Shown here piece by piece: positions 1-64,000 of a DNA stretch of 64,000 nt; the first letter of the stretch is position 1; each line of letters starts with the position of its first letter. The position numbers and the translations under genes are program-made. Below the pieces are notes generated by a model. It ran no database searches. It worked only from the letters and a program-made list of their open reading frames with translations, and was not told where the DNA came from. Origin of the DNA: a bacterium (GTDB lineage: Bacteria; Joyebacterota; Joyebacteria; Joyebacterales; Joyebacteraceae); contig JALGWI010000003.1 of assembly GCA_025774245.1 (NCBI GenBank), positions 1 through 64,000 on the forward strand, given 5' to 3'.

Positions 1-114
1 CGGTGCCGCCGTCTTCATCGTGGCGTTCACCGGCACGCCCGCCTCGTTGATGAATCCCGTGATGCCGTGCTCCTCCGGCGGCTTCCCGGTCGAGATCGAG
101 GTCCAGATGATCGG
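1..114. repeat. Exact direct repeat copy 1 (second copy 433-546)
   Basis: Bases 1-114 are identical to 433-546 (offset 432). Confidence 0.95.
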
Positions 115-432
115 TGACATCATCGGTTCCATGCTGCGGAGCGGTCCGTAGCATCCCCGGTCCATGAGTCTCTTGAAGGTAGGAAGCTCGCCTGCCTCGA
201 TGAGGGGACCGATCACCTCCCAGTCGCAACCGTCGACGCCGACGATCGCCACCCTGGGGAGATCCGAGACGCTCGTGCCGGCAGGGAGCGCGAGCCTCGA
301 GAGCCCCCGCCCGCGGAGCAACGAGTGGATCCTGTCGGACACCATGAATCCGTTGACGTCGTGCGCCGGCCACGTGACGTACCAGCCGACGATTCCGACC
401 TGGGCGCCGTACGCCGACACGATGTCCCAGAT

Positions 433-546
433 CGGTGCCGCCGTCTTCATCGTGGCGTTCACCGGCACGCCCGCCTCGTTGATGAATCCCGTGATGCCGT
501 GCTCCTCCGGCGGCTTCCCGGTCGAGATCGAGGTCCAGATGATCGG
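433..546. repeat. Exact direct repeat copy 2 (first copy 1-114)
   Basis: Direct sequence comparison. Confidence 0.95.
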
Positions 547-1210
547 CCGACGATCGCCACCCTCGGGAGGTCCGCGACGCTCGTGCCCGCAGGGAGCGCG
601 AGCCTCGAGAGCCCCCGCCCGCGGAGCGTGGGGCCCACGAAGAGGACGGCGAGGCAGACGACGGCGGCGGCGAGTCCCAGCGCTCTCATCCATCCGGGCG
701 TGAGCCTCTCTCGAAGAGTCGCCAGGAGGCGGCTCACCGCGAACGCGACCACCCAGCCGATCGCGAGGCCGGCCAGGAGGATCGCGCCGCCCCAGATCGC
801 GTTCAGGGTGAGCGTCGAGAGCCCCGAGGTCCTGAGCGACATCTCGGAGCCCTTGACGGGCAGGAAGGTCACCGTCAGGAAGATCCAGAGGACGACGGCG
901 GTGCACGCGTGGACCAGTCGGCGCTCGAGCGCGGCAGGGTGCCTGGAGATCTTCCGGACGATCGCCCCCACCAGAAGGACGAGCAGGCCGAGTATGAAAA
1001 GGACGAGGAGAAGCGACCCCGCGATCGGCAGGAGCTGCCGCGCGGTCATCGTGAACGAGAAGTTGCTCGTGCTGACGCCGGCCGCCCCCAGCCAGGCTGC
1101 GACCACCAGGGCGAACGCGAGGGCGACGGCGGCCACCGCCACGAGTCCCGACCCCCGTCGCGGGGGCCGCGGCGCGACTGCGCTTCGCACCGTCACTTCA
1201 CCTCGCTCCG

Positions 1211-2317
1211 TCACTTCGCCTCCAGGGCGTCGACGAGAGCCGAGAAGACCTCCTCGACCCCGACCATGTCCATGCAGCTCGGCGTCCTGTCGCACGACCT
1301 CAGGTAGCAGGGCGCGCACTCGATCGGACTCGCGACCTTGCGCCCACCTCCTTGGAGCTCGATCTCCTGCGGCACCGTCGGGCCGAAGATCGCGACGACG
1401 GGGACACCGAGCGCGACGGCGATGTGCAGCGCCATCGTGTCTCCCGTCACGAGGGCGTCGAGCGTTCCGACGATCGCCGCGAAGTCGAGGAGATCGTGGG
1501 TTCCCCCGTCGACGGCCCCCGCTCCGGCGGTCCCGATGATCGCGTCGACTCGCTCACGGTCGTCGGCGCCGCCCAGGACGAGCGCGGTGCCGCCGAGCCG
1601 TTCGGAGACGAGGCTCGAGAGCGCAGCGTACCCTGTCGCGGTCCAGACCTTGTTGGCGAAGACCCGGCCCGCCCCGGCGTTCAGGCCCACGAGTGGCTCC
1701 GCCGGGGAGAGTCCCGCGACGAACCTGCGGGCGTACTCGATCGACGAATCCGGAAGCGCGAGCGTGTACGGGTCACCCCCGTACTCGAGCTCGGCCGTGG
1801 CGCAGATGATCTGCGCGTGCGTGAGCTCGTTCTGGCGGAATTTCTTCTCGTCGGAGAGCCCGAGCTCGAGATCGTACCAGGCTCCCTCGTTCAGCGGTTC
1901 CGTCGTGCCCCACTTCGAGTGCCCGAACCCGAGCTTCGTCCCGGCGCTCATTGCGGCGACGAGCGCTGTGGCCCGCGCCTCCTTGTCGAGCGAGAGCACG
2001 ACGTCGAACTCCTCGGCGCCGAGTGTCAGGGACGTCTCGAAGTCGAACGTCAGAGCGCGGTCCACGTGCGGGTTCCCAAGGACGAACGGCAGCGCCGCCT
2101 CGTCGGTGACCCAGGTCACGTGGGACTCCGGGTACTTCCGCTTGAGCGGCGGGAGGATCGCGGTGGTGCGGAGCACGTCGCCGGCCGCGGCGAGCTTGAC
2201 GACGAGGATCCTCGTTCCCATCGGCGTGTAGCGCTCGCAACCGTCGCACTCGCGCCTGAAGCGGCACGGTCGGTCGCCGAGGTAGAACTTGCAGTCGAAT
2301 CGCACGACGCTCGCCAT
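1211..2317 (-). CDS. Glycosyltransferase family 9 (heptosyltransferase-like) with N-terminal Cys cluster
   Basis: RILVVKLAAAGDVLRTTAILPPLKRKYPESHVTWVT, GDTMALHIAVALGVPVVAIFGPT; N-term CKFYLGDRPCRFRRECDGCERY. Confidence 0.88.
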   Translation of the reverse strand: MASVVRFDCKFYLGDRPCRFRRECDGCERYTPMGTRILVVKLAAAGDVLRTTAILPPLKRKYPESHVTWVTDEAALPFVLGNPHVDRALTFDFETSLTLGAEEFDVVLSLDKEARATALVAAMSAGTKLGFGHSKWGTTEPLNEGAWYDLELGLSDEKKFRQNELTHAQIICATAELEYGGDPYTLALPDSSIEYARRFVAGLSPAEPLVGLNAGAGRVFANKVWTATGYAALSSLVSERLGGTALVLGGADDRERVDAIIGTAGAGAVDGGTHDLLDFAAIVGTLDALVTGDTMALHIAVALGVPVVAIFGPTVPQEIELQGGGRKVASPIECAPCYLRSCDRTPSCMDMVGVEEVFSALVDALEAK

Positions 2318-2365
2318 GTCACCTGCCCGGTTCTGGTGGTTCCGAGCCCCGATCGTCTCCCCGAC

Positions 2366-3754
2366 CTACTCGATATAGCCGAGGGAGCGCAGCTTCTCCT
2401 TGATCCCCTCGTCGATCGGCGACTCGAGCGGCGTGTCGTCGCCGCGCGGCTCGCCGGTCTCGTGAGTGGCCACGTACTGCACGGGGTGCTCGCCTTCGAA
2501 CTCGCGTTCGAAGAGCCCTCTGATCGGCGCCCCGTCCATGTCCTCCCCGACCGGTATCCCGAGATACGCGAGGAGCGTCGGCGTCACGTCGACGACCGAC
2601 GCCCGTGGACCCTCGTGCCCGGCGATGATGCCGGGCCCCGCCATGATGTAGACACCGTCGATGGCGTGGTCCCACGGCACGTTCTTGTTGCCCTCGATGG
2701 TCCTGATCTGCTCGCCTCGCTGCCAGCGCTCCACGAGGTCGACCTTCGTCTCGAAGCCGTGGTCCGAGACGATCATCACGGCGGCGTCCTCGGGCGCGAC
2801 CTCGAGGAACCTGCCGATCACCTCGTCCGCGAACTTGTAGTACTCGTCCACAACGGTGCCGTAGAGCTTGGCGTCCCGCGGCGACACCTCGAAGCCGAGG
2901 CGCTCCCGCGCCCCCCAGTAGTAGTGGGACACGACGTCCGTGCCCTGAAGGTAGACCGCGAAGACGTCCGGGTCGTAGCGCTCGTAGAACTCCAGCCCGG
3001 AGTTCGCGAACGTCCTGTCCTTCGCGTAGACCCAGGTGGCGTGGTATTGAGTGTCCGGATCGACGAGCCCGACCCCGCCGAAGAAACGCTTGATCTCGGT
3101 GACGGTGACGTCGTCTTCCGTGATGATGAACGGCTCGAACTCCGCGTAGAGCGAGTCCGGGTAGGTCCGTCCCGGAAACTCCTTGATGATCGTGTTGCCG
3201 CGCCAGTCCCGCTCGGCGCCGTAGGGAATCCCGTGCCGGCTCCAGTTCACGGGCCACGCCCGCTGGGCGATCATGAAGCCGTTGACCTCCTCGGCCGGCC
3301 AGCTCGGCCACCACCCGACGATCCCCACCGACACGTCGTGGTCCGAGAGGATGTTCCAGAAGGCCTTGACCTTCCTGAGGTTGCTCGTGACGGGGACCTC
3401 CTTGCCGCCCGGCATCTCCGCCATGAAGCCGGTGATCCCGTGCTTCTCCGGGACGACCCCGGTCGCGATCGACGTCCACATCTGCGGCGACTGGATCGGT
3501 GTGCCGCTCTCGAGGATCCCGTAGGTCCCCCGACTCACGAGGCGGGCGATGTTCGGCAGCTCCCCCTCGTCGATCAACGGAACGATGATGTTCCACGTCG
3601 CGGCGTCCACCGCGAAGATGAGCACCTTCTGCCCGGCCTGCTCCTCGTCCCTGCCGGCGCAGCCGGGCAGGATCGCAAGGAGGAGCGCCGCGGCGCACGC
3701 GAGCGCGACCGCCGTCCTCGTTCGGGTTCGACCGTCGCGGATCTTCCGAAGCAT
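2366..3754 (-). CDS. Type I phosphodiesterase/nucleotide pyrophosphatase-like lipoprotein (alkaline phosphatase superfamily)
   Basis: Lipobox LAILPGC; VLIFAVDAATWNIIVPLI, QMWTSIATG, EKHGITGF, VMIVSDHGFE metal-binding motif. Confidence 0.85.
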   Translation of the reverse strand: MLRKIRDGRTRTRTAVALACAAALLLAILPGCAGRDEEQAGQKVLIFAVDAATWNIIVPLIDEGELPNIARLVSRGTYGILESGTPIQSPQMWTSIATGVVPEKHGITGFMAEMPGGKEVPVTSNLRKVKAFWNILSDHDVSVGIVGWWPSWPAEEVNGFMIAQRAWPVNWSRHGIPYGAERDWRGNTIIKEFPGRTYPDSLYAEFEPFIITEDDVTVTEIKRFFGGVGLVDPDTQYHATWVYAKDRTFANSGLEFYERYDPDVFAVYLQGTDVVSHYYWGARERLGFEVSPRDAKLYGTVVDEYYKFADEVIGRFLEVAPEDAAVMIVSDHGFETKVDLVERWQRGEQIRTIEGNKNVPWDHAIDGVYIMAGPGIIAGHEGPRASVVDVTPTLLAYLGIPVGEDMDGAPIRGLFEREFEGEHPVQYVATHETGEPRGDDTPLESPIDEGIKEKLRSLGYIE

Positions 3755-3758
3755 CAAC

Positions 3759-4655
3759 CTATGACCTCCCCTTGCCCCGCGCCGAGTCGAACGCTCCCCG
3801 CACGACCGCCGCCGCATTCCCGGGCTTCCCTGTGAAGATCTGGGTGGCGACGAAGATCGCCGCGCGCCAGAGCGTCGCCGGGAGTATGCCGAGCCACTGG
3901 TAGGGCTTGGCGTAGAGTGAGAAGAACCTGAGCGTGCTCCTCAAACGGTGGTAGACCTTGTACTGCGTCAGGCCCCCGCCGGAGCTCATCGACACCTTGT
4001 GCCAAACCTTCGCGCGCGGCTCGACGAGAACCGAGTACCCGTGCCGCTTCGCGCGCGCGCACCAGTCGGTGTCTTCGTTGTACATGTAGTAGGCCTCGTC
4101 CATGAGGCCTATCCGGCGGAGCGCGGCAGAGGCGCAGAGGATCGATGCTCCCGTCACGTAGTCGACCTCGCGCACTCCCTCGTAGCGCCCGTCGTCCCTC
4201 CTGCGGATCGCGATGTGGCGGATGTTGCCGCTCCAGTACGACACGGCTCCGCCCAGCGACCAGATCACGTCCGGCGGCTCGTGGTAGTAGATCTTCGGGC
4301 CCACGAACGCCGCCCCCGGGTGTTCCCGCGCCGTCTCGACGAGACGGGCCACGGCGTCGGGCGCGAGCTCGACGTCGTTGTTGAGGAGCAGCACGTAGTC
4401 GGCTCCTCCGTCGAGCGCGGCCTTGACCCCCGCGTTCGCGCCGGCGGCGTACCCTTCGTTCCGATCGTTCAGAAGGAGCCCGACCGAGGGGAACGACTCG
4501 CGAACGAACTCGGGCGATCCGTCGGTCGACGCGTTGTCGACGACGAGGACCTCGAGAGGCGCGTAGTCGGAGGCGACGAGCGTCTCGAGACAGGGCTCGA
4601 TGTACTCCCGGCCGTTCCAGTTCACCACGACCGCGCACACCTTCGACCCGTCCAC
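3759..4655 (-). CDS. Glycosyltransferase family 2 (rhamnosyltransferase-like)
   Basis: VCAVVVNWNGREYIEPCLETLVASDYAPLEVLVVDNASTDGS; LLLNNDVEL; GTG start adjacent to upstream stop. Confidence 0.88.
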   Translation of the reverse strand: MDGSKVCAVVVNWNGREYIEPCLETLVASDYAPLEVLVVDNASTDGSPEFVRESFPSVGLLLNDRNEGYAAGANAGVKAALDGGADYVLLLNNDVELAPDAVARLVETAREHPGAAFVGPKIYYHEPPDVIWSLGGAVSYWSGNIRHIAIRRRDDGRYEGVREVDYVTGASILCASAALRRIGLMDEAYYMYNEDTDWCARAKRHGYSVLVEPRAKVWHKVSMSSGGGLTQYKVYHRLRSTLRFFSLYAKPYQWLGILPATLWRAAIFVATQIFTGKPGNAAAVVRGAFDSARGKGRS

Positions 4656-4656
4656 G

Positions 4657-5868
4657 TCAGGATCTCTCCATCTCGAGGAAGTCGCGCACGGCCTGGCGCA
4701 TGAGCTCGCCCGCCCGGTCTCGCGTGGCCTCCGCCTCCACGTTGGCCCGGAGTTTCTCCCTCTCACCGCCCTTGAAATACCGGACGATCGCCCCAGCGAG
4801 GGCCGCCTCGTCCGCCGGAGGGACAATATAACCCGTCTCACCGTCGGTGACCACCTCAGGAAGGCCCCCGACGTCGGTGCTGATCACGGGGAGCCCGAAG
4901 GCGTAGGCGACCTGCGTGATGCCGCTCTGGGTCGCAGAGACGTACGGCAGGACGACCACGTCTGCGGCCAGGAAGTAGTCCCCGACCGCCTCGTCCGGAA
5001 CGTGTTCGTCGACGATCGAGACGTGCCCCCCGATCCCGAGCTCATCGATGAGGCGATCGTACCTGGCGCGGTCGTCGTAGAACTCGCCGACGACCAGGAG
5101 GTCGAGGTCGATCTCCTTGAGGACGGCCGGCAGAGCCCTGAGGAGATGGTCGAGCCCCTTGTACGCCCGCACGTACCCGAAGAAGAGGATCGTCGGCCGC
5201 CGAAGTCGCAGCTCGCTCCTCACCCGCTCGCCGTCCGCCGTCGACGATCTGTAGCAGTCGTAGATCGGGAGCGCCGCCTGCCGGAGCGGCTTGCCCGGGA
5301 AGAGCGACTCGATCCGGCGCGCCACGACCCTCGAGAGGACCATGAAGTAGTCGGCCGCCGAGAGCGCGAAGCGCGTGAGGTACTTGTCGACGAACCTGTT
5401 CTCGTGCGAGACGACGTTCTCGCAGACGAACAGGATCCCGACGCCGAGCTTCCTCCTGAGCAGGCGCGCCATCGTCCCGTAGCAGATGCCGAAGAAGGGG
5501 TTCCACCACACGAACACCACGAGGTCGGGGCGCCTCGCCGGCTGCGCGATCCACTCGACCGCGCGTCGCCAGCTCAAGGGGTTCACGGAATCGATGATCT
5601 GACGGGACGGAGTGCTCTTGACCGGGTCGTGGCTCAGGTTCGTCTGCGTCTTCCCGGGGAAGAGAAGCGACGGGTAGAGACGCGTGAACGATACGACGTA
5701 GCAGTCGTGATCGACGCGGAGGTTGTCGTAGAGGTGGGCGACGAAGAGCGCGTTCCCCCCTCTGAGGGGGTAGGACGGCCCGACGATGGCGATGCGCGCC
5801 CCGGAGTCGCCGTCGAACGAGGACCTGCCGCCGCTGTCGCCCTGCTCAGCTGCCACCGTCTCCCCCAT
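4657..5868 (-). CDS. Glycosyltransferase family 4 (GT-B)
   Basis: RIAIVGPSYPLRGGNALFVAHL; PTILFFGYVRAYKGLDHLLRALP; GLPVISTDVGGLPEVV. Confidence 0.88.
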   Translation of the reverse strand: MGETVAAEQGDSGGRSSFDGDSGARIAIVGPSYPLRGGNALFVAHLYDNLRVDHDCYVVSFTRLYPSLLFPGKTQTNLSHDPVKSTPSRQIIDSVNPLSWRRAVEWIAQPARRPDLVVFVWWNPFFGICYGTMARLLRRKLGVGILFVCENVVSHENRFVDKYLTRFALSAADYFMVLSRVVARRIESLFPGKPLRQAALPIYDCYRSSTADGERVRSELRLRRPTILFFGYVRAYKGLDHLLRALPAVLKEIDLDLLVVGEFYDDRARYDRLIDELGIGGHVSIVDEHVPDEAVGDYFLAADVVVLPYVSATQSGITQVAYAFGLPVISTDVGGLPEVVTDGETGYIVPPADEAALAGAIVRYFKGGEREKLRANVEAEATRDRAGELMRQAVRDFLEMERS

Positions 5869-6793
5869 CTCGTGCCAGCCGCTCCCGGACAGGGTAGACC
5901 ATCTCGTCGCTCTTCAGGTTCGCCAGCATCTCGCCCAGGAGCCCGAACGAGACGAACTGCACTCCGACGACCATCAGGAGGATCCCGAGGGTCAGAAGCG
6001 GCCTGCGCCCGATCGCTCCACCCATGATCTTCACGATCGTGAGGTAGACACCGATTCCGAAACCGCCGGCGAAGAGGATCGAGCCGACCATCCCGAAGAG
6101 GTGGAGCGGCCTCGTCACGTACCTTCGAAGGAAGAGCACCGTGACGAGATCGAAGAAGCCCCTCATGAAGCGTTCGGCGCCGAACTTCGAGGAGCCGAAC
6201 TCACGCGCGTGGTGCGTGACGGGCATCTCGGTCACCCGGAAGCCCGCCCAGTGCGCCAGGGCCGGCGTGTACCGGTGAAGCTCCCCGTAGACCTTGATCG
6301 TCTTCACCACCTCGCGCCGGTAGGCCTTGAGGCCGCAGTTCATGTCGTGGATCCTGACGCCCGAGAGCGAGCCCGCGACGCTGTTGAAGAGCTTCGAAGG
6401 CAGTCGCTTCGACAGAGGGTCCTTCCTCTCCTTCTTCCACCCGGTGACCAGGTCGCTGCCCCCGTCGAGGAGCGCGAGCATCTTCGGGATCTCCGCGGGA
6501 TCGTCCTGAAGGTCCGCGTCCATGGTGACGACGGCGTCGCCCGTGACCTCCCTGAAGCCGACTGCGAGCGCCGCGGACTTCCCGAGGTTGCGGCCGAACG
6601 ACAGGACCTTCACGTTCCCGTGGTTCTCGAAGAGCTCTCGCAGGACCTCCATCGACCGGTCGGTGCTGCCGTCGTTGATGAAGACGACCTCCCACTCGCG
6701 CCCGACCGGCGCCATCGCCTCGGCGATGCGGCGGTAGAGCTCTCGAAGGCTCTCCTCTTCGTTCAGAAGCGGTATCAGTATGGAGACGTGCAT
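5846..6793 (-). CDS. Glycosyltransferase family 2, DPM1/GtrB-like polyprenyl-phosphate sugar transferase with two C-terminal TM helices
   Basis: MHVSILIPLLNEEESLRELYRRI; VVTMDADLQDDPAEIPKML; C-terminal TM pair. Confidence 0.87.
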   Translation of the reverse strand: MHVSILIPLLNEEESLRELYRRIAEAMAPVGREWEVVFINDGSTDRSMEVLRELFENHGNVKVLSFGRNLGKSAALAVGFREVTGDAVVTMDADLQDDPAEIPKMLALLDGGSDLVTGWKKERKDPLSKRLPSKLFNSVAGSLSGVRIHDMNCGLKAYRREVVKTIKVYGELHRYTPALAHWAGFRVTEMPVTHHAREFGSSKFGAERFMRGFFDLVTVLFLRRYVTRPLHLFGMVGSILFAGGFGIGVYLTIVKIMGGAIGRRPLLTLGILLMVVGVQFVSFGLLGEMLANLKSDEMVYPVRERLARDGGDGGS

Positions 6794-6872
6794 GTCGGTC
6801 GAACCTCCGTGTCCGGGGCCGTCCGGCCCGCCCCGGTCAGTGGTAGGGTCAGTCGCCGGGACAGCCGCCGGC

Positions 6873-7820
6873 TCAGCCCGCGAGCGACTTGAGCCACTCG
6901 CACTCGCGCGCGACGCCTTCCTCGAGCCGGACCCGGGGCTCGAAGTCGAGGAGCTCCCTGGCCTTCCTGTTGTCGGCCAGGGTGTCGGTGACGTCGCCGT
7001 GCGCCGGGTCCTCGTGGCGGCGGGGGATCGGAAGCCCGAGCGCATCCTCGATGACCGAGATCGCCTCGTTCAGGGTGACCCGGCTTCCCCCTCCCACGTT
7101 CAGCACCTCGCCGGGGGGACCCTCCTCGAGGGCCCGAAAGGTGCCCTCCACGATGTCCGCGACGTACGTGAAATCGCGGGTCTGCGTCCCGTCGCCGTAG
7201 ACCGTCACGGGAGTCCCTTCGAGCGCGGCGCGGATGAACTTGTGAAATGCCATGTCGGGCCGCTGCCTCGGGCCGTAGACGGTGAAGTAGCGAAGCGAGA
7301 CCGTCGGCACGCCGTAGTTCCTGTGATAGAGGACCGCGAGGTGCTCGCCGGCGAGCTTCGTGACGCCGTAGGGCGAGACCGGGCAGGTCCTCCCGGCCTC
7401 CCGCATTGGCAGGTCGTCGGTCTGTCCGTAGACCGACGAGGACGACGCGTAGACGAACCTCGAGACGGACATCGTCTTCGCGGCCTCGAGGAGGCGCTGC
7501 GTCGACCGCACGTTGCAGTCGAGGTAGGTCGCGAACGTCTCGCCCCAGCTCGCCCGAACGCCCGCCTGCGCCGCCAGGTGGACGATCCCCGTCACGCCCT
7601 CGAGGATCGGCGCGAGGTCGTCGAACGCGAGATCGGCCTCGACGAGCTCGAAGCCGTCGCGCCCGGCGAACGACGCGACGTTCGCCTCCTTCATGGATCT
7701 CGGGTAGTAGTCCGTGAAGGCGTCGACGCCGACGACGTTTCTGCCCGCGTCGAGCAGGCGCTCCGTCAGGTGTGAGCCGATGAAGCCGGCGACGCCCGTC
7801 ACGAGGATTCTGTCGCTCAC
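6873..7820 (-). CDS. NAD-dependent sugar-nucleotide epimerase/dehydratase (SDR)
   Basis: GTG start; VSDRILVTGVAGFIGSHLTERLLDAG; SVYGQ..., YGVTKLAGE. Confidence 0.88.
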   Translation of the reverse strand: MSDRILVTGVAGFIGSHLTERLLDAGRNVVGVDAFTDYYPRSMKEANVASFAGRDGFELVEADLAFDDLAPILEGVTGIVHLAAQAGVRASWGETFATYLDCNVRSTQRLLEAAKTMSVSRFVYASSSSVYGQTDDLPMREAGRTCPVSPYGVTKLAGEHLAVLYHRNYGVPTVSLRYFTVYGPRQRPDMAFHKFIRAALEGTPVTVYGDGTQTRDFTYVADIVEGTFRALEEGPPGEVLNVGGGSRVTLNEAISVIEDALGLPIPRRHEDPAHGDVTDTLADNRKARELLDFEPRVRLEEGVARECEWLKSLAG

Positions 7821-8800
7821 GTTCCCTCCCCGGCAGTGCCGGCGCGACCGTCGTCGGGCGCCCCGGACCCCTCCGTCGGATCCGCGTGTCCACGCGCCGC
7901 CTCGGTCACGTGTCTGAAGCTGTCGCTCACCCGGATGCTCATGGCTCCGAACGACCAGAGCCCGAGCCCCGTCACGATGAGTCCCGTCATGATGTGCGCG
8001 AGGATCATGACGGCCGTGACCTCGTCCAGTCCGTAGCCGAAGCCGATTGCGAAGATGACGACCATGACCGCCTCGTTGTGTCCGATCTGGGCCGGCGGGG
8101 TCGGCAGGATGTAGGACAAGGATATGAGAGTATACCCGAAAAGCACCTGCGCGAAAGGCACATCCATCGCGAAGGCCCTGAACACGCAGGAGAAGTAGAT
8201 GGCGTCGATGACGACCGCGAGGAGCGTGTATCCCACGAGCGGCCCGAGCGCCCTCGCGTTCTCCCTGGCGACCCCCATGCCGCTCACGAAGAGGGAGAGC
8301 CAGCTCTTGAACCTGTCGGCGACCCGCGCCGGGAGCCACGAGACCGTCGCCGAGAGGAAACGGGTCGTCGCCGCCTCGCTCCGGATCGCCATGACGAGGA
8401 GGAAGAGCGCGAGCGCGAAGACGGCGAGCACCGTGTAGACGAGCGTGGCCATGTATCCGTTCAGGTCGATCGAGAGCACCGGTATCAGGAGCACGACGAG
8501 GACGATCGACAGTAGCTCGAGGAGCTTGTCGACGAAGATCGTCGGCAGGCTCGTGGCAATCGGGACGCCCCTCAAGCGCTTCAGGAAGAACGCCTTCGCG
8601 ACCTCCCCCGCTCTGATCGGGATGATGTAGTTCAGGAAGTAGCCGGCCATGAGCATGGAGAAGCTCTCGGAGACCTTGACCTTCTGGACGGGCCTCAAGA
8701 CGAGGCGCCACCGGAGGCTGCGGACGACGTAGGCCGACACGTAGAGGACGGCCGCGAGGGCGAGCCAGCCGGGATCGACGCCGGCGATGAGCTGGCGCAC
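7817..8800 (-). CDS. Lysylphosphatidylglycerol synthase TM region/UPF0104-type flippase-like membrane protein
   Basis: Multi-TM; VRSLRWRLVLRPVQ..., PIRAGEVAKAFFLKR, PTPPAQIGHNE. Confidence 0.82.
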   Translation of the reverse strand: MRQLIAGVDPGWLALAAVLYVSAYVVRSLRWRLVLRPVQKVKVSESFSMLMAGYFLNYIIPIRAGEVAKAFFLKRLRGVPIATSLPTIFVDKLLELLSIVLVVLLIPVLSIDLNGYMATLVYTVLAVFALALFLLVMAIRSEAATTRFLSATVSWLPARVADRFKSWLSLFVSGMGVARENARALGPLVGYTLLAVVIDAIYFSCVFRAFAMDVPFAQVLFGYTLISLSYILPTPPAQIGHNEAVMVVIFAIGFGYGLDEVTAVMILAHIMTGLIVTGLGLWSFGAMSIRVSDSFRHVTEAARGHADPTEGSGAPDDGRAGTAGEGT

Positions 8801-8857
8801 GCGTCCGACGTCGACGCCGTAGAGAACGATCGTCAGGAGCCGAGTGCGATCTTCACG

Positions 8858-9706
8858 TTACGGCTCACGCTCGTCCTTTCTCCGTGCGAGGATCCCGCGG
8901 TGGTGCGCGAAGAGCGCCCGGAACGGGAAGCGCTTCGCCTTCTCGATGAGGAAGTGGCGCGAGAGTCTCTCTTCCAGCGGCTCGCGCTTCGACGGGTCGA
9001 AGTACGGCAGGTTCTCGGCGGTCCACGTGTAGCGCTCGAGCCTCTTCGAGTCGCGGACGAACCGCTTGAGGAACGGCAGGAACGTGGCCGCGACCTCCTC
9101 GATCGGCGAATCGATGTCCGGCCACCAGGGCACGTCGACCAGGAAACGACCGACGACGTCGAAACCCCGGTCGCCCAGCATCCGGGCCACGCGCTTCGGG
9201 TCCATCATCGAGACGTCGCCGTGGCTCCACTCCTCTCCCGCGACCTTGTGGTGGAGGCGGTGGACGGGGTAGCCGTAGTTCAGGGTGTTCCCGACGAAGA
9301 CCAGCACGAATCGGGAGCTCGCGTCGCACATCTCGTCGACGAGCGCGCCCGGATCGGCGATCTGCGGAAGCGAGTTGAAGTTCCAGACGAGGTCGAACGA
9401 TCCGGGCTCGACGTGTAGGCCGCGGTCCGCCGAGTGGCGGATCGTCACGCGATCCCCGAGGCCGAGCTCGCGCCAGACGCGGCGCGCGAGGGCGACCTCG
9501 TCCGCGTCGGCGAGAACGAGTTCGACGGCGGCGCCCGCCTGAGCGAGCGGGATGCTGTTCAGGCCCCTGATCCCCGTGATCCCGTCGGTCGGTCCCTCGA
9601 GGACCCTCGCGATGGGGAAGCGCACGGCCAGATCCTCGAGGAGCCGCGCGACGGCGATCCTCTCGTAGGTCGTACCGAGTCCTGTGTCCCTGTCGATGGC
9701 CGGCAT
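8858..9706 (-). CDS. Class I SAM-dependent methyltransferase
   Basis: RVLEGPTDGITGIRGLNSIPLAQAGAAVELVLADADE...; GSFDLVWNFNSLPQIADP. Confidence 0.65.
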   Translation of the reverse strand: MPAIDRDTGLGTTYERIAVARLLEDLAVRFPIARVLEGPTDGITGIRGLNSIPLAQAGAAVELVLADADEVALARRVWRELGLGDRVTIRHSADRGLHVEPGSFDLVWNFNSLPQIADPGALVDEMCDASSRFVLVFVGNTLNYGYPVHRLHHKVAGEEWSHGDVSMMDPKRVARMLGDRGFDVVGRFLVDVPWWPDIDSPIEEVAATFLPFLKRFVRDSKRLERYTWTAENLPYFDPSKREPLEERLSRHFLIEKAKRFPFRALFAHHRGILARRKDEREP

Positions 9707-9710
9707 GGGT

Positions 9711-10844
9711 CTAGAGCTTCCTCCTCATGGTCTCGGCGACGTCCCGCGCGGACGGCGGGCAGCCCGGGAAGTGGATGAGGCCCTCGCGTTCCGCCAGGTC
9801 CCGCGTGCACTTCCCGAGGCAGATGACGCGCCCGTCCGCGGAGGGCACCTTCGCCTCGCGTCCCTGGATGATGTGGAGCTTCCCGAAGAACCCCCAGTAG
9901 AGGAGTTTCGGGACGAGCGTGAACCAGTACCGTGGGTCGCGGATCGCCAGGTGCACGCCGGCGCTGAACGAGTCGATGCACATCGAGCAGGCCGTGCAGT
10001 CCCGCCAGGAGTAGATGTTCATCACCCTGCCGTACTCCTCGTTGGCGGGCTCGAACCTCACCTCCTCCGCTGTGCCGGTGATCTCCGGGTCGAGCGTTCC
10101 CAGACCTTCGCGTTCGGCGATGGCGAGGTGCGTGATCTCCCTCGGATCGAAGCCCATCAGGCGCGCCCCCGTCGCGTCGAGCTCGAGCATGTTCGTACCG
10201 ACGGCGAGGATCCCCGCGCGCTTCGTCTTTCCGTTCAGGGGACCGTCGCCCTCGAGCCCGACGATCCCGTCGAGGACGACGAGGCCGGGCGGCGCGAGCT
10301 TCGCCTGCTCGACGAGCGGCTCGTGGAGGCCGAGGTGGTGGTCGAGCTTCTTGTCCTCCTCCGAGAGCATCCCCTTGTGGTTCTTGATCGACAGCGTGAC
10401 CGTGGTGTAGCCGTGTGTCTTGAGCTTCGGGACGTTGACGTAGAGGTCGGCGTCCTCGAGGATCGCCGGTACGCCGAGCCTCCCGTACTTCCACTCGCGC
10501 TCGCGCCTCTCGGCCACGTTGAAGTTCAGGAGCTCGACGCCGAGCTCACCAGCCAGGGCCACGTAGCCGGTCTTCCGGAAGACCTCGTCGACGTCGAGGC
10601 CGACCCCCGGCCCGTCTGCGATCGTGATCCGCTCGATTCCCGCTGCCCGGAGGACCCGCACGACGGCCGTGACGACGGCCGGGTGCGTGACGATCGCGGT
10701 CTTCGGGGCGGCGGCGATGACGAGGTTCGGCTTGATCACGGCCGTGCGCTTCCCGCCGAGATCGACGCCGAGCGCTTCGATCCCCCTTCGAAGCGCCGCC
10801 TCGATCTCGCCGACGTCGTATCGATGGATCTGGTCGAGAAACAC
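9711..10844 (-). CDS. DUF362 domain protein with Cys-rich ferredoxin-like segment
   Basis: KRTAVIKPNLVIAAAPKTAIVTHPAVVTAVVRVL; YVNVPKLKTHGYTTVTLSIKNHKGML; CTACSMCIDSF. Confidence 0.8.
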   Translation of the reverse strand: MFLDQIHRYDVGEIEAALRRGIEALGVDLGGKRTAVIKPNLVIAAAPKTAIVTHPAVVTAVVRVLRAAGIERITIADGPGVGLDVDEVFRKTGYVALAGELGVELLNFNVAERREREWKYGRLGVPAILEDADLYVNVPKLKTHGYTTVTLSIKNHKGMLSEEDKKLDHHLGLHEPLVEQAKLAPPGLVVLDGIVGLEGDGPLNGKTKRAGILAVGTNMLELDATGARLMGFDPREITHLAIAEREGLGTLDPEITGTAEEVRFEPANEEYGRVMNIYSWRDCTACSMCIDSFSAGVHLAIRDPRYWFTLVPKLLYWGFFGKLHIIQGREAKVPSADGRVICLGKCTRDLAEREGLIHFPGCPPSARDVAETMRRKL

Positions 10845-10876
10845 GGCCAAGGGTCTCAGTCTCCCCGCAAGTATGG

Positions 10877-11998
10877 TCAGGACGCTTCGCCGCGCCCGCC
10901 GTTCCGTTCCGCGGCGCCGCGTCCTCGCGCCGCCACCTCGACGGCCACGCCGGCGACCGTCGGGACGTGCATGAGCATGTTCGTGTAGCTCGCGTTCGCA
11001 AGCGGACAGGCGCAGCCCCCGGACCGCACCATCGCGCGGTCGCGCTCCGCCCTCTCGCCGAACCAGATCTTCCCGAAATCGTACCCGACGTCCCGGAGGT
11101 TCCCGAGCGGTTCCGCGCGGACGCAGCAGGACCACACGTCGCCGTCCGGGGCGATCTGGGCCGAGGCGGTCCCCGCGTAGCACGGTATGACCTGCCGCCC
11201 GGTGGCGAGGTAGCGCTTGACCAGCTCGTAGTAGCGGACCCGGAACGACTGCGTGATCCGCGAGATGCCGGAGTAGCTCCCTGCCTTGATCCGCTCGATG
11301 AGGAAGTCGACGGCCCTTCCGTAGGCCGCGGCGTCAGGCGTGACGCCGGCCCCCATGGTCTCGAGCTCGACCCGCTCCTCCGCGATCTCGGTGATGTACG
11401 AGTCGGGCGAGATCTCCTTCGTCACGTATTCGTAGATCCGGGGGATCCGCTCCACGTTGTGCACCGAGATGACCGTGTGGACGCCGACGGTCAGGTTCGG
11501 CGCGCCGAGGGCGCGAAGCGCCCGGTAGGTCGCGAGGGCACGATCGAAGTTCCCGGGGACGCCGCGGATCTCGTCGTGCCTCTCCCCGATCTCGTCGAGC
11601 GAGAGGTTCACGATCACCTGACTGTCGGGGCAGCCGGTCGTGATCTCCTCGACCATCGACGGGATCCTCTCGGTGAGGAGTCCGTTCGTCGGGATGTTGA
11701 TGATCCCGGGGCGGCCGTGCCGGTAGGCGCTCGTGCAGATCTCGGTCAGGTCCGATCTCAGAAACGGCTCGCCGCCGCTCATCGTGTACCAGTACGGGGC
11801 GCGGCCCATCGAGGCGAACGTGCGGTCGAACTCCTCCGCCGTGAACTCCTCCGCCTTCCTGTCGTAGACGTTGCAGGTCAGGCACCTGGAGTTGCACCGG
11901 TACGTGACGCTGACGGTCAGGTTGAGCGGCAGGAGCCGCGGACGGCCGGTCGCGCGCATCATCTTGTAGAGCGGGATCTTGGCGAGGATCTCGATCAT
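10877..11998 (-). CDS. Radical SAM protein with SPASM-like C-terminal Cys region
   Basis: VTYRCNSRCLTCNVYD (CxxxCxxC), YTMSGGEPFLRSDL, INIPTNG; C-term CYAGTASAQIAPDGDVWSCC...GNLRDV. Confidence 0.87.
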   Translation of the reverse strand: MIEILAKIPLYKMMRATGRPRLLPLNLTVSVTYRCNSRCLTCNVYDRKAEEFTAEEFDRTFASMGRAPYWYTMSGGEPFLRSDLTEICTSAYRHGRPGIINIPTNGLLTERIPSMVEEITTGCPDSQVIVNLSLDEIGERHDEIRGVPGNFDRALATYRALRALGAPNLTVGVHTVISVHNVERIPRIYEYVTKEISPDSYITEIAEERVELETMGAGVTPDAAAYGRAVDFLIERIKAGSYSGISRITQSFRVRYYELVKRYLATGRQVIPCYAGTASAQIAPDGDVWSCCVRAEPLGNLRDVGYDFGKIWFGERAERDRAMVRSGGCACPLANASYTNMLMHVPTVAGVAVEVAARGRGAAERNGGRGEAS

Positions 11999-12927
11999 CG
12001 TGGACCTCGGGCGTCCGAGGGTGGGGCTTCGGAGCCCGCCTCCGCGTCTCCGAGGTTCTTGGTGGACTCGGCCACGTCCCAGGTGTAGGGGTTCCTCTTG
12101 AAGACGTGGTAGTCGATCACGCCGAGGAAGCGCCCGACGGTCTCGAGGAAGACGCCGCCCAGGGTCCAGAGGACGCTCCTCGGTCTCCACTCGAGATCGT
12201 CCAGCATCACGCGGAAGATGCCCCCCACATTCTTCGTGGAGACCTCGTACGACTGCTCCCTGGAGAGCCAGATGTGGCCGGCGTAGATGCGCCGGCGCTG
12301 CTTCAGGAAATCGCCGACGGTGTCGGCGCCCTTGTTGTAGACCGTCGCATCGGGGACGTACCGGAGGGTCTTTCCGCGCTCGACCACGATCGCTTCGATG
12401 CTCGCCTCGTCGACCGCCGTCTCCGCGGGAATCGCGCGCACGAAGGACCGGAAGGCGACCATCTCTCCGAGCTTGGGCGTCTTCAGGGCGAGGCGATGGT
12501 GCAGGCGCCAGAGCATGTGCACGACGAAGCCCATGAAGCGGCCGGGGTCGTCGACGGGAACAGGACGTGCACCGGTCATGCCCACGCCGTCGTCCGAGAA
12601 GGGAGCGAGCAGGCGTTCGACGCAATCGGGCGCCGGGAGCGTGTCGCCGCTCTCGAGGATGAAGAGGTCGGCGTCGGCCGATTCGAGGAAGAGGTTGATC
12701 GCCGAGGCCTTCCCCTCGCGCGACTCCTGCCGCACGAGTCGGATCCTCGGATCGCGGCCGCTCCAGTCTGCAACGATCTCGTCGGTGCGGTCGGTCGAGC
12801 CCGACGAGACGACGATGATCTGACGGATCTCCACGTTCTCGAGCTTCTGATCGACGAGGGCCCCGAGGAGCTTCCCGACGTTCCGCTCCTCGTTGTAGGC
12901 CATCACCCCGACACTCGCCGTCAGCAT
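11995..12927 (-). CDS. Glycosyltransferase family 2
   Basis: LTASVGVMAYNEERNVGKLLGALVDQ; IIVVSSGSTDRTDEIV; ILESGDTLPAPDC. Confidence 0.85.
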   Translation of the reverse strand: MLTASVGVMAYNEERNVGKLLGALVDQKLENVEIRQIIVVSSGSTDRTDEIVADWSGRDPRIRLVRQESREGKASAINLFLESADADLFILESGDTLPAPDCVERLLAPFSDDGVGMTGARPVPVDDPGRFMGFVVHMLWRLHHRLALKTPKLGEMVAFRSFVRAIPAETAVDEASIEAIVVERGKTLRYVPDATVYNKGADTVGDFLKQRRRIYAGHIWLSREQSYEVSTKNVGGIFRVMLDDLEWRPRSVLWTLGGVFLETVGRFLGVIDYHVFKRNPYTWDVAESTKNLGDAEAGSEAPPSDARGPR

Positions 12928-12954
12928 GAGTCCTCCGCCCGCATCGAGCGAGCT

Positions 12955-13680
12955 TCACTGTCCGATGAGGAGTCGCTCGCCGAGAAAACGCGGCAGTCCG
13001 GCCTCGATGATCTTCCGGCTGGTCGTCTCGGCGTCGTACGTGGCGCGTTCGATCCGCAGGGTCTTGAGATCGGTGTCCAGGACGCCGAAGCTCGCTCTGG
13101 GATCCCTGTCGCGCGGCTGCCCGACGCTGCCCACGTTGATGAGGAACCGGGTGTCGTCGGACACGACGACCTCGCGGAGCACCAGCTCCCACACGCGCCC
13201 GGACTGCGTGGCGGAGATCATCGGCACGTGGGAGTGCCCGATCAGGCACATCTCCTGAGTGAACGTGGCGAACTCCGCCGCGGCCGCGCCTCGACTGAGC
13301 ACGTAGCGCCAGGCCGGCGGGTCGCCCGGCGACGCGTGCACGAGCAGGACGCCGTCGACCTCGGCCGTGTACGGGAGGTTCTGCAGGAACTCGACGTCCT
13401 CTTCCCGAAGCTGGTCCCGCGTCCACCTGATCGCCTCGGCCGCCCATTCGTTGAAGTAGGCCTCCTCGCCCCGGTCGACCGCGGCCTGGTCGTGATTCCC
13501 CTTGACCACGACCATCTCGCGCGAGCGAACGAGGTCGATGACCTCCACGGGATCCGGGCCGTACCCGACGACGTCGCCCAGACAGAGGATCCCGTCGGGG
13601 CACATCTCGCCGGCCGTCTCGAGCACCGCCTCGAGCGCCTCCAGGTTCCCGTGAATGTCACTGACGACGATGTATCTCAT
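12955..13680 (-). CDS. Calcineurin-like metallophosphoesterase (YfcE/MJ0936-like)
   Basis: MRYIVVSDIHGNLEALEAVLE; LCLGDVVGYGPDP; VVKGNHDQA; LIGHSHVP; INVGSVGQPRDRDPRAS. Confidence 0.9.
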   Translation of the reverse strand: MRYIVVSDIHGNLEALEAVLETAGEMCPDGILCLGDVVGYGPDPVEVIDLVRSREMVVVKGNHDQAAVDRGEEAYFNEWAAEAIRWTRDQLREEDVEFLQNLPYTAEVDGVLLVHASPGDPPAWRYVLSRGAAAAEFATFTQEMCLIGHSHVPMISATQSGRVWELVLREVVVSDDTRFLINVGSVGQPRDRDPRASFGVLDTDLKTLRIERATYDAETTSRKIIEAGLPRFLGERLLIGQ

Positions 13681-14120
13681 TCCGCCTCGCCTGCGTGTTC
13701 CGACTCCTGTCCGCCGCCGGCGCCGTCGGGCCGCGTTTCCCTCGCGATCCTGTCGAGAACTCCGTTGACGAACCTGCCGCACTCCTCCGAGCTGTACTTC
13801 CGGGCGCAGTCGACCGCCTCGTTGATGATCACACCGACGGGGGTACCGGGCGCGTGGACGAGCTCGAAGACCCCGATCCGGAGGATTGTCCGGTCGACGG
13901 CTCCCATGCGGGAGATCTCCCAGTGCTCGCTGGCGCTCGAGATGACGCGGTCGATCCCCTCGACGTCGGCGCGCACCCCCTCGACGATCTCGGTGGCGAA
14001 CTCGAGCGCACTGGGCCGTTCCTCCGAGATGTCGGGGATCGCGAGATCGGTGAGGCCGGTGACCTCCTCGCGATAGAGAAGCTTGAGGGCGAGCTCGCGG
14101 CCCTCCCTCCTTACACCCAT
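13677..14120 (-). CDS. nusB: Transcription antitermination factor NusB
   Basis: RRRGRELALKLLY-like start; IDRVISSASEHWEISRMGAVDRTILRIGVFELV; VIINEAVDCARKYSSEECGRFVNGVLD. Confidence 0.92.
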   Translation of the reverse strand: MGVRREGRELALKLLYREEVTGLTDLAIPDISEERPSALEFATEIVEGVRADVEGIDRVISSASEHWEISRMGAVDRTILRIGVFELVHAPGTPVGVIINEAVDCARKYSSEECGRFVNGVLDRIARETRPDGAGGGQESEHAGEAE

Positions 14121-14143
14121 GGCTGGCGTCTCCTCAAGTGAGG

Positions 14144-14611
14144 CTAGTCCATCTTCGCGTAGACGTCCGCCAGCTCCATCGCGGAAAGGGCGGCGTCCCA
14201 GCCCCTGTTCCCCGCTTTGGCTCCGGCGCGCTCGATCGCCTGCTCGAGGTTGTCGGCCGTGACGACGCCGAAGACCGTCGGCACACCGGTGTGGACCGAC
14301 GCGTTCGCGACACCCTTGGCGACCTCGGCCGCCACGTAATCGAAGTGCGGGGTCGCACCCCGGATGACAGCGCCCAAGCATACTACTGCATCGTACTTCC
14401 CGGCGTCACCCATTCTTTTGGCGACGGCCGGGATGTCGAAAGCCCCCGGAACCCAGACGATGGTGACGTCGTCGTCGTTCGCTCCGTGACGTCGCAGGCA
14501 GTCCATCGCGCCCTCGAGGAGACGGAGCGAGACGAACTCGTTGAAGCGCGAGACGACGATCCCGAACCGCTTCCCCTCACCGGTGATCTTGCCCTCGTAG
14601 ACCTTAGCCAT
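14144..14611 (-). CDS. ribH: 6,7-dimethyl-8-ribityllumazine synthase
   Basis: [60 protein letters not shown]. Confidence 0.96.
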
Positions 14612-15887
14612 GAGTCTTCCCCCTCTCCTTGTCGTCGGACTCTCTTGCTCCTTCGTCCCCCGCCACACCAACCTCGCACGAGTCGAAGTCGAGCAGGTGC
14701 CCGAGCTTGCACTGCTTCGTGGTGAGATACTTGAGGTTCGCGTCGGTCGGTGCCACCACGATCCCGACCCTCTCGACGATCGTCAGGCCGTGGCCCTCGA
14801 GGCCTACGACCTTCCTCGGGTTGTTCGTCAGGAGACGGATCCGTCGCACGCCCAGGTCGGCGAGGATCTGAGCTCCGAGCCCGTAGTCCCTGAGGTCCGC
14901 CGGGAACCCGAGCTCCTCGTTCGCCTCCACAGTGTCCCTTCCGCGGTCCTGAAGCTCGTAGGCCATGAGCTTGTTCCGAAGCCCGATCCCCCTCCCCTCC
15001 TGCCGCATGTAGAGGACGATCCCCTCGCCTTCCTTCTCGACCATCCGCATGGCGGCCGCCAGCTGGCTTCCGCAGTCGCAGCGAAGCGAACCGAAGATGT
15101 CGCCGGTCAGGCACTCCGAATGCACCCGGACGAGCACGTCCTTCTCGGCCGTCGGGTTCCCCTTGACCAGGGCGATGTGAAGGAGATCGTCGAGGTCGCT
15201 CTCGTAGAGGTGCAGGTCGAACTCCCCGTAGCGCGTCGGCAGCACGGTCCTGACGACCTTCCGCACGAGCTTCTCGGTCTTCTCGCGGTACTCGATGAGG
15301 GCTCGGACGCTGACGATCTTGAGGTCGAACCTGTCGGCCATCTCCTCCAGCTCAGGCATCCGCGCCATCGTTCCGTCTTCGCCCATGATCTCGCAGAGAA
15401 CGCCGGCAGGCTTGAGGCCCGCGAGCCGCGCAAGGTCGACCGCCGCCTCGGTGTGCCCCGCCCTCCGGAGCACGCCTCCCTCGCGGGCCCGAAGCGGGAA
15501 GATGTGTCCGGGGCGTCCGAGATCGTCGGGCCGCGTCTTCGGGTCGACCAGCGCGCGGATCGTCGCGGCGCGGTCGTGCGCGGAGATCCCGGTCGTCGTG
15601 CCCTCGACGGCGTCCACGGAGACCGCGAAGGCCGTTCCCATGATCGACGTGTTCTTGCCGACCATCGGGTGGAGATCGAGCTCGTCGAGCCGCTCTCCCG
15701 TCATCGGGACGCAGATGAGGCCGCGTCCCTCGCGAGAGATGAAGTTGATGTCGGCCGGCGTGACCTTCTCCGCCGCCATGATGAGATCGCCTTCGTTCTC
15801 CCGCGTCTCGTCGTCGACGACGATCATCATCTTCCCGTGGCTGATGTCCTCGATCGCCGACTCCACTGCAAGGATGCTGTCAATCAT
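14604..15887 (-). CDS. ribBA: Bifunctional 3,4-dihydroxy-2-butanone-4-phosphate synthase/GTP cyclohydrolase II
   Basis: [71 protein letters not shown]. Confidence 0.97.
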
Positions 15888-15892
15888 GTTCT

Positions 15893-16557
15893 CTACTCCA
15901 GGAATCCCAGTTCCTTGAGACGTTCGGCCGTGAGGCCGCTCTCTCTCCCGTCGCTCTCCCTCTCGCCGCCGTTGGTCGGCGCGCCGTCGCGCGCCCCGGA
16001 CGAGAGCTTCTCCTGGTGCTTCGCCATGATGTCGGTCTCGACGTTCGCGCGAGACCCGCTCCTGTAGGACCCGGCGATCGTCGCGCCGAGTGTTTCGGGG
16101 ATGAGGGCCACCCTGAGCAGCGTCCCCTCGATCCCGGCGACGGTGAGGCTCACGCCGTCGAGCGCGATCGAGCCGCGCGGCACGACGTGGCGAACGAGCG
16201 CGGGCGGAAGCTCGAAGGAGACCACCCGCCCGTTCGAGGTCGGCGCGACCGACGTGACGGTCGCGATCCCGTCGATGTGGCCGGTGACCACGTGCCCGCC
16301 CATCCTGTCGCCGAGCCGGAGCGCGCGCTCGAGATTGACAGGCGCGCCGGCCGTGAGCCTCCCGATCGTCGTCATCGCGAGCGTCTGCGCCACCGCCTCG
16401 ACCTCGAATCGCCGGGGCCCTGCCCGGACGACGGTGAGGCAGGCTCCGTTCACCGCCACGCTCTCACCGCGTTCCAGCTCCACCGCGAAGGGCGCGCGGA
16501 CGACGATCGTCGCGCCGTCGCCTTGCCGGCGGAGCGTCTCGACGGTGCCGCGCGTCT

Positions 16558-16576
<19 letters not shown>
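15893..16576 (-). CDS. ribE: Riboflavin synthase (alpha)
   Basis: [40 protein letters not shown]. Confidence 0.95.
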
Positions 16577-17757
<1,181 letters not shown>

Positions 17758-17815
17758 CTTCCGTCACCTCTCGTGGCTCTCCGCCTCCGCCGTCGCACCC
17801 ACTGTCGCGGCCCAC

Positions 17816-17842
17816 GAAAACGCCCCGGATCTCTCCGGGGCT
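17816..17842 (-). terminator. Intrinsic terminator between FMN riboswitch and ribD
   Basis: Minus strand GCCCCGGAGAGATCCGGGGCGTTTTCG: GC hairpin followed by T-rich tail. Confidence 0.8.
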
Positions 17843-17875
17843 CGTCGACGACGAGCGACCTCCGCCCGTCGTGGG

Positions 17876-17994
17876 GTTCCTTCTCTCATCCAGACTCTCA
17901 CTGTCGGCGCCTGAATTCCACAGGCTCTGCGAAACCTGAATCCGCTCGCGGGCTATCACCGCCGGTGGGGAATTGCACCCCGCCCCGAAGGAAC
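17876..17994 (-). promoter_or_regulatory. FMN riboswitch (RFN element)
   Basis: Minus strand: CTTCGGGGCGGGGTGCAATTCCCCACCGGCGGTGATAGCCCGCGAGC...GCCGACAGTGAGAGTCTGGATGAGAGAAGG matches RFN consensus. Confidence 0.97.
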
Positions 17995-18017
17995 ACGTAT
18001 TCCGTATGCAGCCTCTA

Positions 18018-18046
18018 ATCTACCACCGGTCGGGACGGCTGTCAAG
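18018..18046 (-). promoter_or_regulatory. Sigma70-type promoter of riboflavin operon
   Basis: Minus strand TTGACA-N17-TAGATT just upstream of the RFN element; overlaps the 3' end of ftsY. Confidence 0.75.
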
Positions 18047-19049
18047 CGCTCTCGGACGGCTCCGACGCGCGGTCGGCCGCGCCCTGCCCGACCCCCAGGA
18101 GGCCGTGCGCGAAGGCCGTCGGATCGAACTCCTCGAGGTCGTCGGGCCCCTCGCCGGTCCCCACGAACCGGACCGGGATCGAGAGCTCCCTGGCGATCGG
18201 AATGACGATGCCGCCCCGCGCCGTGCCGTCGAGCTTGGCGAGAACGATGCCCGTCACGCCGACGGCCTCGTCGAAGATGCGGGCCTGCGAGAGCGCGTTC
18301 TGTCCGGTGTTCGCGTCGACCACGAGGAGTACCTCGTGGGGCGCGCCCGGCATCCTCTTCGCGAGCACACGCTTGATCTTCCGGAGCTCCTCGAGCAGGT
18401 TCTTCTGCGTGTGGAGGCGCCCCGCCGTGTCTACGATCAGGAGGTCGGCGCCTCGAGAGACGGCGGCGTCGAGGGCGTCGAACGCGACGGCCGCCGGATC
18501 GCCGCCCTGCTCCCCGGCGACAAACTGCGCGCCGCTGCGGTCGGCCCAGATGGAGAGCTGCTCACTCGCCGCGGCTCTGAACGTGTCAGCCGCGGCCACG
18601 ATGACCTGGTCTCCCCGGGACACGAACCTCGTGGCGAGCTTCCCGATCGACGTCGTCTTGCCCACGCCGTTCACGCCGACGATCATGAGTACCCTGGGCC
18701 CGGCAACGTCCGCCGGCCCGGGGGCGTCCGTCGGCTCGCCCTCGCTGCCGTCTTCCGCGGGCGACGGCTTGTCACGGGAAGCGCAGAGGATCCGCTCGAT
18801 CTCGTCCGAGAGCACGCCCGCGATGTCTTCCGGACCGCCCGCTCCATGGCCGACGTGCGTCCTCAGGACGTCGACGAGATGCATCGAGGTGTCGACGCCC
18901 ACGTCGGCCGAGACGAGCGTCTCCTCGATTGCGTCGAGGCCGCTCTCATCGAGGGCGGCCCCGCGTCCGAGGGCGCTCCTGATGCCTCCCAGGATCGCCC
19001 GTCTTGTCTTGGCGAGGCTCTCAGTGAGCCTCGTAAACCGGTTCCTCAC
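18042..19049 (-). CDS. ftsY: Signal recognition particle receptor FtsY
   Basis: RVLMIVGVNGVGKTTSIGKLA; VAADTFRAAASEQL; DLLIVDTAGRLHTQKNLLEEL; LDGTARGG. Confidence 0.95.
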   Translation of the reverse strand: MRNRFTRLTESLAKTRRAILGGIRSALGRGAALDESGLDAIEETLVSADVGVDTSMHLVDVLRTHVGHGAGGPEDIAGVLSDEIERILCASRDKPSPAEDGSEGEPTDAPGPADVAGPRVLMIVGVNGVGKTTSIGKLATRFVSRGDQVIVAAADTFRAAASEQLSIWADRSGAQFVAGEQGGDPAAVAFDALDAAVSRGADLLIVDTAGRLHTQKNLLEELRKIKRVLAKRMPGAPHEVLLVVDANTGQNALSQARIFDEAVGVTGIVLAKLDGTARGGIVIPIARELSIPVRFVGTGEGPDDLEEFDPTAFAHGLLGVGQGAADRASEPSESA

Positions 19050-22000
19050 TCTCCACCTCGTCGGCCACCGTGTCGAGCCGCACGGAGACGATCTTCGAAA
19101 CCCCCGATTCCTCCATCGTGATGCCGTAGAGGCGATCGGCGGAGCGCATCGTGGACTTGTTGTGAGTGATGATGACGAACTGGGTGCGCTCCGAGAACTC
19201 ACGGAGCATCCTGATGAATCGCCTGACGTTGGCGTCGTCGAGCGGGGCGTCAACCTCGTCGAGGATGCAGAACGGCGACGGTTTCACGAGGTAGATCGCG
19301 AAGAGAAGGGCGATCGCCGTGAGCGCGCGCTCTCCGCCGGAGAGGAGGCTCAGGCGGCCGAGCCGCTTACCCCGTGGGGACGCCACGATCTCGATCGGTG
19401 ACTCGAGGGGATCCCCCGGCTCGAGGAGCCTGAGATCCGCCTCTCCCCCCTCGAAGAGACGCTGGAAGGTCGCGATGAAGTTCGTCCGCACCAGGCCGAA
19501 CGTCTCGACGAACATCTTCGTCGCCGATGAGTTGATCTTCTCGATGGCCTCCTTCAGAGACGCCTTCGACCTCTCCAGGTCATCGAACTGAGCCGAGAGG
19601 AACTCGAGGCGCTTGCTCTCTTCGTCGTACTCGTCGAGCGCGAGCAGGTTGACCGGTCCCATCGAGCGCAGTCTCGCCCTCAGGCGATCGACCTCTTCCC
19701 TCACCTTGGGCACGTCGAAGGGCTCGGTCTCGGGGTCCTCGGGCAGGTCGCCGAGCTCGTGAATGTCGACCGAGTAGTCCTCCCTGAGACGCTCCCGCAT
19801 CGCCTCGCACCTGCTCTTGCGCTCGGCGTCCTTGACCTCGAGCTCGTGCAGTTCGGTCTGCACGCGGTCCTTGGATTCCCGCGATGATCTGGTGTCGGAA
19901 TCGAGCTTCTCGAGCTCCGTTTTGAGCCCGCCGGTGGTCTCCCGCATCGCGTCGCGCTCGGTCTCGAGCGCCCGCTTGCCCGCGTCGATCTCCTCGAGGG
20001 CGCGCGAGTCCTCGCCGATCCTCCCGTCCAGCTCCGTGACGACACGGAGGTGCTCGGAGCGTTCGAGCCTCTTCCGCTCCGTGACACTCCTCGCTGTTCT
20101 CGCCGTCTCGGTGAACTGCGCGTGCTCGGTCTTGAGCGCGGTCAGTCCGGACCGGGCCGACGCGGCCTCGATCCCGCGCTGCTTCTCCTCCTCGGAGATC
20201 TTGCCCCTCTGGCGTCCGACCCTGGTGAACTCGCGCTCCAGCTCGTCGAGCTTCTCGCCGAGCTCGTCCTCGCCCCTCGAGAGGAGCGTGAGTCGTTCGG
20301 CGAGCGACTCCACGTCGCGCCTGGTCGTCTCCATGCGCGATCCGAGGACGTCCCTCTGCGATGACAGCTCGACGATCTTCTCGGCGAGGTTGGTCTTGGC
20401 GAGCTCGAGTTCCGTCAGGCTTCTCTTCACCTCCCAGAGCTCCGCGTCGGCCACCTCCGCGTCCTCCTCGGACGACGTCGCCGCCTGGCCGGCGGCTGCG
20501 AGAGCCTGCGAGGCGCGCCCCTCGGCGACCTTCGCCTCCTCGAGGCGTCGCGTGAGCGACTCGATGTCGCGCCTCGCCGCCTCGACGCGGGCCGCTCGCC
20601 GGAGAAGCCCGGCCTCCTCGTGTCCCTGTCGTCCGCCTGAGAGCACGCCGACCGCCGTCGCCATCTCACCGTCGGGACTCACGAACGAGAGTTCGCGCGC
20701 CTCGGGTCGAGACGCCAAGTCGAGGGCGACGCCGAGGTCCTTCACCACGAGCACGCCCTCGAGAAGGAACTCGACGAGCGGCGCGCACTCCGGGTCGCAC
20801 CGGACGAAGCCTGCGGCCGGTCCGATGACTCCCTCGGCGGACAGAAGGTGCTCCGGCACCGAGTCGACGCGGACCCTCCTGAGCTCCGCCAGCGGGACGA
20901 AGGTCGCGCGGCCGAGCGATCCGGCGGCCAGATGGCGCATGGCCGACTTCGCGCTCGCGACGTCGCGTGAGACCACGTACTGAACCGAGCTCCCGAGCGC
21001 CGTCTCCACGGCGGCCGCCATCGAGGGTTCGACCTCGATGAGATCCGCCACGGTTCCCATGAGCCCGTCGATGTCGTGCGAGCGGTCAGAGAACAGCGCG
21101 CGCACGCCGTCCTGGAATCCGCCGTAGCCGTCCTTGATCTCGGAGAGGAGTTCCTCCTTGTGGCGGGCGGCGTCGAGCTCGCCGGTCACCCGGCTGACCT
21201 GCTCCCGCGCCTTGAGGAGGTTCTCCCTCGAGTCGTTCAGAGTCGATGTCTTCGCCTTCTCCGACGTCCGGGCGTCGTGGAGGGCGCCCATCAGCCGTCT
21301 CTCGTCCTCGAGGATCTCGAGGATCCTCTCCTCCTTCTCGGCCAGCGTCCTTCTCGCGTCGCCGAGCGAGGTCTCGATGTCGAGGTGCTCCTTCATGAGG
21401 TCGTCGAGGCGCGCGCGGTAGCCCTCGAGCTCGCCCTTGACGCCCGCCGAGCTCTCGAGTCCATCGATGCGCGTCTGCTTCTGTCCCGCGAGGGCGTCGG
21501 TGAGTCGGCGGTACTCCTGCTCGATCGCGGCGAGCTCCTCGGACTTGGCGCTCATGTCCTGGTCGCGTTCCTCGAGCAGCCCCGTCACGGTCTCGATCTC
21601 GGCGTCGAGATCCGCCGACCGCTTGAGGGCGAGGTTGAGGTCCGCGCCTATGTCCGTGAGCTCCGTGTCGAGTTCGCTGACCCGGCGCTGGGCCGCGCTC
21701 CGTCTCTCCCGGGCGACCAGCAGGCTGTCGGCGAGGCGCCTCGCCTTCGACTCGAGGTCCTTCACCTCGAGCTCGAGGCTCGCGAGCGCCTCCTCCCTGT
21801 CCTTGAGCTCGGTCCGGATCCCCAGTCCCGAGCGCTCCGCCTTCCCCAGGGTGCCCTCGCTCTCCTCGAGAGCCGACCGGAGCTCGGCGACCCGCGCCGC
21901 GGAGGCGTCCCTCTCGGAGTGCCACCTCCAGTACTCCTTCCGGCCGAGAGAGATCTCGAGCTCGGTCAGGCTGTCCGTGTAGTGGCGGTGGCGGCGCGCC

Positions 22001-22632
22001 TGGGCCAGCTGGCGCTTGAGGGAACGTACCTGCTTCTCGACCTCGGTGATGATGTCGGCGACGCGCTGCATATCGACTTCGGTCGCGTCGAGCTTGTTCA
22101 GCGCAGACCGCTTCCGAACCTTGTACTTCATGATCCCGGCGGCCTCCTCGAACATGAACCGGCGGTGCCCGGTCGAGTCCGAGAGCACCGAGTCGACCAT
22201 CTTGCGCTCGATGAGCGAGTACGTCTTGGATCCGATTCCGGTGTCGAGGAAGAGGTCGCGGATGTCGCGCAGCCGGCACGTGTTCTTGTTGATGATGTAC
22301 TCGCTCTCGCCCGACCGGAAGACCCGCCTGCCGATGACGACCTCCGAGTAATCGGTTGGAAGGTATCCCTCGGTGTTGTCGATCGAGAGCGTCACCTCGG
22401 CCATGCCGAGGCGTCGGCGCTGCTTCGTGCCGTTGAAGATGACGTCGGACATGCTCGAGCCCCGGAGTTCCGACGGGCTCTGCTCGCCGAGCACCCACCG
22501 GATCGCGTCGGCCACGTTCGTCTTGCCGCAGCCGTTCGGCCCCACGACACACGTGATCCCCGGACCGAATTCCAGGGACAGCTTGTGCGCGAATGATTTG
22601 AACCCGAAGATCTCGAGCTTCTTAAGATGCAC
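19021..22632 (-). CDS. smc: Chromosome segregation ATPase SMC
   Basis: [17 protein letters not shown]...[29 protein letters not shown]; coiled coils; [41 protein letters not shown]. Confidence 0.97.
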   Translation of the reverse strand: [1203 protein letters not shown]

Positions 22633-22641
22633 CCGACCTCC

Positions 22642-24864
22642 TCACTCGACCTGTGAAACGCGCTCGACCCAGGCCCCTTCGTACCCAAGTTCCTTGACGG
22701 TGTCAAGGACTTCCGTCGCCGATCCGAAGCTCGGATAGCCTCCCGCGACCGCGACACGATACCAGACACCTCGCTCCGGCAACTCGGCGCGGATGATCGC
22801 GGCGTCGACGCCCCTGGCGGCGAGTTCGGTCAGGTCGCGTCCGGCCGCCCCCTCCTGACGGTGGGAGCTGACGAAGATGCGGAACGGACCTCCGGTACCA
22901 CGAAGGACTCCGGCCTCGCTGACGACCTGGCCCGGCCCGACCTCGACCGCCGGCGCCTCCTCGAGCGCGTCCGGACTCACCTCCGTCACGGCCCCCGACG
23001 CCACCCCCGGCTCCGTCTCCGCGGCGGCACCCGGTTCGCCCTCGGTCTGGCCTTCTGTGGGCGCTCCGGCCTCCTCGGTCGCACCCTCCGTCGATGCGAC
23101 GCCCTCCGGTTCCTCTGTCGGTGCCTGCTCCCCGGTCGGCGGCGGCACCGCCCCGTCCACGGTGATTGGTTCCTCCCGTTCCCAGAAGCGCCACGACACG
23201 TCCGGCATCTGGTTCACCCGCCAGACGATGAGGGCGATCACGGGAAGAAGAGCGAGGAGGGCGGCCACCGTGGCGATCCTGCCGCGCTTCTTCCCCTTCC
23301 CGCGTCGCGGTGGAGCGGCGATGACCCTTCCGCGCGACCCGTCCGGGGTTGGCCGGCGCCACTTCTCCTCCGGACGGGAACTCCGCCTGCGGCGGCGCCT
23401 GTAGCTCTCCTGTCTCTCCGGAGCCGGCTTCTCTTCGGCCGGCTTCGCGTCGGCTGGTTCCTGCCCGGTCGGTCTCGCTTCGACCGGCCGATCTTCCGGC
23501 GGTTCCGCCTCCACGAAGCTCCCTGAGGCAACCGGCGTCTCGGCCGCTTCCTCGTCGGGCGCTTCCGCCGCGGGCAGCTGCTCGTCGGCCGGCTTCGGTT
23601 CGGTCGGCTCTTCCTCGGCCGGCTCCGATTCCGCGACCTCCCCCGAGAGAACCGGCGCCTCGGCCGCTTCCTCGTCGGGCGACGCGGCGAAGCCCGGCGT
23701 CGGCTCGGGCGGGCTCTCCTCGGTCGGCTCACTGGGGACGGACGGAACAGCAGCGGGCGGAACGTCGAGGGGTTCGGAAGCGCCGGGCTCGGCCGCGACG
23801 GGCGCAGGTTCGGTAGGCTCCTCCGCGTCGAGCCGCCTCTCGCCCGGTCGCTCGGTCGCCTCTTCCCCGGGATGCGCCTCCGGTTCCGGCGGCCTCTCGG
23901 GCTGCTCGAACGGCGCGTCGGTCTCGGCTCCGCTCTCCTGCCCGACCGGAGCTTGCGGCGCCGGTTCCTCCCGCTCGATCTCCTCGGCCACGGGCTCCGG
24001 TGGAGCGGGCGAGGGCTCCTCCGGCTGTGGCTCCGGCCGAGCCGCCGCCCAAACCCTGGGTGGCGCCGGCACGTGCGGGGTCGTCGCTTCCTCTCCGGCG
24101 GTGGCGTCCTCGGGCGCGCCTGCCGCCGTCGGCGCGGGTTCCGCCTCGGTACCCAAGGCCGACTCGTCGGTCACGAGCATGGCGACGCTGTGAGGCCGCT
24201 CGTGCGGAGGCATTGCCGTGAGCATCCCTCCGATCGACTCGATCTCCGCTGCGGTCCGTCCGACGGCGACGACCGTCGTGAGCGCCCGTGCGGCGACGCC
24301 GACGTGCCCGTCGGCGATGACGATCAGGACCACGCCGTTCCGATCGAGGGCGGCCATGGTCTGATCGAACCGCTCGGACTCGAAGACGCCGCGCGCGGAG
24401 ACCGGATAGGAGCCGGACGTCACGAGCCGGACACCGGCCGCCAGCGTGCGCCTCACGATGATCGATGGCGAGACGCCGAAGACGACGCCGTCGACCAGCC
24501 CCTCGTCGCTGTCCTCCAGGAGCGCCTTCCCGATCACCGGCGACTCGACGCTCGCATCGACGAGCACGATCCGCTGTCCCCCGTCGGCCATCCAGGCCGC
24601 CGCGTCGCGAGCGATCGACGCCGCGAGAAGGGTGTCCTTCGCAGCGATCGCGATCCTCGATCCGAGCTCCGGCCGCACCGCCTCCTCGAAGGCGGTCATC
24701 CAGTCGAAGCCGAGGTCACTCACCACCGGCCGGACGAGCACCGGCCGCTCGAGCGGTCGACGCAGGCGAACGACAAGCCCGTCACCGAACGGACCGGCGT
24801 CGCCGAGCCCCTGAACGGCGGCGAGGTTGAGCTCATCTCCTGCAGTGAACGTTTCGGGCATCAC
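22642..24864 (-). CDS. Degenerate ParA/BY-kinase-like N-domain, Pro/Glu-rich linker, one TM helix, C-terminal SPOR-like domain
   Basis: RIAIAAKDTLLAASIARDAAAWMADGGQRIVLVDASVESPVIGKALLED lacks a Walker A; low-complexity EP-rich linker; TM IATVAALLALLPVIALIVW; C-term FRIFVSSHRQEG...YRVAVAGGYPSFGSATEVLDTVK. Confidence 0.65.
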   Translation of the reverse strand: MMPETFTAGDELNLAAVQGLGDAGPFGDGLVVRLRRPLERPVLVRPVVSDLGFDWMTAFEEAVRPELGSRIAIAAKDTLLAASIARDAAAWMADGGQRIVLVDASVESPVIGKALLEDSDEGLVDGVVFGVSPSIIVRRTLAAGVRLVTSGSYPVSARGVFESERFDQTMAALDRNGVVLIVIADGHVGVAARALTTVVAVGRTAAEIESIGGMLTAMPPHERPHSVAMLVTDESALGTEAEPAPTAAGAPEDATAGEEATTPHVPAPPRVWAAARPEPQPEEPSPAPPEPVAEEIEREEPAPQAPVGQESGAETDAPFEQPERPPEPEAHPGEEATERPGERRLDAEEPTEPAPVAAEPGASEPLDVPPAAVPSVPSEPTEESPPEPTPGFAASPDEEAAEAPVLSGEVAESEPAEEEPTEPKPADEQLPAAEAPDEEAAETPVASGSFVEAEPPEDRPVEARPTGQEPADAKPAEEKPAPERQESYRRRRRRSSRPEEKWRRPTPDGSRGRVIAAPPRRGKGKKRGRIATVAALLALLPVIALIVWRVNQMPDVSWRFWEREEPITVDGAVPPPTGEQAPTEEPEGVASTEGATEEAGAPTEGQTEGEPGAAAETEPGVASGAVTEVSPDALEEAPAVEVGPGQVVSEAGVLRGTGGPFRIFVSSHRQEGAAGRDLTELAARGVDAAIIRAELPERGVWYRVAVAGGYPSFGSATEVLDTVKELGYEGAWVERVSQVE
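23530..23682. repeat. Intragenic ~120-bp-period imperfect repeat in acidic linker
   Basis: aaccggcgtctcggccgcttcctcgtcgggcg at 23530 recurs (one mismatch) at 23650. Confidence 0.7.
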
Positions 24865-26279
24865 GATCCCCCGAATGCTTCGAGGATTGCCTTTCCCAGG
24901 AAGTCGTCGTCCGAAGGTGACACCGTGCGGAGATCGAGGATGATGCGGTCCTCCCTCGTGCGGACGATCACGGGCGGAGAGACCTCGAGCAGATTCGCGA
25001 CGATCGTCGCCGCCGAGACGCCCTTCGGAGCGATGTCCACGCCCCTGCTCGGGATCTCTCGCTCCGGTGCGGCTCCCCCGCCGACGCGCGACGTGATCTC
25101 CGTGACCGTGACGTCGGCCCGATCCCCCAGTCCGGCCGCGAGCGAACCGACCATCGCCTCCGCTCTCGCGGCGAGCTCGTCGACGGGCGTCGTGATCGCG
25201 GCGAGCACCGGCACCTTCTCGAGGGCGGTGCCGTCGAGGTAGTGAGTGAGCGTTGCCTGGAGGGCGGCGAGCGTCAGCTTGCCGGGACGGAGCGCGCGCG
25301 TGAGAGGGTTCGACCGCATCCGCGCGATCACGTCGACCGATCCGACGGCGATGCCGGCCTGAGGACCTCCGAGCAGTTTGTCCCCGCTGAAGGTCGAGAC
25401 CGTCGCGCCGGCCTTCACGCTCTCGGCGACCGTCATCTCCCCCGGGATTCCGAGCTGCGCCGTGTCCACGAGGATCCCGCTGCCGAGATCGTGGATGACC
25501 GGTACGCCGACCCGCGCGCCCAGCTCGGCGAGCTCGCGGAGCGAAACACGCTCGACGAAGCCGACGATCTCGTAGTTGCTCCAGTGGGCCGACATGATCG
25601 CGCCGGTGCTGCTGCGGATGGCGGCTTCGAAGTCGGCGAGGTGGGTCCTGTTTGTGGAACCGACCTCGACCATCCTGCTTCCGCTCTTCTCGAACACCTC
25701 GGGCAGCCTGAACGATCCGCCGATCTCGATGAGCTCGCTCCTCGAGATCACGACCTCCCGTCCGACGGCCAGCGTGTTGAGCGCCAGCATCACGGCGGCC
25801 GCGTTGTTGTTGACGACGAGCGCGTCCTCAGCGCCCGTAAGCTCGCAGAGGGCGTCCCGGACGAGGAGATCGCGCTTGCCGCGCCGGCCCTCGACAAGAT
25901 CGTACTCCAGATTGGAGTAGGCGCGGGAGACGGCCGCGACGGCCTCGATGGCGTCCCCGGAGAGCGGCGCACGTCCGAGGTTGGTGTGGACGACGACACC
26001 CGTGGCGTTGACGACGGCCACGAGGTTTCGCATCGACGCGCGCTCCACCGCCCGTCCCAGGAGCTCGAGAATGGCCCGGCGGACCTCGGCCTCGGACCCC
26101 GTGCGTGGCTCCCTTCCGCCGAGAATGGCCCCGCGCTCTTCCTCGAGCGCTGCCCTGACGGCCCGCACGACCATGGACCTCGGGCGGCCGTCGAGAACCC
26201 CCTCCGCTTCAAGGTGTCGCACCGCCTCGTCGACCGAGGGGATGAATCTGAGATCGTCACGACCGGTCATGGCTGGCAC
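24861..26279 (-). CDS. selA: L-seryl-tRNA(Sec) selenium transferase
   Basis: NLVAVVNATGVVVHTNLGRAPLS; YSNLEYDLVEGRRGKRD; EDALVVNNNAAAVMLALNTLA; TFSGDKLLGGPQAGI. Confidence 0.94.
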   Translation of the reverse strand: MPAMTGRDDLRFIPSVDEAVRHLEAEGVLDGRPRSMVVRAVRAALEEERGAILGGREPRTGSEAEVRRAILELLGRAVERASMRNLVAVVNATGVVVHTNLGRAPLSGDAIEAVAAVSRAYSNLEYDLVEGRRGKRDLLVRDALCELTGAEDALVVNNNAAAVMLALNTLAVGREVVISRSELIEIGGSFRLPEVFEKSGSRMVEVGSTNRTHLADFEAAIRSSTGAIMSAHWSNYEIVGFVERVSLRELAELGARVGVPVIHDLGSGILVDTAQLGIPGEMTVAESVKAGATVSTFSGDKLLGGPQAGIAVGSVDVIARMRSNPLTRALRPGKLTLAALQATLTHYLDGTALEKVPVLAAITTPVDELAARAEAMVGSLAAGLGDRADVTVTEITSRVGGGAAPEREIPSRGVDIAPKGVSAATIVANLLEVSPPVIVRTREDRIILDLRTVSPSDDDFLGKAILEAFGGS

Positions 26280-26346
26280 TTGGGATATGCGCCCGCGCGG
26301 GCGCTCGGGCGGGCGGAGCGGCGAGACACGCTCTGACGCCCATGAC

Positions 26347-26375
26347 AGAAGAACCGCCCCGCGCTTGGGGGGCGG
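26347..26375 (-). terminator. Terminator-like hairpin in selA leader (possible attenuator)
   Basis: Minus strand CCGCCCC-CCAAGCGC-GGGGCGG-TTCTTCT. Confidence 0.5.
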
Positions 26376-26396
26376 GCCGCCGCTTCAAGCCTCGAC

Positions 26397-26426
26397 AGGA
26401 TAGCCCGCCTTCTGACCGAGGGTCAA
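26397..26426 (-). promoter_or_regulatory. Candidate sigma70-type promoter for selA-smc-ftsY
   Basis: Minus strand TTGACC-N18-TATCCT. Confidence 0.5.
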
Positions 26427-26621
26427 GCCATTTCGCCTGATCGAGGGTTTGACCGGACCGCCGCAGCCGGCTGAGAGAGGACGTCGGCCGCGAGACCGAC
26501 GATCCTCCGGCTCGGGGGGCCCGCGCGGAGGGAGCGGGCGGAGAGGCGTCAGGCGTCCGCCGTGGCCGGCTCGCCGCGACACGACCCGCCCGGCTCCGCG
26601 ACGGCTCCGCGAGCGCTCGCT

Positions 26622-26660
26622 TCGCACGGTGCGAGGCGAGGCCCGTTTCGCACCGTGCGA
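26622..26660. promoter_or_regulatory. Paired 13-bp palindromic sites (candidate upstream activator sites)
   Basis: TCGCACGGTGCGA (26622-26634) and TCGCACCGTGCGA (26648-26660), 26 bp apart start-to-start. Confidence 0.55.
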
Positions 26661-26692
26661 CACGGGGCGTCGCGCGCCCCACCGGGCAGCGT

Positions 26693-26727
26693 ATCCGTAA
26701 CATACCAACATACAATGCGTTACGGAT
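26693..26727. promoter_or_regulatory. Perfect 9-bp inverted repeat upstream of sigma54 promoter
   Basis: ATCCGTAAC (26693-26701) ... GTTACGGAT (26719-26727). Confidence 0.55.
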
Positions 26728-26753
26728 GCTCGACTTCGCGGTTGCATTTGTGA

Positions 26754-26770
26754 TTGGCACGTCAATTGCA
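26754..26770 (+). promoter_or_regulatory. Sigma54 (RpoN) -24/-12 promoter
   Basis: TTGGCACGTCAATTGCA; GG-N10-GC spacing as in consensus TGGCACG-N4-TTGCW. Confidence 0.8.
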
Positions 26771-26960
26771 CGATTTGATGTGGGGATCCCCCGGAACAGG
26801 CTCTGGGGAGGGCTCGCGATTGGGAAGGAGGTGAGGCCGGAACGGAGTACGCCGGGCGGGATCGCCAGTCCGGCGCGTTCGCATTCGCGGTCGTGGGAGC
26901 GCGATCTCCCGCCCGCGGATTCGCCGGGGGCCATAGTGAGCGCCAAAGGAGTGAGGCACG

Positions 26961-28184
26961 ATGAAGAACCTGCTATCGATTGCTGTCGTCCTGATCGCTG
27001 TGTTCGCAGTCGCGACGTGCAGCTTCGCGAAGAAGACCGAAGCGACGTGCGCCAAGACGGTGGCCGTGAACGAGGGACGCAGCCCGGTCATCCTCTTCTT
27101 CGACGACATGGAGAGCGGGACGAACGGATGGACGAGCTTCGACAACACTGCTACGACGACACCCAAGTTCCATCTCGACACGTACTACGCATACGAGCGG
27201 ACGTACTCGTGGTGGTGCGGCGAGCTGAACGCGGCCTTTTCGGGTGGTGACGGCTACGCCAACGGTTGGGACATGCGGCTCGACATCCCGCCGACCGACG
27301 TGAGCGGCGCAACGTACCCGATCCTGACCTACGCTCTTCGTTACGACTCGGAGCCCGGGTACGACTACACCTACGTCCAGGCGGAGAGCCTCGGCGTGTT
27401 CCGGAATCTGAACCGCGGCTACAACGGAACGAGCGGCGGCTGGCAGGATCTTGGCGCCTACGGATTCGCCATTGGGAACTACGACAATCCGTTCGTCGGC
27501 CGCTTCCGCTTCATCTCGGACGGCGCGTGGTCGGACGCCGACGGACTCTACGACACCGACGGCGGCGCGTTCCACATCGACAACGTCAAGCTCTTCGATT
27601 TCTACGGCGGCATGACCTACTTCCTCGACGATGGCGAGGGCGGCGGCCTCTGCGTGCCCTCCGTTCCGGCATCGGCCGGCGACTGGTGGCACATCATCGA
27701 CAGGGCTTGCCCGGCGTACAGCGCCCCGCACTCGTGGTGGTGCGGCGACGACGCCGACACGGGCCTCATCCCGCCGAACCTGAGCAACGCCCTCTACTCC
27801 CCCGTCATCAACACGGTCGGGGTCTCCATCTGCACCATGCGGATGATGCTGCATGCCGAGGTGCCCACGGTCGACAACGACTACTGGACCGAGGAGGTCA
27901 CGACCGACGGGGGCTCGAACTGGCAGCTCACGGGAGCCTGGTGGGGCGACTTCGGGCAGTGCGACGGTTGGGGCACGTCCGGCATCAACGGCACCGACCT
28001 CTCACAGTATCTGCCGGGCAACTCGTTCCAGTTCCGCCTGACCTTCTTCACGACCGACAACGGGTGTGGTCCGGGCGCCGCCGGTGGCGCCGGCATCACG
28101 CTGGACGACTTCTGGGTCGAGGACTGGACGGGAACGGCCGTCGAGGAGACGACCTGGGGCAAGTTGAAGGCCCTCTACCGGTAG
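26961..28184 (+). CDS. Secreted two-module beta-sandwich-like protein of unknown function
   Basis: Signal peptide MKNLLSIAVVLIAVFAVATCSFA; strong RBS aaaggag; duplicated FDD.E...SWWCG...module; C-term TTWGKLKALYR. Confidence 0.8.
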   Translation: MKNLLSIAVVLIAVFAVATCSFAKKTEATCAKTVAVNEGRSPVILFFDDMESGTNGWTSFDNTATTTPKFHLDTYYAYERTYSWWCGELNAAFSGGDGYANGWDMRLDIPPTDVSGATYPILTYALRYDSEPGYDYTYVQAESLGVFRNLNRGYNGTSGGWQDLGAYGFAIGNYDNPFVGRFRFISDGAWSDADGLYDTDGGAFHIDNVKLFDFYGGMTYFLDDGEGGGLCVPSVPASAGDWWHIIDRACPAYSAPHSWWCGDDADTGLIPPNLSNALYSPVINTVGVSICTMRMMLHAEVPTVDNDYWTEEVTTDGGSNWQLTGAWWGDFGQCDGWGTSGINGTDLSQYLPGNSFQFRLTFFTTDNGCGPGAAGGAGITLDDFWVEDWTGTAVEETTWGKLKALYR

Positions 28185-28229
28185 TCCGGGAACGACTGGG
28201 ATCGCGTCGAGGCGTCGGCGCGACAAACA

Positions 28230-28268
28230 GCGCGAGGGGCAGCGGACGATCCGCGGCCCCTCGCGTGC
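28230..28268. terminator. Hairpin terminator between convergent genes
   Basis: GCGAGGGGC ... GCCCCTCGC stem between convergent ORFs. Confidence 0.6.
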
Positions 28269-28347
28269 TATTGCAGACGAGCCATCGCAGGCGCGTCGTC
28301 GTCGGGCTGTCCTCCTCGCGCATCCGTCGCCACGCCCTCCCCCGTGA

Positions 28348-29661
28348 CTACAGGTAGCGGAGAGCGATGTAGCCGGTCGTGATGGCGAGGCAGATTGCGG
28401 TGATGGGTACGCCTATCCTCGCGTAGCCCGCGAACGTCAGGGGCTCTCGTCCTTGCCTCGAGAGACCGACGACGGCCATGTTCGCGGCGGCGCCGACGAC
28501 CGTCGCGTTCCCACCGAGGCACGCTCCGGCGGCGAGAGCCCACCAGAACGCGTAGGAGATCCCGGGATCGCCCGCCTGGGCGAAGTGGTTCACCAGAACC
28601 TGGACGAGCGGGATCAGCACCGTCACGGTCGGCACGGCCGAGATGAGCGCGGCGAGCGCCGCGGTCCCCCACAGGAGGAGCAGGATGAGGACGGCCGGGT
28701 TCTCCGAAAGCGACAGGAAGCCGTGGGCGAGGAACTCCACGACGCCGACCTTCTCGAGGCCGCCGACGAGCACGAAGAGGCCGATGAAGAAGAAGAGCAC
28801 ACCCCACTCGACGTCGGCGAGAAGCTCCTCCGGATCGGCCCGCGTGACAATGAGGAGGAGCGCCGCCCCGGCGAGCGCCACGGTGGCGGGTGCGAGACCC
28901 AGCTCGTGGTGGAAGAGGAACCCGACGAGAACCAGGCCGATCACGAGGATGCTCCGTTTGAGGAGCCCGGGATCCCTGATAGCCTGTGCGGGGTCCATCG
29001 ACGCGAGCGATTTCATCTTCGCGTCCTCGGGGGGCGCAAGGAAGCTCCCCCTCGTCCAGACGCGCAGGTAGACGAGGCTCACGACGAGGCAGATCGCCGC
29101 GAGCGGGCCCAGGTTCGTCAGGAAGTCGACGAAGCTCAGACCGCCACCGTCCGGCGGGATGATCGCGCGGCTCCCAACGAGGATATTGGGCGGATCGCCG
29201 ATCATGGTTGCCATCCCGCCGATGTTCGCGCTCACGATCTCCATGACGAGGAACGGCAGGGCGCTCTTCCCCAGGAGGTCGGAGACGAGGAACACGACTG
29301 GCACGATCATGAGGACGGTCGTCACGTTGTCGATGAGGGCCGAGGCAAAGGCGGTGATCGCCGCGAAGCCGGCGAAGATGAGGAACATGCGCCCTCGGCC
29401 CTGCTTGGCGACCTTGAGCGCGAGGAAGCGGAACACGCCGGTCCGTTTGAGGACCGCCACGATCAGCATCATCCCGACGAGGAGGCCGATCGTGTTGAAG
29501 TCGACGAAGCCGACGGCCTCTTCCTGGGACAGAGAAAGCCCCGGCAGGAGCAACAACGCAAGAGCTCCCGCCAGGGCGATCGTGGTTCGGTGAAGTCGCT
29601 CGGTGACGATGAAGAAGTAGGTGATCAGGAAGACCGCCGTCACCGCGACGACCGGGTACAT
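28348..29661 (-). CDS. ArsB/NhaD (P-protein)-type ion transporter
   Basis: Multi-TM; ALIDNVTTVLMIVPVVF; ANIGGMATMIGDPPNILVGS. Confidence 0.85.
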   Translation of the reverse strand: MYPVVAVTAVFLITYFFIVTERLHRTTIALAGALALLLLPGLSLSQEEAVGFVDFNTIGLLVGMMLIVAVLKRTGVFRFLALKVAKQGRGRMFLIFAGFAAITAFASALIDNVTTVLMIVPVVFLVSDLLGKSALPFLVMEIVSANIGGMATMIGDPPNILVGSRAIIPPDGGGLSFVDFLTNLGPLAAICLVVSLVYLRVWTRGSFLAPPEDAKMKSLASMDPAQAIRDPGLLKRSILVIGLVLVGFLFHHELGLAPATVALAGAALLLIVTRADPEELLADVEWGVLFFFIGLFVLVGGLEKVGVVEFLAHGFLSLSENPAVLILLLLWGTAALAALISAVPTVTVLIPLVQVLVNHFAQAGDPGISYAFWWALAAGACLGGNATVVGAAANMAVVGLSRQGREPLTFAGYARIGVPITAICLAITTGYIALRYL

Positions 29662-29688
29662 TCTCCGAAGGCCTTTCTGCCTGCTACA

Positions 29689-30858
29689 CTACTCAGGCGA
29701 GAGGACGTCCGACTCGTCGAACGGGGGACTCGCCTCTCCCATGTTCTCGATCATCCACTGGGCCGAGTCGACCAGCTCCGAATCGGGGTATTCCGACAGC
29801 ACGCGCTCGAAGGCGTTTCTGGCGGGCCCGTAGTTGTTGAGCTCCTCCGCGTGGATGAACCCGATCATGAACTGCGCCTCGGCGGCGTGGTCTCCCTCCG
29901 GGTAGTTGAAGACGAGCTCCGTGTAGTAGTTCAGACGGTCGAGGGGATCGTCGGTCTCCTGGGCGAGCGTGAAGAGCTCTTCCTCGGTCCGGGGTTGGCT
30001 ACGGAACGCCTTCTCGTTGATCTCGGCGCCGTGCCGCTCCTTCAGCTGTGCCAGAGTCTCCTGGTAGTACTCCCTCACCTTGGTCGGCTTCAGGCTCTGG
30101 ACGATCTGGTCCCGCACGTCATCGAGGGGCTTCTTGCCGGCTTCGATCTTCTCCTCGATCCGGACGATGTGCCAGCCCTTCTCCGACCTCAGGGGCTCCG
30201 TCACCTCCCCGACCTTCCACGCGAACAGCTCGTCGATGAAGTCCGCGTCGATTCCGACGTTCGGCAGCTCGTCGCCCAGGTGGAGCGACCGCATCAGCCC
30301 CCCGGCCTGCTTCGTCGACGCGTCTGTAGACACCTCGCGCGCGACCGAGGCGAAGTCCTCGCCCGCGAGCACCCGTCGCCGGGCCTCCGCCGCCTGCCCG
30401 CGCGTGTTCGTCATGATGTGCCTGAACTTGATCCGCGCGCGCCGCTGGAACTGCTCGTCGTGCTCATCGTAGTACGCCTCGACGTCCGTCTCGGGTACGT
30501 CGACGACCGCCTCGATCTCATCCCGGTAGAACGCCTGGATCATCGCGCGACGCTTCATCTGCTCCAGGTTCTTCACGACCTCCGCGTCCTTGTCGTAGCC
30601 GGCTCGCTCCGCGGCCTGGTAGAGGACCTCCTCCTCGATGAGGCGCTCGAGGAAATCGATCGTCCCCTCGGGGCCCTGGAACTGCTGCCGGGTGAACGGC
30701 GGGAGCTCCGCGAGCTTCTGCTTGAGCTCGGTCTCCGTGATGTTCACGCGCCCTACCCTGGCAACGACCTGCTCTCCCTGATCGCCGCCGCATCCGGACA
30801 GGAGGGCGGTCGTCACGCAGAGGGAGATCAGGAGAAGCGCGTAGACGAATCTCTGCAT
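29689..30858 (-). CDS. Peptidyl-prolyl cis-trans isomerase, SurA/PpiC-type lipoprotein
   Basis: Lipobox LLSGC; VARVGRVNITETELKQKLA; ARRRVLAGEDFASVAREVSTD...EKGWHIVRIEEK; C-terminal TPR-like segment. Confidence 0.87.
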   Translation of the reverse strand: MQRFVYALLLISLCVTTALLSGCGGDQGEQVVARVGRVNITETELKQKLAELPPFTRQQFQGPEGTIDFLERLIEEEVLYQAAERAGYDKDAEVVKNLEQMKRRAMIQAFYRDEIEAVVDVPETDVEAYYDEHDEQFQRRARIKFRHIMTNTRGQAAEARRRVLAGEDFASVAREVSTDASTKQAGGLMRSLHLGDELPNVGIDADFIDELFAWKVGEVTEPLRSEKGWHIVRIEEKIEAGKKPLDDVRDQIVQSLKPTKVREYYQETLAQLKERHGAEINEKAFRSQPRTEEELFTLAQETDDPLDRLNYYTELVFNYPEGDHAAEAQFMIGFIHAEELNNYGPARNAFERVLSEYPDSELVDSAQWMIENMGEASPPFDESDVLSPE

Positions 30859-30948
30859 ATGTTCCTCCCGAGTCTCAGTCGATCGAGTCTCGGCCGACGA
30901 CCAGAGCGCCGTCACGGGGACGGCGGCCCGCCGGCCGCGATGCTCGAC

Positions 30949-31392
30949 CTACTCCCTGATGACCCACACCTTGATTTCCGCGAACACGTCCTTGAACAGC
31001 TCGATCTTCACGGGGTAGACCCCGAGCATCTTGATCGGCTCTTCCAGCTTGATCACGTGCTCGTCGACCTCGACGGCCTGGTCCGCAAGAGCCGCGACGA
31101 TGTCGCGCTCGTGAACGGCACCGTAGAGCTTGTCGCTCTCGTCCGCCTGAACGCGCACGGTACACGAGACCGCGTTGAGCTTCTCGGCCATCTCCTCGGC
31201 GGCGCTCTTGTCCTTCCTGAACCGCGTCTCCTCGAGCTTGATCTTCCCCTGGAGGCGAGCGAGGTTCCCCGCGTTCGCAGGCAGCGCCTTACCGCTGGGG
31301 ATGAGGAAGTTCCTTCCGTAGCCGTCCTTCACCGTCACGACGTCGCCCTGGGAGCCGAGACGCTGTACGTCCTCTGTCAGAATCAGTTTCAT
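30949..31392 (-). CDS. rplI: 50S ribosomal protein bL9
   Basis: MKLILTEDVQRLGSQGDVVTVKDGYGRNFLIPSGKALPA. Confidence 0.96.
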   Translation of the reverse strand: MKLILTEDVQRLGSQGDVVTVKDGYGRNFLIPSGKALPANAGNLARLQGKIKLEETRFRKDKSAAEEMAEKLNAVSCTVRVQADESDKLYGAVHERDIVAALADQAVEVDEHVIKLEEPIKMLGVYPVKIELFKDVFAEIKVWVIRE

Positions 31393-31425
31393 CGTGCTTC
31401 CCCCTGATGCCGTGGGTCCGTGACC

Positions 31426-31662
31426 CTACCCGTGCCTGTGGTGTCTGCCGACGTACGGCATGAGGGCGATCTGTCTGGCGCGCTTGATCGCGGTGGCCAG
31501 CTGTCGCTGGTGCCGCGCGCACGTCCCCGTCACTCTCCGCGGGATGATCTTGCCGTGCTCGGTGACGAAGCGCAGAAGGCGCTTCTCGTCCTTGTAATCG
31601 AGCTTCACGATCTTGTCCTGGCAGAATCGGCAGAACTTCCCGTGTCGTTCCCTTCTCGCCAT
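31426..31662 (-). CDS. rpsR: 30S ribosomal protein bS18
   Basis: [62 protein letters not shown]. Confidence 0.96.
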
Positions 31663-31702
31663 GAGTGCCTCCGTAGGTGGTGGATTCCTCGCCAGAGGCG
31701 AG

Positions 31703-31993
31703 CTACTCTTCCAGGTTGATGCTCATGTGCCTCAGGATGTTCTCGTTGAGGCGATAGACCTGGCCGAGCCTCTCGATCGAAGCCGGATCAGTCTCGTACT
31801 TGAGAAAGGCGTAGTAGCCGTCGGTCTGCCCCTTGATCTCGTAGGCGAGTCGACGTCTGCCCCACTGATTCCACTCCTGGATCGCGCCACCCTCTTTGGC
31901 GATGAGCTCCTCGATCTTGGCGATCTCACGCGCGAGCCCGTCCTCGTCGAGAGCGCTGCTGAAGATGAACGTTGCCTCGTACGCTCTTCCCAT
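31703..31993 (-). CDS. rpsF: 30S ribosomal protein bS6
   Basis: [29 protein letters not shown]...[24 protein letters not shown]. Confidence 0.95.
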
Positions 31994-32056
31994 CTGTTGA
32001 AGCCCTCCTCTCGGTCTTCACATCGCGACCCCGCCACGTGGACGGAGTGAGGAGAC

Positions 32057-32084
32057 CCCGCCTTGAGGCGCCGCTTTTGCGGCC
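32057..32084 (-). promoter_or_regulatory. Tandem hairpins in rpsF leader (candidate autoregulatory leader)
   Basis: Minus strand GCCGC-AAAA-GCGGC directly followed by CGCC-TCAA-GGCG. Confidence 0.4.
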
Positions 32085-32186
32085 GACCTCCCGGCGAGAC
32101 GTACCTCCAATCCGCACTAACATTCCCGGACTCTACCGGGGCCGGGTTCCCCACGCCTGTTCCGTTTCACGGCGCTTCGCGCGCCT

Positions 32187-33281
32187 CTAGTGGAAGTGCA
32201 CGAGGATGACGTCGCCGTCGACGACGACGTTGTCGCGCCCCTCCGTTCTGACGTGGCCCTTCTCGCGAGCGCCGTGCATTGAACCGCCGTCGACGAGATC
32301 GTCGAACGACACGACCTCCGCCTTGATGAAGCCCTTCTCCATGTCGGAGTGGATCGTGCCGGCCGCCGTGACGACCGACGTCCCCTCCCGGACCGTCCAT
32401 GCCCTGACCTCGGTGCCCTTGATCGTGAAGAACGTCACGAGGCCCAGCAGCCGGTACCCGGTCCTGACGAGTCGCATGAGCCCCGGTTCTTCGAGTCCGA
32501 GGCCGGTCAGGAAGTCGGCGCGCTCGTCTGCGGCAAGGCCGACGAGCTCCGACTCGAGCGACGCGGCGAGCGGCAGTACCTTCCAGGGCGGCTCACCGGT
32601 AGCGGCCGCGATCCGCTCGACCCACTGCTTCTCTCCGTCGCCGACGTCGGTCTCGGAGATGTTCGCGACGAAGAGCACGTCCTTCGCGGTCAGGAAGCAG
32701 TACTCCGCGAGCTCCCGCTTCTCCGTTTCGGAGAACTCGAGCCGGCGGATCGGCGTCCCGGCGTCGAGCGCTTCCCTGGCGCGCTCGAGAGCGGTGACGG
32801 CGGGTTCCGCCTCCTTGTCTCCCCTTGAGAGGTCCTTCCTCTTCTTCTCGAGGTTCCTGTCGACCGTCGCGAGATCGGCGAGCAGGAGCTCCGTCTCGAT
32901 GATCCCGATGTCGCGCTCCGGGTCGATCGGCCCCTCGACGTGGCCCACGGAGGGGTCCTCGAAGCAGCGAACAACCTCCACGACGGCGTCCACGTCCCTG
33001 ATGTTCGCGAGGAACTTGTTCCCCAGGCCCTCTCCGTGGCTCGCGCCCCTCACGAGGCCGGCGATGTCCACGAACCGGATCGTCGTCGACGTCAGCTTCT
33101 CGGGCTCGAGGAGCCCGCCCAGACGGACGAGCCTCTCGTCAGGCACCGGGACCACGCCGACGTTGGCGTCCACCGTGCAGAACGCGTAGTTGCTGCACGG
33201 AACGCTCGTCCCGGCCAGGCCGTTGAAGAGCGTGGACTTCCCGACGTTCGGGAGTCCGATGATGCCGAGGTCGAGCGACAC
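32187..33281 (-). CDS. ychF: Redox-regulated GTPase/ATPase YchF
   Basis: LGIIGLPNVGKSTLFNGLAG; NYAFCTVDANVGVVPVPDERL; GLVRGASHGEGLGNKFLANIRDVDAVVEVVRCF. Confidence 0.96.
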   Translation of the reverse strand: MSLDLGIIGLPNVGKSTLFNGLAGTSVPCSNYAFCTVDANVGVVPVPDERLVRLGGLLEPEKLTSTTIRFVDIAGLVRGASHGEGLGNKFLANIRDVDAVVEVVRCFEDPSVGHVEGPIDPERDIGIIETELLLADLATVDRNLEKKRKDLSRGDKEAEPAVTALERAREALDAGTPIRRLEFSETEKRELAEYCFLTAKDVLFVANISETDVGDGEKQWVERIAAATGEPPWKVLPLAASLESELVGLAADERADFLTGLGLEEPGLMRLVRTGYRLLGLVTFFTIKGTEVRAWTVREGTSVVTAAGTIHSDMEKGFIKAEVVSFDDLVDGGSMHGAREKGHVRTEGRDNVVVDGDVILVHFH

Positions 33282-33338
33282 GATCGCTCCCCAAGCTCCT
33301 TCGGCCCCTCGCCTCCCCGGCCACGCCTGCGGGCCAAT

Positions 33339-35378
33339 CTAACCGCGCACGAAGAGCGGGGCCAGTACGAGCGCGATGACCGACATGAGCTTGATCAGGA
33401 TGTTGATCGAAGGCCCCACCGTGTCCTTCAGGGGGTCGCCGACGGTGTCCCCGACGACGGCTGCCTTGTGCGCAAGGGAGCCCTTGCCGCCGAAGTGGCC
33501 CTCCTCGATGTACTTCTTGGCGTTGTCCATCGCGCCGCCGGAGTTCGCCGTCTGGATTCCGAGCACGACACCGGTGACGACGGCGCCGATCAGCAGCCCG
33601 GCGAGCGCCTTCTCGTCGTAGAGGCCGACGATCACGGGCGCGAGGATCGCCAGGATGCCCGGACGGACCATGCCTGCGATCGCGCCCCGCGTGCTGATGT
33701 CGATGCAGGTCGTCGAGTCGGGCATGACCTCGCCCTTGAGGAGGCCGGGTATCTCACGGAACTGACGCCGCACCTCGTCGATCATCTTGAACGCCACCTT
33801 GGACACGGCGCCGAAGAGCATCGAAGAGAAGAAGAACGGGAGCATCCCGCCCACCAGGAGGCCCGCCATGACCTTGGGGTCGGTGAGGTCCGCCATTTCG
33901 ATCCTGGCCGAGGCCATGTAGGCGGCGAGGAGCCCGATCGCCGCAAAGGCCGCCGAGCCGATCGCGAAGCCCTTGCCGATCGCCGCCGTGGTGTTCCCGA
34001 CGGCGTCGAGGTTGTCGGTGATCTTGCGGACTTCGGGATCGAGCCCGGCCATCTCCGCGATGCCGCCGGCGTTGTCGGCCACCGGCCCGTAGGAGTCGAC
34101 GGCCACGACGATCCCGGTCGTCGCGAGCATGCCGAAGGCCGCCATCGCGACTCCGTACATCCCCGCGAACTGGTGCGCCAGGATGATCGAGACTCCGAGC
34201 GCGAGCACCGGCACGGCCGTGCTCGCCATGCCGACGGCCGTCCCCGACGTCACGGTGATCGCGGGACCGGTCTGGGAGGCCTCCGCAAGCTGCTTGACGG
34301 GAGAGAACTTGCTCGACGTGAAGTACTCGCACACGAAGCCGATGATGACACCCGACGCGATTCCTGCGAGCGTCGCGTAGAACGGACCCATCACGCCATA
34401 CGTCGTCCCGCCGATCGCGAACGTCGTCCCGAAGTTCCGGACGATGATGTAACTCGCGATCGCCGTGAGGGCGGCGGCAACGTACGTTCCTCCCATGAGC
34501 GCTGCCTGGGGGCTCCGCCTCCCCACGATCCTTACGAAGATGACCCCGATGATGGAGGCGATGAGCCCCGCCGACGCGATGTAGAGGGGAAGCGTCATGA
34601 GGCTCTGCGCGCCGGCCGTGCCGAAGCCCAGGAGGGCCGCGGCGAGCGCCATGCTGGCGATGATCGACTCGACGTACGACTCGAGGAGGTCGGCGCCGAG
34701 ACCGGCGACGTCTCCCACGTTGTCGCCGACGTTGTCGGCGATCACCGCGGGGTTCCTCGGGTCGTCCTCCGGGATGTCGGCCTCGATCTTCCCGACGAGG
34801 TCCGCTGCCATGTCGGCGCCCTTCGTGAAGAGCCCTCCGCCCGACCGGGCGAAGAGCGCGACGAGGCTCGCTCCCATGGCATACCCGTTCACGATGACGG
34901 GCTCCCGGAAGATCAGGTAGACGATCGCCAGGCCGATGAGCGCGAGGCTCGCGACGCTGATGCCCATGACGGCGCCTGCCGACACGGCCACCCCGAGCGC
35001 GCCCTTCACTCCGCCGTCGACCGCGGCCTGCGTCGTCCTCGAGTTCGCCTTGGTCGCGATGCTCATGCCGACGTAGCCGGCGATCGCGGAGACGATCGCT
35101 CCCAGGACGAAGACGACCGAGGTCCTCCAGCCGAGCGGCAGGTCGGGTCTCCCGGTGAGGATCGGCGCCAGGGCGATGACGATCGCCACCGCGGCGACGA
35201 CGATCGAGACCGTCATGTACTCACGCTTCAGGAAGGCCTTCGCACCGCTCTGGATGGCCAGCGAGATGCGGACCATGGTCTCGTTCCCGGGGTTCTTCCG
35301 CAGGACGTCGATCACGAGGATCACGACGAAAACGAGTCCGACGACGCCGGCGACGAGCGGAGTGACAACCTCGCTCAT
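33339..35378 (-). CDS. hppA: Membrane-bound cation-pumping pyrophosphatase
   Basis: GGGLFTKGADMAADLVGKIEADIPEDDPRNPAVIADNVGDNVGD; multi-TM; GNTTAAIGKG. Confidence 0.96.
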   Translation of the reverse strand: MSEVVTPLVAGVVGLVFVVILVIDVLRKNPGNETMVRISLAIQSGAKAFLKREYMTVSIVVAAVAIVIALAPILTGRPDLPLGWRTSVVFVLGAIVSAIAGYVGMSIATKANSRTTQAAVDGGVKGALGVAVSAGAVMGISVASLALIGLAIVYLIFREPVIVNGYAMGASLVALFARSGGGLFTKGADMAADLVGKIEADIPEDDPRNPAVIADNVGDNVGDVAGLGADLLESYVESIIASMALAAALLGFGTAGAQSLMTLPLYIASAGLIASIIGVIFVRIVGRRSPQAALMGGTYVAAALTAIASYIIVRNFGTTFAIGGTTYGVMGPFYATLAGIASGVIIGFVCEYFTSSKFSPVKQLAEASQTGPAITVTSGTAVGMASTAVPVLALGVSIILAHQFAGMYGVAMAAFGMLATTGIVVAVDSYGPVADNAGGIAEMAGLDPEVRKITDNLDAVGNTTAAIGKGFAIGSAAFAAIGLLAAYMASARIEMADLTDPKVMAGLLVGGMLPFFFSSMLFGAVSKVAFKMIDEVRRQFREIPGLLKGEVMPDSTTCIDISTRGAIAGMVRPGILAILAPVIVGLYDEKALAGLLIGAVVTGVVLGIQTANSGGAMDNAKKYIEEGHFGGKGSLAHKAAVVGDTVGDPLKDTVGPSINILIKLMSVIALVLAPLFVRG

Positions 35379-35977
35379 TGTGCCTCCTCAGGATCGGCCG
35401 GCCCGCTCGGGGCCGTCCTGCGGTTAACGATGCTCATGGTCCTGTCCATTCCCTCACGAAGCGTGCTGTCGACGGCGCGGACGGCGTCAACGATCATCCT
35501 CTCGACCCAGGGCAGCTCGTCGTCGCGGAACCGGTCGAGCACGTAGTCGACCCTGTCGACGCCGTCGGGCGGCTCCCCGACCCCGAGCCTCAGGCGCGGG
35601 AAGTCCTCCGTTCCGAGGATCCCGATGATCGACGTGAGCCCGTTGTGACCGCCGTCGCTGCCCGAGCGCCTGAGCCTGAGTTGTCCAGGCTCGAGGTGGA
35701 CGTCGTCGCAGATCACCAGGAGGTCGGAGGGTTCGCAGGCTGTCTCCCGGAGCACGGCGGCGACCGCGTGGCCGCTGTCGTTCATGTACGTCAGAGGCAT
35801 CACGAGCCGGACCGGCCGATCCGCGATCCTCCCCACCCCGTTCACAAAGTCGCCCCGGCCGGCCCCGAGCCTGATTCCAGACTCCTGCGCCAGCCGGGCG
35901 ACGACCTCGAACCCTGCGTTGTGTCGGGAGCCCTCGTATTTCCTTCCGGGGTTCCCGAGTCCGACGACGGTCTTCAC
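35375..35977 (-). CDS. pth: Peptidyl-tRNA hydrolase
   Basis: MKTVVGLGNPGRKYEGSRHNAGFEVV; PLTYMNDSGHAV; LVICDDVHLEPGQLRLRRSGSDGGHNGL. Confidence 0.95.
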   Translation of the reverse strand: MKTVVGLGNPGRKYEGSRHNAGFEVVARLAQESGIRLGAGRGDFVNGVGRIADRPVRLVMPLTYMNDSGHAVAAVLRETACEPSDLLVICDDVHLEPGQLRLRRSGSDGGHNGLTSIIGILGTEDFPRLRLGVGEPPDGVDRVDYVLDRFRDDELPWVERMIVDAVRAVDSTLREGMDRTMSIVNRRTAPSGPADPEEAQ

Positions 35978-36672
35978 TACTCCGAGCTCTGTCCCTTCTT
36001 CGCCTCACCGGCTCCAGGCTCAGCGCCCTCCGACGCCCCCTCGGCCCCCTCGGCCTCCTCGCCCTCGACGACCTCCTCGCCCTCGACGACCTCCTCTTCC
36101 TCCTCCTGGTAGATCGTCGGCTGCAGGATCTCGATCACGGGACGGTCCTTGTTGTCGAGGATCTCCACGTTCGGGACTTCGATGTCTCCGACGTGGATCG
36201 AGTGCTTGACCTCGAGTTCCGAGACGTCGATCTCGATGCGCTCGGGGATGTCGGCGGGCAGACACTTGACCTCGAGCTGACGCATGGTGTGATCGAGGAT
36301 GCCACGCCCCTCGCGCACCGCCGGCGACTCGCCGATGACCGTCAGGGGGACGTGCATGATGACCGGCTTGTTTTCTGAGATCCGCTGAAGATCGACGTGC
36401 AGGATCTGCCGCGTCACCGGGTCGCGGTCCATCTCCCTGATGACCGCGCGGGTCGGCTGCTCCTGTCCGTCGACGGCCAGCTGGATGATCACGTTCCTGC
36501 CGACCGGCGTGGAAAGGGCGATCCTGAAGTCGTGCGCATCGATCGCGAGTGACACGCTCCCCTGCTGTTCCCCGTAGAGAACGGCGGGAATCAGTCCCTC
36601 CGCGCGGATGCGCTTCGTCCCCTGCTTCCCGGTTTCGGTCCTCGAGAGGACCTTGAGCTTCACAGTAGCCAT
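35977..36672 (-). CDS. rplY: 50S ribosomal protein bL25 (Ctc/TL5 type) with acidic tail
   Basis: VKLKVLSRTETGKQGTKRIRAEGLIPAVLYG; LHVDLQRIS; Glu-rich C-terminus. Confidence 0.93.
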   Translation of the reverse strand: MATVKLKVLSRTETGKQGTKRIRAEGLIPAVLYGEQQGSVSLAIDAHDFRIALSTPVGRNVIIQLAVDGQEQPTRAVIREMDRDPVTRQILHVDLQRISENKPVIMHVPLTVIGESPAVREGRGILDHTMRQLEVKCLPADIPERIEIDVSELEVKHSIHVGDIEVPNVEILDNKDRPVIEILQPTIYQEEEEEVVEGEEVVEGEEAEGAEGASEGAEPGAGEAKKGQSSE

Positions 36673-36742
36673 GTGTCTGTCTCCGTGTCTCCTGGTGATG
36701 TCTCCCACGCGTGGCGTCGCGCGACAGGCGCCGCGCCCGCCC

Positions 36743-37675
36743 CTAGACGAAGAGCGAGCTGACGGACTTCTCGCCGTGGATCCGGTCGATCGCCTCACCG
36801 AGAAGCTCCGCGACCGACAGCACCTTGATCCCCGACTCGGCAAGCCCGTCGTGGCTCAGGGTGTTCGTTATGACGATCTCCTCTATCGATGAACTCGCGA
36901 GCTTCTCGACGGCGCCTCCGGAGAAGAGCGCGTGCGTCGCGCCCGCGGTGATCTTCTTGGCTCCCAGCCTCTTGACGGCGGCGGCCGCCTCCATCATCGA
37001 GCTTGCGGTGTTGATGATGTCGTCGACCATGACGACGTGTTTCCCCTCGACCTCGCCGACCACGTTCATCACTTCGGTCGCGTCCGGCTTCGGCCGGCGC
37101 TTGTCGACGAATCCCAGTGACGCCCCGAGCCGCTTCGCGAACGCCCGGGCCATCTTGATGCTCCCTATGTCCGGCGCCATGACGACCATGTCGTCGGTCG
37201 AGTGCTGATCGAAGTACCGCAGCAGGACCGGCGCGGCGTAGATGTGATCCAGGGGAATGTCGAAGAAGCCCTGGATCTGCGGCGCGTGCAGGTCCATCGT
37301 GAGCACCCTGTCGGCTCCGGCCACCGTGAGCAGGTTTGCGACGAGCTTCGCGGTGATCGCGACGCGGGGCCTGTCCTTCCTGTCCTGCCTGGCGTATCCG
37401 AAGTACGGGACCACTGCCGTGATCCGATGTGCCGACGCCCGCTTGAGGGCGTCGATCATGATCAGGAGCTCGAGCAGGTTTTCCGCCGGCGGCGCGGTCG
37501 GCTGGATCACGAAGGCGTCGACACCGCGGACGTTCTCGGTGATGCTGATGCGGATCTCGCCGTCTGCGAACCTGCTGATGTCGGCTTCGCCGAGCCTCAT
37601 TTCGAGATAGGTGGCGATCTCTTCTGCGAGCGCACGGTTCGCGTTCCCGCTGAACAGCCCTAGCTCGTTTGGCAT
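36743..37675 (-). CDS. prs: Ribose-phosphate pyrophosphokinase
   Basis: LGLFSGNANRALAEEIATYLEMRLGEADISRFADGEIRI; VMVDDIINTASSM. Confidence 0.96.
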   Translation of the reverse strand: MPNELGLFSGNANRALAEEIATYLEMRLGEADISRFADGEIRISITENVRGVDAFVIQPTAPPAENLLELLIMIDALKRASAHRITAVVPYFGYARQDRKDRPRVAITAKLVANLLTVAGADRVLTMDLHAPQIQGFFDIPLDHIYAAPVLLRYFDQHSTDDMVVMAPDIGSIKMARAFAKRLGASLGFVDKRRPKPDATEVMNVVGEVEGKHVVMVDDIINTASSMMEAAAAVKRLGAKKITAGATHALFSGGAVEKLASSSIEEIVITNTLSHDGLAESGIKVLSVAELLGEAIDRIHGEKSVSSLFV

Positions 37676-37739
37676 CGGTTGTCTCCCCTGTCGTGGCCGT
37701 GACCATGCCGCAATAGCTTCACCGCCCCAGCAGACTGGC

Positions 37740-37813
37740 TGGCTGGGGCGGGAGGATTCGAACCTCCGATGCGGGATCCAAAGTCCCGTGTCTTGCCACT
37801 AGACGACGCCCCA
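37740..37813 (-). tRNA. tRNA-Gln(TTG), CCA encoded
   Basis: Cloverleaf TGGGGCG...CGCCCCA-G-CCA; anticodon loop CTTTGGA; T-loop GGTTCGAATCC. Confidence 0.95.
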
Positions 37814-37825
37814 GCGACCTCCTCC

Positions 37826-38158
37826 CTAGTCGCAGACCTCGTCGACTGAAACCAGTTCGTGGTCGGACAGCGGCCGCGTCTCTGCGCCAGCATCAGTGCC
37901 CTCCAGGGCGAGTTGGCGTTGGTACTCGGCGAGCACCGCCCCCTCTATCATCTCCCTGGTCTCGTTGTTGATGGGATGAGCTATGTCGCGGAATTCACCG
38001 TCCTTCCTTCGGCGGCTCGGCATTGCTACGAAGAGATCCGAGTTGCCCTCGATGACCTTGAGGCCCCTCACCACGAAAGCGTTGTCGAACGTGATGCTAA
38101 CAAAAGCCTTGAGCCTGTCTTCGTGACGCAGCGTCAGCCTGACCTCAGTGATCTCCAT
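37826..38158 (-). CDS. spoVG: Septation/RNA-binding protein SpoVG
   Basis: [59 protein letters not shown]. Confidence 0.95.
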
Positions 38159-38189
38159 CGTGTCACCGCCCTTTGCCTGGATAAAGGGA

Positions 38190-39122
38190 CTAGATCTGCT
38201 CCGGGTTCCGCTGCACGTCTCGCGCGTCCTGAGGCGGACGCTCCTTTGTCACGATCCTGCACCCGGTGTCGATCGGCTCTGCGATATGTACCTGCCATTC
38301 GCGCCCTTGAAGCTCAGACGCGATCTTTGCCGCTTCCTCCCCTGTCGTCGTCAATCCCAGGACGGTCGGACCGCTCCCGCACATGAGAGCCGCGAGGACA
38401 CCCAGCTCACTCAGCCGGTTCCTGACGCGTCCGACCTCCGGGTACGCCAACACGACACCAGCCTCCAGATCGTTCCTGAGGGCCCGAACGAGCGCCTCGG
38501 AATCGCCATTCTGGATAGCTGAACAATTGAGTCTAGTGAACCCTTCCCGACCTGTCAACCGGATTCTCGACTTCCGGTACGCCTCGGCAGCCGATACCTC
38601 GAACGGCGGGGTCACGAGGACGAACCAGAGGCCCGAAAGGGCCGGGAGCGGGTCGAGGATCTCCCCCCTGCCGCGGCCGCGGCTGGTGCCGCCCCGGATC
38701 AGGAACGGGACGTCGGAACCGATGTCGAGGGCGAGCGCCTCCAGATCGCTCAGGGCGAGCCCGAGCGCGAAAAGCTCGTTCATGCCCGCGAGAACCGCTG
38801 CCGCATCCGCGCTCCCGCCCCCGAGGCCGGCGCCGACGGGGATGCGCTTCGTGAGGTGGATCGAGGGAGCCGGGCATCCCTTCCTCTCCCTGAGAAGATC
38901 GGCCGCGCGGACAGCGAGATTCCTGGCGTCGGTCGGGACCGGGTGGCCGGCGGCGGTGAGGACGACCGACGCCAGGGCCGTACCCGAATCGAGAACGACC
39001 GTGTCCGAGAGGGACACGGTCTGGAAGATCGTATCGATGTCGTGAAAGCCGTCCGGTCTCTTCGCGACGACCTCGAGGCCGAGGTTGACCTTCGCGTGGG
39101 CCTCGATCGTCACCGTGGCCAT
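38190..39122 (-). CDS. ispE: 4-diphosphocytidyl-2-C-methyl-D-erythritol kinase
   Basis: [63 protein letters not shown]. Confidence 0.95.
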
Positions 39123-39163
39123 CTCGGGTGTCGCCTCCCTCCTGACGCAGCGGTCCCGGCGCG

Positions 39164-40060
39164 CTAGACGTAGATCACGACGGCGACCACGGCGATCCAG
39201 AGCACGATGTTGACGGCGAGCGGCGTGTCGGTCACGAGCGCCCGGGACGGCTTGCCGCCGCCCGCGTCGGTCGTGTACATGAGGTAGAGGTACCTGAGCA
39301 CCCCGTACACGACGAACGGGACCGTGTAGACCAGGTTCGCGCTCCCGACCTTGTCGACCGTGCCTGGCCAGATCGTGTAGATCGCGTACGATACGACGGT
39401 CGACGCCGTCACGACGCCGATCAGGGAATCGATGAGCGCCGGCGGGTACGCGCTGAGCGTGGGGCGGTGCCCGGCCGCCGCGCTTCCGAGCAGCATCACC
39501 TCGTGGCGTCGCTTCGCGAGCGCGAGGAAGAGGGCCAGGAAGAAGGTGCACACGAGGAGCCACGGCGAGAGCTCCGTTCCCGGCGCGGGTCCGCGCAGCA
39601 CCTCGACGCTGCCGACCGCGCGCAGCACGAAGCCGATGGCGATCGACATGACGTCGAGAATCACCATCTTGCGGAGCGCCAGGCTGTAGAGGACGTTCAG
39701 CCCGAGGTACGCCGCCGCGGAGTGTCCGAACGACGGGTGGATCGAGTAGGCCCACACGAGCGCGCCCGTCGCCATGACGAGTCCGGCGGCCGCGGCCACG
39801 CCGACGGCAAGCTCGCCGGACGCGAGCGGCCTCAAGCGCTTCTCCGGATGCTCGCGGTCCCGCCTCATGTCGGCGAGGTCGTTCAGGATGTAGCTCGCGC
39901 TCGACAGCAGGCAGAAGACGAGGAACCCGGAGAGCGAAAGCCGCATGAGCTCGGCGTTCCCGAGCCCTCCGGCGAAGAGCAGCCCGGCGAAGAGGACGAG
40001 GTTCTTCGTCCACTGGTCCGGGCGCATCGTCGCGAGAAGATTGCGTAGCATACTGGTCAT
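39164..40060 (-). CDS. UbiA-family prenyltransferase (decaprenyl-phosphate phosphoribosyltransferase-like)
   Basis: MRPDQWTKNLVLFAGLLFAG; SASYILNDLADMRRDREHPEKRLRPLASGE. Confidence 0.88.
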   Translation of the reverse strand: MTSMLRNLLATMRPDQWTKNLVLFAGLLFAGGLGNAELMRLSLSGFLVFCLLSSASYILNDLADMRRDREHPEKRLRPLASGELAVGVAAAAGLVMATGALVWAYSIHPSFGHSAAAYLGLNVLYSLALRKMVILDVMSIAIGFVLRAVGSVEVLRGPAPGTELSPWLLVCTFFLALFLALAKRRHEVMLLGSAAAGHRPTLSAYPPALIDSLIGVVTASTVVSYAIYTIWPGTVDKVGSANLVYTVPFVVYGVLRYLYLMYTTDAGGGKPSRALVTDTPLAVNIVLWIAVVAVVIYV

Positions 40061-40069
40061 CTCCTGCTT

Positions 40070-40729
40070 CTACGGGACGCGTCGCTCGCCGTGGTTCGTC
40101 AGGATGTCGCGTACCTTCGTTACGATGAGATCGACGGCCACGACGTTCAGGCCGCCCTCGGGGATGATGACGTCTGCGTACCGCTTGCTCGGTTCGACGA
40201 ACTGGAGGTGCATCGGGCGCACCGTCTGGAGGTACTGCTCGATGACCTGGTCGACGTTCCTCCCCCGCTGTCCGATGTCGCGCTTGAGCCTCCGGATGAA
40301 GCGCTCGTCTGCGTCGGTGTCCACGAAGAGCCTGATGTTCATGATCTTCCGGAGCTCGGTCTCGGCCAGGACCATGATCCCCTCGAGAAGGATGATCCGA
40401 GCGGGGCGCACCGTGATCGTCTCCTCGAGCCTCGTGTGTGTCTCGAAGTCGTAGATGGGCTTCTCGATCGCGCGCCCCGACTTGAGGTCGTTCAGATGAG
40501 CGATGAGGAGCCGGTTGTCGAACGAGTCGGGGTGGTCGTAATTGATCCGCTCGCGTTCGGCAGGCGTGAGGCCGCTCCGGTCGACGTAGTACGAGTCGTG
40601 GTGCATGATGACGACGCTCTCCTGAGGGAAGTGCTTGAGCACCTCCTTCGCGACGGTGGTCTTTCCCGACCCCGTGCCCCCGCCGATTCCCATGATGATC
40701 GGGTCCACGTTCGTGTCTCCTCCCGTCAC
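40070..40729 (-). CDS. udk: Uridine kinase
   Basis: IIMGIGGGTGSGKTTVAKEVL; NYDHPDSFDNRLLIAHL; RLFVDTDADERFIRRLKRDIGQRGR. Confidence 0.93.
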   Translation of the reverse strand: MTGGDTNVDPIIMGIGGGTGSGKTTVAKEVLKHFPQESVVIMHHDSYYVDRSGLTPAERERINYDHPDSFDNRLLIAHLNDLKSGRAIEKPIYDFETHTRLEETITVRPARIILLEGIMVLAETELRKIMNIRLFVDTDADERFIRRLKRDIGQRGRNVDQVIEQYLQTVRPMHLQFVEPSKRYADVIIPEGGLNVVAVDLIVTKVRDILTNHGERRVP

Positions 40730-41319
40730 TCGCCGAAGAGGTCTCTCTCGACCACCTCGCAGATGGCGTGGCCGATCGCTATGTGCACCTCCTGGACTCG
40801 CTGGGTCTCGCTGATCGGCGCCCGGATCGCGACGTCGCAGAGCGCGGCCATCGGACCGCCGCCCTCTCCCATGAGCCCTATCGTTGCGACGCCCCTGCTC
40901 CGCGCCTCCTCGAGCGCCCTCACGATGTTCGCCGACGACCCGCTGGTCGAGATCCCGACCAGAACGTCGCCCGGAACACCGAGCGCGTCGACCTGCCTGG
41001 CGAACACCATCTCGTAGCCGTAGTCGTTCGAGACCGCCGTCAGGACCGACGGGTTGACCGTCAGTGCGAGCGCCGGCAGCCCCCTCCGGTCCTTCTTGAG
41101 CCTGCCGGCCAGTTCCGCCGCGAGGTGCATGGCGTCGGCGGCGCTCCCTCCGTTTCCGCAGAGGAGCACCTTCCCGCCTTTTCTCAGCGTCTCGGTGACG
41201 ATCGCGGCCGCCCTGGCCACGTCTGCCGGGAGCGTCTCGGCCGCGCGCTCGAGCGCGGCGGCCGACGCGCGGAAGATCTGCTCGATGGTCGCGACAGCGT
41301 CAGGGTTCGTGTTCGACAT
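40726..41319 (-). CDS. gmhA: Phosphoheptose isomerase (SIS domain)
   Basis: GGKVLLCGNGGSAADAMHLAAELAGR; ALTVNPSVLTAVSNDYGYE; VGISTSGSSANIVRAL. Confidence 0.92.
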   Translation of the reverse strand: MSNTNPDAVATIEQIFRASAAALERAAETLPADVARAAAIVTETLRKGGKVLLCGNGGSAADAMHLAAELAGRLKKDRRGLPALALTVNPSVLTAVSNDYGYEMVFARQVDALGVPGDVLVGISTSGSSANIVRALEEARSRGVATIGLMGEGGGPMAALCDVAIRAPISETQRVQEVHIAIGHAICEVVERDLFGE

Positions 41320-41352
41320 CTCTCCTACCTTTCGGGTGGCAGCGCCCGCCCA

Positions 41353-42195
41353 TCACCTTTCGGAGACGTACTCGACCAGGGCCTCGCGCCACGGCCGCGG
41401 TTCCCATCCGAGGAGCGACGCCAGTCGCCTGAGATCGAGGAGCGAGTTCGCGGGTCTCCGTGCCGGCCTCGGGAACGCGTCGCTTCCGACGGGCAGGACG
41501 TTCACGTTCCCGCGTCCCGCCGCCTCCAGGATCGCCCGCGCGAATCCGAACCACGTGGAGCTTCCCGAGTTCGTAGCGTGGACGATGCCGGTCGCATCGC
41601 CCCGGACGAGGTCCTTGATGATGAGCGCCAGGTCGCGCGCGTTCGTCGGCGCGCCGGCCTGATCGACGACGATCCTCAAGGTCTCCTCCGTCTCCGAGAG
41701 CGCGAGGATCGTCTCCACGAAGTTCTTCCCGGCGTGGCCGTAGAGCCACGAGGTTCGGACGATCAGGTGCGCAGCTCCCGACTCCCCCACCTCCCGCTCC
41801 CCGGCGAGCTTCGACTCGCCGTAGACATTGAGCGGGGCTGTTCTGTCGTCCTCGAGATAGGGCTCGTTCTTCGTTCCGTCGAAGACGTAGTCGGTGCTCA
41901 TGTGCAGGACGCGGGCGCCCGCCCGCGCGGCCCCGCGCGCGACGTTCCCCGCCCCCGGCCCGTTGACCGCGAGCGCAAGGTCGGGCGCAGACTCCGCGCC
42001 GTCGACGTTGGTGTATGCGGCGCAGTTCACGACGGCGTCCGGCCCGACCTCGGCGATGGCGGCGGCCGTCGCTTCGGCGTCGGTCACGTCGAAGTCGCTG
42101 ATGTCGACGCCGACCACGTCCGCGTTGGCTCGCAGCGCGTCGACCACCTCCGTGCCGAGCATCCCGAGGGCGCCGGTCACGAGGATCCTCTTCAT
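41353..42195 (-). CDS. rfbD: dTDP-4-dehydrorhamnose reductase (RmlD/RfbD-like)
   Basis: RILVTGALGMLGTEVVDAL; VNCAAYTNVDGAE; STDYVFDGTKNEPYLEDD. Confidence 0.9.
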   Translation of the reverse strand: MKRILVTGALGMLGTEVVDALRANADVVGVDISDFDVTDAEATAAAIAEVGPDAVVNCAAYTNVDGAESAPDLALAVNGPGAGNVARGAARAGARVLHMSTDYVFDGTKNEPYLEDDRTAPLNVYGESKLAGEREVGESGAAHLIVRTSWLYGHAGKNFVETILALSETEETLRIVVDQAGAPTNARDLALIIKDLVRGDATGIVHATNSGSSTWFGFARAILEAAGRGNVNVLPVGSDAFPRPARRPANSLLDLRRLASLLGWEPRPWREALVEYVSER

Positions 42196-42220
42196 CGCAC
42201 CCCCGTCCTTGAGAACGGCG

Positions 42221-43294
42221 TCAGGGAACCTCGATGCGGCTCGCGTCGCCGAGCATGAACCGGTACGCCTTCGGCATCGTCGCGCTCTTCTTGATCTCCA
42301 CGTCCTTCCCGACGAGGCTGCGTTCCATGCGGGCCCCGAGGTTGACGATCGTCGAGCGCTCCAGGATGATGCTGTGCTCGATCTCCGCGTTCTGGACCGT
42401 CACCTCGTAGTAGATCGACGTGAACGGACCGATGTAAGACTTCACGATCCTGCTCCCGCGCCCGATCACGAGCGGACCGCGCAGAACGCTCCCCTCGATG
42501 ACGGCGTCCTCCTCGATCACGACGTTCCCGTCGATGCGGCAGGACGGGTCGACCGAGCCCCTGATGTCCCGGTCGACCGTCTCGAGGATCATCCGGTTCG
42601 CTTCGAGGATGTCGTCGAGCTTGCCGGTGTCCTTCCACCAGCCGGTCACCTCGTGCGCCCGGACGTCCTTGTCGGTGTCGATCAGGCGCTGGATGGCGTC
42701 GGTGATCTCGAGCTCACTCCGCCGGGACGGCTCGATGCTGCGCGTCGCCTCGAAGATCTCCGCGTCGAACATGTAGACGCCCACCAGGGCGAGGTTCGAC
42801 TTCGGATGCTCGGGCTTCTCCTCGAGCCTGGCGACGCGTCCCTCGGAGAGCTCCGCGACGCCGAAGTCGGACGGGTTGTCGACCCGGGCGAGGAGGATCT
42901 GGGCGTTCGGCTTGTTCTTCTGGAACTCGGCGACGAAGTCGGATATCCCGCCGGTGATCAGATTGTCTCCGAGGTACATGACGAACGGCTCCTTGCCCAT
43001 GTACTCCTCGGAGATCGCGACGGCGTGCGCGAGCCCGCGCGGCTCGTCCTGCCGGATGTAGGTCACCTTGAGTCCGAACGACGCGCCGTCGCCGACGGCG
43101 GCCTCGATCTCCCTGCGCGTGTCGCCGACGATGATGCCGACGTCGACGATGCCCGCGTCCCTGATCGCCTCCAGGCCGTAGAAGAGGATCGGCTTGTTCG
43201 CGATCGGCACGAGCTGCTTCGCGCTCGTGTGCGTGATGGGACGGAGCCTCGTTCCTTTGCCGCCCGCCAGTACGAGAGCCTTGATGCGTATCAC
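42221..43294 (-). CDS. Glucose-1-phosphate thymidylyltransferase, long form (RmlA/StrD-like)
   Basis: IKALVLAGGKGTRLRPITHTSAKQLVPIANKPILFYGLEAI; YLGDNLI; C-terminal left-handed beta-helix repeats. Confidence 0.9.
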   Translation of the reverse strand: MIRIKALVLAGGKGTRLRPITHTSAKQLVPIANKPILFYGLEAIRDAGIVDVGIIVGDTRREIEAAVGDGASFGLKVTYIRQDEPRGLAHAVAISEEYMGKEPFVMYLGDNLITGGISDFVAEFQKNKPNAQILLARVDNPSDFGVAELSEGRVARLEEKPEHPKSNLALVGVYMFDAEIFEATRSIEPSRRSELEITDAIQRLIDTDKDVRAHEVTGWWKDTGKLDDILEANRMILETVDRDIRGSVDPSCRIDGNVVIEEDAVIEGSVLRGPLVIGRGSRIVKSYIGPFTSIYYEVTVQNAEIEHSIILERSTIVNLGARMERSLVGKDVEIKKSATMPKAYRFMLGDASRIEVP

Positions 43295-43346
43295 CTGCCT
43301 TTCAGCCGCGCGGCCGGCGCTCGACGCCGCGTTCCGCTCGTCCGGT

Positions 43347-44105
43347 TCAGGATCCGTGCACGGCGGCAGCGATCGCCCTCGCGAGCCCGGCGTCGCCGGT
43401 CCGCTCGATGATCTCGCCGGTCACGACGAGGCTGGCCCCCGCCGCCACGAGGTTCTCCGCCTGCTCGGCCGTGCGGATCCCTCCGCCGACCATCACGGGG
43501 ATGTCGATGTATCCGGTGACCGCCGAGACGATCTCGGCCGGCACCGGCTGATCGGCGCCGCTCCCCGCGTCGAAGAACGCGATCTTCATTCCGAGGTACT
43601 GCCCGGCGAGGGCGTGCGCCATCGCGATGTCGGGCTTGTTCCTCGGGAGCGGCCGCGTCGCGCTCATGAACTCGACCGACGTCGTCCGGCCGCCTTCGAC
43701 GAGCATGTAGGCCGTCGGGATCGGCTCGAGGCCCGACTGCTTCAGGAGCGGCGCGCCGATCACGTGCTCGCCGATCAGGAACTGCGGGTTCCTCCCGCTC
43801 ACGAGCGAGAGGAAGAGGATCGCGTCCGCCTCCGGCGCCACGAATCCGGCGTTGCCCGGGAAGATGACGACCGGGAGATCGACCTCGCGCTTGATCGCGG
43901 CGATCGTCTCGGACGAACGCCGCGTGAGCGAGAGGCTGCCGCCGACGAGAAGCACGTCGGCCCCCGCCTCGGCGGCGAGCATGGCCAGGCGCACGTTCTC
44001 GTCCGGGCCGAGCCGGTCGGGATCGAGAAGGACGAGGTAGAGCGCCCCCTTCTTCTCGATCGCGCCCGTGATCGAACGCAGGACGGGTCCCGGCGGAACG
44101 GTCAC
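43347..44105 (-). CDS. Geranylgeranylglyceryl phosphate synthase family protein (PcrB/GGGPS)
   Basis: LYLVLLDPDRLG; DVLLVGGS; VIFPGNAGFVAPEADAILFLSLVSGRNPQFLIGEHV; FFDAGSGADQPV; VMVGGGIRT. Confidence 0.9.
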   Translation of the reverse strand: MTVPPGPVLRSITGAIEKKGALYLVLLDPDRLGPDENVRLAMLAAEAGADVLLVGGSLSLTRRSSETIAAIKREVDLPVVIFPGNAGFVAPEADAILFLSLVSGRNPQFLIGEHVIGAPLLKQSGLEPIPTAYMLVEGGRTTSVEFMSATRPLPRNKPDIAMAHALAGQYLGMKIAFFDAGSGADQPVPAEIVSAVTGYIDIPVMVGGGIRTAEQAENLVAAGASLVVTGEIIERTGDAGLARAIAAAVHGS

Positions 44106-44129
44106 CGGCGGCCTCCCTTCTCTCTCACC

Positions 44130-46806
<2,677 letters not shown>

Positions 46807-46820
<14 letters not shown>

Positions 46821-47466
46821 CTGCCCCTCCGTCTCGGTTCTCCATCCGCTCCCTCACGACGGCAGCCACCACCTCGTGGCTGAAACCCCTCCGAACGAGA
46901 TAGGCGAAGAGCTTCGCCCGCTCCCTGTCCGGCAGCCCGCCTTCGTGTTTGCGGGTCTTCTTCAGCGACGCCCGGCGTGCCAGCTCGATCTCCGGGTTCT
47001 CCTCGTACGTCTCGTCGAGGATCCTCGTCGTGACCGCCTGGTCGACGCCCTTCGCGCGGAGCTCCTGTCTGAGGAGCATCGGTCCGACGGGCCTCAGCCG
47101 CACCCGCTCCCCGGCCCAGAGCCTGGCGAACGCCTCGTCGTCCACGAGCCCCACCACCTCGAGATCGGCGACGACCTCCTCCGACAGGGTCGTGTCGAAC
47201 CCGCTTCTCCGGAGCCGGTCGAGGAGCTCGCGCCGGCTCCGTGCGCGGACGGTCAGAAGGCCCAGGGCCTTCTCCTTCGCCTTCGCGCGCTCCGAGTCGG
47301 CTTCGATGCGCTCGACCTGGTCCTGGGCGAGCTCGACACCGACCTCGAGACCCAGGCGCGCGGCGATCTCCTCGGAGACCGTGAACGCCGGGCGACCGTC
47401 TACGAAGACGGCCAGGCGAGATGAGCCCTCCCTGGCCTTCTGGATGGCCGTGATCCTGCCGCTCAC
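46807..47466 (-). CDS. recX: Regulatory protein RecX
   Basis: ALGLLTVRARSRRELLDRLRRSGFD...; FARLWAGERVRLRPVGPMLLRQELRAKGV. Confidence 0.9.
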
Positions 47467-47542
47467 CGCTTCCTCGCTCGCGCTCCCGTCCCGGCTCCGG
47501 CTCTCTGCTGCCCGCCGTGGTGCCGGGACTCTTCCTCCGGCG

Positions 47543-48676
<1,134 letters not shown>

Positions 48677-48779
48677 CTTTCCCTCCGCTGTCGGGCTTCG
48701 GTTTCCGATTCCGTCCGGGGTCTCTTCGAAAGCAGCCGGCACCCGCGTCTCGGGGGCCCGGTGCTCACTCTTCGGGGGA

Positions 48780-49421
48780 TCAGGGGCCGTCGCCGGGGGG
48801 CGCCTGGCCGGCAGGCGCCTCACCAGGGGACGTTTCTCCGGAGGGCGTCTCTTCCGGGGCCGCCTCGCCCAGGGGCACGGCCGCTATCAGCTCGTGGAGC
48901 GCTCCGCCGGGCGCGAGCGTGCTCCTCATGACACGCACCTCACGCACCTCGACAATCTCCTCCGGCGCGGCGAGCCCGTCGAGGACGTCCTCGATGTCCC
49001 CTCCGCCCCGCGGGTCCCTGATGCGGCCGATCGTGATGTGGGGGCTGAATCTCCGCCGCTCCCTCGGGAATCCCAGGGGCTTGAGTTCGCGCTCGACGGC
49101 CGCGGCGATGTCCCAGAGCTCCTGGATCGGCTCCGCGCCGACCCAGACCACCCTGGCGCGCCGCGGCGACGGGAAGGCCCCGAGCGACCGGCTGGCGAAG
49201 GAGAACGGCGGAACCTCGCGCGCCGCCGCCCCGACGGCCTCGATCACGTCCTGGACCACGTCCTCCTCGACGTCACCCAGGAACTTGAGGGTCAGGTGCA
49301 GCGTCGCGTCCCGCGACCAGCTCGCCTTGAGGCCGCGCCGGCGCATTTCCTCGATGAGGTCGAGTATGCCTGCTTTGAGCGGGCGCGACAACTCCAAAGC
49401 TACGAAGATCCTGAGGGCCAC
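48780..49421 (-). CDS. thpR: RNA 2',3'-cyclic phosphodiesterase (2H family, ThpR/LigT)
   Basis: [37 protein letters not shown]. Confidence 0.92.
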
Positions 49422-49439
49422 GTCCGTTCCTCCCGCCGG

Positions 49440-50672
49440 TCAGAGGAGCGCCCGGCGCAGCATGTCGAGCGCCGCCTGGGCCGCCATCTCGCGGACGGTG
49501 TCGCGTCCTCCCGAGAAGCGGAAGCGCTCGACGCGCTCGCCGCGATCCCACGAGACTGCGACGAAGACCAGGCCGAGCGGCTTCTCGTCGTCCCCACCTC
49601 CCGGGCCCGCGATCCCCGTGATCGCGACGCCGTAGTCCGAGTGCGCCTTGTCCCGCACACCCTCGGCCATCTCGAGCGCGGCCTCCTCCGAGACGGCCCC
49701 GTGGTCCTTGAGCGTCTTTACGCGAACGCCCAGGAGCCTCTTCTTGAGGTCGTCCGAGTAGGCGATGACTCCTCCGACGAAGTACTCCGAGCTGCCCGGG
49801 ATCCTCGTGAGCCGCCAGCCGAGCCTGCCGCCGGTACACGACTCCGCGACGGCGACCGTCTTCTTGCCCATCTGGAGCAGGTAGCCGACCACCTGCTCGA
49901 TCGGCTCCTCCCCGGTCGCGTAGACCGCGTTGCCGAGCTTCTCGCCGATCCGCTCCGCGGCGTCGTCGGCCGTCCTTCGCGCCTCTGCCGGCGTGTCGCC
50001 ACGGCAGATGACGCGCACGTCGACGCCCGTGGCCGACGCCGTGTAGGCGATCTCGGTGCGCGCGAGTTTCCTCGTCAGCCCCTCGATCTCCTCGGCGATC
50101 GCAGACTCGGGGACGCCGGTCGTCCTCAGGATCCGCTCCTCGGTGAGCCGCCTGAGCCCCCTCCCCTCGAGGAACGGGACGACGTACGATTCGACCATCC
50201 GCTTCATCTCGGCGGGCACCCCCGGCAGGACGAAGAAGAGTGTCCGGTCCTGCTCCATCAGGAGCCCCGGCGCGGTTCCGATCGTGTTCTCGATGGCTCG
50301 CGCCCCCTCCGGGATCATCGCCTGCGCGACGTTGATCTCCGGCATCGGCCTGCCGAGTTCCTCGAAGTGCGCGGCGATCCGCTCGAGCGTGTCGTCGTCG
50401 AGCACGAGGCTTCGTCCGAGGACCCTCGCCACGACGTGCTTCGTGCGGTCGTCGCTCGTAGGGCCGAGGCCGCCCGTCGTGATGACGACGTCGGCGTCGC
50501 CGAGCGCGCGAAGCAGGACCTCCTCGATGGCCTTGGGGTCGTCGGGAACGGTCGTCGCCCTCGTCACGTCCGCTCCCAGGGCGGCGAGCCTCGCTCCGAG
50601 GTGGGACGTGTTCGTGTCGACGCGGCCGCCGTCGAGGAGCTCACGACCGATGGTGACAATCTCCGCCTTCAC
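49440..50672 (-). CDS. cinA: CinA family competence/damage-inducible protein (nicotinamide-nucleotide amidase domain)
   Basis: VKAEIVTIGRELLDGGRVDTNTSHL; VITTGGLGPTSDD; KTVAVAESCTGGRLGWRLTRIPGSSEYFVGGVIAYSD. Confidence 0.93.
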   Translation of the reverse strand: MKAEIVTIGRELLDGGRVDTNTSHLGARLAALGADVTRATTVPDDPKAIEEVLLRALGDADVVITTGGLGPTSDDRTKHVVARVLGRSLVLDDDTLERIAAHFEELGRPMPEINVAQAMIPEGARAIENTIGTAPGLLMEQDRTLFFVLPGVPAEMKRMVESYVVPFLEGRGLRRLTEERILRTTGVPESAIAEEIEGLTRKLARTEIAYTASATGVDVRVICRGDTPAEARRTADDAAERIGEKLGNAVYATGEEPIEQVVGYLLQMGKKTVAVAESCTGGRLGWRLTRIPGSSEYFVGGVIAYSDDLKKRLLGVRVKTLKDHGAVSEEAALEMAEGVRDKAHSDYGVAITGIAGPGGGDDEKPLGLVFVAVSWDRGERVERFRFSGGRDTVREMAAQAALDMLRRALL

Positions 50673-50697
50673 GGTGACACCGTCCGGGAGGCCGCGG

Positions 50698-51195
50698 CTA
50701 CCAGCCGCGGAAGAGGAGCATGAGCCTGACAAGGATGTTCGCGTAGACGCCTGCGATGACGTCGTCCATCACGATGCCGAGCCCGCCGGGGAGGGATTCG
50801 GCTCGGTCTGCGGGGAACGGCTTCAGAATGTCGGCGACTCTGAACAGCAGGAACGCCACGGCGTAGACCAGCAGCGTCTTCGGGAGGAGCAGGATCGCGA
50901 TCAGGAAACCGGCCCACTCGTCGACGACGATCTTCGACGCGTCCTTTCCGAACGACGTCTCGGCGATGCCTGCCGCCCAGACCGAGAGCGCGAGGAAGGC
51001 CACGACGGTCAATAGGTGCACGGCGATCGCCAGAGGCGGACTCGCGGACGTGATCTCGGGGGCGATGAACCAGAGGAGCACAGCGCACCCGAACGCACCG
51101 ACCGTTCCCGGGGCCACGGGGGCGTATCCCAGGAACCCGCCGGTCGCGATGAGCCTGACGAGCGGTGAGAGCCGGGGCGGCGTTCCGTTCGTCAT
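50698..51195 (-). CDS. pgpA: Phosphatidylglycerophosphatase A
   Basis: GFLGYAPVAPGTVGAFG; KIVVDEWAGFLIA; GIVMDDVIAGVYANI. Confidence 0.92.
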   Translation of the reverse strand: MTNGTPPRLSPLVRLIATGGFLGYAPVAPGTVGAFGCAVLLWFIAPEITSASPPLAIAVHLLTVVAFLALSVWAAGIAETSFGKDASKIVVDEWAGFLIAILLLPKTLLVYAVAFLLFRVADILKPFPADRAESLPGGLGIVMDDVIAGVYANILVRLMLLFRGW

Positions 51196-51201
51196 CTCCT
51201 C

Positions 51202-51807
51202 CTAGCTCCTCTCTCCTCGCTCCGCGCGCGCGACGCTGTCCCCCGCGCCGGCGACGCCCCGCCCGCTCAGGAGGTACTCGGCACCGGAGACGATCGTCAG
51301 CACGACGGCGCAGGCGCCCATGATCCACAGGACGGTCTCGATGTGCGTCGAGAGGGAGGGCGTCAAGGGGGTGCCCACGCTCGACCGGACAGTGAGATAG
51401 AGGAGGATCGCGGCGATCCAGGCCATCTGCGAAGCGGTCTTCCACTGCGCGATCCGGCTCGTGACGAAACCCTCGCCGCTCTTCAAGACCCCGGTGCGAC
51501 ATCCGAGTATCAGGAGCTCTCGCCCAACGATGGCCGCGACCATCCAGATCCGCATGTACGGGAGACCGAGAAAGAGGAGCCCGAAGAGGACGAGCGAAAC
51601 GAGCACCTTGTCGGCCAGGGGATCCATGAGCTTGCCGAACTCGGTGACGTTGTTCGAGCGGCGCGCGAGGTACCCGTCCCAGAGGTCGGTGAGCATCGCG
51701 ACCAGGAAGAGGTAGAACGCCAGCCGCACGGCGCCCGCGAGCAGGCAGATCAGAACTACCGGCCCCAGGATGAGGCGCCCGACGGTCAATCCGTTCGGCC
51801 AGTTCAT
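51202..51807 (-). CDS. pgsA: CDP-diacylglycerol-glycerol-3-phosphate 3-phosphatidyltransferase
   Basis: NGLTVGRLILGPVVL; DLWDGYLARRSNNVTEFGKLMDPLADKVLV (CDP-alcohol phosphotransferase motif). Confidence 0.93.
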   Translation of the reverse strand: MNWPNGLTVGRLILGPVVLICLLAGAVRLAFYLFLVAMLTDLWDGYLARRSNNVTEFGKLMDPLADKVLVSLVLFGLLFLGLPYMRIWMVAAIVGRELLILGCRTGVLKSGEGFVTSRIAQWKTASQMAWIAAILLYLTVRSSVGTPLTPSLSTHIETVLWIMGACAVVLTIVSGAEYLLSGRGVAGAGDSVARAERGERS

Positions 51808-51878
51808 GGTTCCTCACGCGCTCTGAGGAAGCGGTCCTCGCGAGCCTCCGTTCGGTCCCGCGTCCGCCCGCCTACCGC

Positions 51879-52808
51879 CTACGACTGGGTGAGCTCCTCC
51901 CGCTTGAGGAGCCACGCCCAGTTGCGGTCCACTTCCTCCTGGATCTCGTCGATGATGTGCTTGTTCTGTTCCTTGAAGAGGTGGCGGAATCTCCCCTGCC
52001 CCTCCATCCACTTCGCGACAGGGATCTTCTCCTTCGGCTTCCGGGTCACCTTGAACTTGCCGTGCTCGACCTCGAAGAGCGGCCAGAAACAGGTCTCGAC
52101 GGCGAGCCTGGCGACCTCCATCGACTCCTCCATCGGGTACCGCCAGCCCCTCGTACAGGGAGTCAGGATGTTCATGAACGCCGGGCCGTCGATCGCGAGC
52201 GCCTTCTCGACCTTGTCCGAGAGGTCCTTTGGGAAACCAGGAGTGGCCTGAGCCACGTAGGGGATCCTGTGCGCGATCATGATCTCGGTCAGCGGTTTCG
52301 GGAACTCCTTCTTCCCGGGGACGACCTTCCCCACAGGAGTGGTCGACGTCGCGGTGCCCTTCGGCGTCCCGCCCGACCTCTGGATGCCCGTGTTCATGTA
52401 GGCTTCGTTGTCGTAGCAGATGTAGAGCATGTTGTGTCCGCGCTCCATCGCACCCGAGAGAGCCTGGAGCCCGATGTCGTACGTGCCCCCGTCGCCTGCG
52501 AACGCGATGAAGTTGATCTTCTTGTCGATCTTCCCCTGCCGTCGGAGCGACCTGTAGGCCGCTTCCGCACCCGATATCGTCGCCGCGGAGTTCTCGAAGG
52601 CGCTGTGGATGAAAGGCGTGCGCCAGGCGGTGTAGGGGTAGATCGTTGTTACCACCTCGACGCATCCAGTCGCGCAGCCGCAGACCGTGTCCTTGCCCGC
52701 CGTCAGGAGCGTCTGTCTCATCGCCGTCATCGGCAGGCAACCCGCGCACGCGCGGTGCCCGCCGGCCATGAGCTCCTTCCGCCCCGCCAGTTGTTTGACG
52801 CCCGGCAT
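51879..52808 (-). CDS. porB: 2-oxoacid:ferredoxin oxidoreductase, beta (TPP-binding) subunit
   Basis: GHRACAGCLPMTAMRQ; INFIAFAGDGGTYDIGLQALSGAMERGHNMLYICYDNEAYMNTG. Confidence 0.9.
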   Translation of the reverse strand: MPGVKQLAGRKELMAGGHRACAGCLPMTAMRQTLLTAGKDTVCGCATGCVEVVTTIYPYTAWRTPFIHSAFENSAATISGAEAAYRSLRRQGKIDKKINFIAFAGDGGTYDIGLQALSGAMERGHNMLYICYDNEAYMNTGIQRSGGTPKGTATSTTPVGKVVPGKKEFPKPLTEIMIAHRIPYVAQATPGFPKDLSDKVEKALAIDGPAFMNILTPCTRGWRYPMEESMEVARLAVETCFWPLFEVEHGKFKVTRKPKEKIPVAKWMEGQGRFRHLFKEQNKHIIDEIQEEVDRNWAWLLKREELTQS

Positions 52809-52822
52809 CTGTGGTTCCCTCC

Positions 52823-54001
52823 CTATTCTCTCAGTCCAAGAAAGCGGATGTTATCGGTCGGCGTTCCCTTGACGGCGATCGTCTCGAGGTCCTTGAAGAC
52901 CGATCGGATGTGGTCCATGGAGACGTCCCGGCCGCCGAGGCCGTAGATGTAGTTCACGAGTCCGACGCCGCTGCTTCCGAAGAGCGCCGCCCTGATCTCC
53001 TTGTGCACCGGCCCGCCCGGGGCGCCGAACGACACCGACCGGTCGAGCACGGCGACCGCCTTCGCGTTCTTCAGACTCTCGGCGATCTCCAGCTCCGGGA
53101 ACGGGCGGAAGCAGCGGATCTTGAGGAGTCCCGCCGCCGTCCCTTCTGCGCGAAGCTCGTCGATGACGACCTTCGTGGTACCGGCCGTCGAGCCGAGCGC
53201 CATGATCACAAGCTCGGCGTCGTCGAGCCTGTAGGCCTCCAGCATGTCGTAGGAACGGCCGGAGAGCTCGTCGAAGAGCTTCCCGACCTCCTTCACGGCC
53301 GCCCGCGCGTTACGCATCGCCTCGACCTGCTGGCGCTTGTGCTCGAAATAGTAGTCCTGAAGGTCGAGCGGGCCGAAGGTCATCGGCTGGTCCGTGTCGA
53401 GGAGGCTGTACTTCGGTTTGTACTCGCCGACCCACTTCTTCACGACGTTGTCCTCGAGACCGTCGAGGACCTCCGCCGTGTGGCTGAGGATGAAGCCGTC
53501 GAACGTGACCATGACGGGGAGGAGGACGTCGGGCGTCTCCGCGATCCGCACGGCCTGGATGACGTTGTCGTAGACCTCCTGCGCGTTCTCCGAATAGAGC
53601 TGGATCCAGCCCGTGTCGCGACAGCCCATCGTGTCGCTGTGGTCGCAGTGGATGTTGATCGGCCCCGAGAGCGCGCGGTTCACGACCGGCATCACGATCG
53701 GCAGCCGGTACGACGCCGCGATGTAGACGATCTCCCACATGAGGGCCAGCCCGTTTGCCGAGGTGGCCGTCATCGCCCTCGCGCCCGCCGCCGCCGCCCC
53801 GACCGTCGCGCTCATCGCGCTGTGCTCCGACTCGACCAGCACGAACTCCGCCTTCACGTCTCCGTCAGCGACGTGCTCGGCGAACTTGTGCATGAGCTCC
53901 GTCTGCGGGGTGATCGGAAACGCGGCCACGACGTCGGGGTCGATCTGCCTCATCGCCTCGGCGGCCGCGTCGTTCCCCGTCAGGATGAGTCTTCTGCCCA
54001 C
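52823..54001 (-). CDS. porA: 2-oxoacid:ferredoxin oxidoreductase, alpha subunit
   Basis: LTGNDAAAEAMRQIDPDVVAAFPITPQTELMHKFAEHV; RAMTATSANGLALM; HCDHSDTMGCRDTGWIQ. Confidence 0.9.
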   Translation of the reverse strand: MGRRLILTGNDAAAEAMRQIDPDVVAAFPITPQTELMHKFAEHVADGDVKAEFVLVESEHSAMSATVGAAAAGARAMTATSANGLALMWEIVYIAASYRLPIVMPVVNRALSGPINIHCDHSDTMGCRDTGWIQLYSENAQEVYDNVIQAVRIAETPDVLLPVMVTFDGFILSHTAEVLDGLEDNVVKKWVGEYKPKYSLLDTDQPMTFGPLDLQDYYFEHKRQQVEAMRNARAAVKEVGKLFDELSGRSYDMLEAYRLDDAELVIMALGSTAGTTKVVIDELRAEGTAAGLLKIRCFRPFPELEIAESLKNAKAVAVLDRSVSFGAPGGPVHKEIRAALFGSSGVGLVNYIYGLGGRDVSMDHIRSVFKDLETIAVKGTPTDNIRFLGLRE

Positions 54002-54055
54002 GTAGCGATCTCCCTTCAGATTCCAGAGGATTTGTTCCTGGCGTCGGCGCGAGCG

Positions 54056-54355
54056 TCAGCTCTTGTCGACGTCGGTCTCCAGTTTCATCTCGATTGACTT
54101 CGGATCGACCGGGCACTCGAACGCGCAGATGCCGCAGCCCTTGCAGTGCTCGTAGTCGATCCCGGTCATCTTGGCCTCGGCCACGAGGATGGACGAATCG
54201 GGGCACGCCACCCAGCACCGAAGGCAATGTATGCAGGTCTCCTCGTTCCAGATCGGCCGGTAGGTTCGCCACGAGCCCGTCTCGTAGGTCTCGGCGTTCC
54301 CCGCCTCCTCGATGGCGCCGCCGATCGGGATCTCAGTCCACGCCTTCTCTCTCAT
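54056..54355 (-). CDS. porD: 2-oxoacid:ferredoxin oxidoreductase, delta (2x[4Fe-4S]) subunit
   Basis: CIHCLRCWVACPDSSI...HCKGCGICAFECPVDP. Confidence 0.93.
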   Translation of the reverse strand: MREKAWTEIPIGGAIEEAGNAETYETGSWRTYRPIWNEETCIHCLRCWVACPDSSILVAEAKMTGIDYEHCKGCGICAFECPVDPKSIEMKLETDVDKS

Positions 54356-54924
54356 TCCTCCTCGACCTCCTCGTAGGCTCTCCGGATCGCGCGCACGTTC
54401 CCCTCCAGCACCTCCGGCCTGAAACCGTGAGAGAACTTCTTCTTGATCTGGTCGATCACGGCCTCGAGCGACAGCACGCCCGAGGCCTTGATGAGGGCGC
54501 CGAGCATGGGCGAGTTCGGGATCGGTCGCCCGATCTCCTCAATGGCGATCCCCGTAGCATCGATCGTGAAGATCTTCCGCCCCTTGAGCTTGAGCTCCGC
54601 GCGCACGTCTCCCGCCGATCTCACCGTGTTCACGATCATGATGGCGTCCTCGGGCGTCCCCGACGCCACGTCGGCGGTCGAGAGAAGCGTGTCGTCGAGA
54701 ACGACGACGATCGAGGGCGAGTAGACGGCGCAGTGCACCCTGATCGGGCCCGCGCTGATGCGGGTGAACCCGCGCATCGGCGCTCCCATTCTCTCGGGGC
54801 CGTAGTCCGGGAATCCCTGGCTGTACTTCCCCTCCATGGCGGCGGCCTCCGCCAGCAGCAGGGACGCCGTCTTCGCTCCCTGCCCCCCGCGGCCGTGCCA
54901 CCTGATCTCCAGCATCTCCGGCAT
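54352..54924 (-). CDS. porC: 2-oxoacid:ferredoxin oxidoreductase, gamma subunit
   Basis: EIRWHGRGGQGAKTASLLLAEAAAMEGKYSQGFPDYGPERMGAPMRGFTRI. Confidence 0.93.
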   Translation of the reverse strand: MPEMLEIRWHGRGGQGAKTASLLLAEAAAMEGKYSQGFPDYGPERMGAPMRGFTRISAGPIRVHCAVYSPSIVVVLDDTLLSTADVASGTPEDAIMIVNTVRSAGDVRAELKLKGRKIFTIDATGIAIEEIGRPIPNSPMLGALIKASGVLSLEAVIDQIKKKFSHGFRPEVLEGNVRAIRRAYEEVEEE

Positions 54925-54984
54925 GTGTGCTCCTCCGGGGAAACTCGTAAATGCCCGTAACGACGGTGAACAGACCGAATTTGT

Positions 54985-55013
54985 AACTTAGCATCCGCTC
55001 ATGAGAGGGTCAA
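54985..55013 (-). promoter_or_regulatory. Candidate sigma70-type promoter of por operon
   Basis: Minus strand TTGACC-N17-TAAGTT in an AT-richer intergenic patch. Confidence 0.5.
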
Positions 55014-55078
55014 GAAGAAAGGAAGCGCGGGAGAGCTGGGGTGCAGACCGTGGTCCGCGCGGGGAGTCGCGCGCCGGC

Positions 55079-55678
55079 TCAGAGCTCGCGCCGCTCCTCG
55101 AGGGCCGTCCCGAGTGTGAGCTCGTCGGCCAGCTCGAGGTCTCCGCCGACCGGGAGCCCGCTCGCGAGCTTCGTCACGCGCACTCCGGCGGGCGTCAGGA
55201 GCTTCGCGACGTAGAGGGAGGTCGCCTCCCCCTCCGCCGTGGGGTTCAGGGCGAGGATGATCTCCGAGAGGCCGCTTCCCCTGGCGCGATCGAGGAGCGC
55301 GTTCAGGCGGAGATCCTCGGGGCCCACGCCGTCGAGCGGCGAGAGGAGCCCGCCGAGCACGTGGTAGCGGCCGCGGAAGCGTCCGGTGCGCTCAAGCGCG
55401 AAAATGTCACTCCCGCGCTCGACGACGCACACGAGGCTCGCGTCGCGTCTGGCGTCGGTGCAGATGCTGCAGGGGTCGTCCTCGGTGAGCCCCCCGCAGA
55501 TCGAGCAGCTCTTCGTCCGCTCCCTGGCGTCGACGATCGCTCGGGCGAACTCGCGGCACTCCGCCTCCGACGAATCGATGAGCCTCAAGGCAATCCTCGT
55601 CGCCGACTTGCGGCCGATGCCCGGAAGCCGCGAAAAGAGGGCGATGAGCCTCTCGAGTGCGGGAGGAAGCGATGCCAC
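55079..55678 (-). CDS. recR: Recombination protein RecR
   Basis: LIALFSRLPGIGRKSATRIALRLI; CSICGGLTEDDPCSIC; YHVLGGLLSPLDGVGPEDL. Confidence 0.96.
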   Translation of the reverse strand: MASLPPALERLIALFSRLPGIGRKSATRIALRLIDSSEAECREFARAIVDARERTKSCSICGGLTEDDPCSICTDARRDASLVCVVERGSDIFALERTGRFRGRYHVLGGLLSPLDGVGPEDLRLNALLDRARGSGLSEIILALNPTAEGEATSLYVAKLLTPAGVRVTKLASGLPVGGDLELADELTLGTALEERREL

Positions 55679-55729
55679 GGTGGGGCTCTCCTCGGTCAGG
55701 GGTCAGCCTCGGTCAGAGGTTGCGCTCGG

Positions 55730-56044
55730 TCAGAGGTTGCCCAGAGGAGGGATCATGCCGGTGACCTTGGTCATCTCGCGGGCCGCGGTCTCGTCGGACT
55801 TCTGCTTCGCGTCGCGGAGGGCGGACAGGAGAAGGTCCTCGAGCATCTCGTTGTCGCCGCCCTCGAGCACCTCCGGGTCGATCGAGATCGAGATGACGTC
55901 GCGCTGACAGTTCATCTTGATCTTGATCGCGCCGCCGCCGGCGCTGCCTTCGACCTCCATCGTTGCGAGGCTCTCTCTCACGGCCTCGAGGCGCTTCTCG
56001 AGCTTCTGCGCCTCCTTCATCATCTTGTTGAGTCCCTTGCCCAT
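55730..56044 (-). CDS. YbaB/EbfC nucleoid-associated protein
   Basis: GKGLNKMMKEAQKLEKRLEAV...EVEGSAGGGAIKIKMNCQRDVISISIDPEVLE. Confidence 0.93.
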   Translation of the reverse strand: MGKGLNKMMKEAQKLEKRLEAVRESLATMEVEGSAGGGAIKIKMNCQRDVISISIDPEVLEGGDNEMLEDLLLSALRDAKQKSDETAAREMTKVTGMIPPLGNL

Positions 56045-56048
56045 GGGA

Positions 56049-57812
56049 TCAGCGCTCCTCTTTCTCCTGCGCGGTGATCTCGCCGTCGAAGATCTCGAGT
56101 ACCTTCCTCACGACTGGGTCCTGCGACACGTCCGTCCCCGCGGCCGGCGCAGCCCCCGGACGTCCACTCGGAGCGGGCCGCCCGCCCGTCGTGGGTGTCC
56201 CGCGTGCCGCCTCGGCGGGCGCCTGAGGGGGCACGCCGAAGGTGAAACCGAGCTTGACGGTGCCGCCGAAAATCTCGCTCGCTGCGCGCTCCATGAGCCG
56301 CATGTTGCCTCGGTCCCGGAGCTGGTCCTTGTGGAAACCGGATCCGTTGGGGACGAGGAGCTTCATCGTTCCCCCTTCGGCGCCGGACGGGACCGCCTCT
56401 CCCAGAAACGCCGCCAACGCGGGCTTCTCGGCCCTGATCCTCTCGAGCACGTCCGGCCAGCGGGCGACGTCGATCGATGAGGCGGCGGCCACAGGTGCTG
56501 GCTTCTGGGCCACGGCCACGGCCGGTTGGTTGGCTCCTCCGGAGGGCGCCGAAGCCGCGGACGTCTTCCTGCGCGCGGTCCCGGTCCCGCGGGCCGCGCC
56601 TCCTCCCCCGGACTCGGTTCCGGTGCCGCCCGCAGCGCCGCCGGTTCGCGCGCCTCCTCCCGCACCACCTCCCGCCGCGGGAGGGGCGTTCTCGATGGCC
56701 CGCACGACGTCCTCGATGTCGATCGCCCGCGCGAGCTTCGCCATGCGCAGAAGGGCGAGCTCCACGATGAGTCCCGGCTGCGTGCTCCACTTTGCCGCGG
56801 CCTGGGCGTCGACCCCGATCCGGATGAGCCGCAAGAGCTCGTCCTCCGTGAGGGCCGTCGATGCGCCCTCGTGCTTCTTGTAGTCCGCGATTCTCCCGAC
56901 GAGACGCTCGGGGGAAGGCGCCGCGGCGACGAGCAGCAGGTTCCTCAGGTGGTCGACGATTCCGTCGATCAGATCTCTGGGATCGAAGCCGGCGTCGAGG
57001 GCTCCCTCGAGCGCCCCGAGCGTCGCGCCGGTGTCGTGCTTCGCCACGGCGTCGCTCAGGGCGAAGAAGACGTCGATGTCCGGGATGCCGAGCACCGCCG
57101 CGACGTCGTCGACCGTGATCTCCTCCTTGCCGACGGAGATGAGCTGGTCCATGAGGCTCTCGGCGTCCCTCATGCTGCCGTCGGCCCTCGCCGCGACGAG
57201 CTTGATGGCGCCGTCGTCGATCTTGAACTTCTCCGCCTTCGAGATCTCCGTGAGGCGTCCCTCGATCTCCGGCGAGGAGATCCGGTGGAAGTCGAACCTC
57301 TGGCAGCGCGACGTGATCGTGTCCGGTATCTTCCCCGGCTCCGTCGTGGCGAGAATGAAGACGACGTGCGGCGGCGGCTCCTCGATCGTCTTGAGGAGCG
57401 CGTTGAAGGCCTCACGCGTCAGCATGTGCGCCTCGTCGATGATGTAGATCTTCATCCTTCCGGAGAGGGGCGCGTACTGCACGGTCTCCCTGATGCCGCG
57501 CGCGTCCTCGATCTTGCGATTCGAGGCGCCGTCGATCTCGATGACGTCGAGGCTCTTCCCGAGCGCGATCTCCCCGCACGACGAACACGTTCCACACGGC
57601 TCGTCGGTCGGGCCGTTCTCGCAGTTCAGGGCCTTGGCGAGGATCCTCGCGACGGTCGTCTTGCCGACGCCGCGGGGACCGGCGAACAGGTAGGCGTGTG
57701 CGATGCGGTCGGCCTTCACCGCGGCCGCGAGGGTCAGCACGACGTGCTTCTGCCCCACGACATCGGAGAACGACTCCGGCCGCCACTTTCTGGCGAGCAC
57801 GAGGTAGGACAT
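56049..57812 (-). CDS. dnaX: DNA polymerase III subunit gamma/tau
   Basis: YLVLARKWRPESFSDVVGQKHVVLTL; HAYLFAGPRGVGKTTVARILAKALNCENGP; DEAHMLTREAFNALLKTIEEPPPHVVFILATTEPGKIP. Confidence 0.96.
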   Translation of the reverse strand: MSYLVLARKWRPESFSDVVGQKHVVLTLAAAVKADRIAHAYLFAGPRGVGKTTVARILAKALNCENGPTDEPCGTCSSCGEIALGKSLDVIEIDGASNRKIEDARGIRETVQYAPLSGRMKIYIIDEAHMLTREAFNALLKTIEEPPPHVVFILATTEPGKIPDTITSRCQRFDFHRISSPEIEGRLTEISKAEKFKIDDGAIKLVAARADGSMRDAESLMDQLISVGKEEITVDDVAAVLGIPDIDVFFALSDAVAKHDTGATLGALEGALDAGFDPRDLIDGIVDHLRNLLLVAAAPSPERLVGRIADYKKHEGASTALTEDELLRLIRIGVDAQAAAKWSTQPGLIVELALLRMAKLARAIDIEDVVRAIENAPPAAGGGAGGGARTGGAAGGTGTESGGGGAARGTGTARRKTSAASAPSGGANQPAVAVAQKPAPVAAASSIDVARWPDVLERIRAEKPALAAFLGEAVPSGAEGGTMKLLVPNGSGFHKDQLRDRGNMRLMERAASEIFGGTVKLGFTFGVPPQAPAEAARGTPTTGGRPAPSGRPGAAPAAGTDVSQDPVVRKVLEIFDGEITAQEKEER

Positions 57813-57904
57813 GGCAGTCCTCGTTCGGAACGGGAGAGAAAGGACCCTCTGCTCTGGCACGCGTCCGCCTCGACCTCCGCACCCGGAGAGGACGAGGTCA
57901 GTTG

Positions 57905-57998
57905 GCTCCAGTCAAGCTCCCCCGCGGCACACCGAGGAACCAGCTTACGGCTGCTGCCTCCCGGCCCTGACCGGATTCACCGGGCTCGGTTGCGCGGG
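57905..57998 (-). ncRNA. ffs: Signal recognition particle RNA (small bacterial 4.5S type)
   Basis: Minus strand GTGAATCCGGTCAGGGCCGGGAGGCAGCAGCCGTAAGC...GTGTGCCGCGGGGGAGCTTGACTGG: conserved SRP tetraloop/internal-loop region. Confidence 0.92.
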
Positions 57999-58196
57999 AC
58001 CTGACCTTCAACGCTACTTCTCCGCGCTCCCTGCCGGACACAGGAGGCCTCGAGCAGATGTTCGACCCCGCTGTAGCGGATTGCGGGTCACAGGGCACCG
58101 CTAGTTCCCCGTCTAGCGCGCCAGAGCAGAAGGCCCTTCTGAGATCTCACGGCCCCGGGGCCGCCTCGAGTTCGATCGAGAGGCCCCGGGGAAAGC

Positions 58197-58272
58197 TGGT
58201 GGAGATGAGCGGGCTCGAACCGCCGGCCTCTGCCTTGCGAAGGCAGCGCTCTCCCAACTGAGCTACATCCCC
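58197..58272 (-). tRNA. tRNA-Ala(CGC), CCA encoded
   Basis: Cloverleaf; anticodon loop TTCGCAA; G3:U70 identity pair in acceptor. Confidence 0.93.
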
Positions 58273-58301
58273 AGGCGGTATGGTTGTCAATACTGCGCAG
58301 C

Positions 58302-58392
<91 letters not shown>

Positions 58393-58403
58393 GGCGAGTG
58401 TCC

Positions 58404-58494
58404 TGGCGGTGGGGGTGGGATTCGAACCCACGGTACCCAGAGGGTACAACGGTTTTCGAGACCGTCACGATCGACCAGACTCCGTCACCCCACC
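58404..58494 (-). tRNA. tRNA-Ser(CGA), long variable arm, CCA encoded
   Basis: GGTGGGG...anticodon loop CTCGAAA...CCCCACCGCCA-type acceptor. Confidence 0.93.
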
Positions 58495-58522
58495 GTGGTC
58501 TTCGTCCGCGTGCGCGATGGCC

Positions 58523-58963
58523 TCACCCGCCGTGCGTCCGGATCCTCCCGAAGAAGCCAGAGACGAGCGCAGAACACTCGTCGGCCCTGACGCCCGACGT
58601 GATGGCCACCCTGTGGTTCAGACGCGGGTCGTCGGCGATGTTCCCGAGCGACCCCGCGTATCCCGCCTTCGGGTCGTCGCATCCGTAGACGAGACGTTTC
58701 AGTCGCGCCTGGACGATGGCGCCCGCGCACATCGGACAAGGCTCCATCGTAACGTAGATCGTCCCGTCGGTCAAGCGCGGCACCCCGAGCGCGCGACACG
58801 CGGCTCCGACGGCGATGATCTCCGCGTGCGCGGTCGGATCGCAGAGCGCCTCGGTGCTGTTGTGACCGCGTCCCACCACCCGGCCGTCGACCACGACGAC
58901 GGCGCCGACGGGTACCTCGTCGACCTCGACGGCGCGCTTCGCCTCGTCGAGGGCCGCGCCCAT
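58523..58963 (-). CDS. tadA: tRNA adenosine(34) deaminase
   Basis: VPVGAVVVVDGRVVGRGHN; DPTAHAEIIAV; TIYVTMEPCPMCAGAIVQARLKRLVYGCDDPKAGYAGSL. Confidence 0.94.
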   Translation of the reverse strand: MGAALDEAKRAVEVDEVPVGAVVVVDGRVVGRGHNSTEALCDPTAHAEIIAVGAACRALGVPRLTDGTIYVTMEPCPMCAGAIVQARLKRLVYGCDDPKAGYAGSLGNIADDPRLNHRVAITSGVRADECSALVSGFFGRIRTHGG

Positions 58964-59038
58964 CCACCGCTCGTCTTCTTCCCGGCTCCTCTTCGTCGTG
59001 ATCCTCCGTCGTGTGCGCCGGGGCCGCCGGCGACCTAC

Positions 59039-59067
59039 AACCTAGCAGCGGGCCTTCGGGCTGTCAA
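59039..59067 (-). promoter_or_regulatory. Sigma70-type promoter of tadA-tRNA-ffs-dnaX unit
   Basis: Minus strand TTGACA-N17-TAGGTT, ~75 bp upstream of tadA. Confidence 0.65.
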
Positions 59068-59104
59068 CCCGGGAGGCCGGTCCGTGAGTGCGGGCCGGGA
59101 ACGC

Positions 59105-59141
59105 GAAACCCCCGGCGGCGCGGGGCGCCTCCCGGGGGCGT
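59105..59141 (-). terminator. Intrinsic terminator after GGDEF response regulator
   Basis: Minus strand CCCCCGG...CCGGGGG-TTTCG. Confidence 0.65.
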
Positions 59142-59193
59142 GGGACTCTCGGACATCGGCTCCCGCGGCGCCCGGTTCGGGCACCGCGCGGGC

Positions 59194-60165
59194 TCAGTGG
59201 ACGCCCTCCTCGCCGTAGACCGCGACCCGGTTCTTGCCGGCCGCCTTCGCCTGGTAGAGGGCCTGGTCCGCGTGCTCCAGGAGTTCCCGCTTGCTCTCCG
59301 CCTGGGCCGGGAAGGTCGCGACGCCGACGCTGATCGTCAGGCGTCCGCCCGGAAGCGCCTCCTCGCCCTCGAAATCGGACTCGTCGATGAGGTTCCGGAC
59401 GCGCTCCGCCATCCTCCTCGCGGAGTCGGGCTTCACCTCCGGCACGATGACCGCGAACTCCTCCCCTCCGTACCGCGCGACGAAATCGCAGTTGCGGGAG
59501 GAGCGCTTGAGGAGCCGCGCGAGCCTGCGGAGAATGAGGTCGCCGGCCGGGTGCCCGTGGGTGTCGTTGTATCGCTTGAAGTCGTCGATGTCGATCATGA
59601 GCAGACTCACGACCCTGCCGTAGCGCTCCGCGCGCGAGACCTCGGTGTCGAGGAGCTGGTGGAAGAAGCGGTGGTTGTAGAGCTCGGTCAGGCCGTCCTT
59701 CCGCGAGAGTTCCTTGTAGAACTCGCCCTCGGCCGCCCGCTTCCGGAGCACGCGCGCCTCCAGAGCGTTCGAGACGATGATCCTGATCTGGTCGATGTTG
59801 AACGGCTTCGTGATGTAGTCCGACGCTCCGAGCTTCATCGACTCCACGGCCGTCTCCATCGAGGCGTACCCGGTCATCACAACCACGGCCACCTCGTACG
59901 GCAGCCGCTTCGCCGCGGCGACGACCCCGAGCCCGTCGAGCTCCGGCATGACGATGTCGGTGATGATGACGTCGTACTGGTCGACCTGCATCTTGTCGAC
60001 GGCCTCGCGGCCCGAGCACGCGAGATCGATCGAGTACCCTTCCTCGCCGAGCACCTCCTTGAGGAACTCGCGCATGATCTCCTCGTCGTCGACGATGAGA
60101 AGTCGCGCGACCTGGCGCTCCTCGGTCTCTTCGCTCTCGTGCTGGATGTGATCCGGCGTGATCAC
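59194..60165 (-). CDS. Response regulator with GGDEF diguanylate cyclase output
   Basis: LLIVDDEEIMREFL, IITDIVMPELDG, TKPF; RNCDFVARYGGEEF (I-site RxxD five residues before GGEEF). Confidence 0.93.
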   Translation of the reverse strand: MITPDHIQHESEETEERQVARLLIVDDEEIMREFLKEVLGEEGYSIDLACSGREAVDKMQVDQYDVIITDIVMPELDGLGVVAAAKRLPYEVAVVVMTGYASMETAVESMKLGASDYITKPFNIDQIRIIVSNALEARVLRKRAAEGEFYKELSRKDGLTELYNHRFFHQLLDTEVSRAERYGRVVSLLMIDIDDFKRYNDTHGHPAGDLILRRLARLLKRSSRNCDFVARYGGEEFAVIVPEVKPDSARRMAERVRNLIDESDFEGEEALPGGRLTISVGVATFPAQAESKRELLEHADQALYQAKAAGKNRVAVYGEEGVH

Positions 60166-62324
60166 TGCAGTCCTCCGGAAATGCCCACCTCGACGCTGGC
60201 TTCGGCCAGCGGCAGCCGCACGGTGAAGGTTGTGCCTTCGCCGACGCTGCTCTCCACCTCGATCTGTCCCTCGTGGTCCTTGATGATGCCGTAGCTCACG
60301 GAGAGCCCGAGGCCCGTTCCCTCACCGGTCTCGCGCGTGGTGAAGAAGGGCTCGAACACCCTCGGGAGATCGTCTTCGCCGATGCCGCATCCCGAGTCCT
60401 CGAACGCAACCTCGAGGGTCTCGACGCCGTCCTCGTCCGCGGTGCGGAGCGTCCGCACCGTGAGCGTGTCGTCGGCGACCATCGCGTCGCGCGCGTTCAT
60501 GATGATGTTCACGAAGACCTGCCTCAGCTGGTACGGGTCGCCCAGGACCGGAAGGCGCGAACTGTCGTAGTGCGTGTCGAGCCGGATGCCCCTTGTGGTG
60601 AGCTGCCTGCCCGTCACGCGTAGCGCCTCGCGCACCACGTCGTGGATGTCGATCTGGGAGTAGGCCGACTGCGAAGCCTGGGAGAACGTCAAGAGGCTCT
60701 GCACGATGCCCCGGCAGCGCTGCGAGGCCTTCTCGATCGAAGTCAGGTGCTTGATGAGCCGCTCCCACTCCTCGTCGGTCAGGTCCTGGCGGTCCATCTC
60801 GCGGACCTTCTCGAGCGTCAGCTGCGCGTAGCCGAGGATGCCGCCCAGGGGATTGTTGAGCTCGTGCGCAACGCCCGCGGCCATCTCGCCGACTGCCGCC
60901 AGCCGACCCGACTGCACGACCCTGGTCTGCATCTCCTGAAGCTCCTGCGTCCTGTCGGCGACACGCCCCTCCAGCTCGCTGTTCAGCCGCTCGAGCTCCG
61001 ACCTCATCTCCTCGAGCTCCCGCGTGCGCTCCTCGACCTTCTCCTCGAGCTCTCTGTTCCACTCCTCGGCACTCGAACGCGACTTCTCGGCGCCCTCGTA
61101 CATCTTCGCGTTGTCGATCGTGCGCGCCACCTGGTTCGCCAGCATCTGGAGGAGTTCCACCTGGGCGCGACCGAACGCGCGCGGCTCGGCGCTCTGGGCC
61201 GACAGCACGCCGATCAACCTCTCGCCCGACGTGAGCGGGATGCCGAGCCAGGTTCTCACGTACTCCCGTCGTCGCCGGGACTCCTCGAGTATCCAGTGGT
61301 CGAGCTTGCGTTCCTCGTCGCCTTCGGTGATGTCGTCGACGAGAAGCACCTCTCGCTTGCGGACCACCCACCCCGTGAGTGTGTCTCCAGGCTTGGTCTT
61401 CCGCGGCGGCAGGCGTCGGTCCCCGGCTCCCCGGACGCGGTACTCGATCTCCTCGCTCTCCTCGTCGTAGAGGCACACGGCGAGCATCGAGGTTGCGAAG
61501 AGCTCCTGCGTGCTCTCCTCGAGGTGATCGACGAGCTCATCGAGTTTGAGCGTGGACGACAGGAGCTGCCCCACGGCGTTGATGGCCTTGAGCTCGGAGA
61601 CGCGCTTCTCGAGCGACTCCTTCGTCTCCCAGAGTGTCTTCCCCGCGGCGCTCGACACAATGAGCACGACCGCGAGGAGCGGGAAGGTCGTCGAGTCGCC
61701 CGGCATGTAGGCCGCCGCCAGGAGCAGGGCGAGCGGCAGCATCGCGATCTCGACGATGACGCCGGTCCCGCCGATCCACCGCGTGTAGCTCCTCAGCGAA
61801 CGCCTCGGTTCCGCTCCGGAGACGGAGCGCACGATGACGCTCGTCGCGGCGAGCATCGCGAACATACCCACGAAGCGCGCGGCGTCCACGAACGTGACGC
61901 CGACCGATAGGAGCTTTCCTCCCGTGAGCACGTACGCGCAGCCCGCGGCGAAGACCGCGATCACCTGGACCCCGACCTCCCGGGCGAGCCGCTTCCGCCG
62001 GTGCCCGAAGCAGGCGAGTTCCACGGCGATCGTGCCGGCCGCGGTGACGATCAGCGCGACGTCCGTTCCGAAGAGCGCCACCGTGGCGATGAAGACCGCG
62101 GCGCTGAAGTTGACGTAGGTGTTCTTGCCGATCTGGAAGGCGAAGAGCCCGGTCGCCAGGGCGAGGGCGCTCATGATCCCGACGGCGCCCCAGTCGGTCC
62201 ATTCGATCCCGTAGACCGCGATCGCGAGAAGGAGGACCGCGCCGGCTGGCGCCATCCACCAGATGTCCCTGCGGACGGCCGGGACGAGCGTTTCCTTCTC
62301 GGGTATTGCGTCAGTGGTCTGCAT
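60162..62324 (-). CDS. Membrane sensor histidine kinase (multi-TM N-domain, GAF, HisKA, HATPase)
   Basis: Multiple TM; GAF-like region; VAHELNNPLGGILGYAQL; NIIMNARDAM; GCGIGEDDLPRVFEPFFTTRETGEGTGLGLSVSYGI. Confidence 0.93.
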   Translation of the reverse strand: MQTTDAIPEKETLVPAVRRDIWWMAPAGAVLLLAIAVYGIEWTDWGAVGIMSALALATGLFAFQIGKNTYVNFSAAVFIATVALFGTDVALIVTAAGTIAVELACFGHRRKRLAREVGVQVIAVFAAGCAYVLTGGKLLSVGVTFVDAARFVGMFAMLAATSVIVRSVSGAEPRRSLRSYTRWIGGTGVIVEIAMLPLALLLAAAYMPGDSTTFPLLAVVLIVSSAAGKTLWETKESLEKRVSELKAINAVGQLLSSTLKLDELVDHLEESTQELFATSMLAVCLYDEESEEIEYRVRGAGDRRLPPRKTKPGDTLTGWVVRKREVLLVDDITEGDEERKLDHWILEESRRRREYVRTWLGIPLTSGERLIGVLSAQSAEPRAFGRAQVELLQMLANQVARTIDNAKMYEGAEKSRSSAEEWNRELEEKVEERTRELEEMRSELERLNSELEGRVADRTQELQEMQTRVVQSGRLAAVGEMAAGVAHELNNPLGGILGYAQLTLEKVREMDRQDLTDEEWERLIKHLTSIEKASQRCRGIVQSLLTFSQASQSAYSQIDIHDVVREALRVTGRQLTTRGIRLDTHYDSSRLPVLGDPYQLRQVFVNIIMNARDAMVADDTLTVRTLRTADEDGVETLEVAFEDSGCGIGEDDLPRVFEPFFTTRETGEGTGLGLSVSYGIIKDHEGQIEVESSVGEGTTFTVRLPLAEASVEVGISGGLQ

Positions 62325-62459
62325 GCTGCAACCCCCCGGGCCGCGACGTCGGGCCTCACGGCCCCCCGCGGCTTCGACCCCTGGACACCAGGGCAGGCTC
62401 GACCGCGGCCCCGGAGCCCCTGCGGCGTCCGGGCAGCGATCTCGCACGCGCGGGATAAA

Positions 62460-62475
62460 TGCAAGTCACGTGCCA
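62460..62475 (-). promoter_or_regulatory. Sigma54 (RpoN) -24/-12 promoter for histidine kinase operon
   Basis: Minus strand TGGCACGTGACTTGCA; GG-N10-GC spacing. Confidence 0.7.
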
Positions 62476-62566
62476 CGATGAAAGATCCGTGTCGCACTGC
62501 GGTGCGATATCGGGCAGATTCGACGCGATAGTGACACGGGCGAGGAGGAGGTCTCTCCCGGGCCGT

Positions 62567-62599
62567 GAAAGCCGGAGGGGCGCCGGGCGGCGCCCCTCT
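62567..62599 (-). terminator. Terminator-like hairpin after anti-sigma gene
   Basis: Minus strand GGGGCGCC-GCCC-GGCGCCCC followed by TCCGGCTTTC. Confidence 0.5.
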
Positions 62600-62632
62600 G
62601 AGTGTGTACCTGTGCCGGCACCCCGCCCCGCC

Positions 62633-63523
62633 TCAGCGGGTGTCGTCCCCGGTTCCCGGGCTCCCGGGCTCCCGGTCGACATGCCGGGAACGCTCGGCCG
62701 TGACGATCTCCACGGTGAGCTCGACAGAGCCTCCGGGCACGTCGAGCCCGGAGAGGACGAGCGAGTTCGTGCCTCCGCCGAGCTTCCAGGGTCCGAACCT
62801 CCCCTCGCGGTCGACCGACTCCGGTCCGCGCCGCCCGTCGCACGTAACGAGCGAGACGGAGACGCCTCGCGCGGGCGACCCCTCGAGGATGACGCGGCCG
62901 ACGAGCGACGGTGCGCCCGCGGCGATCTCGATCCTGCCGTCGAAACCGAGCCCGCCCTCGTCCGCCCAGGCCAGCCTGTGGGAAGGCGCAGCTCCCCTGG
63001 CGAGCGCGGGCCTGAGCTCCTCGCCGGCTCCGAGGCCGGCTCGCACGGCGGCCGCCTGGGAGCGCGCGAAGTCCCGCGCGACCGAGAGAGCTCTCTCGGT
63101 CAGGCGGACCACGGCGGTTCTCCCCTCCGCCTCGAGCCGGGCGAGCGCCGACCGGACGACGCGCTCCGGCGCGTCCGCCTCCTCCTCCCCCGCGAGGCTC
63201 CTGAGATCCGCCACCTCCGCCAGGCACGCTCCGCACGATGCCAGGTGCTCCTCGACCGACGCGACGACTCGCTCGTCGGCGCTGCCGTCGGCGTAGGCCG
63301 CGAGGGCTTCCGCCTCCGGGCAGCCCGGCGACCGCGCGGGCGGCGCGTTCGATGCATCGCGGAGAATAGACGTCACGCGCTCGATCTCGGCCAGGCGCGC
63401 GGCGCACCGACCGCACGACGCGACGTGCTCGCGCACGGTCCGTCCGGACTCGTCGTCGAGCGCATCCGCCGCGAACGCCAGGAGCGCCGCATTCTCGGGA
63501 CACGTCCCGCTCATGTTGTTCAC
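62633..63523 (-). CDS. Anti-sigma-factor-like protein with two zinc-finger (HxxxCxxC) modules and no evident TM helix
   Basis: REHVASCGRC and EEHLASCGAC motifs; 4-bp overlap with upstream ECF sigma gene; beta-rich C-terminal region. Confidence 0.75.
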   Translation of the reverse strand: MNNMSGTCPENAALLAFAADALDDESGRTVREHVASCGRCAARLAEIERVTSILRDASNAPPARSPGCPEAEALAAYADGSADERVVASVEEHLASCGACLAEVADLRSLAGEEEADAPERVVRSALARLEAEGRTAVVRLTERALSVARDFARSQAAAVRAGLGAGEELRPALARGAAPSHRLAWADEGGLGFDGRIEIAAGAPSLVGRVILEGSPARGVSVSLVTCDGRRGPESVDREGRFGPWKLGGGTNSLVLSGLDVPGGSVELTVEIVTAERSRHVDREPGSPGTGDDTR

Positions 63524-64000
63524 CTCTCTTCCCAGTAGCGGCTGACTCCGCTCTCCTGCCGGAGCTTCGCGAGCGCCCGGAAGACGAGACCGCTCATGGC
63601 CCCGACCGACGTCCCGAGCTGCTCGGCGACCTCGCGGTACGTGAACCCCTCGAAGTAGATGAGCTTCACGACCACGGCCTCCCTCGATGAGAGCGCGCGC
63701 GCGATCGCCTGTTCGAGCGACATCCGGAGATCGCGGTTCCCGATGCGTTCGGGCGATCCGGTCCCGCCGGCCTTCGGCTCTTCCCTGTTCTCCTCGACCT
63801 CATCGCACTCCCGCCTCCGCGACCGCTTCCTGAGCGAATCGATGCAGACGTTCCTGACGATCCTGTAGATCCACGTCTCGAGCTTGCAGTCGCCCTTCCA
63901 GGTCGCGAGCGCTCGCCCGTTGCGCCGGAGGAATTTGTAGATCGCCTCCTCGAAGATCTCCTCCATCGCCGTCTCGTCCCAATCGGCGTCGAAGCGCGCG
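63520..64000 (-). CDS. ECF RNA polymerase sigma factor (5' end beyond window)
   Basis: ETWIYRIVRNVCIDSLRKRSRR; VVVKLIYFEGFTYREVAEQLGTSVGAMSGLVFRALAKLR; frame open to the window edge. Confidence 0.9.
   Translation of the reverse strand, partial: ARFDADWDETAMEEIFEEAIYKFLRRNGRALATWKGDCKLETWIYRIVRNVCIDSLRKRSRRRECDEVEENREEPKAGGTGSPERIGNRDLRMSLEQAIARALSSREAVVVKLIYFEGFTYREVAEQLGTSVGAMSGLVFRALAKLRQESGVSRYWEER

Follow-up and report, generated by a model that had tools for sequence, protein, structure and literature searches.

What drives the gene at 26961-28184, and what becomes of its product once it has been exported, are the two questions raised by this locus. The initial annotation described it as the only plus-strand gene of the window (the whole stretch of 64,000 nucleotides analysed here), encoding a secreted protein of two related modules under the control of a sigma54 promoter with palindromic activator sites. 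The GC3 pattern agrees that no other plus-strand gene is present, and the other long plus-strand open reading frames of the window resemble antisense shadows.

A conserved -24/-12 element

We considered two features at the outset:
26755-26770, plus strand: sigma54 -24/-12 promoter TGGCACGTCAATTGCA, unchanged in all 15 syntenic orthologs, present in 0 of 16 paralogs
26961-28184, plus strand: gene for the secreted protein of 407 aa, read as a signal peptide, two MAM-like beta-sandwich modules, a linker and a C-terminal tag

The sequence TTGGCACGTCAATTGCA at 26754-26770 places GG at 26756-26757 and GC at 26768-26769, giving the GG-N10-GC geometry, and the consensus TGGCAC-N5-TTGC is matched without mismatch at 26755-26769. 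The motif alone is weak proof of a promoter, since sequences within two mismatches of it are no more frequent in the window than chance would have them (19 observed, 30 expected from shuffles). The exact pattern TGGCACN5TTGC occurs twice within the window and at 18 sites genome-wide, compared with 4 for a reversed control pattern.

The frequency of loose matches might be taken to favor the view that this -24/-12 match arose by chance and that the gene is driven from a vegetative promoter, but comparison with related genomes makes that view highly improbable. All 11 specified positions of TGGCAC-N5-TTGCA are identical in 15 of 15 syntenic orthologs, drawn from eight genera of one phylum (L032 and L033 are counted among them on synteny), while the flanking columns are mostly identical in 5-9 of the 15 and the surrounding DNA is at chance. 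The element was found at none of 16 paralogs. In the orthologs the promoter lies at most about 230 bp upstream of the start codon, and the gene order is fixed across the family, with selA on one side of the gene and an nhaD-like transporter gene on the other. It is this conservation amid diverged flanks, and not the motif match, that leads us to regard the sigma54 promoter as genuine; the case is near the strongest obtainable from sequence. The initial annotation had also made its promoter dependent on the presence of rpoN and bEBP genes, and the genome has both: an rpoN gene (PF04552, E=5e-60, C27) and eight strong matches to the bEBP domain PF00158. Transcription is predicted to start near 26780. 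An uncultured phylum thereby gains a well-supported sigma54 target with a testable activator site, and one that is kept in all eight genera examined of the family.

The second exact TGGCACN5TTGC of the window, TGGCACGTGACTTGCA (62461-62475, minus strand), is just upstream of the minus-strand gene 60162-62447, which reads as a sensor-like membrane protein and is followed by a response-regulator-like gene (59194-60165). Elsewhere in the genome, as judged by reading, some of these sites precede genes resembling two-component or GGDEF-type signalling proteins, and further ones precede M23-type peptidase-like and exported-protein genes. The window also carries an FMN riboswitch (17874-17996, minus strand) upstream of riboflavin-like genes, and a bacterial large SRP RNA (57857-58121, minus strand) adjoining a tRNA cluster.

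Upstream dyads and the leader

Several symmetrical elements precede the promoter, with distances given from the T of TGGCAC:
26622-26634, no strand assigned: palindrome TCGCACGGTGCGA, upstream copy, exact, at -133
26648-26660, no strand assigned: palindrome TCGCACCGTGCGA, second copy, exact, at -107
26693-26727, no strand assigned: inverted repeat ATCCGTAAC-N17-GTTACGGAT, between the palindromes and the promoter
26698-26722, no strand assigned: conserved core TAAC-N17-GTTA of the inverted repeat, the best-supported activator-site candidate

Both TCGCAC palindromes noted earlier are thus exact and in place, as is the 9-bp inverted repeat between them and the promoter. Their proposed role as activator sites fared less evenly. 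The initial annotation had suggested a genome scan for TCGCAC-N1-GTGCGA at other -24/-12 sites, and this returned no further copies: TCGCACNNTGCGA sites occur only twice in the 3.2-Mb genome, both upstream of this gene, so they do not represent a general bEBP site. A general bEBP site shared by the sigma54-like promoters was rejected for both dyads, as the genome's other 17 such promoters have no exact copy of the TCGCA dyad or of the TAAC dyad.

Neither congener (G001 or G002) has the TCGCAC dyads, and most genera lack them too, although the promoter itself is kept there. A single TCGCA-N3-TGCGA is nevertheless exact in two orthologs of genus g3 (L023 and L024) at about -126, nearly the same distance from the promoter as here, with one mismatch in L022; the chance expectation for this recurrence is 0.003 orthologs. 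That distance argues against the palindromes having some other function, either as the site of a regulator of the divergent selA or as a hairpin in a transcript, and not as sigma54 enhancers. Their absence from the congeners and their uniqueness in the genome speak for such a function, as does the fact that the two copies are mutually reverse complementary and could pair (arm 13, gap 13). We regard it as a substantial possibility, if somewhat short of even.

The core of the inverted repeat has a wider distribution. TAAC-N17-GTTA is exact in five orthologs from three genera (L001, L019, L020, L026 and L032) and has one mismatch in L028, and it is found in the orthologs at -56/-57 or at -45, positions about one helical turn apart. 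When TAAC/GTTA spacings from 10 to 25 were scanned, exact matches appeared at N17 only, with 0.0 expected from shuffles. Several orthologs have neither the TCGCA nor the TAAC dyad, and since neither is kept in all orthologs, no single activator site is universal. Being better conserved, TAAC-N17-GTTA is ranked above the TCGCAC dyads as the likeliest bEBP site, and TCGCA-N3-TGCGA may be a second, lineage-specific one.

One further element lies downstream of the promoter:
26825-26831, plus strand: SD-like AAGGAGG in the leader, with no start codon at the usual distance

Of 13 orthologs compared here, 12 have it (as AAGGAGA in L019) at a distance of 69-87 nt downstream of TGGCAC. A leader peptide following it was considered; among the leaders read, an ATG stands at the right distance only in L019, and the proposal was rejected for the rest. 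No known RNA family was found in the leader, where the search matched miRNA models alone, well short of the gathering score in each case, and single-sequence folds differ among orthologs, with no common structure seen.

The product and its C-terminal tag

A signal peptide was called by inspection, in agreement with the earlier view of the product as secreted. The structure model (28 relatives, mean pLDDT 78) has two beta-sandwiches, at about residues 43-214 and 218-388, followed by a loose linker and, at 398-406, a low-confidence C-terminal helix. The two related modules proposed earlier are therefore present in the model as two sandwiches, but sequence similarity between them is confined to 12 residues (E=0.003). 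Foldseek matches in the PDB include the InhA MAM domain, reelin repeats, the meprin MAM domain, CBM22, CBM61 and Eph ligand-binding domains. The best match is 4yu5 (E=7e-7, but TM 0.26 over the query); whole-chain TM scores are low (0.2-0.3 over the query), and single domains such as Eph and CBM61 reach about 0.5-0.6 over the target. A sequence search found no solved relative, and no Pfam or NCBIfam model scores above its cut-off, the InhA MAM model PF20773 being below at E=8.4 and 6.3 bits against a cut-off of 26.9. At least nine paralogs, this protein included, are encoded in the genome. From the predicted fold, we think it reasonable, with the moderate confidence given to the full account below, to expect a non-enzymatic, MAM-like (reelin- or CBM-like) adhesion or carbohydrate-binding protein, presumably at the cell surface.

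The last residues of the protein hold the feature that we had least expected:
28140-28181, plus strand: coding sequence of the C-terminal tag VEETTWGKLKALYR, residues 394-407 of the protein, of which 398-406 are predicted with low confidence as a helix

The motif, with consensus [ST]-P-V-E-x-x-[ST]-W-G-x-I-K-[AG]-[LM]-[YF]-R, stands at the end of most full-length paralogs and of every ortholog read, and unrelated proteins end in it as well. A profile built from 22 tails found 97 sites in the genome; 77 of these were read, and 76 had the core motif. The invariance of W and K is partly by construction, as the search selected for both, while the exact C-terminal position is not: W stands exactly nine residues from the end (W counted) in 69 of the 76. 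A signal-peptide-like start was seen in 64 of 75 tagged proteins read, and a C-terminal transmembrane helix or hydrophobic stretch in 0 of 76. The carriers have unrelated folds (pectate-lyase-like and other beta-helix, starch-binding, choice-of-anchor J, and many unnamed). In all, about 90 exported proteins of the genome share the tag, which would place it on an estimated 3% or so of the genes and defines a large exported set, most of it without a family name. No description of the tag was found in the literature or family libraries searched, and it is apparently undescribed. One exported protein of repeated modules (L072) has a tag-like AETTWGRLKHSFHR between modules in addition to its terminal tag.

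Every one of the 20 genomes of the phylum examined, all from one family, has the tag, at 24-78 per genome. Of 366 genomes sampled outside the phylum, 29 contain one or more matches, with 6-39 apiece in 12 of them; in 30 such tags that were read, W is 7-11 residues from the end, mostly 9. The translocon protein SprA is encoded in all 29 tag-positive outside genomes compared with 142 of the 366 overall, a co-occurrence with a probability of 2e-13 were the two independent, although SprA marks a related group of phyla, so that shared ancestry can explain much of the association. The host genome has SprA too (TIGR04189, in a 2368-aa frame, G000 C51).

The two-module domain itself comes in three forms, distinguished by a terminal tag, a T9SS type A domain or a tag placed within a loop. 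In L109, L118 and L138 it lies in frames of 1458-1706 residues that have the type A domain at the end and no tag. In a paralog subfamily (L006, L119, L121-L124, L130, L132, L137 and L141) the WG tag is inserted between two strands of module 1, with none at the C-terminus. The exchange of tag and T9SS domain on the same module suggests that both serve export or display. The loop form favors recognition of the helix itself over a C-terminal signal that is cleaved off. The tag probably sorts or docks exported proteins at the cell surface. We considered whether it might replace T9SS sorting altogether, and rejected this, as at least 97 type A domains are present in the same genome; the two signal types coexist.

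A more specific and more novel reading, to which we give a little under even chances, is that the tag belongs to a new class of sorting signal in SprA-bearing phyla: a short helix without a transmembrane segment or beta-sandwich domain, able to act both C-terminally and within a loop, recognised by a putative envelope receptor, and used as an alternative to the T9SS C-terminal domain (CTD) by some 25-90 exported proteins per genome. If so, a compact and position-flexible kind would be added to the known C-terminal signals, and there would be a direct way to seek the machine that reads it. Alternatively, the tag might be a docking helix, holding already exported proteins on a scaffold or matrix and having no part in crossing the outer membrane. 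A docking motif can occur both C-terminally and in a loop, as this tag does, and the model has a short helix after a loose linker; the exchange with a T9SS export domain suggests instead that the two act at the same step, and we think docking alone rather unlikely. Short C-terminal tags can also direct proteolysis, as is generally known, and this one is short, C-terminal and almost invariant at its end, as might be expected of a site that some periplasmic protease or quality-control factor recognises. Such a degron is hard to reconcile with about 90 diverse exported carriers per genome, with the basic end, or with conservation in an internal loop, and we give it very little weight.

The joint explanation that we favor, with moderate confidence, would run as follows. 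A bEBP bound upstream, likeliest at TAAC-N17-GTTA and in some lineages possibly at the TCGCA-N3-TGCGA dyads as a second site, would open the promoter at 26755-26770, from which sigma54 RNA polymerase would transcribe the gene. Sec would export the product, which may then act as an adhesion or carbohydrate-binding protein at the cell surface. Its last 14 or so residues would be a phylum-wide sorting or docking tag, for which the SprA (T9SS)-bearing envelope would have a dedicated receptor, and it would take the part played in sister proteins by the T9SS C-terminal domain. This tagged surface-protein candidate belongs to a deep-sea-sediment bacterium, and the tag is a more surprising discovery than the promoter.

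Comparison with known systems

As in known sigma54 promoters, TGGCAC-N5-TTGCA is found here together with dyads at the usual distances, in a genome with rpoN and bEBPs. The locus differs from them in that one member of a large paralog family is driven, in that no single upstream site is common to all orthologs, and in the conserved SD-like AAGGAGG within the leader. The product may resemble the InhA MAM (PF20773), choice-of-anchor J and Cleaved_Adhesin families in the predicted fold of its modules, and another tagged protein of the genome matches PF07675 and NF038128, whereas the 407-aa protein itself is below the cut-off of every such model.

The tag resembles the T9SS type A domain (TIGR04183, Por_Secre_tail) in its C-terminal position, in its occurrence, in genomes with SprA, on many Sec-exported proteins whose folds are unrelated, and in its exchange with that domain on the same module. 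The 407-aa protein has no NCBIfam match, to TIGR04183 or any other model, up to E=10. The T9SS CTDs described in work that covers the short ones of Prevotella intermedia are 40-82 residues long, with beta strands and the motifs B, D and E, and the shortest T9SS signals in the literature consulted have 40-55 residues with beta strands (PMC11969387); the tag, in contrast, has about 14 residues, is predicted to be helical, lacks motifs B, D and E, and can occupy a loop. Like PEP-CTERM, GlyGly-CTERM and MYXO-CTERM, it is short, is found on dozens of exported proteins per genome and has a basic last residue. The CTERM tags contain a transmembrane helix (PMC11980579), whereas this tag has none, nor an invariant Cys, PEP or GG motif, and no CTERM model matched among the proteins searched. 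It thus fits neither the T9SS CTD definition nor that of the CTERM tags.
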